DNA of 64,000 nt from Clavelina lepadiformis (Eukaryota; Chordata; Ascidiacea; Aplousobranchia; Clavelinidae), in the NCBI RefSeq assembly GCF_947623445.1, contig NC_135245.1, positions 14,825,501 to 14,889,500 of the forward strand, given 5' to 3'. A program made the position numbers and the translations under genes. This document shows positions 1-64,000 of this stretch, one piece after another. The first letter of the stretch is position 1. Each line of letters starts with the position of its first letter. The notes beneath the pieces were generated by a model. That model ran no database searches. It saw nothing but the letters and a program-made list of their open reading frames with translations, and had not been told where the DNA came from.

Positions 1-269
1 AGTATAAAAACTTATTGTGGATTTAAAGTATCCAGCAATCAGCATGATAAATTGAAGATAAAAAGTAAATTTATTATTCTCCTCGTTAGTCTCCCTACTT
101 CCACAATTTTGGTCAGCTTCATTACTTTACATACACCTCCTGTATATATGCACAATCTATTTTAAATGTGTTTGACATATCTTGCTGATGTTGTCAATTA
201 TAATTCTCTGTTCTACAGAGAGATGTGCACATTGGCTTATTCTACACTACTTTGTCTTTTGTTTTTAAG

Positions 270-3200
270 ACATGACTGTTGTTGAAGAATTTTTCGATGA
301 AAAAAGTAATTCCTCCTTGAGATCGGGCTTCAAAATTGATGATGAATCAATTACAATCCATTCAGCATACTTTGTTGGAGTTATTGAGTCTCAAGGTCAC
401 GAGGATGTAATCTCAAAAAGTCGCTTTGAAGATAATGAAGAACTAAGGTGATGTCACCATGACCTATTTGGAGCTCTAATGGTTACAGGGATTTTTCTTG
501 TGGTATTTTGATTTTCGTTGGCACTGGGCTTGCAAATGTGATACAAATAGTGCACTGTTTGCATTGTGTTGTTGCTGCACTGTGAATACCGCATGCTTCC
601 TGATCCTATACGATTAGGTTTCACATCATTCTTTGAACTGTGACATGGCAATCAATTGAGCAACCTGCCAACATGACAACATTATGTTTTAATAAAATAA
701 CATATTTCCTGTGAAACACACAATAAGTGTGCATATATTTACGAGTTAACGTTGTGATCGTGTTTAGGTATTCCTTGCGATCTGTTGAGAAATATGCACC
801 GTGGGTCAGGCACATTTTCATTGTTACAAATGGCCAAATTCCATACTGGCTCAATATGGATTCACCATATATAACACTTGTATGATTAATACCAAGTAGT
901 TTTATGAATTAAAAACCATTAAACTGAGCAGTATTCCAGGCTATTCCAGTCACATTAAAAGTTTGAGTGATAAAGAACTTCTTTATAAATTATTGCTGCA
1001 TGTTGCATGTATTTATGTAGTAGTCTATAAAGATTTTTTTCTGTTATTCTTGTTGACTTAGGTCACACATGAGGATATATTTGTCAATAAAAGTCATCTT
1101 CCAACGTTCAGTTCACCAGCCATTGAGGCTCACTTACACAGAATACCTGGTTTAGCTGATAAGTTCATTTATTTCAATGATGACGTTATGTTTGGAAAAG
1201 AGGTATTTGACTACATTTTGAGAAAATATTAGAAGTTCGGGATTTTGTATATTGCATTTTAGTAATTAATATAACATATTTAGTAAATTTTGCAAAGAGC
1301 ATATGCAGAAAATGTTGCTTTATGTGATTTAGGTTTGGCCAGATGATTTTTACACACATTCATCAGGGCAAAAAGTGTACCTAACATGGCCAGTACCAAA
1401 TTGTGCTGAGGGTTGCGCTCCATCCTGGATAACCGATGGCTACTGTGATACTGTCTGCAATGTGTCTGAATGCAACTGGGATGGTGGCGACTGCACAGGT
1501 AGTCGTCCATTTATTTTTAAACTGCTCTGATAGTCTGTCCAATTAACTAAGCAATTTATGCAAATTCATAAAGTTTTGTTTTGGTGACTACTGTATTCTA
1601 TGTTATTAGACATAGACTGAGTAATGTTTTTTTAGGTCCCAACGTTAAAGCTGGTGTTGGCATGAGCAACAATTTTGGAAACAATTGGCAGCCATCATTT
1701 GGGTCCTATTGCAGACCAGGTTGTTCCACCGCCTGGCTAGCTGACAAGTTTTGTGATCAGGTGAAGCATCTGTTTAACTTCGAATTTTATTTGTAATTTA
1801 AATTATATTCAGCTTCATATCACAACAATGAAGTATCACTGTGAAAATTGCTTTCTTTATTGTCTACGCTTTAGCAAGGCGCTTCGAGTGGGAATGTATG
1901 ATTAATTGCTTAGTACAGGGGTGTGCAACCTTTTGTACAAGAGGGCCAGATCCCAACAACTGGTTGAAACCGCGGGCCACACCTTTAATTAACATACACG
2001 TAGTTAAAAGCACAAAATCAATAACAGTGGTGGTTAAGACTGTTACAAGGTGCTAGTTGTACTTTAGCTACTGTATCTCTCAGACTATTTACTAATTGCT
2101 TAACCTTCAATTGCCCTTTCTTACTTATTTAACAGCGTCTACATTTTCCTTGAAATGCTAACTGCTCAGCAATTGACATCTTTGTGAATTGCGTTCTTGC
2201 TTTGCACAAGCTAGCCGTTAGGCCCTAATCGTCTGTCTGTGACGCAACAATACCCTAACGGTTAGGGTATTGTTGCGTCACACACATTCAGCCAAGGTTT
2301 GATTCAGCACTGCAAGGGGATTGGAATTGATTGCACATAGCAGACTAAACTAAATTAAAACTCGTTTCACGGGCCGCACACCGTTCAAAATTGTCACTTC
2401 TCCGCGGGCCGCATATTTTTCCTTTGCGGGCCGCATTTGGCCCGCGGGCCGCGGGTTGCACACCCCTGGCTTAGTACATAACTTACACGGCAATAAGTGG
2501 AATTTGTGAAAAAATTCATCTAATGACTTAGTTCACATATCAGTTCTGAAGTGTATTCAATATATTGTTGTTCTTTTTCCATTGTATTTTTATGATATTG
2601 TTTTTTGTGATGTTCTTATTCCTTTACTGAAAGTAATATGCATGCCTATAACAAGTTTATTTTTTACTATTAATTGTATGTACGATTAGTTGTCCATTGT
2701 TTAGCAGTTATTAACATTTATCAGGCTTGTAATACACATGAATGTGGATTTGATGCTGGGGATTGTGGATTAGCCAATTATGAGAAAGTATACAAACTTG
2801 CCTCAAAACTTAAGAATGGAACAACATACCACCTGCCACCAGGAAAGCTTGTTGGATATGTGGAAATATCAAAAGTATCGCTTTGTAGTACATATGCATA
2901 TAGGTGTTATTACCAAAAATATTCAGGCAGTGCGTAAGGATTCTGAAAATTTTCCTGACAGTCCGAGGATAAAGATTATGATGTCGTACCAGTGCGTGAT
3001 TTAGACAGAAATCCTGATACTGCAAGGGTTTTTCAAGCACTGCCTGTACTATAGGCAACGACACCTTTGCATATGCATGTTTTCAACACTTTTTTAAACT
3101 AAAGCCAATGATGACTTATTTATTATACTTGTGTGACAGCTTTTACAGGTTATATTTTATCTATATGCTTGTTTATGTTTAAATGACTTATGCTTACTTC

Positions 3201-6200
3201 CTTTTTTCCTTAAATGAAAATTTTTGTAGACATTTGAAAAGGTTACTGCAGCAAGTTTTGATAGCAATGAACATATTCGCATGGCAGCTGTTTCTAACAA
3301 ATTCCATGTCATCACTATCGTATTTAATGCTGATGGAAATCAAACTGAGGTGGATATAATTTGTAACTATTGCTGCATTAGCAACGGGAACATATTTTTA
3401 AATATTGTAAAGATATATTTTTATATATTCCCATTATAAACTTGTGCTTCATAATGTTATGTATCAAATTGGAATATTGATGATAAATTAAACAACAACA
3501 GCTACACTTTTGTGTTGCATGGTGTTTGATTCTTTTAGTTAAGTTATTAAAATCTTTGCATAGAATAAATTACATATGAATTGTGCAGATTGCATTTAAT
3601 GTTACTGGAATCCCATCCAATAACTCCAAAGAGTCTTTAAATAAGAAAGGTGACAGTGAAGTCACAATCTTCATGCAGTTTAAAGTGACAGCATTCCCTT
3701 CACAAAATGACACAAATGATGCAGACAATAATCACAAAGAAGATCAACAAAGTGAGGAGGAAAAGGATCATGACACTGACGTGAAAGTAGAAACAGAACG
3801 AGAAGAAACATTTTTTAAATCTAAAGATAACCTTCCTGAAGCCATTTTTGTTGATATTTCCGAAGATATGAAAAGGCCATCAACACAAAGAACACAAAAG
3901 TTGCCAAATAGAGAACTACCGTTTTCACTTGACAATTTAAACATTACAATACTACCTAAAGATGTTCAAGAACAATTTTTGGCATTGGAAGAAGAATACC
4001 GAAAAGAATATTTAACGGAACAGGGTTACAAATTTCGTTTGTATGAGTTTTTGTACCCTTATTTTAAGTTACTGTCTGACCACCAAAACTCTACGTCCAT
4101 CGTTTTGCTTGAAAATAAATTGAAAGACAAAAAAACAAAAATACATGATGTGGGAAAACAAGGTAACACAGGTGATTCTTTGAAAAAAAACAAAGAAAGT
4201 GATTTCGAAGGCGAAAATGATCACTTCCATTTTAAAGGTGATCAAGGGATTGTTGAAACTGCGCAAAATGAAACTCAACAACAAGGCTTTTTAAGGTAAT
4301 TATGTGTCTTTTTCTAACCTTTCATTAATCGTTTTTACCTTGATGATAACTTGACTTTTGAAACTTTTTTTAGAAACGATATTCCACATATTAATGAAAG
4401 CAAGTTAAAGGAAGTTGCAAAACAAGAGAATGTGGAAAAGTGAGTTTATTTTCCTACAAATGTGCAATTTAATTTTGTTTAGAACTAGTCTGCTAAATAA
4501 TGACTGGCTTTATTTACCCTTCAAGGGAAGAGTTTCAGGGTTAAAACAAATTTCTCTCTTTTATTTGAACTTTACACATATAAAAAGTCTTTTTATTAAA
4601 TACACCTATCATTAAATTTATTATGTGACCTGGCAAAACCTTCAGTAAAACAAATTTGTTAATACTTCAATTTAGTTTAAATTTGATTTGGCAGAAACTA
4701 AAATTTTATGTTTTAGAAGCAACAAGACAGGTGGTGGTTTTGTGTCACGAAATGTTCTTTCTTTGAAAAGCGCTCTCCTTGGGCAACCATCTAATTATGG
4801 GTTTCTTCCTTGGGAACATGATAAAAAAATTCAACATGACATAAAACGAATTGAAGATCGACAAAAAGTAGAAAATGAGTAAGTTTGTTTAAACAAAATT
4901 ACTGCACTGAAAGTTGATCTTTCATCTTTTTAATTAATTTGTTTCTTATCAAGTTACAAAACAACATTTAAAAAACGAAAGTTACTTGACACATTTGGAG
5001 ATTCATTGCGATTTGTCAGTGGAATTTTCAACAAAAGATTTGGTTTTACGCAACGAAAAGTTCCAGCACACATGCCTCATTTTATTGATAAGTAGGCATT
5101 CTTCATTTCCAATCAATCAGCTTAATATTTGTAACTCATTTAAGTTTCGTGTTTGAGGCTGTCACCAGTACCTGAACCGTTTCTTTTTTTCACAGAAATA
5201 TTATGTATGAACTGCAGAACAAATTTCCTGAAGAATATGATTTGACATCTTCTCATCAATTTAGACATTCAAAGGTCAGTTATTGGCCCGGTGCCATGAG
5301 TTTAATTGATTTCATCCAGCATTCATGCTATTTGATATTATTTAACATGTAACATACATTGCAGGACATGCAATTTGCCTTCTCTTACTTTTATTACATA
5401 ATGAGTGAAAGGAAAAGCATGGACCTGGAGGAAATTTTTCTTGAATTTGATACCGATCTGTCTGGTGTTTTATCAGATCGTGAAATCAGGTGATTTTAAC
5501 ACAATTGCATTTAAAAAAACAACCGTAAAATATTTTCTTCAGCGGGAGTTGTTACAGTAGTCCTGTGACATAAATTTCGTATTTTAGGTTGTTTGCAACA
5601 AAAATATTTTCACTTCCGCTGACATTAGAAGAGCTGACATCAGTTGAAGCTGAATTGAAAAGATGTGCATGGGAATTGTACGGCTCATCCACGGTAAAAA
5701 CCGAGATCTAGGATTTAAAATTTTAATTTATTAAAAACGTAGCATCCCTTGTAGACTTGACACTGTTCATCAACATTTAAACTTCATAACTACGAGTTTC
5801 CCATTGAACCAAATGTTATTTTATTGCTGAACATACGCCACGTTGTAACCAGCTTGAATTTAACCAATCAAAATGTTTCTAGAATACCTCTGAAAGCGGA
5901 AATGCTACGTACCAAGGATACACTCAACCTACTAATGGGCTGGCTGATTGGGCAGTAACAGAAAAATATTATGCATCCGACATGCCTCTGGTCACAAAAG
6001 AATTGATGTTTAATTGTACATTTATAATGGAACATCTCAATAAAACTTACTCTGACATAAAGAAGTACAAGTTCCAAGTAATATTTCTTTCAATGCTATT
6101 CTTGTGGGGCCCATTTTATTTCATTGAATATTTTTTTGCAAATATCAAGTTTCAAGTTACTAAACTTGTCTGCAAATGCTTATTGCTCTGAATACTTGCA

Positions 6201-6975
6201 GGAAGTTGACCAAAACGAAATTGCTTTCAAAATGATCCGCGACAACGTTTCGACTGTGGTTGGTCAACTTGATGACGTCAGAAAAAATCCGAAGAAATTC
6301 ATTTGCCTCAACGATAACATGAACCACAACCTTGAGTAAGTTGCATCAATTCGTTAGGTCAGAATAAGAAGTAGCCTTTCGGAATCCCACAAGTTAGCAC
6401 CCGTTAAAGTTGGATGATGTTGAGTACGATTGTGGAGTGAGTAATAATTTTTTGATGGCAACCGAGTTTTCTTCGTGAAAAATATGTCTTTGTCTCATGA
6501 TAACAGTTCCAATGCTACTCAATTTAAATCTTATATACCGCGTGATTAGGTTGAAAATGCGAAATGTAAGGAGTCTGTTTTTGCAATAAAAAAACACACG
6601 CCTTGTATAAAATACTCCATTAAGAAAGTGGAAGGACGATGTAATATAATTGTCGTTGATATTTTCAGACAAGCTGCCACAGTGAAAGCAGTTATTCGAG
6701 ACTTCTATGAAAGCTTGTTTCCCATTCAGTCAAAATTCGAGCTTCCTTACGAATACAGAAATAGATTCACAAACATCAATGAACTGCGTGAGTGGAAAAT
6801 ATCCCACCAACGGACACTTCATACATTGCACTTTATCCTGGGATGTCTGTTTTTTTCCATGATTATTTCTTTTTTCTGGGATCACATCTTCAAACAATGG
6901 CGAAGACACCGACATAAAATCTTCAGAACGTTTTCTAAATACTTTCGAAATAATCGAAAAAGCAGCCCGGTCTAG
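270..6975 (+). CDS. GNPTAB: GlcNAc-1-phosphotransferase alpha/beta subunit precursor, 3' part (5' end outside window)
   Basis: Transfers GlcNAc-1-phosphate to mannose on lysosomal enzymes in the cis-Golgi, the first step of the mannose-6-phosphate tag. Seventeen exons are visible: 270-447, 768-879, 1062-1202, 1333-1498, 1636-1760, 2725-2874, 3230-3349, 3589-4295, 4374-4439, 4717-4878, 4954-5091, 5196-5274, 5365-5489, 5588-5693, 5883-6077, 6202-6335, 6669-6975. All phases agree and give 1002 residues. Seen in order: Stealth CR2 ([18 protein letters not shown], then YFNDDVMFG); two six-cysteine LNR/Notch repeats; an acidic spacer with a DMAP1-binding-like helix ([16 protein letters not shown], near 3950-4065); a possible S1P site; Stealth CR3 ([16 protein letters not shown]); an EF-hand loop ([12 protein letters not shown]); CR4; and a C-terminal membrane segment. 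Human GNPTAB is 1256 aa, so roughly the first quarter, with the signal anchor and CR1, lies upstream. Identification is firm; the first exon boundary is inferred. Confidence 0.95.
1916..2468. mobile_element. hAT-type non-autonomous element (553 bp) in GNPTAB intron
   Basis: Terminal inverted repeats CAGGGGTGTGCAACC / GGTTGCACACCCCTG are flanked by a perfect 8-bp target-site duplication gcttagta (1908-1915 and 2469-2476), the hAT hallmark. The subterminal zones carry several GGGCCGC motifs. No transposase ORF is present. A 45-bp perfect palindrome lies inside at 2238-2282. The element sits in the intron that splits the second LNR repeat of GNPTAB. Confidence 0.93.
2238..2282. repeat. 45-bp perfect palindrome (22-nt arms, 1-nt loop)
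   Basis: Arm 2238-2259 (TGTGACGCAACAATACCCTAAC) is the exact reverse complement of 2261-2282, with a single G between. Pairing stops at the next base on each side. It lies in the middle of the hAT element at 1916-2468. Confidence 0.95.
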
Positions 6976-8508
6976 CTGCAACTCGTGGAATAAATGCAGC
7001 TTTTGTTGTTATAAAGCAATGAGCTTGTTGCTAGCGACAAATTAGATGCTGAAACGACTAATTTTGTGGAGATGTTAAATTAGAGGACTTAGCCCAAACG
7101 TTGCCTTCACACTTCTCAGCACTTACTAGGCATTGCTCATAAACTTGATGTTTTGTGAGATACTGACTGCTACATTACACGATCACCCTTTCGGAAATAT
7201 TTTTTATTGTTTTTATTATAAATATCAGGGGCAATTTACCAAATGACCATTCTGAACATCGGCAACAACAAACGGCTTTTGGTCGATATAGTTGCTTTTC
7301 AATATTCTGGCTCGTACGTTTAATGATTTAACTTGCGCAAAGCATCGATTGTTCGAATTACTTTCATGCTCGTTATGATCTGAGGTACATTACTTTTAGA
7401 CTAGTCTTGTGTAATTTATTTACTGTATTTTTCTTTGTGTAATTCATAATGCTATGCCTTCATTGCCGGGATATTCAAGTAGTTAGCAGGGATTTGGCAA
7501 ACCCATTGTTTGTCTTCATGAGAGTAGTTTGCCTTGCACAATTGCACGATTTCTTCCAAAGCTGCTAGTTAGTGCCATATATGCGCCAGCTATGTACAGT
7601 TTAGTGAAGATCATATTTCAACGTTTGCATTTATCCTGATTGCACCCGATTCGTCAAGGATTAGCCCATTGGGAAGGGAAAAGGGAACGCACGGATTAGC
7701 CATTCGTATGAGCTAACGGTAATAATGCCATCTTTTGAAGTAATCCTTGTAAGACTTATTATATGTCGTTACCTTATACTGCAATACCCTTGAGTTAATT
7801 TTGACTTCGACATATACTGTAACAATCACGTAAGTTTCCATCCATTCTAGATTTTTCGCATCGCTGTATGTAAAGGCGCTCTTAGTTCAATCGTGAAGCA
7901 AATTATCCCGGCCGCATTATTACCAAAGTACATTTGTTATGCAACTCGTCCTTTATATGCAAATAAGTATCTTTTACAATTCGCTTTATCACGATCTGTG
8001 GTGCCGTCGTTTTACTGAAATTCAAATTCTCGACGTGTATATTGTAGTAGTATACCAATATCGACCACGTTAAATTTATTTTCAGTGTATTTTATTATAC
8101 AATGTAAGTCACTGTATGTTTAATCGACATGAAAGGGTAAAATTTTGATTCTGAACCTCAAACTGTTCGAAAACACTTTTTCAAAAGTTCCGATCGGAAA
8201 TCAAAATTAATTTTGGCAATATTGTGAAATCGTCGAGACAAAAAATTGCACAAAAATGTTGAATATAATATTGATAGTTTCCGAAGCGTTGGTACAGCTG
8301 TGTAACTGTTTCACGTTCTATTTTGTGAATGTAACTCGCCAATCATTGTGATAACTGTGATTCATGTGAACGATTGTTTTAAAGCGTTTTTCCTTCGATG
8401 GTGCGTTGTGAAAATGGTGATACGTGTGACACTGAATATAACAGTTGAACTAGTATCAAGTATTGGTGATCTGAATTTGAAAAGAATCAGACTTGAGTTG
8501 GTTTTAAA
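6976..8508. other. Intergenic: GNPTAB 3' flank and promoter side of the Stealth paralogue
   Basis: No ORF with coding character, RNA gene or delimitable repeat was seen. It should contain the GNPTAB 3' UTR and the promoter and 5' UTR of the downstream paralogue, whose first exon starts at 8509 or upstream. No convincing TATA box could be assigned. Confidence 0.5.
6989..6994 (+). terminator. AATAAA polyadenylation signal, GNPTAB
   Basis: Canonical AATAAA only 13 nt after the GNPTAB stop codon (6973-6975). It would give a very short 3' UTR; a longer UTR cannot be excluded. Confidence 0.4.
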
Positions 8509-11500
8509 ATGATAAAAACGCTAGTTCGACGTCGTCGAAAAACATGCTTTTTGTTTGCAATAATATTTGTTCTTTTCCAAATTACCGGGCAAGTCTTAAA
8601 GGTAAGTTTAGTCTATATATAGTTTTTGTAAGACTTTTTGGTCAGCCCGGTAGTGTTAAATTCTTAGTTATTTTGTAGTTAGATACTTAAAGCTTGTTGG
8701 CGATGTACTTGTTAATTTATGCATACGTTTTCTAGATTTAATGGCAGTGCTAAACCCTCTACGTTTTTCTACAATTGCGTATAAATTTAGTGCTGCGTTT
8801 TGCAAAACAAAATTTCTCTCCATCGTTATATGAAGCCTAGCACCATTTTAGTTGACACTTGCAAGTGTCAATGAAGCCTGTCCGTTTCTTTTCGTTCAGA
8901 GGTTGTTTGTGAGCGTATTTCTGCTTTCATCATACTGCACTATGGAAACTAAACTTTTCGCTCCCCACAGTAGTACAGTCAATAAGAAAAGATTCAAAAT
9001 ATTAAAAAGTAGCAAGTCCACAAAGTCTGTTAAAATTACTTTTAACAATGTTTTCCACAAACACACGCAGACCTTTAAACCTCGTGAATTTCATTTTCGT
9101 TCCTCGTTTCAGCTGCAAAGCTCGCGACAGTCTACTAAAGCGATCAAAACTAATCGCAGTCATAAAAGGAAATCATCAGAACTATATGATTTGGTGTATA
9201 CTTGGGTGAACGGATCTGATCCTGATTTTAAAACTTCCTTAAAAACTACCCTCCAACAAACGATTGGTTACCAGACACCGAGAATTTCAGAATTTCAAGA
9301 TTATGATCAATTAAAGTAAGGAGAAGTTAATAGTTGTCTTCCAAACGGTTGTTGGACAAGCCTAAGATAAACTTTACTTCTTTGTATGTAACCACAGGTA
9401 TTCGCTAAGGTCTGTTACCCTTCACTGTTCTTGGATACGAAATATCTATATCGTAACCAACGGACAAGTTCCCGTTTGGTTAAACACGAGTAACACAATG
9501 ATTCAGTTGGTAAGCAAACTTTGAACTAAGCCTCAACCTCAATTTTTGTGTTACGTAATCCACACTAACACGCTTTACCTAATATTTTTGAGGTAAAACA
9601 TTCCGAAATATTTCAAGAGCGCAACCATCTGCCAACTTTCAACTCCGCCGCAATTGAAGTCCATATACACAAAATCAACGGCCTCACTGCCAACTTTCTC
9701 TACTTTAACGATGATTTTTTGCTTGGAGCTAAGGTAAGTAAAGTAATATAACTGCCTATAAATCACTACTACTCAGAGAAGTTTTTCGCTTTTAGATTAC
9801 ACCTGAAGACTTCATGGCTTCAACTCATGAGTACAAAGTTTATCTGGCCGGTCGACTTCCATCCCTAACTAAACAGTTAGTTCCAAAACAAGCGAAAATA
9901 AAAGTCAAGTTCAAGGGTGAAGAAGCCGAAAGGGAACGGTGATCTTTGCGAATAATGTTAAAGGAGCCCTAGGTTATATGTTGAAATTTTTGCAATTTCC
10001 ATGGATTTGCTGGGCTCTCACCAATGTTCCCTCTAAGCTGCGCGCGTGCGCAAATGCGCACTGCTGACACGGTCTCCGCGCACAGAAAATCTGTGCTGCG
10101 CACAAGAAAAAAATTCAACCTGAATTGAAAATAAAATAAACACATAATAATGGCCACAGTGCGCACGTGGCTCGTCTGATGTTGCTCACAGTGGTCCAAG
10201 GCACCGCTGAGGGAGTTAGTGTGTTTGCTCAGACTCGTGAAAAATTAGAGGGAACATTGGCTCTCACGTAATGGTTGAAAAATGTGTTAGACCAATCAGA
10301 GGCCAGCATGGTCGGTGTTGCTTTTCAATGCAAATATTACCCTAGTAAATGGCTCGTTAAAAACTTCCAGGTCGCAAGTTCAGGGTAGCCTTAATCGTTG
10401 ACGAAAATTGACGTTTTTGGCCCAAAATTGCAGTCTTGACTTTAACATTCTATTGCAAGAGCTAAGGATATCTAATTTAATAAGTTTTTCATGAAATAAT
10501 AGCCCAAGCCATATAAAAGTGACAAACAAAATTTTGTAATAAAATAAACAAACAAATTAGGCCTTTTACAAGCATATACGGCGCCTTAAAGAAGAAATCT
10601 TGGTAAATAATATGTTTAATATCACGTAAAACTGGGTTTCAGCGAGACCAAAAAGGACCCTGATCCTATTGAAGCTTACACTGAATCTCTACACCACGTA
10701 GCCCACATCTTTCAAGTATATTTCCAAGTTGAGGTCCAACGTCAAATTGCACATATACCGTACATGCTTAACAAGTGAGTACTATTGCTTGGACATAAGC
10801 TGTTGACTTTATACTTCAATCATGCAACGAACATTTGAGTCAATTATTGAAAAGTCCATCACAATTGCGCAACTTTTAGAATACTTCAAAAGATATATTA
10901 TATAGACTGTAAATCACATGTTAATGTACAGAAATATAGTGCGAAAATTACAACTGGATTTTGGTCTATTCTTCGAGCGAACTTCTTCCCATCGCTTTAG
11001 ACATGTTTCCGACACTCCACTTGCTTTTGCTTACTTCAACTACCTGCAATATGCTCAAGACCACAACAATCCATACAATATCAAAGTATGTTTGTTCTTT
11101 TTCACTTATACTGGCTCTAGAGTGTTTTTAAGCAAAGAAACTTGAATTTTTTGCAGATTGTTTCTGGTGAATCTTCGAGTGTTCATGTATCGCTATCAAA
11201 TGATGACAAACAAAACGGCAAAGCTTTTGAGACAATACAAAGGAAACCTCCCAAGTTCATTTGCATCAACGATAACCTGGATTATAGAAGGTAATGAGAG
11301 AATTAAGTTGTTGGGTGTGCTTCCGGTGTAACGTGATAACATGCCAATTACTTCTACCATCTTTATATAAAATAAAGCTTACATTGACACTAAACAATGA
11401 ACATTACAGTGTAGTATAATCTACAGTACTTCCTAATGACTATAATCTTTGCCTTATTAGTATACAATATATATTACATTTGCAAATAGAACTCTTCGTC

Positions 11501-11614
11501 TAAAACTTTCTTCTTTTTGCATTTAGCAGAGATACTCAGCAGGTACTTACATCCTTGAGATACTTTTATGAGAAGATGTATCCTGACCCATCTCCTTTTG
11601 AAGTCCGTCAATGA
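8509..11614 (+). CDS. Minimal Stealth-domain phosphotransferase, tandem paralogue of GNPTAB
   Basis: Predicted type II Golgi-membrane sugar-phosphate transferase; the substrate is unknown. Nine exons: 8509-8601, 8900-9315, 9398-9509, 9593-9733, 9796-9938, 10643-10774, 10932-11085, 11157-11290, 11527-11614; 470 residues. Exon 1 encodes a basic N-terminus (RRRRK) followed by a hydrophobic signal anchor (CFLFAIIFVLFQI). Then come Stealth CR1 (YDLVYTWVNGSDPDF), CR2 (KYSLRSVTLHCSWIRNIYIV, YFNDDFLLG), CR3 (SHRFRHVSDTPLAFAYFNYL) and CR4 (KFICINDNLD, then VLTSLRYFYEKMYPDPSPFE). Compared with GNPTAB it lacks the LNR repeats, DMAP1-binding domain, S1P site, EF-hand and C-terminal membrane segment. At least four intron positions and phases match its neighbour, so it arose by DNA duplication, not retroposition. 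A small insert carries the 10022-10259 hAT element in an intron. Confidence 0.88.
10022..10259. mobile_element. hAT-type MITE, CAATGTTCCC family, copy 1
   Basis: Termini CAATGTTCCCTCTAA / TTAGAGGGAACATTG form an inverted repeat. They are flanked by a perfect 8-bp duplication gctctcac (10014-10021 and 10260-10267). 238 bp, no coding capacity. Near-identical to the element at 19200-19436. It lies in an intron of the Stealth paralogue. Confidence 0.93.
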
Positions 11615-12113
11615 CAGATTTCATTCACAAATACCTTCCACATTGGCCTGATTATCAAGTTAGCTGTACAGAAGTCTAAAGTTCAAATCTGCAAAATATG
11701 GATTTGTTAAAGAAACCAATATTTTGCACCACAAGATTTTACTACTACTGCAACAAGCAAGTAGATTGCAGGCAAGCACCGATTGTTTCAGGTAATAACT
11801 GCTCCATTTAACTTCAAAAGCACTGACAATACAGTAACTGAAAGCCAATTGAGCACATACCACACGACTTTTGAATAAATTCTAAAAAAGCGGCGTTACG
11901 CAAATCTCAATTTTGGATCAATGGACACATTACCAGTCGCATTTTGGGTTAAACTGTTTTTGTTTTGAAATGCTATTTAATTTCTCAATATAGTATGTGT
12001 CAGCAAAACAATTACTGCATTAAAGAATTTATTATTACAGTACTCAAGTGATAAATGGACCTGGATATATTGTGTGACGTTACTGACTGCATAAAAATAG
12101 TATGTCCATCCTT

Positions 12114-12119
12114 AATAAA
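12114..12119 (+). terminator. AATAAA polyadenylation signal, Stealth paralogue
   Basis: Canonical AATAAA about 500 nt after the stop at 11612-11614, with no closer canonical signal noticed. The gene converges here with the RRM gene on the other strand. Confidence 0.5.
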
Positions 12120-12474
12120 GCTAAAATGATCACCTTTCGAAGCCGTCACAAGTTCCGCTTCCGATGACTGCGTCGCATTTCACAAAACGTGCCGTTTCAA
12201 TTTGTAATCTTTCACTACACTTCTTGATTTGCGACCGTTTGCCCGAATGTGAAAACAAAGTAAAAATCTGCACACTTGTACAACGAGTGAATTTATGTTA
12301 GTAGGACAACTTGGTGAAAAGTAATCCATTAAACAATTAACCCTTGATGCTGCTGTAATATAACTTGAATGTTTCAAATTATTGGATTTTTTATCATATG
12401 CGCTGAACCAATGCACATGGTTTGTAATAATTCCATTGACAGCATTTAATGACAATGACCATTCTGGGCACATT

Positions 12475-12480
12475 TTTATT
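12475..12480 (-). terminator. AATAAA polyadenylation signal, RRM gene
   Basis: TTTATT on the plus strand is AATAAA on the minus strand, about 400 nt beyond the stop at 12874-12876. It would leave roughly 350 bp between the convergent 3' ends. Confidence 0.5.
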
Positions 12481-12873
12481 AAAAAAGCGAGTCGTTATAC
12501 AGAGACCATTAAGCTGTAAGTAAATTTATGAAAATTCACGGCGTAGCAGTTTGGCGTGATAGAAATTTCAAACAAGTTTGTGCTAACATTTTTTTAAAAA
12601 CATTGGATGTCTTGAATTGAACATCACAAACAAAAAACAACAAAAACGTAAAAGCCACTAACGGTAAACTTATTTACAAAAACCTGTGAGAAAACTAATA
12701 CCACTGCGTTACCGATGCACTAAATAGTTTCATGTCAGCTCTGAAAAGGTTTACAATCTACGAAATGCTTAAAAGCATCTGTATGTACAAACTTAACTAG
12801 AACTGCCCGCACTGGGCTGTGGCAAAATACCATCCCTGTTTTGTAATGCACTAAAACTTGTCCTTGCATGTTT

Positions 12874-15800
12874 TTAATATTCATTGGCACGCGAAGCATA
12901 TAGATCATCATAACCGTGTGAAGATACAGGTGGCTTTGTGTCAATATATGAATCCAATGGTCCAGCACCACGGATGCTGCCACCACCAACTGACGATGCC
13001 ACAGCCGCCGCACGCCGGGCAATAAGGGCCCTTGTCAGGGCACTTGAAGTGGTGGTTGAACCAGCTGTTGGTAAATTACGCCCAAGAACAGATGATGTAG
13101 GTGGTACTGGCAAACGTGCCTTAACTAAAGCACGTTCTCGCAAAAGTCGCAAGTATTCCGGAGGTGGCAGGGGAAGATTGAAAGGATCAGGACAAGAAAT
13201 GAGTCTACGCTCATATGGATCTAGCGCTTCCAATCGACGACGGCGATCAAGGAGATCTAACAACTCCATTCGGTCTTTGGCGGGCGGGGGCAATTTCCCT
13301 TCAAACCCAGAGTCCCCATTGGAATTAAACCCACGATCAGGGCCTCCATTACCTCTGTCATGATCATTGAAACCCCTTCCACCAAATTCACCAAAGCGAC
13401 CACCGCCTCTACCCATTACACCTCCTCTACCACCTCGCATCGGTGGCATAAAACCTCCCCGCATACCTCCGCGCCCACCCTCTGGTTTATTTTGATTTTT
13501 CGACATCTGCACTTTTAAAGAGGCCCCCTTATAATTATACCCATTGAGGCCGTGAATAGCAGCATCTGCGGCAAGATCTTCTATGTGGACAAACGCAATT
13601 TTGCGTTCTTCAACAACATCGCACTCAGCAACGTAACCATAGCGTTCGAAAAGATGGCGCAGTTCCGTCGATCGACAATTGTCTGGTAAGTTTGCAATAT
13701 GCAATTTTGTGCAACCCGCCCTTCGGGCAGACTTTGCATCGGCGGAATTATCAGCCATACCTGAAAAACCACCTCCAAAAGCCCCTCTCATACCACCTCT
13801 CATTGATCCACGTCCAAAGCCACCACTGGGTCCTCCTCCTCCTCCACTAAAAACCAAAATACATGCATTTCAATTATCAAAATCCAAAATATATGTATCC
13901 TGAATATCCTCACTGCCAGTTGGGCCTAAACAAGACATACAGCCTCAACAATAGCATCGTAAGTATGTGTTGTGATCCTTGTAATTATGAGCAACTACCC
14001 ACCGGCCTCCACGAAAACCACTGCGTGATCCACTTTTGCTTTTTTCAACATTTATCATTAACCCTTTTACTTCTCTTTTATCCAAGTTTCTACAAAAAAA
14101 TAAGATTGCATATTAAATAAAAATTATAATACTGGAAGTGGAGAACAGAAAGTGGACTAGCAATTTTAAAGCAATAGCCTATCGTCCCAAAATGTATTTT
14201 ATCGGTAACTTGACCATGAACATAATGATCAAACATTATAATTTTGCAATACAGCACCACAAACATCAACTAGGCCTAACCGCCTAACCTATATAGGAAA
14301 GTTTGCAGTATCTAGCTTGTCACAATGTGTAAATTTTAGTTAAATCTGAAGCAATACCTGAACACAGTTTCACCAAAAAATTGAGCCCTCTATCATACAA
14401 AACCAACAACCTTCCCTGTGATTTCTACTTAGAAATAGCCAAATTAGAACTTTACGTCCTTGCGAATGTGAAATCAGTGATTCAAACTCAAAGCAAAAAA
14501 CATAGGTAAGGAGAACAAACAATCAAACATAAATAGACCAATAAGTGTAGAGTACACAAAATCAATTTTGAGTAAAGTCACAGCAAATACAACAATGATG
14601 GCCATTTTGGCCAACACCACCAATACTGTAAAATAGCATACACAAAAAGATAGGCTATTTACCCCTAATCTGCAGCTCCACCCTATTGTAAAATTCCTGC
14701 TAGTAACAAATAATGATGTTCAACTCATGTGAATTTGTCATGTCTATTACAATACAGATAATTCTATCAAATACTTTATTTTTAAACAGATATGCACCAA
14801 TAAAATTCTCAAAGAAGAACAATCTATTGCATGCATAGGTGCCTATTTTTGAAAATATCTGTGGGGGAGGAGGAAAAAACGTTAATGGTATAAGGTCAGG
14901 GAATAGGTTGAAAGTAAATATTTGAAGTAAATGAATTCAATGGCTTTAAAATGTCAATTTGCAAACCACTACATGACAACACTATACCTTCAAAAGCTAA
15001 ACATGACAATTTGATTTAGGTCTAAACCAGGGATGTCCAACCTTTTATTATAGTGGGCCGCATTGTCAATTGAAATAATTCAATGGGCCGCAGAACCTAT
15101 TAAATTTCAAGAAAAATGGGTGCATAAAGTACATACTCTGAGTGAAAATGACTAGCGGGCCGCACAAAAAACTCAGGCGGGCCGCACTGTGGCTCACGGG
15201 CCGCAGGTTGGACATCCCTGGTCTAAACTGTCTTCATTTAGCCATATAAGCCAGGAACATACTTGCATTGTCTGTCTTATGATGTTTAAAACGATCAAAT
15301 ATGATATCATGAAATGCATTGTTTGTTCCAATCTGCTTTGCTAATACAGTAATTTTACAACTGTTTATTACACGCTTCGCTTGTTACAGTTAGTCACATC
15401 CAGTAAATTTTTAAAACGTTGAAGTCACATTTTTCTGTAACTCTCAACATCCAGCATTCATCTGCAAATGAATACTCAAGGCAAAATTAAAAATGCCACA
15501 ATGTATATTACATGGAATTATATAGCTAACATAATACCTCTCCATTAAATTATAGTATCACATAACAAGATTTACCATTATTGCAGGATTCTGAAGCGGA
15601 GTACCAGAATTAGGCTTGTATGTACTGTAGTATGGCTAACGCTAATTGTATAGTAAAACTGTTTAACAAAGAACTTTTAAAGTGTCATGTTCATGATGAG
15701 CATAATCAACCAGCCCAACACAAGTTGTTTCTTGAACAGTTGGGGGGAAAAAAGAAAATATTTCTTTTGCACTAAACCAGCGTGGTCCAACTGCAGGCCC

Positions 15801-17369
15801 GCGGGCCAAAGTTGGCCCGCGAGCACCGATGTTTTGGCCCGCGAACTGATAGTCAGCTTTGATAGTCGCTATTGTTGAGGAAGAACCTCGACCGCAGATG
15901 TCACATTGATCAGCATTTAAATTTTATCAGCTAAATTTTGAACTATTCTAATTTCAGTTTTAATAAAAAAGAGAACTTTTTTCAGTTCTAATATCAATGT
16001 CACATTGTTCTTCAGTTCTAATTTAAAAACATTGGCCCGCAAGATAAAAAATTTTCTGATTTTGGCCCGCGATGAAAAGAAGTTGGACCACGCTGCACTA
16101 AACAATTGGCTGCCGATTTATAGAATAACTTGTGTCAATGTAAAATCAAGAGCTAATTTGGTAACAAGATCTGGTATTCGGTTGAGTGGTGAACATATAT
16201 CATAAACCTATTCGATTCTGGTATTAATGATTGAGGTCTAGTATTCGGAAAGATTTTTCGTCCCTTCGATTTTTGATTGAACCACCGGGGATGAAAAATG
16301 AGGGGGTTAGTTTTAGGTTAATTTACACTTTGCAGCCGTTAAAATAAGTGTCTACTTCACCGGCTGCCGTTACTGAAGTAAAAAATACCATTTGCATAAC
16401 CAGCTAGCCCTTTACCGAAGTAACTTTTTCCAAATTCGGTAACCAGCAGTCGGTGAAATAGGCGCGTACTGAACAACTAATGATCACAAACTCACACAAA
16501 ACAGATTTAAATTCCATGTACATTATTCGTAACAAAAGGAAAACAGATTAAGATAGCTTTTCTACAAGTTTACCATAGTGAAAAGCATGACAGCTGTGCC
16601 CTCGAGATTTATCAAGACTGTGCTTGCTGCACCCCAAAGTCTGCTATTTTTAAGACATCACAGATTTGTTTAGGCTAGTGTTCAGTGCAGACTGAAAAAT
16701 GCACCTAAATGAGCACCAAAATGCAATTTTGCAGTCGGTCACCCCAATTTTGGGCAGCCTGCGCACACGAGATTTCGTTGAAACTTGCTGTGCTTTCCTG
16801 TCAGGCAAGTTCAAACAGCCACAACCACAGGCAAAGGCTCGCGAGTCATGGATTGGCCAATTTTGGGCTAGTATAGAACCTTGCACTGAGAATGAGTTTT
16901 ACCAGCTACAGTTTAGGCTACTATTCAAAATAACAATAATTGAAATATTTGTATCTGATCTGGCTCTCATCCTTTTGCTTCAAATTTCTCGCTCTTTCCA
17001 ATAGGCTAGGCCTATCTTGTTTATCATTGTTTAACCAATAAAAAATTTTTAGGAGTTAACAGTATGAAACAAAACTGTCGAAACTTAATATACTGTGAGT
17101 GGTATCGTACCTAGGTGTGAGTATCACAATTTCACAAACATAACCAAAAATTGACGGGGCTTAAGGTTCGTTTAGCTTTAACGTTTAGAGTTTTATTTTA
17201 AGGATACTCACTTGATTGCGTTTTCGGCCATGTTATCGTTCTCCATGTGCACAAATCCGTAATTTCCCAAAACATCACACTCTGTCACTTTACCATACTG
17301 TGCAAAAAGGTCTCGTATTTCTTCTGTAGTAACGCCTTCCGCAATATTTCCGACAAATATTTTCACCAT
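12874..17369 (-). CDS. Two-RRM, RGG-rich RNA-binding protein (RBM4/RBM14/lark-like)
   Basis: Probable nuclear splicing or mRNA-binding regulator. Three exons on the minus strand: 17369-17212 (ATG at 17369-17367), 14089-14003, 13846-12874; 405 residues. RRM1 begins at residue 2 (IFVGNI as RNP2, NYGFVHME as RNP1) and finishes in exon 2 (LMINVEKSKSGSR). A glycine/arginine linker follows. RRM2 has LHIANL and RKIAFVHIE, with FERYGYVAECDVVEE between. After RRM2 come RGG repeats (PEGGRGGMRGG), a basic leucine-rich stretch (MELLDLLDRRRRLEALDPYE) and an alanine/serine tail. The paired RRMs with the ECDV signature match the RBM4/RBM14/lark group. The CCHC zinc knuckle of RBM4 was not found, so an RBM14-like or lineage-specific member is possible. 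The 3.1-kb first intron hosts two hAT elements. Confidence 0.85.
15028..15220. mobile_element. hAT-type MITE (193 bp) in RRM-gene intron
   Basis: Termini CAGGGATGTCCAACC / GGTTGGACATCCCTG are flanked by a perfect 8-bp duplication gtctaaac (15020-15027 and 15221-15228). GGGCCGC motifs are repeated near both ends. Non-coding. Confidence 0.93.
15778..16095. mobile_element. hAT-type MITE (318 bp) in RRM-gene intron
   Basis: Termini CAGCGTGGTCCAACT / AGTTGGACCACGCTG are flanked by a perfect 8-bp duplication cactaaac (15770-15777 and 16096-16103). The interior has GGCCCGC motifs near both ends. It occupies the same 3.1-kb intron as the element at 15028. Confidence 0.93.
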
Positions 17370-18751
17370 TTTATTGGAGATTAAAAAAAAACGTTTTCAG
17401 AGAGTTCTTGGCTACTGTAAAACAAGGTTTTCTCGTTAGGACTCGGCAAAACCTCCGTGTTTCAAACAGTCTAACACTCCAACCTAACCTAATCGTGCGC
17501 TTTTCGCTAAAAATGTGGTTGGTTGCGCATCGCGGGTTTTCGATAAAAAATGTAAGCGCCATTTTTTTTTTAGTGTTGAGAAAGACAGAAAACTTTAGAC
17601 GATTGAGGGGCTTTAAAAATGCCAATTTTCACTTTTACATTTGATTTTTATGATAAATAATATAATCAAAATTAATAATTAATTAATTATGTATATACAC
17701 AGGACAAAATGGGCAAAAAAATGTTACCGAAATAATGTTCAAAAGACCCCCCAAAAACTAGTACTTAAGTGAAGACTTTGTACCCGACAAAGTACGTACT
17801 TTCACTTCGTTGACAGCACGATCGTACATTTACAAACCTCTATAAAATTGTGCGCACTTGTTGTGTATTGCGCAACGTTTCTGAATCGGTTACCATTTCA
17901 ATAAAATGTATATGCAGATAACTTTGTTTGTAAAAATATTTGTGTTTGATTTGTGATGATAATGCATTTTTATTTGACGTTCCAACACCTACCTTAACAA
18001 ATATTGTGTACAAAATACAGTTTGCACTATTTTAACAGCACATCTTGCCCTGTGACGTCACACTCACGATTGCTTTACATTATGATGCCCCGGTATTCAT
18101 TTGGTTACAAATGTTATACTTACGTAACATTTATCTCGGGCAAAGAATACTTTTTAAAAAGAACGGTATCTGTATAAAACACATTTAATATTTTCAACAG
18201 TGAAAGACATAGGAGTTACGTAGTGGCTACGTATATATTGGGGTATTGGCCCAGACAGCCGAACTAAAAAAACAACTGGAAAATTAATATGTTTTTAGCT
18301 GAACGTATGCAATTCATTCCTAGGACAACTACTAACCAGCAATTATTCATGCCTTGAGATGAAATTTGTCAGTATCGAGGAATAGCCGCCAAACAGCTTC
18401 AACTTCACCATCCATCTCGCTCGAGGAAGGAATGACAGCCGAAAGCCGGCATGTAAAGTTGACAGATGTTAATGTTATAGGTCCATTAGTACGCATTCAC
18501 AATGAGTTACAGTAACAAGCTACAACAGAAAACATATTGAATGTTAGTATCTGGTTTGAAAATTGTCACTATCACAATGAAAGTTTACATGTCATTAAAC
18601 TTGACATCTGGTAAAGAACGTTTCCAATATTTCAGGTAGTAAACGTTTCAGAAAAAAAATATTTCGGTTTGTCAACAACGGATTTCATGAACTGTTTATA
18701 CGGAGCAATTTTTTCTACACACATCATAATTGTTCCCCATACAACAAAATC

Positions 18752-18887
18752 ACAATACTGCAATTGAAAACATTAAAATATTATGGCGGGTGGTGCGCTG
18801 CCAGCGACCCATGAAAATTACAATACTGCAATTGAAAACATTAAAATATTATGGCGGGTGGTGCGATGCCAGCGATCCATCAAAATC
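18752..18887. repeat. Tandem duplication, 68-bp unit, two copies
   Basis: 18752-18819 repeats as 18820-18887 with a few substitutions. Both copies contain ATTATGGCGGGTGGTGCG. A short partial copy (AAAATCACA) follows the second unit. Confidence 0.95.
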
Positions 18888-19199
18888 ACACAGACTAAGA
18901 ACAAGGGAAAATTTAAAGTTTTTTTTGCTCACTTGCCCCGGACAAGTAAGATCTTAAAATAGGCTTAGCCACATAAAGTTTTATTTGCGCGCTTCATTAC
19001 GCCTCTACACGGATTCTGCAACGTGATGATAAAATTAACGAAGTGACTATTTCGCTGTATGTAATTAGTCATCCAACCTGCTGTTAAAGATAGGCGCTTA
19101 GGTTAGGAGAAACGGTATGCAAAAAGTCGATCTAAGCTTTTTAACGTTTTAATGGAGTTAGATTTAGATTAGAAGGTAGATTTAGGTTAGCTTCAGGTT

Positions 19200-19436
19200 C
19201 AATGTTCCCTCTAAGCTGCGCGCGTGCGCAAATGCGCACTGCTGACACGGTCTCCGCGCACAGAAAATCTGTGCTGCGCACAAGAAAAAAATCCAACCTG
19301 AATTAAACTAAAATAAACGCATAATAATGGCCACAGTGCGCACGTGGCATGTCTGATGTTGCTCACAGTGGTCCAAGGGACCGCTCAGGGAGTTAGTGTG
19401 TTTGCTCAGACTCGTGAAAAATTAGAGGGAACGTTG
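19200..19436. mobile_element. hAT-type MITE, CAATGTTCCC family, copy 2
   Basis: 237 bp. The left terminus matches copy 1; the right terminus reads GAGGGAACGTTG, one base from perfect. A perfect 8-bp duplication ttcaggtt lies at 19192-19199 and 19437-19444. Same orientation as, and nearly identical to, 10022-10259. Confidence 0.93.
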
Positions 19437-20072
19437 TTCAGGTTACCTATGTTATAAAATTTAAGTTAGGTTAACCAGAAACTGTGCAAATTAGCTTCGA
19501 ACGTTCCATTTTTTCCTGTGAAATAGTAGTAGCTAAAAATTAATAGGAGTTCTTAAAATTAATAAGAGGACGACGGACGTTCCTTTGCTTTGGAGGTAAC
19601 TTTCGCGTTATCACGATTAAGTTATAATAGCCTACAATCTGCTCCAAATCCGAAATCTTAGATTTTAAAAGTCAAGTTTCCTAACACACCAACAGTCAGT
19701 GGTGAAGATTAAAATGCTCAAGAGTTGAAAAGAAAACTTTGATTTTGTTCAAGCTATAACAAGAGACAGTGAAATAAGCTAAAGCCTTTGTCCTTGATGG
19801 AAGAATCTGATTGGTTTATTTCCTAAAATTGATGGAGTTTTTGTGGTTTGTCTTGAGCTTTCCATATGGTCACACTATAACAATTAAGACATATAGAAAA
19901 CGACATGCGTCATTTCCGTTTTATTTTAGTAAATGATCTTTGTTAATCTTTACACATTTTAAGTTGTTTTTAACCTAATGAGGATTTGTCCAGAAGCTAT
20001 GATCTAGTTCAATTTTTGGAAATAAATTGTTTACAAAATCAGTTAACATAGTAAGTTTATTTAGTTTGTATC

Positions 20073-20340
20073 TGTGGCGTGCAGTTCCGCGTTTGTTGTT
20101 AACCAATTACGTTACAGATGTAATCAGTGTCATGTTTCTAAAAAAGAGTCGGGTTTCTTCTAACTAGAGAATACACACTCTTGCTTCGCCGAATAAACGA
20201 CGGTTTGTAACATTTCCGTATCGCACTAGTTTAGTATTGTAGCCCCCTGTCAAGCACATCCCTTTAAGAGTCAGAATTATCGCAGTTACTAAAGATAAAA
20301 CTGTGGTTTCACACGTATCAAGCCTTTCCGATAGTTTACA
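20073..20340 (+). repeat. Possible 5' LTR of a Gypsy-type retrotransposon fragment
   Basis: A TG...CA-bounded stretch ending in TTTACA is followed at once by CTGGTGACACC, which resembles the primer-binding side of Gypsy-type elements. An AATAAA signal lies inside at 20192-20197. No second LTR was found in the window, so the left boundary is a guess. Confidence 0.4.
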
Positions 20341-21110
20341 CTGGTGACACCTGCAAACCCAGTCAAGTCAGCATGAACTACCTGTAATTTTCTGATTGTG
20401 TCGGCATGAAAAGCGCAACAATGATCTCTTCGATTCGAACGCTGTTTTGGCCTGGAGCACGAAGTGTCTTACGCAATCAACGCCGTGCTAATCAGGGATG
20501 CCACAGGAGACGCGAAAACATCATAGTCAACCGTCTGCAGCCGATTCGCTTCATTTCTCCGTACAGCCAAATGGATCCAGAGCAATGAAAGCACATGTAA
20601 AGTAAACTTGATTTCACATGAAACCATTCCTATCATCTACAACAGGGGCGGGCAACTTCTTCAGTCGGCGGGTCTGATATGAGAAAATGAAGTACTTGGC
20701 GGGCCGGATTCCTGACTCGATACATTAATCGTGTATTTATCTACCTATGCAAGGAATAGGCTTAAATCGTATTTAATGTAAACTTTAACCCTATTTTCAC
20801 TAGGTGTGGCTTCTCATGCACACAGTCACAGCAAAACGTGGCGTACAGTTGCATTGTTTACTGTAGAAACTTGAAATTTGGTGTCTTTTACTAAAAAATG
20901 TTCAGCTATTTCTCCATGTTTGTTTTATCATGTAAGACCGGAAACTTTCTGCGGGCCACTCAAAATCCAGTCGCGGGCCGTATGTTGCCCGCCCCTGATC
21001 TACAAGCATCAATGTAAGTCGAAGGTATGCTGCTACCATCTAAAGTTTGGAAAGTCGGCTACGAAATGCAGAAAATCCTGCAATTGGTACAAAACAACCA
21101 GCTATCGCCT
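20341..21110 (+). pseudogene. Degraded Gypsy-type gag fragment, interrupted by a MITE
   Basis: The first part holds a short open frame (20406-20588). After the MITE at 20643-20997 the frame resumes with a zinc-finger-like motif, CCYHLKFGKSATKCRKSC. This pattern (C-x-Y-H-x3-FG-x4-KC-x3-C) is familiar at the gag/protease junction of invertebrate Gypsy elements. No protease, reverse transcriptase or integrase follows, so this is a dead 5' remnant. Confidence 0.5.
20643..20997 (-). mobile_element. hAT-type MITE (355 bp) nested in LTR-element remnant
   Basis: Termini CAGGGGCGGGCAAC / GTTGCCCGCCCCTG are flanked by a perfect 8-bp duplication atctacaa (20635-20642 and 20998-21005). Its left end is the reverse complement of the right end of the element at 38433-38755, so the two are the same family in opposite orientation. 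Confidence 0.94.
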
Positions 21111-23089
21111 ATGACCTCCATTTCGTCATCGTCAGCTCGAAGCAGCATCTTCGCTGAAGTTCAACCTCGCTAGCAAGCAACGTTAACGCCGATGCAAACC
21201 AGCATCACAAACGATGACAACGTCCACGCAGTTCATACAAAGACAACGTAATACCTTCTACAAAAGTTAACGTACAGTAATTAAAATTAAAGATAAAATA
21301 ATTTCAAAAAACGAAGCATTGTTTTTGCGTACACTTGATAGGTTCGGTATTGCGTGGACAAGGAAGCAAAGGCTTGACGCCAAGACTTGTCCGATGAGAG
21401 ATAAAACAGAATTAGGCGCTGTGCAGAGTGTAGGTTGCTTATTTATTTTAATGACCAAGAAAATTGTGCTCCCTAAAATTTCGGTATAGGAAAATAGGCT
21501 CAAAATATGTATTTTGGCAGGTATTGGTTGTTTTAATAAGTTATAAGGCTTGAGTAAGTTTATATAGACGTTTGTGACAAATTTGCAAAGTTGCAAAACT
21601 CATAGCGAAAATTATGCAACCTCTTTGAAAATTATGACCGTAAAAGTCCGTGTCAGTAAAGAAGCAACGTGTAAAGTTTTATTTAGTATCGGAATCACTT
21701 TGTCATGTATCGTGGTTTTTCACCGTTATGCAAGCGTTTTCATTAACTGTGATGCCACTTTTGATGTAGGACCAAGATTTGATTTTTAGAGAAAATGTTT
21801 TGATGTTGATATTTTGGACACCAAAACTGAAGTTTGAAACAGGCTTTTATGTTTTCATGAATCTAGTAACCTTTTCCAACATAAGTTCTATTTTTTAGTC
21901 CTAAGATAAACTGTGAGCTAAATTTACCCATTTTCGTCGAATTGTGTGCCAATTTTACTCACTTGCCAACATATTTGGGTTATTTCACTCGGACTCATTC
22001 ATGACGTTCAGCAGAGATGCCAAATTCAGTGCCGATTTGTATATTTCGAGCAAAATATGGGCTGCAAATTAATGATATCGACCAAATTTCTTTGGTGGCC
22101 AACTCCGCCAGATATTCCCAGCAAAATTATTATTGTTAGTGTGATGTTCGCTTCTATTTAAAATCTGTTAAACAACTAGTCTACATTAGCAATAACATTT
22201 TCCTTGATTTAAAATATATTTGGTTTCAATTTTTGTTATATTATGCCCTTTCGCTTTAATTCATTCAGAGAAACAAACCAAAACAATTCAAAACGAAACA
22301 TCCGGGTGTGCAAAGCATGTTGACTTGGCACTTCCTTTTATGTGTGACGCAACGAATGACGTATACATGCTACGATACAGTCAGCTGATTATGTTCTGAA
22401 ATATACGATCGCGAAGTTTTATGAAGAGTCGACATTTTATCCCAGGCTAATTAGTACTAGTTTCGTTACCACTTTACAGTTAGAATAATGTTTTAGAATA
22501 ATAACAGTTTTTAAGCTATGTTTTGTGAAATTTAAAAGGTTTCTTTCACCAGGGCTTTCCAAGCAATTCGTTTGGGACAGGTGTATTTTATTGGGCTGTA
22601 TACTTCCATATTGTGATATTGCAGTATTACTACCATGTATCGGGTGCTGGCCGACCTAAGCTACTGCACGCACGAGATTAATCAACATACACGCCAAACT
22701 TTTTAAATGACGCCGATTTATCATGAATAAAGAAAAGCAGAATATTTAAACGCCAATTTATAAGAAATAAACAAAGAATTGAGCAATCAGTACACACCGA
22801 AAATTGGTTGTTTGGATGCACGATTTCTTTAAAACTACCGTATTTTCCAGTTGGCAGTTGGGCTGCCTTGCCGGTATTGTAGGCTTACTTCTTATGTCTC
22901 AAACCAGTCAGTCACTTAGTAAATTGACTAAATCAGCAATTATGGAAATACAGAAATTTGTGCAACATTTGACAACTTAAGATATAGTACATGTGCTTAT
23001 TGCATTTGTACTGTTTCTGTGCTTGCATAACAATTATCAGACTCACTACAAAATACCATGAAATATCTGTACCGCCGTTGGAACTGTAT

Positions 23090-23660
23090 ATTAGGTACCG
23101 GTATGGTTTGGTATCAATATTTTTATCTTTATCCTCACCCCACTGGAAAGTTTGTATGATACGCCAAAATTCTCAGGCGCAGATGGTTGCCTTGGTGGAA
23201 ATTCATCGTTTCACTCGATATTTTATATTATATTGTCGTGATGCCAATTTTGGGCATCACTTTTACTGGCGCATTTATCTGATGCACTGAAATCAAGCTT
23301 TCCATGAAGTACGGTATCCTCGGACTAAGGAAAGTTTTTGCACAAGTTGTTCTTGAAGTCGCCGATGATTCTTTATTGCTTGCGGTTGTGCAAGTTCTGA
23401 TTGGTACATTGGACATTTGTTTTTTTGATTTTGGTTGTATGGTATCTTTACCCTTTAACTTAACCCTGAGAAAAGTTTTTGCTTTACTTGAACTCGGCGA
23501 CGATTTCTCATTGCTTGAATGAGATATTATGGTATGATATCAAAATTTTTATACTCACACTAAGGAGCATCTTTGCATAACTTAAACTTAGCGATATTTT
23601 TTTTATCACTTTAGCCCTGGCCACTGAGTTTTGTATTACTGCAAGTTCAGATAGTCACAT
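23090..23660. repeat. Degenerate tandem repeat, about four units of 100-200 bp
   Basis: Units recur around 23096, 23303, 23437 and 23530. Each begins with a GGTAT(G/C) motif and a 'TTTATC/ACTC' stretch. The middle units then share GAAAAGTTTTTGC or its variants, a C(T/G)TGAA(G/C)T(C/T) stretch and CGATGATT/CGACGATT. Divergence is high, and period and boundaries are approximate. Confidence 0.45.
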
Positions 23661-23884
23661 AATTTAAGCTACTTATGCCTGTACAGTATTTTAGGCACTA
23701 CTCATTAAAAACAATTAGTATATAACTCATTAATAAGATGGTTTGAAAAATTGTTTTCAATTTTTCTATAGGAAGAAATAGAATTTATCTAAGAGTGTAG
23801 CATGACCACAAGTTTTTAAAATTGTAAACATCAGTTTTTCTGTTTCTCTTGGTTGCATAATTTTGTAGTAAGCCTTGTGACACT

Positions 23885-26800
23885 ATGATGGATCTCACTG
23901 ACCCTGGCTTAATACCAATAGTTGGTTTTGGACTGGTAGTTCTGGTTGGAGCTCTTTTAATGATTGCAATCTCATTTTTCAGGTGAACATTGAAAATGTG
24001 TCTTTTTTTTACAAGTATTGAACTGAGCTACCATAATCGGATTCGTTCGTAATATTTAAAATGTGTATACATGGTAGGCACTGTGTTGATCATTGATTTT
24101 ATTCTATAATTTCAGCCAACCTTACTTATTTCGATGGCTTTGGCTCTTTTAAAATTACATGATTTTTACTTTTTGTTTCCTGGATACATAATATTTGGTG
24201 CATTCGCTTCATTATCTATTCCAAAATTATTTGTTTATGCACTAATAAAGCTGAACAAATTTCACCATTATGAATGATGATTGTTACAAGCATCAACAAG
24301 CAGTTAATAATTATCTTTTTTACACATAGCATGAAGGAGACCAGCTTTGAAGATGTTGTGGCCAAGCAAAAACGTCAAAAAGAAATAGAAGATAAGGAGC
24401 GTTCTAAATTGAATAAACTGAAGCGAGAACAGTACAAGAAGAAGTTTGAATCTAAAAAGAAAAAAGGTATCTAAAAATGTATTTTTAGTGCCACTACAAA
24501 AAAGAGCTAAAACTATTGATGGGGATAAATTTTGGTAATTGGAATCAGATGAATCATTCATTTTTTGAGAAAAGAATTGGCATCGAAAGATTTTACATAA
24601 GATTTATTAATAAGGTTTAGTTTATAAACGCATTTTAAGCATGTATTCTTATTTTTTTGAGTCTTAATTACAAACTAAAATGATATTTTTCTAAATCTAT
24701 ACATGTCAATAATTCACATGAAATTTAATTATTCATCGAATCGATTCCTACAAGGCTGTATTACATGAACAATTATACATACAACATTGGTAACAGCTAA
24801 ATTAATTTCAGGCCACCCTGAAAATGGTAAAATGTCAAATGCAATGGAAAGTGTTTCTCCTGCTCATGAAGTTCAGATCAAACCGACTCAGGTTTTACCA
24901 AAGAAGGAAAAAAAACCAAAGCCAGAACCGGTGCCCAAAGTTAACATCGAATCTTCCAAACCAAAGGTTTGATCGCTGTGTGGTTTTCTTTTCAATGGTT
25001 TAAATAATATGAGCTATCCGTTGAAAGTATTCTCATAGTACCGGTATAATACTGAGTATACAAAAGTTTTGATTATGGCATAAAATAACAGGTTATATTC
25101 GTAATATACATTTTAATATTTTATATGGACTTTGCCGTGTAATATCGCTGGATGTTACGTTTGTTTGTACTATAGTTTATTTTTTGAATCTTTGTGCCAT
25201 GAAAATGCTGTTGGTGCAATCCTTTGTATAATAGTTTTTACATAATTTTTAATTTTTTGGAAATGTGAAATAAGTATAATAGTATCTTTTTTATTACTTA
25301 GTTCTTTTACAGTGCTAACATACATAGCCATTGAAGTTCCTTTTTATAGTGTGCATTTTAACTCTGCGAAATATCAATATCATTTCTATTTAACTTTTAT
25401 CATACAGATTTGTTGTAAAATGTGTGTCTTTTTAGGAAGTGCCTAAAATAACAGAAACAACCAAAACGATGCAAGTTGATGTCAAGCCTGCTGCAGCTCC
25501 TGAACCAAAAGCTGATGTTAAGGAGACCAAACTGAGAAAACCATCTCCTGTGAAAAAGGAAAAAGTAGAGGTTGCTCAAGTGCAAAAATCAGCTGCTGCC
25601 CCAACGCCACCTGAACCGAAACCAAAGAAGAAAAAGACAAAGAAATCGGCTGAAGGTTATTTGTCTGTTACTTAAATTCCGTAATTATATACAGTACTGT
25701 GATTGCCCTAGTGAGTGATTGCACTAGAGGGAAATAAATGAATAAGAATAAGTGAACACATAAAAAAACTACAAAATGTTTTTAGGTAATAAATGAAAAT
25801 TAAGTGTAGATAAGCATATCTATGTCATACTGTATTGCAGCTGAGAATCCAATAGTTGGGATGGTCCGTAATGCAGATATGAATGAAGATACAATGCATG
25901 TTTTATTGGAATTTCTCAACAACAAGTTAGGAAGTGGAGACTGGTTTACTGTAAGTTCTGATAAATTTTTTTCATAGCAATTAAACAAATAAGTCAGTAC
26001 TATTTAATAATTAACATGTCGTTTTCAATTTAATCAGTTTTGAATTGTTTGTGACTAACAGGCTGGTGCTGAAATTAGTAAACAGCAGTATGCTGATTTG
26101 CAAAAGCAACTTGGCAATAAAGACACTGAAATAATGCAACATGTTGATCAGTCCATCAAAAACAAACAAAAGATAGAGCAGCTTCAAAAGGTATTAAATT
26201 GCATACATTTTGGTCATGCTACGTCGATGAATTGATTTTAATTTTTTGATTTCACTCAAAAACACAGGTTATAGATACCAGCAAGGCTAGTGAAAACCAA
26301 TACAAAGCAGAAATCGTCCAGCAGAAAAATGATTTGGCTTCACTACAGATGAAGCTTCAGAGCACGGAAGATGAAAGTGCAAAGCAGCTCAAGCATTTGC
26401 AGGTTTGAACTGGTTTCCTCAGAATTTTATTACACCTGCTGAAGTGACGTTTCCCACTTAAGTTATTTGTACTTTTCTTGCCCAGGGCTGTACAGTTTTA
26501 TTTCAATTACGTTGTATATCCAATAACAGTAAAGGGCAATGCAAAAAGTAAATTTTTTGCTTATGAGCAGGATCAATTGCAGCTGATCTCTGAACAACCT
26601 GGAAACAGTCAGAAACTTAAAGAAGAAAATGAAATTTTAAAAACTACAATTCAAGCCAATGCGCAAGAGTAATGCTCTTTTTGCGATAAGGAAGTTGACA
26701 TAGAAAACTAGTAGTAGTAGTAGACTTAAATTTGGTAACTGTGCATAACAATTGTAAAACCTGAAAACAAGCAACTTTCTTAGTACTTAACCTAAAACCA

Positions 26801-29800
26801 TATTTCTACCATGTGCCTGACATATAAGTCCTTTCAAATTCTGTAAAGAATGCTAAATGGTGTAAATGAGATTTCATTTGTTATAAAAAAAGTTGCTTAC
26901 TTAGATTTGGCTAGCTTTCCTTCTCTTTCACAGGGTTTCTGAAAAAGCTCGTTTACAACAAGAATTATGCAGTGTGAACGCCCAACTTATTGATAGCAAC
27001 AATGCAAAACGAAATCTGGAATGTCAGATAAAGGAATATACTGACTCTCTACAACTAAGACAGGTAATGGAGACACCTTGTGTTCATTGTTGGTGGTGTT
27101 AGTGGGGCGCTGTAGATTGTGCTTAGCAAGAAATAGATAGATTTGAAGCTTTTGGGTGAAAACCACGATTGAGAAAGGTTAGCCCACATGTGAAACAACT
27201 TAGTATGATAACAGCTAGCCTATTATTAGGCTGAAATTGAAACTTCCTACTCTAAAAGAGTTGAAGAGATAACTAAACAAGCACTTGAAGCCCAGGGAAA
27301 ATATGGAGAACTAGAGAACGAGTTTCACAAAGCTCAATACGATCTCCAGTTTTCCCAGGTTTGAAAGTGTGAGCTAACCTAGTGTGACTTGCATGTTCCT
27401 ATTCACATATTAGATATTGGACGTGAAGGTGATTTTTATTGGTGATTTGGAGATTGCTTGAATTGATTGCTTTCAGAAGCTATCACACCATTTTGTAGTC
27501 GTTTGTCAACATCAAGCATGTGCTTAACAATTGACAGATTTTTTTAATGTAGTTAAAAGTCCAGAATAGGAATTCATGTTCCACTGACCATGTACACTTA
27601 CACAGTCTGTTTATCAAAACATTATGTAAAATTTTCAATTAGTATACTTGGCATATTACGTCTTGAAAGGTGACTATAAGGCTATAAACATGTATAGGTC
27701 TAATGCTCAATTAGGTAATTATTCACTATGCAATTTGGTTTCATATGCCACATGATAATGTAAGACATGTATCACAGTAATTATGAAATGGCCATAAGAT
27801 GTTGATTTTTTATTGTGTTATTAGCTGTGCTGTATTGTTGTACTTCAGTGCATGTTTACTGGGTTTTTTAACTACCATAAACATTTTTAATAATGCACAT
27901 GCCAGTGATATTTTCTGTGTAATTAATTCTACTAACAGTAACATTTTTACTTTTGTAAACATTTTTGTTTCAATTTTTGGTTTCAGTTCTTTTTAATTTT
28001 TTTTCAAACATTAGGCTGAATCTGCTAAACTTCTGGACCAGGTTGTAATGTTAACTGAAGCAAATGATCAAAGATCAGCTATGGAAAAAGAGTATGGTAG
28101 TATGGCAGATACCAAGCGTGCTTTGGAAGAACGTTTGATGGAGATGGATGCCAATGATGCCAAAAAAGCTGAAGAAGCTGCGGTGAGTGATTTTGTATTC
28201 CTATTTTATGTATCAGTTTTAACCAGTCAAGATTCAGCACTTTGAGCATCGCTATCTTTTTAAATGAACAAGCAGAAAAACACCTTTAATTGTAATGTAT
28301 GTTTGTGTTTTAATCCTTATGTCTAGGCTCTTGAAAGATATTGTGTTTTTCAGAAACTTCATACCCAAAATAAGGGTTTGAGAACACAGGTTGATGATTT
28401 ACTTGCAAAGAATAGAAGCCTAACAGAAGAAATCAACTCGCTGAAAGAGGCTGTAAGTCGTACCATTGTTGAAACCCTATAATTGTATCCAAAAAGAAAT
28501 GTTTTTAATGAAATCAAATTAAAAACTTTTTAGACCAGCAAAACTACAGAAAAACTCCAGCAAAGCGCCGATGTGTAAGTACCGTACCTCCACCAAAAAC
28601 AACAATCAAGTATAAATTCTGGCAGTGACATATTCAAATTTTCAAACACGCTTGTGAATATGTTTATCAGGATGAAAAACCGAGAAGAGTCCTTAGTGTC
28701 CTTGCAAGAGGAGAATGTTACACACAAGGAGGAAATTACAAAAATAAAAGAAGAAGTTGAAAAACTGAAGAGGAAGAACAATGTAAGTGTTAATCAGGAA
28801 ACTGCATATAAAATGCATGTGGTTGGGGAATCTTTGCTTAAATCTGTAGTAAAACAGGAACTCCGAGAACGCAACTGGAAAGCTATGGATGCAGTTTCTG
28901 CTGCTGAACGACTTGCTAAAGACAAAATTGCAGAGTCTAAGGTCATTATTGGCATGTGCATGGTGTCTGCCATCCACTTACTGATCAAGCTTTTTGTCTT
29001 CTTTTGACTGAAAAACGCTGATATTATGTATAGTTTTTGTTTCCAATCCGATTCTAATCTGTGTTTACTAAAAAAACTTCTTCGAGTCATTCCGACTGTT
29101 ATAATCTGTATTTTTAATATCCAGAGAATGATTCAACTATTTACTGTTGATGACATGTGTGTTGTGTTATCACATTTTACACTATTTGGCGATTGCATCA
29201 CTATCACTATTATAACTTGCAATTATTCATCTGTGTAATTTAAAAATGGTTGCACAGCTACTAAATATAGCTGATGTTGTAAGGTTTGTATTATCCTTAA
29301 AGAGCAACTAAAGATTCAGCAACATTTTTTTAGGAGGAGGTTACATCGGTAACTAAAAATCTGCACAGTCAGGTCAAGGATGAAATGAAGAAAAAATTCC
29401 CTGATGTTCACTGTCATGAAGAGGTTGGTAAACATTTCATTGAATCATTTCATGCTTTGTAATCGAACTTTGCAATTTCTTTTATTTTTTACATCAAAGG
29501 ACTTCGCTGCTTGGCTTTCAAACTTCCTCAGACAAGTTTCGGATTCGGTTAAGGTTGTAAACAACGAATTACCGGAAGCTGACAAAGAAGAAATGAATCT
29601 TTTGAAAGAGGTATGTTGACCAAGTAATTTGACCGCTTCAACTGTAAGAGTTAAAGGTGTGTAGGTATGAACACTGCCTAACGAGATCGTATTCGTATTG
29701 CAAAATTCGTTAACATAAGCCCAGACTCCATTATTGATTTTGTTAAGATTCGTACTATGAATAACAAGGTATATGATTAGAAAAATGCCCAATTAGAGGA

Positions 29801-31975
29801 GAAATCAAACAAAGTAACGTTGCTTGAGCCAAAATTGGAAGCTCTTCAGCAGTCCTTGGACGGTGCTCTGAAGCGATATAAACAGAGTGAGCAACAGGCT
29901 GAGCAAGTTGAAAGATTGCTTGAAGAAAAAGAAGCAGAGGTTGAAAAGTACAAGTTAATTCTCGCAGAAACCGTAAGTGTGTTTTGTACTTTTGAATTAT
30001 TAGTTAGTTACTTTGTTTACTTAACTTTTATTTGTTGATTTATCTGTGGGAAATTTTTTGTGCTAAATTTGATATCTTGCTATTTACATTTAATTGCTGT
30101 ATTTTTAACAATTGCTTAATAACTTAAATCCAAACTTTGTTTTAACAGGAGGGAATTCTTTTCTCGCTACAAAACACCGTTGAAAAAGAGGAGAAACAAA
30201 GAGAAGAAAAAACAAAAGCAGCCGAAGGCGAAAAGGCTGCTGAGCTCTCGAAAGTTCAACAGCAGCGCACAGACGCCGAAAAAGTGAATAGTTTGCTTTT
30301 TGACGCTAATTGTGACAAATTGTTGGTTTAGCTGAGTTATGTTTTTGTTTTCGCAGAAATTGAAAGAAAAACAAGATTTGGTGAAACAATTAACGTCGGA
30401 AGTAGACACATTAAAGAAACAGACGAACAAAGTACGAAATACTGCAGGACCTAGCGTCGTAATAACACATTTGTTGTTTAGATAGTAGCAGCGATGGTGG
30501 TAACTGAATTGGTTGCAGTATTAATTGACTAATAATCACCGTAATAACTAACTCATAGATACAAAATGAACTAAACGAAAGTCAGAAAAAATGTCAAGAG
30601 TTTGAAACCTCTCTTAATGAGAAGACAAGCGAAATGCCCGAGGTTTGACATTTACATTAGCTGGTGCAAAACTGAAATGTTCTATTCGCATGTAGAAGCA
30701 TGTCGTAACGTCCGTGCAAAACCGCACGTAATTCGCTTGAAATTTACACTCATAAATCATCATCCTTCACTTTTCGTCATTAATTTTTATCCACTCCAAA
30801 ACGGCCCAGATGCATGACGTAGCGTCTGGTAACGAATCTAGCCAATCGTCTTCCCCCGTTCCGGTTGGCTTCGTCGACGCAGTAATGGGCACGTCGGTGA
30901 AACTCACCGAAGACGAACAAGGTTTTCTAATTATCGATCATCAACCTGATCAGGTAGTGACTTTGGGATCCTTTTGTGCAATTAACCGATTGGGCTTACC
31001 GCTGCATTTTGCTCTGGGTTTAAGTTTTGTCAGTGCATGCATTTTCAGTTTTTAATTATTCTTGGTGGTGTCGTAATTTGCTACAAAAGCTTCCTGCTAT
31101 GATATCCGGCATGCTTAGCTCAGAAAGTTTAAGTAGTTTATTATTTGTAATAACTTACTTCACTATGTTCAGCCATATGTTTGTCATCACGTGAAAATTC
31201 ACATATACTGTAAACGTTTCAACTCTGAGCATATCAACATTGACTCATTATTTTAATTTGTGGCATTTTTTTCACTTCAGTCTAATAGTGCCGTGGAGCA
31301 GGAAAACGGACAGGACGACGAAATAGCCAAACTAAAGGCAAGCATGCTTTCGCAGTGTTTGTTTTCTAAGTCATCAGTTGACATGCATGTGCATTAAGTT
31401 TGTTTTTGACTTGGGTACTTCCCCACCGCACGTACCGGTATTTACTATTAAGCTTTGACAGGAGAGGCTGGAGAAGGAAAAGACCTTGACGAAAAGTCTG
31501 GGGGCCGCTGCCGGCAAATTGCAAACCGTACTGAAACAGACGCAAGATCAACTAAATAAAGAGCGTGAAAAGAACAAAGAACTCACCAAAGATGTAAGCA
31601 ACGCATAACTAACCCCAATAATAAACCGTGAAGAATAACTGGATTTCGTATCGTTTATTTTTCGCCATTGACCGTGGGGAGCGGAAAGAAATAATGCTCA
31701 CCTTAGTGCAGTATATTTCAGATTCCTATTTTTGTCAAAACAATTTTTTTGCAAGAATTAGCTCACTTTAACGTTTGCTATCCTGGTGAAAGCATAAATT
31801 AATGTAAATTTTAGTAGTTTTTCTTTGTGCTAAGTAAACTCTTTCTTTAAAATATAGTTAAAACTCGTAGTTATGTACGCGGGGATTTGTCTTTGTTGGT
31901 TAAATCTTAACAATTTTATTCCACTTGTTCTCACAGCTTCCCAAGGAAGAGGCGTCATCAAATGATTCCGCCTGA
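23885..31975 (+). CDS. RRBP1: Ribosome-binding protein 1 (p180-like ER ribosome/microtubule receptor)
   Basis: ER membrane protein with an N-terminal membrane segment and a long cytosolic coiled coil. Exons: 23885-23982, 24330-24466, 24812-24966, 25436-25655, 25841-25950, 26062-26190, 26268-26402, 26571-26668, 26934-27063, 27230-27358, 28015-28182, 28354-28452, 28534-28574, 28671-28782, 28858-28941, 29334-29423, 29500-29610, 29781-29972, 30149-30283, 30357-30431, 30559-30642, 30810-30953, 31281-31337, 31462-31593, 31937-31975; 967 residues. Residues 8-31 form the membrane helix, followed by the family signature SMKETSFEDVVAKQK, a lysine/proline/glutamate-rich segment (exons 2-4), then coiled coil from about residue 240. 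ELRERNWKAMDAVSAAE and ERLEKEKTLTKSLGAAA match human RRBP1 closely. The long decapeptide array of mammalian p180 is absent. Kinectin is a related alternative, but these motifs favour RRBP1. Confidence 0.92.
28783..28857 (+). other. 75-nt stop-free intron of RRBP1, length divisible by three
   Basis: GTAAGT donor and AACAG acceptor. Splicing joins KRKNN to ELRERNW, which mirrors the continuous KNNDLREKNW of human RRBP1. Unspliced, it reads through as 25 extra residues without a stop. Confidence 0.75.
31338..31461 (+). other. GC-AG intron of RRBP1
   Basis: The donor reads AAAG|GCAAGC and the acceptor GACAG|GAG. The join gives KLK-ERLEKEK, matching human QLKERLEKEK; no GT donor nearby gives this join. 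Confidence 0.8.
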
Positions 31976-32591
31976 AAATCCGGCTTGTGTCCACAGAGAA
32001 TTCGCGCCATAGATATCACTTACTGTCTATTTTTTGTAATTTCCCAAGTTACAGCTCGGTTTCCCGAATGCTAAGCCCGTCATATTTTGTGCGCTATTGA
32101 CAATTAATTTATATTTTGATCCCCATCCATAATCGCTTACGAAGATTCGAAGAGCGCCGAAGCTAACGTAGTCTCTACACGCTTCCAGCCATTTGTTGTT
32201 TACCTAATGTAACTGCCAGTCTTGTTGTGCAATGCATTACGGCAGTAAATATTCTAACTAGGTTTATTTAATCGCGTTGTAGCTTCGAACCTAGATTGCC
32301 GCATAGTGTTTAAAGCTTAATTACGTGTAGATTGTTAAAGCAAATGGGTTATGTTTAACAACGTGTAGCTCCAAAATTGTGCAAAGCTATGTACAGGTCT
32401 ACCGTGTGCAATGTATATAAATATATATTCTAATATATAAATATATGTAATGGTACAAGGTAATGTTGGTGTTAAATGCAAGTTATAGCAGTGCATGTTC
32501 GTATTAAGTAGGCTACATAGCGCTGGGATGTTTGTCCTGGAATTTACATCAATTGAGCAATGTATCTTTTAATGGACCAAATTTTCCTCAA

Positions 32592-32597
32592 AATAAA
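32592..32597 (+). terminator. Possible polyadenylation signal, RRBP1
   Basis: AATAAA about 620 nt after the RRBP1 stop at 31973-31975. It is a plausible 3' UTR end, but the assignment is weak because AT-rich DNA produces this hexamer often. Confidence 0.3.
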
Positions 32598-34620
32598 TAC
32601 AATAATAACAATTTTAATGGTGCTGATATGTATAACGACAGTGCATTTTCTTCACGAGCATTACGTGCTTCGTAAACCGTTAAACGCAGGGTATTTTAAA
32701 ACTATTTTTAATAACTGTTTAGTGGAGAGTCGGGAAAAATGCTGCTATTGTATTCTGAAGATGTATGGACGTGGTAACTAAGGATGAGGCTTAAGTGTCC
32801 CGAGACCTAACATCACCTGTGTGACAAAATCTCAGTTTATTATATTACATAAAGATACGCGTGTTTTTGTCAGTTTTTTCATAATTTTACGATGTCAAAT
32901 TGTAGAAATCGAATATTGCTTTCTTGCATGTACTGTACAGGAACTTTTTCATACTAACTAAACCAAATCTCCCTTATTAGTTACTGTGAAAAGCTCCGTA
33001 AAGAAATGGGTTGAGTAACCGATGGGCGATGGATCTGTGGCGGCCAGTGCCACACAAATATCCAACCCCTAAATTTATTTGTGTTTTAAAAAATATAATT
33101 GGACCTGTACCTTCAATTATTTTTACTGATATATATTACTTACTTATTATATTGTTATAATTCAATTATTAGTATTTCTATGTGACCTTCCGTTTTCTTA
33201 GTTGCGGTCGATTTCAGGATGGAAGTAAACCCGCAGACCGATCGTATAAAGATGAGTGGTCTATAGTTACTCTATATTCTATAATATACAAATGCGCAAC
33301 CACCTCAAAGTTACCAAATTATGATTATCTCTATTATAAAAATTATTTCTATGAAGTCATCGTATTGTGGATGAAAAGAATTCACATTACAAAAAATTTA
33401 TCATTCTACATCACTAACTTCCGGGAAAATCCCCAAGGAAAGTGGCAAAAATGCGTTTTTGAGCCTAACGCCAGAACAAAAACGAATCTACAATTTTGAC
33501 GTCATGACCCTATTCTTGAACCTGCTATACTTACGCATTACTTACTTGTATGTATGTACGACCTCTGGGCCCAGGAATAAAGTAATCTTTACATGAAAAA
33601 TCCATACTTGTCCATCTTAGTGTTTGGTATGTATGATGACATCCGTGTTTGGACAAACAAAACAAAACTAATTCTTTTTGTTTGAAGCTGAGCATAGTTG
33701 GTCGCTTCCCACTGTGTTTGGTTATCGCATGACAATATCTAAAAACCAATTACCTGTTAAAGTAATCAGTTCCGTTGTATTACAATTCATAGGTCTAACT
33801 ATTTTTTGGAGCTGAAAACAAAATGCCCCGATATGTTTATACCCTCTGCATGGAGCTATCCAATCTACGATATACCGTAATAACATATAACAATAATATA
33901 TAATATAATAATAACATAATGTGTATATACAGAATCTCGAAGGCATGTTGGCAATGAAACAATGTCGTGGATCAACAGCATTTAAACAGAACTAGACAGC
34001 TGCGCCAAACTCAATTTCGACATAACAATCCATATCTATTTTGAGTGTCTTGTGTTCTTTTTGCCACTGTTTCGAAATCGAAAAAATTAAATCTATATCG
34101 TAGAAAAATTTTGTTCAACCATATTCTTTGATGTTGATAATAACGTTGGTGCATTTAATGCACCGCATTGTCACGTTTTAAATCAAAGTGGCCGAAAAGG
34201 CCCCGCTTTCTATTCGTCTTTGAACTTAGAACTGCAAAAGCTTCAGATAGCCTGCTATGCCATTCTTTTTTATTGCGAAGCTATACTTTGGAAAGTTTTT
34301 CGATACAAATAAAATTATATCTATACCTGCGGTTCCATTTATTGTGGGGAAAAATGTGATCAGCGTTATTTCTGGCACCCAATACAGATGATACTGATTA
34401 ATCAAATAATTACCTCACGTTATTTTATTAATTTATTTGAAACATTAGCCTAAGTGTTACATTCGCCAAAGGTGAGTAGATGTTGATCCAAACAAGATAT
34501 TTAATTCCCTATGATATAACTATAAACGCTTACAGATTATTTCCAAATGCAAACTACATGTAAAAGGTGTAACTGTAAAAGGTAAACTTTGCTTCTATTA
34601 TTACCCAATTATCTTCTATC

Positions 34621-34831
34621 AAAGTACCCAAGCGTGCGCCGAGCAATCCAAATCATCGTGGTATTACGGGCAACAACGGTTGAAGCTGAACGGTCTTTTT
34701 CATGCATGAAACGGGTCAAAACATGGTTATTAATTTATTATCAACGATGACTTCCAACCGCCTCTCAGATTTGTGTGTGCTTCATTGCCACCGTGAAAGG
34801 ATCAACGAAAAAAAGATTAATCGAGTTGTAT
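34621..34831 (+). pseudogene. Dead hAT transposase C-terminal (dimerisation) fragment
   Basis: Translation gives TTVEAERSFSCMKRVKTW. After a frameshift near 34735 it continues MTSNRLSDLCVLHCHRERI. The C/E-ERSFS-x-M-KR-x-KT core followed by LST-M-x-x-x-RLS-x-L is the hAT dimerisation signature. No intact termini were found, so it is an isolated relic. Confidence 0.7.
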
Positions 34832-36877
34832 AACGAGCCTACCTGGAGGGAAGCTACCATACGACGATGATGATGATGATGACCTGGAGGGAAGCGACGA
34901 ATGAACTTCTAATAACTTAGTGGTTGTAAATATTTGTTATGTGTTACATTTGAATTTCTCTGAAGAAGTGCATTGAATTAGTTTGTCTGCTAAACATATC
35001 TTGTCGTGTTTTCCTTCCAAAGTCGGTGTCCCAAACTCAATACTGTTACTCGCTTGAAGTCAAAATATTTTTCCCCTCAAATTTAACTAAGGCTACAATA
35101 TAAAAAAGATTTTTGCCTACATGCTTATAGCAAATTTTTAAGACATTTTGAGACGACTGTACGGTATACTTTCATGTTTTGCTTTGTGTTTTATGAAATA
35201 CTTTGTGCACAAATGTTGTATTTATTCTTTTCCAAAACATGTCAAATGTCCTATAACTTTATAGAAAACAACATATATAATATAATTGGAAAGAAACCAA
35301 CTTGCATTATTTTGTCAAAAGTTAAAAGCGCTGCGTTCTTCTGGAAAATACATTTAATCAAAAATATAACTTAGAATACTTCAAAGTTTCAAACGCATTG
35401 CCGCCTTTTGCCGAAACTCCACAAGTTTCTTTTCCATTATGTCCGAAATGATGGTTTTAATGCAGTTTATTTATTTATGGCCTATAAACGACAACGTAAA
35501 CTCGCATTTATTTGTTCATTATCCTTTCAACAAAGCACGTTTCATATATTCAGAGGGTCAATGGAAGCTTTGGCGTGGATAGCAATCGATATATTGTTTT
35601 TCTTAAAATTATGCGATATTCAACATGTTTCGGAAAAGAATAAATACAGCGTGTCATAACCTTGAAACTCAAACACTAAATTCGAGCAACTTAGGCTTTA
35701 TTAAAAACAGAATGGAACAGACCTAAAACAAATAGAATCAGTTAGGCGAAACGTGAAAGCTATATAACACTTATATATACGAACTTGTACTATTAAGCAG
35801 CCGACACTGCGCTTACTACTGGAATGACGTTCTACAGTTCTATTTAAGGCGGCGAAGCAATTAAGGAGGCGTGAGGCAAGGCGTAAACAAAGGAATTTTA
35901 ATACATTGGAATGTCACCACACAGCGTGTGTGCAGAAAGTGTATTGTACTGTTTATTTTTCGCCAAACTGTGCGGAGCGAAAGTTACGATGCTAACCGTT
36001 GTAGTTGTAGCTTCATAAAACGTACAGCAAAACAATAAAAGTATACTATACAGCCGTCTCAGAATTTCTTTAAAAATTGCTACAAGCATGTAGGCTTGTA
36101 AACTACTATATCGGCGAATTGTATTACTACAAACATAGGGGGAAAATTCGGTTATTTCTTACTTTCTGTAATTTAGTGTCGCGTTCCTCAGTTTCCTCGT
36201 TCCGTAAATTAGTTTTGTCCGTGGAACTTTCGTTGACTGGTTTCATTCGAGGAAAAACTGAGTACACTGCAAAAAGTTTTGTTTAAAAATGTGTCATGCA
36301 GGATGAAATTCTGCCTGTGATTGTATAAAGTTTGTTATTGTACGTTGAGCATAACTTGTTTTATTTCAGTTTGAATCACCAAGATAGAGTGTTTTTTGGT
36401 ACGTTAGCTACCCGACCCTGTAGCAGATGTATTCCCATCACAAGGTCTATAGCAGAAGTGCACAACCAACCTGCAAAAGGATTTTAAGGATCTGTAGATT
36501 GTAGAAATCATGTATCTTACTATGAAATCCAGTATGATCCTAATTCCTAACCTAACTTGAACTTCTAACTCACAAACATACTTTACACAGACTTCACTGA
36601 CGTCATTAGATTCTTTTCGAGTTATAGGCTGTCGAAAAAATCTTGCCACCCCCCAAAAATGGCAGCTGTAACTTGGAATTGGTCTATTGATTTATAATAA
36701 TTTTTAATAATCTATTTTAATTTAGTCTGTTTATGTAATGCTTTAAAACTACCTTTTAGAAACCATGTAACTATTGATTAAATTATTATTGAATACTACA
36801 TAAAACATATTTTAGACTTTTTGATTTGAAAACTTAGTTATTGGAATATCATTTATACTTTAAAAACGCTGATAATA

Positions 36878-39244
36878 ATGAAACGAATCAGAATACAAGG
36901 TGTAGCTGGTATCAGCCCGAACCAAAATCCAACTGTTAACGTGGGTAAGTAAAGGTATGAAACACTAAATACATTGCCTTTGCAGTGTTGTCATGTTCCT
37001 ATTTTTTTTTAATTGGTGATGATGATTTAATAAAATAATAATCAATCTTTTTACATTTGTACTTGCAGTGCAACGGCCACCAGGCATTGTTAATCCGGTG
37101 ACAATTCATCCATCCAGTATGCGCATGCAGCGACCTCCACAACAACAGCAGCAACCATCCGCCCAACCGGAACCATATGATCCCATTGCTCAAGTGAAAG
37201 TAATTCTTCCACAATTAAAAGAATCGTTAGTTGTAAGTATTTTTTAGTTTGTTGTGGCAAGATTGTCTTATATGTGATATAAACTTTTTACACTCCCGCC
37301 CATCATACTAAAATTGGTGCACAAAACATTTAGGTAATTTGCCTAATCTCTGGAAAGCTTTAAAGGGGAAAAACAGAAGCTCAAACAGTAATAATTATTT
37401 AGCATTAAGTTATTACTAAAACGCTTTCAAACTGTTAATAATAATTAATGCAATCAAAAGTGGGAAAGTAAACTTCGTAAAGCCTAAAGCAGATTTCATA
37501 GACTTTTGTTACATATCCATCTAATGAAGTTCACCCGCAGAGTTTATCAAAACTAATGTTAAACTATCCGGATATCAGTTAACCGATTAAAATATTAAAT
37601 AAGGCTATTTTAACTATTTCATGATATTATTTATTTCAGCTATTATTATTATTGATAAGAAGATTGATTATTAATATCATTGCTACTATTATTATAGCTA
37701 TTTTCTGATATCTGAATAAAATTATGTTGGTTAACGAAATTCAAAAATAAACTAAAAAAACACAAAACTATATAGACCTTAAGAATTTGTGGATTTTTTG
37801 TTAACATCTGTTTTTACAATCAACATGTTTTTTACTAGAAGTCAAGGTAATAATCATTCAATCATTTTTTTTGTAAAAATTGCGGTGGGGACGAAAAAAT
37901 CAAGCCAATTGTTATTATCATGTGCTAATCAGCTGGAATAATGTTAAGACCTGCTAAAAAATAATTAAGGTAATAAATGTTGGTAACAAAAACTTCAACA
38001 CGCACGGCCACTAAACCCATAAAAAGGTTGCTTTATGCTTACCGTTTATTATCTGGATAGCTACAGCTAATACAAACATTCAGATATATTTGTTATGTGG
38101 ATAATAAATATTATTGATATTCGAACTAACCACAATGAAAACGTTGGCAAAATTTGAATTTAATTTTTCATCAGTTTTATAGCAAACATTGTATACTTTC
38201 ACATGTTTTAACCTCCTCCATGAAACTCTACTGTATGTATATCTAAAATTTTCTTTCAAGAGATTCATTTCATTTCAAAAGATTTTAGATAGAGCATATT
38301 TCCGGTTTGTTATATTTCATTTTGCAGAACTTAATGACTGTTGGAAGCAAGAATTTTGCAGGTAACAGGGCAGTTGATGATATGCAGTAAGTGAAGATAT
38401 GTGTGGTCGGATTTATCTGGTATACCCCAACCCAGGGGCGGGCAACATACGGCCCGCGACGGGATTTTGAGCGGCCCGCAGACAGTTTCCGGTCTAACAT
38501 GATAATGTGGCCTGCGGCCAAATTCTGCCGCAATCCCTGTATTGCGTCACTAAATAAGTCCAAGTTTGCCAACCTGAGAAAGATGGCCATGAATCTACTT
38601 GTTCTGTTCGGGTCTACATACATTTGTGAGCAAACATTTTCGACCATGAATATTAATAAGACAAAGCTGCGTTCCAAACTATTCATGAATCCGGCCCGCC
38701 AAGTACTTTATTTTCTCATATCAGGCCCGACGACCGAAGAAGTTGCCCGCCCCTGCCCTAACCTATTTAGGAATTATATTGTGTAATTAATCCATTAATG
38801 CAATGTACAGTACATGATATATAACATTATTAACATTGATGGCAAACATCCAAAAACACAGGAAAGGATTGGATAGCAGCAACATACCTCCTTTTAACAA
38901 ATGCTTGGAAAACTTCTACACTTTGTGTGATCAGCTTGAAATTCAACTAAACCTTGGCCAACAACAGCTTTCTCAAACTTTAGTTGGCATACACAACACT
39001 CCTCTTATGACTGGTAGCATAAAGTCAGATGTCAAAGACCCTCAGGTACTGAGACAGTATAATCTGGTAATTGCTTGTTGCGTTTGTTGGATATTTCCAC
39101 TAATAGGAGATCTTTTTCTAGGTTTATGCAAATTACGTGAATATTGTTGAGAATCAGGTTCGCTGTACAAAGGAGATCCATGAACTTTTAGCAAATTGTT
39201 GTAGAACATTATCTGAGCAACAGGTGAAATATCCAACTGGTTGA
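36878..39244 (+). CDS. MED29: Mediator complex subunit 29
   Basis: Tail-module subunit of Mediator (intersex homologue), nuclear co-activator of RNA polymerase II. Five exons: 36878-36944, 37069-37232, 38328-38386, 38862-39066, 39122-39244; 205 residues (human about 200). Residues 1-60 are proline/glutamine-rich. The conserved core starts with DPIAQVKVILPQLKESLV and continues FNKCLENFYTLCDQLEI, closely matching human IPQLKESL and FDKCLEEFYALCDQLEL. The C-terminus (QVRCTKEIHELLANCC) parallels human QIACAKDIHTALLDCA. Intron 3 carries the hAT element 38433-38755. Intron 4 is only 55 nt. The start is the first ATG in frame with the conserved core. Confidence 0.92.
38433..38755 (+). mobile_element. 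hAT-type deletion derivative (323 bp) with transposase C-terminal remnant
   Basis: Termini CAGGGGCGGGCAAC / GTTGCCCGCCCCTG. The flanking duplication is ccccaacc (38425-38432) against ccctaacc (38756-38763), one mismatch. Its interior encodes LLVLFGSTYICEQTFSTMNI followed by NKTKLRSKL, the hAT dimerisation core. It is therefore an internally deleted copy of an autonomous element that keeps the end of the transposase gene next to its right terminus. It lies in MED29 intron 3. Confidence 0.93.
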
Positions 39245-41034
39245 TACTTTGACAAAGCAACTTGCTTCATGAGGAAAAATATGTTCAAAGCCACAGGCAC
39301 ATTTCCCTATGTGCTGTACAACCACATATTTTTAGTGCTAGTGCTGTTTTTCCAAAATGAACGTATGGTATTATTGTGCTCAGTACTTTAGCCGTACCAG
39401 TGAAAGCGTTTCCTTGCCAACATACCGAGTCAAGCCTGCTTTGTGAGTTCTTCTAGATATTACTTAAATGTTAGATATTTTCATGTTGCAGCAAGTAAAG
39501 TTAATTCGTCTGTAATAGGTTATTCATGATCTAATCTGATTGTGGTAGATTGGAAAACTAAGTAAATATCGAATCAACTACTCCTACAAGGTAATCTATC
39601 TTCATTAATTGCTGTAAGGTCGGCCGTGCTAGTCAGAAAATACCGTTTTTTGTACTGCAGAGTTATTGTGTTTTTTTTTAAATTTCGGAATTGCACACAA
39701 AACAATTTTCATTTAACACATCCAGATCACTGCTGATGGTAATTAATTGGACGAGGCTTTCAATGTACTCTGTCGCCTAACGAAAATTTAAAATGGTTAT
39801 TTGACATAAGCATTCAGGTATGTGGTCCTGGCTGGCGAAACCACATTTTGAAAATGGACCTGTCAAGCCTCAAGCTTGCTGAGAAATGTTTTTTGAAATA
39901 ATATGCAAATTCTGTATTACTTACCATAGTTTTATTAACACAGCTTAACTTTCACCAAAAGTACGTTTTTATGATTTGTCATTGATGATAATTCGCAGAT
40001 AACCGCACTTTATGCAATTTTGATGTTTATAACCAAATACACTTTAACAAATCTTTCTCATACCCAGCCGCGATATTGCTTGTGATGAGCATTAATAGTT
40101 GGCTTGCCATACATATGTTTCTCAAAAACATGCAATTATCAGTAACATTTTAATTTTGTACTGGGTTACGTAGTGTGCATATTACATGTTTACAAAAATG
40201 TTGTTTTTACAGAATGCAGTGCAAACACTAGTTTTCTACTTACAACCTGTTAATTACTGTATATTCTGTTTTGCCATCCTGAGATAATAACCTGACATTT
40301 TATTTTAGTCAGATTCATCATCATCTAATATTTAGTTTCAAGTGAGCTGAGAGTGATAACTACCACTACACTGTACAATGGATGTTATATTTCAAAAACA
40401 ACTCCTAATAAACACCAGTAGTGGTGCTGGTTTCAACACAGCACTCATACAATGTACAATACATGCACGGCAATTATTATATTCAGTTTATTGCAAGCAT
40501 ACTATATTAAACTTGGAACCAAAGGAAAAACTTTGTTATATCAAAGTGGAAAGTTATTATTATCTATCTCAATCTCAATCAGGCAAAATTATGTTACTGC
40601 AGTGATTTCCAAACCACGTGTGAGAGAAGTGCATCAAGTCTGTCATCATGTTTGAACACTCACAGTGCGTTACTTAAAAGTTTTCTTTGGGATAAAATGA
40701 AATATCTATGTAATTTTGTGGTTTAAAACTATCAGCATTATCTGCTTAAATGAAAATTTGTAACATAAATGGATACTTGAAGGTTTACACAAATCACAAC
40801 ATGCAACAACTTAGACGTACGAACAAGCTATAATGGTTATATATATAAAACGGGTCATGGTAATTCTAAAATGTTTTGTCTGGTCAGGCCATTATCCTTA
40901 TTTTTCAGTGTTCACTGAGAAAGTCCATATATATTTAATGCTTGTACAAAAAATTATTAAGTGAATAACTGGACCAGGTTCCACAGTTTTTTCCACTTTT
41001 AACATTTTTAAATTGTACATGACTGGATTGAAAA
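39245..41034. other. Convergent interval between MED29 and calcineurin B
   Basis: Contains the 3' flanks of MED29 (plus) and calcineurin B (minus). No coding exon, RNA gene or delimitable transposon was recognised. Confidence 0.5.
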
Positions 41035-44000
41035 TCATACATCAACCACCATCTTCTTGTGCACATCCAGTGAAGAAACAACCTAAAATAAATGCCAAGA
41101 AAATGTTGCAAGTAATGCAATTCAAGCTCACTGTTAAAAAATACAGTATGTAATTACTAGGTAGCAATACACAACATCAATAGCAATGTGCTAATATTTG
41201 CAACAGCACGTGACAAAGTTTAGGCATAATATGGCATTAAAACAACATAGCCATTACACATGTTACGCACAAAGTACATATTAAACACCTACACAGTAAA
41301 ACGTCTGATATCACATACTATACGTTTCAACTTGTGCTATACATATTGTATTCAATGTAAATGTAAACTTACTGATGCGAACTCATCAAAAGATATTTTC
41401 CCATCGCCATCTTTATCTGCATAGATTATTGTTTTATCAACAATCTGTTGAAGTTGTTGATCTTTCAGATTATTTCCGACCATCATTTTCAAAACTTGAA
41501 ATAACTCACCGTTTGAGATAAACCCGTCGTTATCAATATCATATATTCGAAATGCAACTGTAAAACCATGTCATAAATTGCAGCTTTTTACGTATTATTT
41601 ATGTGGATTTGAAAACACAGCACAATTACAACATACACAAAACCTATATTTTCATATATTTAGTTTAACATAAGTACAACAAAGGTGGATACTTACACTT
41701 AAGCTTTGACTGTTTATCTCCTTTAACACTAAATTGGGAAACTCCTTCAATAAACTCTACACATAAAATGTAAGTCAATCATAACAGTTGGCACTGTTGT
41801 GTCAATTTCTTGAAATCATAGTAAGCAATTGGTACAACTGCACAAGTCGTCTGGGCAAGCAGTTAAACTTAGATTTGTTTCCAGAGATATTTCTTTTACC
41901 CTCACTATCCGGCCAGTGCTAATTGTTGACCTTATTACCGTCAAAATATCATTAAACAAATCAGCGGTCCCCAACCACATAACTCTGTGCAAATGTCTCA
42001 CCAGATAGAGAAGAGTTTAGAAATGTGCCATAGATGATTGAAAAGTAATGTAAAATAATATGCCTAATACTAATAGTACAACCAAAACCTTACATTACAC
42101 CATCATCAAGTTTTCTTTTGAACCACAGCTTAAATTTACTTTGCAAGTACTGTATAAAAGCCGTTTGGTCAAGAACAACATGTAAACAAATACGAAAAAG
42201 GCCAGTCACTTCGAACGTACGATACTTTAAACATGCTGCCTGAAACTGAATCATGATATAAAAAAACGTTAGGGATCACCATTTTAGATTACTATGGCAA
42301 AATATTATATGGGCTGCAGGATAATGCTGCAAACTTGAAAATTTCTTGTTACCTCTAAAATCCACTTCTCCATTTCCATCTTGGTCAAATATTTCAATAA
42401 CACGTTGCACAAGAGGGTTTTGCTGAAGTTCTGGAAGACTCATAAATTCATCAATGCTTAACGATCCAGAGTTGTCTAAATCAAGCTTACGAAATCGCTT
42501 TCCGAGCCGTGCTATCTCATCTGGGTCGACTTTAATAAATGAAGTACAATTTAAACTTAGGTTCTATAAAATGTGATCTATAAAAGGTGGCCTGCACATA
42601 GTTTAAATATCAATGACCTAATTCAAAAATTTAAATATTAGACTATTTATAATATGCACTTACAATGAGAGCACATTTCCATTGGCATTGTAAGATCATT
42701 TCCCTGCAAAAATTTAGGAGCCAGATAAGTATAGCTGAGAGGCACAAGTAAAAAAACAAACAAGGATTGGTGATAAAATGTTATTTATCATACACTCGAC
42801 TCAAGTTGGCATAGGATACAACCATAAATAATAAAAGCAAGCAAACTTGTTTATGCTTGGCAAAAAGCTCTTTACTGGTAAAATGGAATCATCGTTCTTA
42901 CAAGACAGCTGCAGACATTTGCATTACATAAAAATCAAAATCTCACTATAACATCTTTCGTGTGCATCAACAAATAACGTACTATCTAGTGAAGTCTCAG
43001 TACTATTATTTATTACCATTTGTCAAGCAATTATGTATGATATTTTGTAGTAAGTTGATAATGCTTAACATATGGTAAACGCGGTTTAGTTTCCATGTTA
43101 AACAAAAAGTTACATAATTAAATGCAGCTCAATAGCAATGATCACATTGTTAATCAAGATAGTGTATTACCATTTTAAAAATGAAGGTGATGACATTAAT
43201 GTAAGCGACAAAGGTCTTAGAGACTCTGCAGTTAGATTTGCAATTACCTAATGCCACAAAAGCTAAATGCTTACATTTATTATGACTTACAAAATAAAAC
43301 ACACTAACTAACCTACTGATACAAAAAGCGGTCTAAAACTATGAGAAATCAAAAGGTACAATAAACTATCGTGCAAGATGATCATTTTGCTTATGTTGCA
43401 GAAGTGGACATATAACTTGCTCCTGGCTCACCCATCTTTTAAAGAGTTTGGATGGGCAGGGTGATGCAGAAAAAATGTTTAGGATATTCGTGGAACCGCC
43501 ACGAAAGTATTTGCAGAAACTGTAGTATAACAACTGTCTATAAAAAAATTGATAAAACAACAAGGGGTCAAAAAAGCAACATAGTTTGGGATTTGGTTCT
43601 TGAAGACAAATATTTCAAGAAACCTGTTCAGATTGTTGTCTAGAGTTTTCGATAATATCGAATGATATTTCTGCTCATTACAAAATGAATGCTTTGCAAT
43701 GGTTAGACTTACAATGAGCAGAGGTGGGCAGTCGGTACTTTGCAAGTGCTGACGTTCACGGTGCCGGTACTTTTTGTGTAAAAGATGCTGCTACAAACGC
43801 AATGCTATAAATTCGGCACTACAGTACCGCGATACTGCCCACCTATGTCAATGACCAACAAGGAACCAATAGGATTTACAGAGTATAGTATTGGAACAAG
43901 TTTATTACGTTAAGTGAAATGTAGTGTATACATACATGTTATATATATATAACAAATAATCCATGGTTGCTAATTTAACTTTCTGTGTAATATCCAAGAG

Positions 44001-47000
44001 AATACACTACTGGCAAACATAAATTTCAATATATTGGTTTATAAATATTAATTTAATATTCCAGATTATGTTTCAACATTACCATCTTGATTAATGCCTT
44101 GTTGAACCTTTTCTCCAGTTAATCCAAGTAAAAATGTTCCCACACAAGTAGCAAAAATAAAGATCTGTTATCGCCAACACTATATACTAAAATAAACTTC
44201 TAAAAAGTATAGTCGGAAATAAATTTATGCAACTCACTATATATCACAAGGAAAACACTCGGCAGTGCTGGATAACTGAAAATTTTTATTGTACTTTAAA
44301 AAAGCGCCATGGCCAAAATCACCCCAGTTGACATGAACTGGAACAATCTTTATGAATATTATGCCAACCTAACTTTGCAACCAAGACCTCTCTCCAAGTT
44401 GTGAGAAGAGCAAAATAGCAATCAAAGAAAAATTTTAGCAGACATAACTAAGTTCAGTATCCACCATTTATGCTCACGGACAAAAACAGCAATAAATTTC
44501 CAATTCCAGTCTGGCCCACTGGCATTTAATCCAATGCCATATACCTATTAGTTTAGTAGTTTATAAATGCTAACTAGTGGTAAAAGGCTGGAATCATTCA
44601 CAGTGTTTCCCTCGATTGAAAATAACCATTTTGTAGACAACTCAATCTAATTTAAGTCATTCTGACTTCAAGGAACCACAGAGCCGATATTCTAAGATGC
44701 CACTATTTTACCAGAAAATATTTATTAACTTTGGCATAATTGAGTCATTAGGCAAAATGCACTTTCAAAGATTTTTACGGATTTTGTATATATAACAATG
44801 AGAAAGGATGAAACCCTTGAAAACCTATATTATTTACAGATTGACTTTTTTCGATTATAAGTTTAATGTATGTAAGTTGTAACGAAACATTCAGTAACAG
44901 AAATGCCAAAACACCCCTTCATTCATTGTGTTTTTGCCTTAAATGTGGGGGACAAAAATTATGTTAGCGTTGTTGGTGGTCTAAAACATATTAACAGCAA
45001 TAATAATTACTACAAATAAGACAAGTAAATATGGCAAGGCCTCGAGGGTAAAATGTACATTACTTTCCGTAAAAAAATGCTTCTCACACTAATCTTGGAT
45101 CGTTTAATGAGGTATTGGCCATAACACTGTATCAATCGTCTAATTCAAATAAAACATAATGCTTTGTAGCATTCCCCATATACAGTTTTTGGATTGTTTT
45201 AGTTGAGGTGTGTTGACAAATTTTAAAAATATACAAGTGCGTAATAAGTGTATAAAGGTTACGGAGCATTTTCTTAGACTATTGTAGGCCTATTTGTTGT
45301 GTTATCAGTTACTGTAGCAAAAAACAAATTAATTTTTCAGCCATTCAAAGATCCAATTTTGAAAGAATGGCAGTTTTCGACGAAAATTCATATGCGCAAA
45401 GATACACATTTTTGTGTGATGGGGTTCACTGAATTCTTGTTTATTTATTATCAATTGGTGTGAAAAAAGTTCAGCATGCATGTTTATGAACCTCGCTGCG
45501 CTTTCCACAGTGGTCCAGAGATGCCTCATCAATTAGTTAATTGTAGTGCTTTGGCCAAGTACAACTTCATAAAAACATTTTGTGTGTACTAGGCTAGTCA
45601 TTATTAATAATTTAGAGTTAAGTGATAAGAGCTTCAATCAATCGTTTTGTTTTTCGTCATCAGCATGGTGGGGACATAAAAACCAATGCCAGTTGTTGTT
45701 AGCAATTAGCATGTACGAATGCCTGAATGCACGGGAAAGACTGAAAAGTACCGGTAGGCGGTAGCCAATACACACAACTGCACAGCAGTAAGGAACATAA
45801 ACAAACTGATTACATTTTCCAGTACAATCTTCCAAGGTTACCGATAGTTAAACAAACTTGTAATAAACTTAAAATAAATCTGAAAACAGTGACCAATACC
45901 CAAAATCATAGACATACCCCTCAATAACCTACGATCTGAACGATAGGTTATCCCCATAGATATATCCCCAGCAGCAAAATCGGTCAAACATAGCTCGAAT
46001 TTCATCAGTGTTTCTCTACATGCTTTATCTTTTTAAAATTCTGGTCTCTTGATAATAAATATTGATACGGTTTCATCCCCTTTATGGCGAAAAAAATAAA
46101 AGATACTTCTGTGTATAAAATGTTCCTTAGAATTACTATCACCGACAATAAATAATTGCAACCATGCGTGACAAATTTTACGTCATAAAGAAACAAACAA
46201 CCATAAGCTTTTCACATCTTGCTGTCATCAAGCATCACAAGACTACCGTAAGTCGGAAAGTGATTAGGAGCAGTAACCACTATCTGCCAGCTAGTGCGAG
46301 CTAGCACACCAGTTAGTGCTAGCCTAGCTGGTGTTGCAGTTGCTAGGTTAGTGGACAATAGGTTAGAATCTAACCTAACCGTTAGATGGTTTCGTGTAAG
46401 CTGCAGGGTGAAACTGAGCTAAGCTGAATGTTTCGTGTAAGTGAGGTCATGAACATCCCCGTACACTATGAAATACATTGTATATATAGGCTTTAGCTAT
46501 GTACAGATAGCCTGTGACCCTTTATATATAAATTGTAAAGGTGCTAGCTATTTCACCGGAACTGCATTCCTAGGTCACACAGTTAATAGTTCAACATATA
46601 TAGATGGTGATATTTTGTTTTGGGTTAACCTAGAGATACCTATTTAGGCTTGTAGGAGTGAAAAAACTGCTCAGTCTAAGCTACTCTGTTTATATCCAGT
46701 GCCAGATTTACAGTGTAGCAAAAGCAGAGCATTTGCTACGGAGCTTTTGCAATGGGGCCTCGCGTTAAAGCCGTTTTATAAAATAAAAAAGAATGAAAAA
46801 AAAAAAATTTATGAGAAGAATATATAAGTAGCATTGACTGCACTAAATCCCAACCAGTGGTTTGTGGTTTGTATCCTTGCAGGGTCCGCAATGATTTTTA
46901 GCAAAAATATTTGTCAAACAGTTTTCAGTCACTTAAGCCCGTCAGAACTTAAATCCCCAGTCACTTAAATTTGCAGAAACAACACACTGGTTTTATATGG

Positions 47001-47654
47001 GCAGTTAAAACTTCACATAAATAATTAAATCTAGATTTTAATGAGATTATTATGACATAACATTCCACAATTATTATTTTAAATATCATGTCCCCACTTT
47101 ATATCACCTCGTAATAATGGTATGTTAGACAAGCATCATTTAATTTTTAAATTTCCAACAGTTTGATGCAATAAACGTGAAACAATTGCGTATTTAAATG
47201 CCATATATTTAAAATAATTCTTGTTTTAATTTTGACGTGTACAACTATGGTATAGCAATAATGTGTGAAATTTGTTATCAAATCGAACCACACCTTCGTG
47301 AGCTGAATGATATCCCAAGTTGATTCCGCAGAAGTAGTGTATGACCGAAATTTTCATTGATTGTTTCAAAATAACTTTTAAATAAGCGGTATATATACTT
47401 TTGCTGACACAGTAACATTTCTTTAAATAGTTCTACAAAAAGTTTTACACATTGTGTTAGTGGTTGTTTAATTTGTTTTGTTTTCGGCTTATCTTATAAA
47501 TAGGTTGTAGATCTATGTTAATACTAATTTCACTTACATTTAAAAACAGGTTGGGTCCGCATATGGTTTGGTGGTAACAAAAGCAGTTCACCGAGATAAA
47601 AGGATTTAGAACAACTGATTTAAATCTTTTGCCTTCTTAGTGCACACTTACCAT
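41035..47654 (-). CDS. PPP3R1: Calcineurin subunit B (PP2B regulatory subunit)
   Basis: Ca2+-binding regulatory subunit of the calcineurin phosphatase. Minus-strand exons: 47654-47652 (ATG only, inferred), 42703-42664, 42529-42353, 41756-41697, 41557-41373, 41082-41035. They total 513 nt, giving 170 residues, the same length as human CNB1. All four EF-hand loops keep their ligands: [68 protein letters not shown] and the last exon ending [13 protein letters not shown] are near-identical to the vertebrate protein. The start MGND keeps Gly2 for N-myristoylation. The coding exons 2-6 are certain. The placement of the ATG exon is inferred because exon 2 begins in phase 0 with GGA and 47654-47652 is an ATG followed by a perfect GTAAGT. 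Confidence 0.93.
42704..47651 (-). other. Putative 4.9-kb first intron of calcineurin B
   Basis: If the ATG exon at 47652-47654 is right, this whole interval is intronic. It contains the small hAT element at 43719-43847 and no recognisable exon on either strand. Closer but weaker ATG|GTAATA candidates exist near 43013 and 43170. Confidence 0.5.
43719..43847. mobile_element. Short hAT-like MITE (129 bp)
   Basis: Termini CAGAGGTGGGCAGT / ACTGCCCACCTATG (one mismatch near the tip) are flanked by acaatgag (43711-43718) and tcaatgac (43848-43855), matching at 6 of 8 bases. Probably an old, eroded insertion. Confidence 0.7.
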
Positions 47655-48901
47655 GCTTTGATAAAAATTGTAAAGCGACAAATGGGTTTTAGTGGGCATG
47701 CTAACCCAGTCTACAACGAGGCTAGAACCATACTTTATGCTTCCCACGGTCAATGGCATAAAATAAACAATATATACGATAATTATTTGTTAGAAAAACG
47801 CCATAACTCTTCTCGTACGCTTGACTATTGTGTCACATAGTATGCAAAGTTAAGGAAGTGCTGGCTTAAATCAAACAGAAATTTGAAAAGCAACTTTATA
47901 GGACTATTTCTTTGTCACAGTAGCAATTCTGACGTCATAATGGCACCAAAAATTATGTCACAAAACAAATACGTCACTAGCATTGCTTATTTGCAACATA
48001 GAACCATTGTGCCGGCCAGTATATTACACATCTCTGTTCTAGACATTGCGCATTCAAAATTTTTTGGGGAGATTGCTGCATAGATTTTTGACCTTATGGT
48101 ATTCGCAAGTCTTATTCTTGTTTTTAAGTATTTTAGGAAATTAATTTCCTTTCGAAATGGATCTGCCTTTTTTAAAAAGAAGCAAAATTTCAAGCGTTCT
48201 AGCCCATTATTTTGTTTACATCTAGTTTACAAAGTTTTCAATTTTTACTGGGAAGAGCCAATGAATCATAAAAGCACTACTGCATGATTGTCCTTGCACT
48301 TGCAGTCCAGGTTAACGTAGCCATCCTGAGTTATTAGCTTAATTTAGTGCTGCCGCTTAAGATTCTGTTCAACTTTAGATGTATTTCTGATAAATCAATT
48401 CTAGTTCTTTTTTATTTTTATTTTTCATCGCATTTAGCTGACACAAGATTGCATAGCGTGGTATATTGTTTACAATTTATGCTAATTGGGTTGGCTTGCT
48501 GATTTTATGGACCGGTAATGAAAGTTATGTCCAATCGGACATTTTTTCATATAATTCCAATGAAAGTGGCTTGCAATAAAAATTGGCTATTATAGTTCAT
48601 ATACCTGAACAATTTACATTAGAACTAAAAAATTTATAAAATATTGCTGTTTTACAAATATAGTTTTGTTGAAAACAAATTTCACAGTTCATACAAGCTA
48701 CCACTGGCAACAAAATTAATTGCAATAAATTAGATTATTAAAAGCTTTTTTGTGTTACAGTTATTTGCAAGAATACAATGCCTGTTTTTCAGGTTAAGAC
48801 ATATTGCAAGTGGGCACAGACTTATTAAGCTGGATTTGAAAAGTGGAAGTAACTTCCTGTGAATTTTGTAAAAGAAGGTTTTGAAAAGTGAATTTTGAGA
48901 C
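47655..48901. other. Divergent promoter interval, calcineurin B and PH-domain gene
   Basis: 1.25 kb between the inferred calcineurin B start (minus) and the PH-protein start (plus). Probable shared upstream region. No motif could be assigned with confidence. Confidence 0.4.
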
Positions 48902-50505
48902 ATGGCGGCTGTTAAAGATGGGTACTTACAAAAATATTGTGAGTATATTCAGCATTGTAATGCATAATATTAACATGATATACAATAAATAAAAAATATG
49001 TCCCAGTTCAGTTGTTGTCCAACACTATGTTAAATGATGTTCATTACACTGTAGTATATTTATCATTTTGTATTTACTGAAAATTGTCTTCGGTTGATTT
49101 GCTACAAAGTTAATATTTCAGCATCAGGAATTTTCAAAGGATGGAAAAGAAAATACTTTGTTCTTTACAATGACGGACATTTTGTTATATTTGATTACAA
49201 AGGCGGTACAAGAGCAGCAAGCTACTTAGTTTCTCGAGATTGTAGAGATATACAGGTATTGAATATGGTGATAATTAAGTATTATGTTTATTATTGTTTA
49301 TGGTGCAATAAAGAAATATGTAATGCATTACGCTGTTATGCATACACGCATGCATCCGGAGTTAACATATCATATTTGTTTAGCAAAGCGCAAAAGATGT
49401 ATTTTTTGGTTTTTAGTTTATTTATTTTGTTGATTTATTTCTTTGTGTTTCATTATTGTAGGTTGGAGCAGGGATTCAGGCCAAGGTGCCCCATCTGCCG
49501 AATGGTCAATCAATCGACTGTGTATTTCTGTTTATTGCACGAGATAAAAGATTTCTTTTGTTAGCCGACAATCGAAGAGAGTTGGAGTAAGTACTTCTAA
49601 CCTCATACGGAGAAGAAAATTTGATAATAGGGGGAATTGTGAGGTTCATTGGTCATGGATATCAGTCTTATCACTTCAACTATTGCAATAAACGTATTGT
49701 TTTTGTTACTAGCTCATGGATGCAGGCCTTGAATAACTGTAGAGCAACGAGCAGTTCCGGGGCTACCAGTACTGGATATCCTGCCATGCCTATTCAACCC
49801 CAGTATCCCTCCACTTCATCACACCCAGGGGTCATTGGTGCCCCAGGTGGTTCAGTGGGATATAATAATTTTCCTGCTGCTCCACCGAATAACATGCCTT
49901 ACTACAACCAACCCTCTGGGCTTCCTGCACAGCCCCCACCATATACTGGTCCTCAACAAGGCAACGCCACACTTGGATTTGAAAACCTAACCCTTGGCTC
50001 ATCTCATCAAAACCCACCTTACCCATCACAAACAGCACCTGGTTATCAGCAACCTCCTCAACCCCCAACTCAAGGGTATCCAGCTAATATCCAGCAGCCT
50101 AGCTATCCCTATGGTCAGCCAATGCAGCCATATTCAGGGGCGCCCTGTCAACACCCTCCTGGTGGCTATCCAGCGCAGGCTTATCCCCAGCCTGCTGCGT
50201 ATGGTCAACCCAGTAGCCACTACTACAGTCAGCCTCAGCAAACTCAGGTTTATGCTCAGCCCCACAAATCTGGTGGTAGTGGGCTTGGTGGGTTAGGTGG
50301 TATATTAACAGGTGGCGGTTTAGGTGCTGCATTAGGAGGTGTAGGGAAGACAGGAAAAAAGCACAAGAAACTGCTTGGCGGAACCGCAGCTGCACTTGCA
50401 GGTGGGTACGTTCTTCACAAAGCCACAAGACGGGGATCGTGGGGGTCCTGGGGCAGTGGTTGCAGCTTTGGAAGTTTTGGAAGCTTTGGTTCCTGTGGCA
50501 GCTAG
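48902..50505 (+). CDS. PH-domain protein of the evectin (PLEKHB) type with GYP-rich linker and glycine-rich tail
   Basis: Probable membrane-lipid-binding adaptor; evectins act on endosomal and Golgi membranes. Four exons: 48902-48938, 49122-49255, 49462-49586, 49713-50505; 362 residues. Residues 1-110 form a PH domain: MAAVKDGYLQKY, then GIFKGWKRKYFVLYNDGHFV, ending in the helix ELDSWMQALNNC. The opening resembles human PLEKHB2 (MAFVKSGWLLRQS, LKRWKKNWFDLWSDGHL). Residues 115-280 are rich in P, Q, Y and G (repeated GYP and YPQP). Next comes a glycine-zipper-like stretch (GLGGLGGILTGGGLGAALGG), a basic patch (KTGKKHKKLLGG) and AAALAGGYVLHKATRR. The protein ends in GSWGSWGSGCSFGSFGSFG repeats. 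Evectins end in a hydrophobic anchor; here it is replaced by this much longer tail. The exact orthologue is uncertain. Confidence 0.8.
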
Positions 50506-50839
50506 TCTTCATTTATTGCTGTCTGCATGTCTTTCGTTTACTGAGCTTATATGACGCTTTGTTTCGGGAAATTCTGGTTATTGGTTGATTTTATGACAAA
50601 ATATCTTATCAACCTTTTGTTTATTATGTACATGTGATAATGATAACATTTTGCTCTTTATTTTGCATGGTACTTAACTGTATATAATTATGTTGTTCAT
50701 GTTTATTTGAGGAATACTTTTTGCACCACTCAAATTTTTTTAGTTACCTGAATTGAATTTTTGCCTAAATTTTGCTTGTTGGTTGCTAGTTTCTGCACTT
50801 AAATGCACTGTCATATTGCGACATTTCATATGTTGAATT

Positions 50840-50845
50840 TTTATT
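50840..50845 (-). terminator. AATAAA on minus strand, possible 3' end of the 51461-55682 gene
   Basis: TTTATT on the plus strand, about 620 nt beyond the minus-strand stop codon. If used, the transcript would overlap the 3' UTR of the PH-domain gene. Confidence 0.3.
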
Positions 50846-50855
50846 TACTGTACAC

Positions 50856-50861
50856 AATAAA
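50856..50861 (+). terminator. AATAAA polyadenylation signal, PH-domain gene
   Basis: Canonical hexamer about 350 nt after the stop codon at 50503-50505. Confidence 0.45.
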
Positions 50862-51460
50862 AAGATATGGCACAACGATTTCGCGGTGGTTGTGGCTTAA
50901 GACAAGTGCAGAATTACCACAAGCAGGCAGCAGCTCAACAAGATGGACTTTCCAGGTGGACTGCAATCAGCTTGTAACTGGATAACAGAACAGAAAGCAT
51001 TAGTAGTCATGTCAGAATAGCATTGTATCAGTTGGAAACACAACACAGCACTCTTATCGGATTAAATTTGTCAGTACAATGTCAAATGACGTAAACTCGT
51101 TTTTGGTTAAATATCACATTTTAACAAATTAGCAGTTAGTTAAACACTCCCCCCATCTTACTACGGTTATGCTGATAATAACAATTAACAACTAACCTAT
51201 GTGTGAGATTACGGTAATTGGGTTTGCGTTGAAAAATAATTTTAGCTTTCCTGTAAATATCCCACCTAAAACACCCACCTTTTGAAGCAATTGTGGCCAA
51301 GAGTTAGTGTTTAATACAGTAACACAACAGCACACAGAGATTTACGATTAATGCTAAGTCTTGTCGCACAGCAATGAATACTTCTGAATCTTGATCTCTG
51401 AAAATTGAACCAAAGTAAAGAAAACACAGCAAGCAACACAACCAGTTGACAATAAAAACT

Positions 51461-54400
51461 TCACAACATACCTAAACCGAGGTCATTTATGCGATCTTCT
51501 TGAGGAGTAAACTGCATGGTAGTTACTTTCGGAGTAATTTTCGCAAATTTTTGCATCTTTTTTTCCCTGGGACTTTTTATACTCTTCTTCTCACTCATCA
51601 TTTCATGGATGCCTGGTGCTGGGGATGATTCCGGAGCAGGGGGAAGGGGATTTGGAGTTAAAGGAAGAGGAGTCTGTGGTAATGATGGAGGCTCCTGATA
51701 TGATGCCGGAACTACCACAGACAGCGAAGAATGGGGAGCAGTTAAAGATGAATCTGTAAATGGGACCCGTGGGGTAACGCCTAAAATCAAAAAAAAAAAT
51801 TAATGGTTTTGTATTTAAAAGTTGAATCTACGGTTACCTAACAAATAAAAAATTCCTCTGTCCTGACACAAGTGGGAGCCAATATTAATTTTATATTTAC
51901 ATGTCTCGTATAATTACAATCACAAATGTAATCTGCCCATACAATAACCTGGAGACTTTTCTGATTCGTTGTTGAGATAATTTTGGTCAGTGGTTGGTAT
52001 GGATTCTTCCTGTTAACAATTAAAAACACTTTAAAAAACAAATCTACTTTTTAACTGGAAGTTACACTTGACTAAGCATTGTTGCTCATACCTCAACGGC
52101 TGCATTTAACAGTCTATTGACTCTATCTGCAGCGCTAACACCAAAGTTGCCGCTTACATTTAAACTAGGCGGTAAAGGCTCTGGGCTATTCCATCGAGTT
52201 TCTTTCTCTGTGAACATAAATTGAGTAAAATAAGTCCCTCTCAATACACATTAAAGCCATAAACTTCACTTTAAACCTAATAATAGAATGTTTCTGTTGC
52301 ATAAATTTCAATACTGTCATAAAAATTGTTAATAATGATAATAATATTCAAGATTACTAACTAATTCATATGAAAGGTAAAAATTTAATATTAAATTCTA
52401 ATAGTAAAATGGGCTCACTACTTCCACTTTATATTTTCATCAAACAGATACATTGAAGTATACTTTCAACAAACTTACCCAATGTTTGTCGACCTTTCAG
52501 GTAAAATGGTGAAGAAGTTGAAATACGAGGAAGCCATGGACTCACTGATCCCAAACGATCCAAAGCCGTATCTGGAGATTGCCTCTCACCCCAAGCTCGT
52601 TTTGGTACAACAGGTACCGGCAGAAGAAGTGATCCACGTTTTACATCTTTTGTTGGCACAGTAGTGTGGGGTCTTTTAATCAATGCTGCTGGTAGATGCG
52701 CATGAGGTTTGTTGGCAAAACCATATGACGTGTTTACCCTTCTTTGTTCGTGGGCAGGACTTACTCTAAATAATAACTTTATCAACTTTTTGTTATATAG
52801 GGTACCATTAAAACGTGGTGTGACTAAAGTTTTACACACATGTCGGGACGAATGCTATTTTCAGAATCGTTTAGAAGGATTCTTTTCAATTTGTGCCGAC
52901 TTGTCAACATTGCATCTTCCTGATTTGCAACCACTTGTCTAATTTCATCATACATTGCTTGATAAAATCGCTCTTCTTCTTTGTCCCGATACGCAGGTGC
53001 AACCTATTCCACACATTTCACAGTAAATATTGGTATTTGCTGACAGCGCATTCTCTCCCGAGTCGGCTCTTTAAGTCTTTCACATCATGTCCGTGTATAA
53101 ATAACTAGGTACTGTATATGTAAAAGTCACCAAAGCTGGTAAAGTATAAACAAATGAATCATGATATAGCATACAATGCAACGTTTTTAAATTAACAATA
53201 TATGACATAACACAATACAAACCCACTAACCAGAATAAGTTGTAACACAAATTTTCAAAAAGTTTGCCACCAAAACCTTGAATAACTTACACCCATGAGG
53301 CTACTGCCAACCCGACTTTCAATAGCTTGAAAGTTATCTTCCACAGCATTTGGAACATTTATACCACCGAGAACACATTCAGCTAGATAACTTCCAGATG
53401 TACCATACCTACATCATATATTTCCTTAATGCCAAAATCGTATCATGTACAGGATGGCCCAAAAGTAAAACCTAATCGATGATCTGTAATCCTTATGGTG
53501 TTTTAAGCAACCCTTTATTGATTTTGGTATATCAATAGGCCTACGGTATAAGCACTTTACTACAAGTTCTCTAATACAGCCACGAACTTTTGCATTCCAT
53601 TTTGGCTTACCCAGCAATCTTTCGAATTTCTATAGACATTGGATAATTTGTCCATTTGCCCCTCACATGATTACGTTTTCGTTCATCTGGAGGTTTAAAA
53701 TACTAAAAATGAAAAGTAGTTCAGAGACAGATGTTACCACTTCAACTGACTTAGTTTTCTTATATTTTCCAAAAAGTAGTTTATGATTGCATGTTATAGC
53801 AGCCAGCAAATTATAATAGTGATTAATGACAGCATCAAAACATGTCTTCATTTGTATGAGGACCTTTCATGCCAGATTGAGTGACAAAACCCACAAATTA
53901 TGATTTAAAACTGTTTGTGTCAGTACCATAGCGAATTTATTTCTATAAGCATACCAGAGACAATTGTATAATTAAACAAATACAACTAAGTAATCTGACA
54001 CAAATGAAACAAGTGCTTATTGTTCAATGATTTTACAAAAACAATCAACCTGTTGTTTCTTGCAAAACAAACAATAAATGAAATGGAACAACATTGTTGA
54101 CTCGTTACTCCAATAACGTACTTTTGTCCAGTAGGTGTTTAAAATAAGTAATTGCCATACAAAAAAATGTTACTTAGAAAGTAAATTTAAAAGTAAAATT
54201 CATACCAAATAGCAGACATCATCTATGTGTTATTGTCATTTAAATGTATATATAAAAAACTTCCATATTAGTCATACAAAAATATATAAAACATTTTTTT
54301 CACATTTTTAATTTCACAAAAGCAAACATCAATTCACTTGTCACTAGATAGACACGAGGTTGACTTTCAAGGTCATATTACTCACAAACTAAAATATTTT

Positions 54401-55682
54401 CTTGGACAAGTCAGGGCATGATTACGACCACAGCAGGTAGTAGCCTACTACACCATCTGCCATCTAATTAAATATTATATCTTTTCATAACATCATTCTA
54501 AAATGTTATACATGAGTACTTGCAACTGAGTTTAAAAAATCATTAATATTAACATACCATTTGATCTTTGATTGGAACTTTTAAGCCAATGAAACCAGCA
54601 TTTAAAGAGTGCATTGGATACCTTCCAACTGAGCTCTGGTAACAATATGTAAAACATGCATATTTATAACGCCAACTCTATTTTTATTTAGCATTATTTG
54701 AATTATAACTAAACGGTGCTTTTACAATTGAAATTTATGGCATGGACAAGAAATAAATTTTAATAGAAAAGTTTATTAAAAAATTGTCCAAATCCAAATT
54801 GTCCAAGTCATCAATTGACATTGCATGGAACACTTGAATGTATGTTAACAAATTAAACCATGTTTCACAGGCTCAATTTCCTTAACATAACAGAAAACTA
54901 ATCTGTCACAATAAGCAAATGTACATAGTATGACAAACTTTTCAAGTCAAACGTATAATTTAGGCACCGTAAGATTGTCTGCAGTACATTACCAAGAGCC
55001 ACTTACGCGATGTGGATTAGAGTTGGGAGCACGAGCTAACTTTACAACATGACCCCTATATAGCGTTGGTGGAATTGTTGATCTCCTTTCTTTTGGAGGC
55101 AAATAACCTTCTTGAATAAACTAAAATAGCAATAACATACACATTAAGAAAGTGTTAAAACAGTGCATTAAAAGTATTACTTAAACATCAATTGCCAAAT
55201 TGGTAATTAAAATAATAAATTTTGATAAATATGTAGCAATTAATTAAAAATGTTTAAAAGAAAATGATTGCTTGGCCAATGGAGATTTTTTTGACTACAA
55301 AACACATAATTTCATTTCTACCGCCATCAGCAGAGTCCAGGGTCTCTGTAAGAAGTATATGTAAATAACTATAACTTTGCAGCTAACAGTGAAGAGCTCT
55401 TTTGCTCAATGTCAAGTAGGTAAAGCCATTGAACAAGGTACTCATACTACCAGAAGTATTAAACTTTGTTCAACTTGTTTGAATAACAACGTTGGATAAG
55501 AAAAATATTATGCTTAAGAACTAGCTGACTTGATTTGTTAGAAAATAAATTTTATGCAGTGAAACATGCACAACCAAGAAAAGGGACATACACAATAACA
55601 AAACACAACATGAAATTTATATTTGTATTGACCATATTACCCCTCCGAGATAGAGACCAGTCATGTTCCTTGGTACATCCAT
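51461..55682 (-). CDS. Unrecognised 463-residue protein, ten exons
   Basis: I do not recognise this protein. Minus-strand exons: 55682-55641 (ATG first), 55120-55007, 54635-54558, 53702-53611, 53408-53291, 53003-52840, 52765-52479, 52207-52092, 52009-51949, 51780-51461. Every junction has GT-AG signals and matching phase, and the frame stays open throughout, so it is a real gene. Start MDVPRNMTGLYLGG. Residues 15-150 are basic with aromatic/proline motifs (GYLPPKERRSTIPPTLYRGH, GRYPMHSLNAGFIGLKVP). Residues 150-200 form a charged helix (YRDKEEERFYQAMYDEIRQV). The remainder is proline/serine-rich and likely disordered, with a second helix (SAADRVNRLLNAAVEEE). There is no signal peptide or membrane helix. 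Cytoplasmic, possibly cytoskeletal or ciliary, but that is a guess. The last exon contains a strong GTATGT donor just before the stop (near 51466-51471), so further 3' exons may exist. Confidence 0.75.
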
Positions 55683-56836
55683 TGTAATCAGATTATCAAA
55701 ACAAATAATGAACAAGACTAGTTCAGTGTATTACAAAAGAATTGCCAAACAATCAGTAAACCGAGTCCTGAACTAAAACAACTTAAACTTCCTGCTCTAG
55801 TTACGCTAAATTTGTTATAAATACATTTAAACACAATGGCCTACTAGTTAAATACCAAAATAGCAATTCATACAAAATGCTTTATGTTCGTTCATCTTAT
55901 TTATTATAGCAATATAATATCACACAGCTAATCAGATTGGTAACTTATATCTGTATAATTTTCAAGACAACTGAAGAAATGAATAAAAATAACGATAGCA
56001 GAAATAGAATAAATTATTGCATTTGCATTTGTAAAACATAAGCTAGTATTTGCAAGATTTTAGAATGAAGTTGATACTTATACTAAATTATAAAATTAAA
56101 CAACCTACCGGAACATTTGTTTGTAAATTTCAAAATCCTAAACCAGGTTTTTACAAATAATATACGTCAGAAACTTTTTCATCAATACAGTATAAGACAA
56201 TAATATTTAACCATCTCAAGACCAAAACAAAGTTTTGTTACAAAAGGTATTTGGAATGCAATAAACTTTTAGTTGGTTGATTCGGTTCAAATGCTCAAGT
56301 TACCTGAACACTTAAGCCAAAATCTTTGCATGATTTACCTACGTAATACCATTCCTAAAACTTAGTTTTTACAAAGGCAAACTGATAACAATCATTTTTC
56401 ACTTGCTTTCAAGCAGTGAATGGAACAGACCATTTCAAAACCTTATGTTAATATATGCATTATAGGGGTACATGTTTATTGTCTGATAATTATGATTGGT
56501 CCTTAAACCTCTTTGAGCCAGTAGGACTAATTAGTCCGATGGCATACTTTCAGCAATTTAACAAATTGTGCGTTTTCTAATGCAATGAAAGTGTTTTACT
56601 TAATCGCTTCGTGCAAGGTTATTTTCTTTGCTTGGAAGATTCAAAAAGTGTCATTAAACATGTCTGAAGGCAGAAAGTTTTGCAAAATTATATTATTTTG
56701 TTGGAAAAACTAAATTTCTACTACACGTTATTAATAATTTTTCGAGAAAAAAAATACTGTGGGCAGTATTTATTGTACTGTAGAATAAATGTAGGACTAT
56801 TTAATCTCATTTGATAATGAGCAATAGCAGCTATCG
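55683..56836. other. Upstream flank of the minus-strand gene; no gene seen
   Basis: AT-rich DNA that must include the promoter of the 51461-55682 gene. A 14-bp palindrome GGACTAATTAGTCC lies near 56524, shortly upstream of the transposon ORFs. Nothing else was recognised. Confidence 0.45.
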
Positions 56837-57352
56837 ATGATGTTTGAGCTAAATGCGTTTGTTGGAATAAGTTATGGATCCACTTCTGTTCAGATCCCTA
56901 ATTGCATTTTGTTTGGTAAAGATGGTTTTAAATTTGATGATGGTGTTGAACTAAAACCATTAAATATTTTTATGAGCACACCAAAAAGTAGGAGACCTGC
57001 TGCAGTTTGTGATTCCACAAAGTGTATTTTACAAGAAACAGAAAAGACATGTGTTCTCAGTAGAAGTGAGGAAATGAAAGTTTTTATTGGTATTACTACT
57101 TTTGTGAAATATTGCATTGTTTTCACTTTGCGCAACTATTGGAGTCAAGATCCTAGTCTTGGTAAGAGTTGTAGTAAATATAATGTCTCAAAGCCTTGTC
57201 TTGTTGTCAAACGTAAATATATGAAAAAATCAGCTGTATTGGTGGTACCAATTAACAGAATACCTTTTATTATACCTTTCCTAGTTTCAGGTAGAAATAA
57301 TAACTTTCGAAATTATTCTCCGTCTGTCACAAAACGTGTTTTTAATACATAA
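56837..57352 (+). pseudogene. piggyBac-type transposase fragment
   Basis: A 171-codon open frame. The segment EEMKVFIGITTFVKYCIVFT followed by LRNYWSQDPSLG matches the conserved start of the piggyBac DDE region (x-F-IG-I-x-x-x-MG, then LRDYWSxDPxLG). The frame diverges and stops before the catalytic aspartates, so it is a broken copy. TTAA-flanked termini were not identified with confidence. Confidence 0.6.
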
Positions 57353-57510
57353 ACTATATTTTTGGTGGAAGTTGAAAATTTAACAATATGTATTTTAATT
57401 TTTGTTATTAGTTTTGGACATAAGGTAACTATGGGTAGAAAACCAATTGGGCAAAAAGGAATGTCTGCCAAGGAAAGGAAATAAAAGACTATAAAAATAG
57501 TAAATGGAAC

Positions 57511-58024
57511 ATGGAAGAATTTAGAAAAGACAGAGAAGCATTAAAACACGACAGTGAAGCAAGGAAAAATTATCTGAAGAAAGACTGTGAAAGAAAAAAA
57601 CTAACTTTTATTCAGAAAAAAAGCAATTTAATTGTAAAAATCAATCAAGGATATAAGAATCGCTCTTCCTTGAACAGATTTATAAATAAATTGAAAAAAC
57701 ATCTTTCACCAGGCCCAATAAAACAGGCTGAAGCAGTTACTCAACTTGCAAGGTCTTTGAATTTTAAGTTTGTGTCCCTTTTTCCTAAGAGTGGTGGAAC
57801 AAGATGCCAATGCAGATGCATTTTTGCAGCGACTTGATGTATCTTATGTGCTACCAGGTCAAAATAACCAAGTTTATATAGGAAGAAAAAATGGTAAAAA
57901 AATATTCGAACAAAATCATTTCTTAATGTGGACAGTTTCATTCAATTTGCTCACTTCATTCATGCAGGATTCTTCAGATGAAGCAATTAACAACATAAAG
58001 TTTCCGCTTTGTAGAGGTTTATAA
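57511..58024 (+). pseudogene. Transposable-element-like coding fragment, frameshifted
   Basis: Two overlapping frames (57511-57837 and 57770-58024) read as one protein with a frame change near 57790. The lysine-rich start, LSPGPIKQAEAVTQLARSL and SYVLPGQNNQVYIGRKNGKK followed by FEQNHFLMWTV recall a multicopy invertebrate protein family with 'PGRKD-x-V' and 'Q-K-R-x-L' motifs. That family is probably transposon-encoded. Family name unknown to me. Confidence 0.45.
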
Positions 58025-60557
58025 AACTTAACAAAACAATAACACAAAATAAAAATATCTTTTAAAACTTTTAGTTTTGAAAATATGTCATCATGTGGGT
58101 ATGAAGCCTGGTCATGCCAGCATAAAATAACCTAAAAAAATTGAAATATCTGTTTCAACTTTTTTAGTAATTCGTCCGTCACAATATTGATTTTGAAAGA
58201 CGCCCATCATAAAATCTACTGTATCAAAAGAATGAGCCTTATGCTTACTGTGTTATCATTGGTTACATGTTCAAAATAATTTTTTTACAATAAACTTTTA
58301 TTCAGTTAAGCACGTGAATCATTTTTACTCAGTGTTCATTCTGTGCGGTAGGCCTACATATGCACACCCATATGAAGGTCAGTTTGTTTTACATAGTACG
58401 AGTACCTGTGTGCTAGCCCAAATGCAATGTCTAAAAAAGAGACACTAATTTCTTCCAGAAAAAAATGGAGAACTAAAGTGAATTTTCAATTGCCATGGTT
58501 TTGCTAAGAAGTGGTTTGCTTTGTGCGACGCCGGGGCCAAATGAAATTTACACCGCTTGACGTCAAAGATCTTCCTGAAAGTAACTTACTTGGAATGCAC
58601 CCTGGATTTTACATGACCTGATCCTGAGAACCGCAGGCTACACTGACACAGTTTAAAATACAAAATAGATAATAATCGGTCCAAAGATTGTCACAAAACA
58701 TGCCCAGGTTTTACGCAATTAACAATGGTTCACATGATAAGTGAGAATAAAAACTTAGAGCCTAAAGGCTTCGCTGTACTTGTCCGTTGCCGTCTGGATA
58801 CAGATCTGGCACGTTTCGCTTAATTTCGTTGTGAACTAGTAAATAGGGAAAATGGCATTTTAAAATAATGCTTGCAATTTTTTCCGCAAAATCCATTGTC
58901 TGACTGAGTTGAAAAAGTAAACAAAGCTAGTGGTTTGTTACCTCCGTAGCAACCATGTCCAAGCACAAATTGGACTACTATGTAGGGGGAATTACCAGCA
59001 GCGAAACGACCGGAAATATTGTAAATGACAATTCAATAATATTGTATCACGTTTAAGCAGTGGTGGGATTCGGCCGATTAACCGATTGTTACTGGCTAAT
59101 TTACTAACATGATTTATTTATTGTATTTTTAAAACCTATTTATATATGTAATATGTACAAATCATATTGGAGGATACAAAAATAAACATGTTCATTCTTC
59201 GTACAGTTTCTGTTCAAATATGTTTAAACCGCGTCCGTGTTGGACTCGCTCTCAGGGGGAGGCCTCTATACCTCCATTATTAATCGTACTACCGTCAATA
59301 CTACAACATGCGTTTGGTAGATGCTCCAGTGTTATCCGTGCATATATTTACAAATGCATATTTGCAAGCAACGTAAAAGTATACATCTAGTAATAATGTA
59401 ATGCTGTTCAACAAATTATAGTTTTTATATTGCTGAACAACTGAATTGCAACATAACAAAATTAAATTTCACATTTACAAATCAACTCATGAATCGTGAC
59501 GCAACCGTCACACCTTAACCTCCCCAATATGGGACTGAAGTCTATAACCACCTTTTAGGTCCTAAAATCTTCAGAAAAAAGGAGAATCCCGATTTTGTGG
59601 TTTCCAGCAAACGCCATACATAAAAAAAACAAACCAAACAACAACATTCATTCAGAGCTGTGCATCTCAATCAATGCTCAAGGAAGGACAACCAAAACAT
59701 ACACAAATGGCAGAAAAAATTCATACTGCTGTCTGATCATGAGTAGAATCATAGCATAGTGAAACATATTATATTACACTTTTTACATGTTTTTTGGTAT
59801 ACTATGATAGCTTAGCTTCATTGGTACGATCATGTGTATTAGTGTACTGTATATACTATAACTATATAGTGACATTGGTTTGCTGTAGGGATGTGCCGCG
59901 GTTCGCACGAACCCGAATATCATGAAGGTCGACACGAACGAATCCCGAATCTATTCGTGTTAGAACCAAACAATAAAATTTCATCCAAAAGTTGGCAAGT
60001 TTTGCTTGTAGCATGATGTAATCGATAAACTAACCGCTTCCTTTCGAAAAATAGTGTTTAAAAAACGATTGAAAAAGCAAAATTGTTAGGAAAACGACCT
60101 TCATTGTAAGGAATGCTGACTCTAGTTTAGCTTTGTCGGGAAACTAGATCATCATTTTTAAGAAAAGTCAGTAAATTTATAAGTAATATTGTATTCGGGT
60201 TCGCCATTGCTGGTATTCGTGTTCGCCCGAATCTTCCATAAAGGTGATATTCGGCGAATCTATTCGGGTTTGGGTTTGTATCGGCCCATCCCTAGTTTGC
60301 TGTGTTAATAAAAGCGTTGGTATAAAATAACTCAACCACTGGCGGCGCAACACGCTCAAACTGCACCCTAGACCCTAGTATTTAGACTTTTAGAGTAGAC
60401 AATCCATGGTACAACGCCATGTCAAAAGCTCTTGTACATTTTTTTAAAATTAATTAAAGTTGGTCGATCTTGACGTTCATACTGTAAATAGGAAAGTATT
60501 GTGTTATTTTTATTTGTACTGGTAGAAACTGTCGAGTATACCATTTGCCTTTGATGG
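58025..60557. other. Intergenic, 2.5 kb upstream of the MIPOL1-like gene
   Basis: Contains the hAT MITE at 59886-60294 and a one-ended CAGTGGTGGGATTC terminus at 59058, typical of hAT elements, with no matching right end. No coding exon was seen. Confidence 0.5.
59886..60294. mobile_element. hAT-type MITE (409 bp), TAGGGATG termini
   Basis: Short terminal inverted repeats TAGGGATG / CATCCCTA are flanked by a perfect 8-bp duplication gtttgctg (59878-59885 and 60295-60302). Subterminal regions carry repeated CGAAT / ATTCG motifs (for example ATTCGGGTT and AACCCGAAT) facing each other at the two ends. Non-coding. Confidence 0.9.
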
Positions 60558-63500
60558 ATGGATGTAGTAAATTTATGTGATAAGCAATCTAAGATTTTGT
60601 ATGATCATTTGAAAAATGCTGCAAGTGACATAAAGCATTTGCTAGACCTCCAACAAGACGTTTCCAATATGTAAGTGTTATGTTGTGTATTAGCTTATAT
60701 TGTAGGTAGTGTGCCATGCACTAGTAGGCTATATACGCCTAGTTTCTTTGAAATATTAAAAACGTTTTTCTATGTCAGTATGCAACATAGTGGAATAGTG
60801 TAGCACACACACGAGCTACATTAACGTGCATGCCAAACATTTATACAAATTTATAACAAATAAACCAGGTAAAGTTGTTTAAATGCCTGTTAACAGGGTG
60901 AATAAACAAAGAATTAATGCTTCAGTGCACGCTCTCATGCCGAATTTTGTGACATTGCATGATGCACAATGTCTTGTCAAAAATTGCCATACTCTCAAGT
61001 TGGGTCTACATATATATTTCTATACATATTGTGAATGCATTACAGGGAGCAAAGTGACAAAGAAAATACTGGCACTGATTCTGTTGTTGAAAGCATCTTG
61101 TCAGCAACATCAAAGGATGGCATCACAAGTTTAGGTCATGACACTTACCATGGTGATGCAACAAAACCATTTGATTGTGAAACTCCTCTTGTAAAAGAAG
61201 ATAATTTTCGAAAAAGTTTGTTGCAAGACCAGAGAAGTAGTACTCCAAAGTCATTACCACATGCACCACCTCGTAAACTCAGACAATGCCTTGATCTTAC
61301 TGACCGGTTCAATGTAGTTGACAAAAGCTGCAAAGACTCAGTGAGGTTATGGAGTGCTGAATCAAGGTAGATACATATAAACTTTTGTTGTTTATCCAAT
61401 TGACCCCACCTAATCTTGTAATCATGCAGTTACAGAGTAAATCAAGTCAAATGCTTAATTACCTAATTAATGTTTTTGTAGTTTATATTTAAAATGGACT
61501 CATTTACTTTTAGTTTTAGTACTTTTAGTTTTAGTATGTTTTCCTTGTTGATGAAGGGGTTAGACGTAAGTGACACATGTATAAACATAGGCCTACATCA
61601 TGTTGTACATGATCGTGCCAGCCCTCTGGAAAATTACAATGATCGCTTTTTTTTCAGCAAATAATCTATGATTACACTTTTTGAAAAAATCAAAACTGAT
61701 CTGGAATTTTTATCAGTAAAAAAAACAATTTCTTTCCTCCTATTCTACAAGTAGCCACTACTCTGCGTATTAATAAAGACCACCACTCATAGGCACCAAC
61801 TTAGGGTGTGCACTGTCTTTGGCGTGGTGTTGCATTTGTTGAAATCCTAAGATTCGATACCACTGTTGTGTCGGGTATCCATATAAAATTGATTCAATTA
61901 TGTAGAGCATTTTCAATCGTCAGCAAGATACGTTCTAATAAGCGTTAATGCATACATACTTTGCTTTTATTGGACGGTCGTATTTGTCTTTTAAAAATAT
62001 CGTTTATCCTCATTCCTCAAAATTATCCAAGTTTTCTCTGAAACAGTGTTTACACTTTCTGTACATCGAATCTAAGCAATGTGCAACACTCTTCCTATTA
62101 TGTTTTTACGCCTCGTTTGAACGTAATATTAAGAATAACTTCGGTAATTACTTAACAGCAAAACTTCACATTCCGTGATGATGTCACACCGTATGCCCGC
62201 TTATTTACTTAAGCTGATGCCAATGCCGCCACTAATAAACAAGCCTTTCCATCCTTTTTCACCTTTCCACTTCTTTTAAAACTCATTACTATGGGTGTAT
62301 AATATTTGAAGAGACATTATAAGTATGATACTTATTATGGGAAAGCTGAATTTTTTGCATTGATGTTCAATTTTCTTGTTGTGAAGTTGCAGCACCAAAA
62401 CAGCAGTGAAATATGATACCACCACAATTGGCAAGTCATCTGTCAAAATTTCCAATTTTTCTGTGATTATCAACCACTTTACATTAAAAATTTACCTGCA
62501 TGCTCTACTATTTCAGAATAGCTTGTTTTATAATGTTTAGACCTGTTGCACTAGCCCCATCTCAGGAAAGTAGTGCTGGAGATTTTTGCCATGTGGAAAC
62601 TGTCCTTCCTAGAAGTTGTGTTAAACTTTCTGTAAGCACAAGTTGTTCTTTGTAGACAGTTTAAAAGTACCATATTGTACCAGTCGACATGTATGTATTG
62701 ATCATGTGCGACAGCTGAGTCCTAAAAACATTTTTGTACCAGTAAAATGTTATATTTTTCTTCATTGTTCAGAGCAAAGTGTTGAACAATAAGCTGGGTT
62801 GTATCGACGATGATGAGTTATCGGATGGTTCACAATCACATACTGTGTTTACCATTGCAAAGTTAGTTTCCAATCTCAATGCCGAAAAGAAGAAAAGCAA
62901 AGGAGTGAGTCTAATCTAAGCACATTGCTTGAAATTCTTAGGAAGAAGTGATTGCAATTAACATTTTTTGATGCAGCTTCAGGAACGGATAACAATTTTG
63001 GAAAATGAACTCTCTGCTGCTAAAATTGAACTTGAATTAGAGTTAGCAAGACGTGAAGAACATAATGCTGGACAGCTTTCAAGTGAGTTAAATTTGTGTA
63101 AATACAAGCAAATTTTCTTAAAGTAAAACCTGAAATATTTTTATAACTGCACTAGTAACTAACATTGTTTTTGCATCTGCACCAAACTATATTTTGAACC
63201 CCGGCTCTGTCGTTTATTGAACTGTAGTCAGTGTACTACTGCAATGGACAATGGCCTAATTTTTTTGTTTTTGTAAATCATTGCAATTATCTTCATAGCT
63301 TTAATAGAAGAAATATATAAAGCACAAAAAGAGAGAGAAAGTGCTGTGCTTGCTAGGCTCAAATTAGCAACGCAGGAAAGAGATGAAGCCTTGCTACGGG
63401 CGAAAGCTTTTGAAAAAGATGCAAGGTTTGCAAACAATCCTTACATTTGATGCAGGTTGTATTTGCTTTACTTTTTTTGCTTGTGTACATTTTAGGATAA

Positions 63501-63921
63501 ACAACTGTCATGATGGGAAGGACAATTCTCTTATTGACAAGGTAAGCTGTTAGTATTACAGTAATTGTAATTTGTATGTTGGTTTGATGAACTTCTCAAT
63601 TTTATTTTGATCTGAGGACAGTTTTGTCATAGTTTGAGGTACTGTATATAGTTCTTCCAGATAATTAATTGATCTTAAAGCTGTGTATGAACTACCTGCT
63701 TCAGTCAATGTGTAAATTACAGTAACAATTGTATATATTCTTTATAACAGAACTTAAAAGAATTGCTGCATTCTGTTTGTGAAGCTGACTCGGGGCGGGC
63801 AATTGACAAATATGGTAAAAGTATACTATCACATGTCACTAAGTTAAAGGAAGAACGAGATCGAATAACTAAAGAAGAAATGGAGGTGGTGATGCGTGAG
63901 AGAGACAGTGCCGTTCACAAG
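60558..63921 (+). CDS. MIPOL1: Coiled-coil protein, probable MIPOL1, 5' part (continues beyond window)
   Basis: Eight exons: 60558-60670, 61046-61366, 62541-62631, 62773-62904, 62977-63082, 63299-63425, 63496-63541, 63751-63921. All are in phase, giving 369 residues with no stop, so the gene runs off the right edge. The first 180 residues are low in structure (SVVESILSATSKDGITSLG; PHAPPRKLRQCLDLTDRFNV). From about residue 200 the sequence is heptad-rich coiled coil (LQERITILENELSAAKIELE). It is followed by TLIEEIYKAQKERESAVLAR and LATQERDEALLRAK, then SGRAIDKYGKSILSHVTKLK. These motifs resemble my memory of mirror-image polydactyly gene 1 protein. The coding status is firm; the name is moderately supported. 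The start at 60558 is used because the ATG four bases earlier runs into a stop. Confidence 0.7.
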
Positions 63922-64000
63922 GTTTGTGAATTGTAAAATCAATTGAATTTTAAATTTCCATCGAATACTTTCAAGAATCATATATAGATGAATATACAAA

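Follow-up and report, generated by a model that had tools for sequence, protein, structure and literature searches.

Downstream of GNPTAB on chromosome 6 of Clavelina lepadiformis lies a nine-exon gene (8509-11614, + strand; coordinates refer to the window, i.e., the whole 64,000-nucleotide stretch of DNA analysed) that, judged by its sequence, is a second animal Stealth gene, a tandem homologue of GNPTAB. In our estimate its product, hereafter the short Stealth protein, has an even chance of being a working UDP-sugar-dependent phosphotransferase that would consist of the core only and handle its donor differently; we infer its location, activity and substrates. An animal in which the complete enzyme coexists with a sister reduced to the core would provide a natural test of which GNPTAB parts serve lysosomal specificity. 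A Stealth core whose phosphate-gripping Arg has become Glu would be a pseudoenzyme in a chordate or else work by a new donor chemistry. No report of a short Stealth paralogue in tunicates was found in the literature, as judged by titles and abstract openings.

Gene structure and domain content

The nine exons join into a single open frame of 470 aa with no internal stop, and all eight introns are of the GT...AG type. Exon 1 (8509..8601) encodes a basic N-terminus and the putative signal anchor (residues 1-31); the hydropathy maximum is the 19-residue window from residue 12 (residues 12-30; mean 2.1), consistent with such an anchor. Exon 2 (8900..9315) carries a basic stem, CR1 and the start of CR2. 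Within it, use of another plausible acceptor, at 9113, would yield an in-frame 399-aa form; by eye, the acceptors at 8900 and 9113 are both good. Exon 3 (9398..9509; 112 nt) and exon 4 (9593..9733; 141 nt) equal GNPTAB exons 5 and 6, respectively, in length and intron phases, with exon 4 encoding Glu-229 and the NDD motif (9707-9715). The end of CR2 and a linker replacing the LNR/DMAP region follow in exon 5 (9796..9938), then the remaining linker and the start of CR3 with the catalytic His-339 (10752-10754) in exon 6 (10643..10774). Exon 7 (10932..11085) continues CR3 with Arg-369 (human Arg-986) and is not accompanied by EF-hand and S4 exons; exon 8 (11157..11290; 134 nt), equal in length to GNPTAB exon 19, encodes CINDN with Asn-435 (human Asn-1151); exon 9 (11527..11614) encodes the end of CR4 and the stop. 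All exons and domains lie on the + strand.

Pfam searches place the four Stealth regions in order, all over cut-off: CR1 at 9188..9244 (residues 128-146 of the 470-aa form; E 2.1e-8), CR2 at 9293..9828 (residues 163-265, spanning introns 2-4; E 4.6e-41), CR3 at 10749..11049 (residues 338-385; E 5.9e-12) and CR4 at 11232..11605 (residues 423-468; E 3.4e-12). Open frame, hydropathy and Pfam thus agree with the preliminary description, in which a complete 470-aa gene with a signal anchor and CR1-CR4 had been read downstream of GNPTAB.

That description had also listed absent modules, and most of these absences are borne out. No further Pfam family is matched at E <= 1, and tblastn of GNPTAB against the locus (7000-12500, E <= 10) gives no LNR or EF-hand match, so that LNR, DMAP-binding and EF-hand modules are lacking by these searches. 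The chain stops two residues past CR4, without a C-terminal membrane helix, and the GNPTAB region holding the site-1-protease site has no counterpart. Most of S1, the LNR-to-S3 part and the EF-hand/S4 part of GNPTAB are encoded by exons, or portions of exons, missing from the short gene.

The resulting layout resembles that of prokaryotic relatives. Along W-R322-D408-H956-R986-N1151 (human numbering), the spacings are 28/85/90/29/65 residues in the short Stealth protein and 226/85/543/29/181 in GNPTAB, the R986-to-N1151 gap alone being 65 versus 181 residues. In 81 prokaryotic/viral rows, compared by sequence (the best 80 of at least 518 relatives plus one viral-contig locus), the medians are 30/85/64/29/57. 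The D408-H956 spacing of 90 is longer than the 62-68 found in these rows, with the other spacings nearly equal.

The neighbouring GNPTAB and the rest of the genome

The GNPTAB model (+ strand) is complete, with 20 exons and 1262 aa: it starts ~3.5 kb before the window, with exons 1-3 at -3505 to -432, and exons 4-20 occupy 1..6975 (exon 4 from 270). CR1-CR4 and LNR (two stretches) exceed their Pfam cut-offs; matches to the S1 regulatory domain, DMAP-binding and EF-hand families fall below theirs. Its best PDB match is human GNPTAB (E 6.6e-254), and its core is 73% identical to that of zebrafish GNPTAB (217/298). Core identity of the short Stealth protein is 39% to this neighbour (117/301), 41% to zebrafish (122/296) and 37% to fly (111/301).

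Since both genes lie on the same strand, with the short gene beginning ~1.5 kb after the end of GNPTAB, its exons (8509-11614) might instead be part of alternative GNPTAB transcripts rather than a separate gene. We regard this as very improbable: GNPTAB closes with a CR4, a hydrophobic C-terminal stretch and a stop of its own, and the short gene is likewise equipped with a separate start, an anchor and the full CR1-CR4.

The genome searched comprised 209,060,895 bases in 95 contigs; the genome paper for C. lepadiformis reports an assembly of 210.1 Mb in 102 scaffolds (PMC10884593). Searches with CR2 and CR4 returned four matches each, all within exons of GNPTAB and the short Stealth gene, such that no third Stealth gene was seen in the genome by these searches. 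The sole DMAP-binding match outside GNPTAB spans 21 residues on contig C8. In the search for the gamma subunit GNPTG, PRKCSH_1 gave two matches, one of which looks ERLEC1-like by eye and the other glucosidase II beta-like, both by their family features.

Shared introns point to a common origin

Over the core alignment (903 possible sites), the short Stealth gene has six introns and GNPTAB seven. Five of the six coincide with GNPTAB introns in position and phase (hypergeometric P 2.5e-11), and the sixth lies one codon from its GNPTAB equivalent in an identical phase. The intron sharing noted earlier thus holds, and a coincidence on this scale argues for a common origin of the two genes. Both Clavelina genes also have a phase-0 intron past the N-terminal helix, and internal exons of 112, 141 and 134 nt occur at equal length in each. 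The GNPTAB core intron at HSK|DMQF is missing from the short gene, which in turn has a linker intron with no equivalent in GNPTAB. Both have an intron at the equivalent of codon 414/415 and none at the site of the human intron that follows codon 428 (c.1284+1; PMC13300730); in human GNPTAB, c.1212 is placed within exon 10 (PMC5035076). At the DNA level, the two genes share ten short matches of 14-51 bases (E <= 1), the best being inverted (51 bases, 80%), and we take these to be repeats and coding pieces.

Phylogenetic placement and age of the split

The tree contained 34 rows, i.e., four animal rows and 30 of the 81 loci (16 labelled non-actinobacterial or unlabelled, 14 actinobacterial). Faced with a choice between animal GNPTAB and bacterial Stealth, the short Stealth protein joins the animal GNPTABs (97/88), with 29 prokaryotic rows outside the animal clade. 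On this tree it is of common descent with animal GNPTAB and, because a full GNPTAB adjoins it, the gene would be a paralogue rather than an orthologue. A viral or prokaryotic origin is not favoured, given this grouping and the introns in common with GNPTAB. Scans of viral contigs yielded one relative (L006) from four matched stretches and none from 95.

Within the animals, the short Stealth protein has a branch of 1.28 and is excluded from the group formed by the fly and chordate GNPTABs (98/93). Forcing it to be sister to the neighbouring GNPTAB costs 17.3 log units and is rejected (p 0.009); forced grouping with the two chordates (6.1 log units, p 0.07) or with fly (6.2 log units, p 0.055) is not. 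As a long-branch control, 30 data sets were simulated under the sister relation (LG+G4, 33 rows without L006, fast searches). The observed placement arose in 0/30, and the short gene fell inside the chordates in all 30 (10 with Clavelina, 10 with zebrafish and 10 at the chordate base). A long-branch artefact is thus not favoured, under one homogeneous model that leaves room for a site-specific shift in constraint. Against eight near outgroup rows, 20 positions are common to fly and chordates only, and at six of these the short Stealth protein has the outgroup state; it shares three positions with chordates only, eight with fly only, three with the neighbouring GNPTAB only and four with zebrafish only.

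These results bear on whether the gene arose in the tunicate lineage, by tandem duplication of the neighbouring GNPTAB followed by loss of S1, LNR/DMAP and EF-hand/S4 and then by rapid evolution, or is an ancient animal paralogue. The tandem position, the five exact core introns with three equal-length internal exons, the presence of the 414/415 intron and absence of the human codon-428 intron in both Clavelina genes, and the long branch would all suit a tunicate-lineage duplication. Set against this are the tree position outside fly and chordates, the rejection of sisterhood to the neighbour (a clade with both chordates not being rejected), the failure of any sister-relation simulation to reproduce the observed placement, and residues exclusive with Clavelina GNPTAB that are no more numerous than those exclusive with zebrafish (three and four); the DNA matches are few and short and reveal no wholly copied intron. 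With the tree against a young copy and the introns for it, we hold the age of the split to be about evenly balanced, and a tunicate-lineage copy to have the same middling probability. Of the earlier proposal that a catalytic core had been duplicated free of the recognition modules, the core-only architecture and the GNPTAB kinship stand, and its simple derivation from the neighbour is doubtful, with the tree rejecting a sister relation (p 0.009) and the introns favouring one. The young-copy question concerns history and is independent of the functional alternatives below.

A fuller proposal, that the gene is an ancient paralogue predating the arthropod-chordate split, with a prokaryote-like core and a rebuilt donor-phosphate site, that would carry out phosphodiester sugar modification outside the mannose-6-phosphate (M6P) pathway, is one we put forward tentatively, at well under even confidence. 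If the early split is true, there would have been more than one Stealth gene in the first animals.

An altered donor-phosphate site in a conserved core

Active-site residues were compared in an alignment of 85 rows: the two window proteins, zebrafish, fly, 80 prokaryotic loci and one viral-contig locus. The prokaryotic loci are the best 80 of at least 518 confirmed relatives and as such a biased sample; neither of the two peptides that served as seeds covers position 322, leaving the sample unbiased for that residue. Human numbering was mapped from the numbers given in PMC11418123 and our own count along the chains.

Five key catalytic residues are named for the human enzyme, R322, D408, H956, R986 and N1151 (PMC11418123); as that list is not a formal Stealth definition, family membership by sequence stands. 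The short Stealth protein retains four (D408, H956, R986 and N1151). The equivalent of R322 is Glu-162 (9290..9292), a state found in this protein only: of the 84 other rows, 83 have Arg and L031 alone has His, with Arg in 79 of the 80 prokaryotic loci (the best of at least 518). The preliminary description had taken missing catalytic residues as a sign of inactivity; one such loss is present, at Arg-322, and the other four key residues are intact.

Among 24 columns invariant across the other 84 rows, 23 are kept. The sole change, at human Glu-328 (by our own count), is to Gln-168 (9308..9310), with Glu in 84/84 other rows. Glu-162 and Gln-168 are separated by six residues, both fall at the donor-phosphate loop, and each change alters charge. 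Two further differences, the H959 equivalent as Tyr (likewise in 34/81 prokaryotic/viral rows) and the Q992 equivalent as Pro (7/81), are not unusual in this alignment. In columns at least 95% conserved, the short Stealth protein departs at 5/48, a level reached or exceeded by just three of the 84 other rows (L012, 6/50; L006, 6/49; L031, 5/50). By this measure it is among the most divergent members without falling outside the range of the family. Retention of 23/24 invariant columns, together with the 5/48 departures, is unlike a decaying gene, and we read the alignment as showing a protein under constraint whose donor loop has been rebuilt.

In the human enzyme, Arg-322 is described as forming a salt bridge with the donor alpha-phosphate, and R322Q is listed with the mutations by which activity is significantly reduced or lost (PMC11418123). 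With that Arg as Glu and the neighbouring invariant Glu as Gln, donor handling would have to differ from that of GNPTAB, and the change in a charged, donor-gripping residue probably implies a different job for the short Stealth protein. An alternative, to which we assign a distinctly lower probability than to a working enzyme, is that the change to Glu kills transfer, with the protein persisting as a UDP-sugar sensor, a chaperone-like partner or a regulator of GNPTAB. Such a pseudoenzyme would account for the near-universal Arg being replaced here alone and for the second change at Glu-328; it sits less well with the intact catalytic His, NDD motif, CR3 Arg and CR4 Asn, as a long-dead enzyme would be expected to have lost more invariant columns.

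Proposed function

As a working enzyme, the short Stealth protein would be a type II membrane protein, presumably of the Golgi, as its kinship and anchor suggest. His-339 would act as base, the NDD motif and Asn-435 would hold metal and nucleotide, and Arg-369 would orient substrates. Speculatively, the nearby Arg-159 may replace the lost Arg-322 contact. Sugar-1-phosphate would then be transferred, with no selectivity for lysosomal targets, to glycans or to acceptors of other kinds.

Counting for a working enzyme are (i) canonical splice sites at all eight introns and a stop-free frame, at a core identity of 39-41% with chordate GNPTAB, (ii) all four Stealth blocks with prokaryote-like spacing and four of the five key residues, (iii) placement in the GNPTAB clade (97/88), and (iv) the engineered human core of S1S3 type, reported as hyperactive and of lower selectivity (PMC11418123). 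The main point against activity is the impairment by R322Q, here with the charge reversed. Q992L appears in the same list of impairing human mutations (PMC11418123), so the Pro at this position also counts against, albeit shared with 7/81 prokaryotic/viral rows. The absence of an EF-hand is a further point against; it is described as part of the human dimer, and EF-hand mutations as inactivating the human enzyme (PMC11418123).

Main parts of the classical M6P pathway are present in this genome, with GNPTAB itself able to serve it: uncovering-enzyme (NAGPA) matches occur at 7.12-7.13 Mb of contig C4 (n=3, apparently at least two copies), and seven CI-MPR-type repeat matches on contig C7. The short Stealth protein could act as an accessory GlcNAc-1-phosphotransferase, placing GlcNAc-1-P onto lysosomal glycans beside GNPTAB, and the minimal human core is reported still to tag lysosomal enzymes (PMC11418123). 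We consider such a role improbable. The protein has no LNR, DMAP or EF-hand modules and has lost Arg-322; the gamma subunit GNPTG was not found in the genome search, which falls short of proving its absence; and the fly PTase, with one LNR and an EF-hand, is reported to pass GlcNAc-1-P to a simple sugar and to have left the hydrolases tested untagged (PMC11418123). The latter result, and the full GNPTAB next door, likewise make unlikely the suggestion that the gene encodes a simplified GNPT form that tags lysosomal enzymes.

In our judgement, a core-only paralogue acting on other glycans would be the likeliest role. GlcNAc-P-Ser in Dictyostelium is among the phosphodiester modifications covered by a review of non-vertebrate glycans, the main text of which contains neither the word tunicate nor ascidian (PMC6994554).

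Comparison with known Stealth systems

Closest in several respects are the animal GNPTABs (human, zebrafish and Clavelina), with which the short Stealth protein shares the CR1-CR4 order, an N-terminal anchor, the intron skeleton, four of five key residues and core identity of 39% (Clavelina) and 41% (zebrafish). It differs in lacking the S1 regulatory domain, LNR, DMAP-binding, EF-hand/S4 and the C-terminal helix, and in Arg-322 to Glu, Glu-328 to Gln, His-959 to Tyr and Gln-992 to Pro. The fly PTase (FI02838p, 7dxi) is likewise a short animal Stealth protein made as a single chain, with a core identity of 37%, but retains one LNR, an EF-hand (PMC11418123) and Arg-322. Engineered human S1S3 (9bgg) is by design a core without S1 and Notch-to-S3; unlike the short Stealth protein, it retains EF-hand/S4 and the catalytic residues, and is described as hyperactive (PMC11418123). 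Finally, prokaryotic Stealth proteins (the best 80 of at least 518; CpsY structure 8j2n) present the same minimal CR1-CR4 layout and spacing, but their 29 tree rows lie outside the animal clade, and they have Arg at the 322 equivalent in 79 of these best 80 loci, where the Clavelina protein has Glu.

Repeat elements and neighbouring features

Intron 5 of the short Stealth gene, the linker intron that has no counterpart in GNPTAB, harbours a repeat element of ~240 bases with short inverted ends (window 10015-10265). At least 40 other copies, the 40 scored out of 404 first-look candidates, match it at 95-98% identity across almost its full length, which marks the element as a young, high-copy and probably non-autonomous DNA transposon.

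Within a GNPTAB intron, a GGGCCGC-rich, repeat-like stretch (window ~1917-2467) has ends that look complementary by eye.

Convergent to the short gene lies an exon for an RNA-binding protein (window 12874-13869, minus strand), encoding one RRM (E 5.9e-8) and a Gly/Arg-rich region. Further along, a hAT transposase-like fragment (window 38391-38786, plus strand) resembles the C-terminal dimerisation region, with a sub-threshold Pfam score of 21.2 bits, slightly under the cut-off of 21.4.

Uncovering enzyme

Elsewhere in the Clavelina genome, three loci (L091, L092, and L093; contig C4:7120266-7132667) match the uncovering enzyme NAGPA, with EGF-like repeats present; from these matches, NAGPA appears to occur on this contig as at least two adjacent copies.

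Prokaryotic and viral relatives

At the position of human GNPTAB Arg-322, which salt-bridges the donor alpha-phosphate and is occupied by Glu-162 in the short protein, His replaces Arg in a single one of the 81 prokaryotic and viral rows (L031). In the 34-row tree (30 of these loci plus four animal rows), the prokaryotic group adjoining the animal proteins includes archaeal Stealth proteins, from two Methanothrix MAGs (L007 and L008) and an uncultured archaeon (L066); among all 81 rows, L007 is the closest to the short protein, at 36%.
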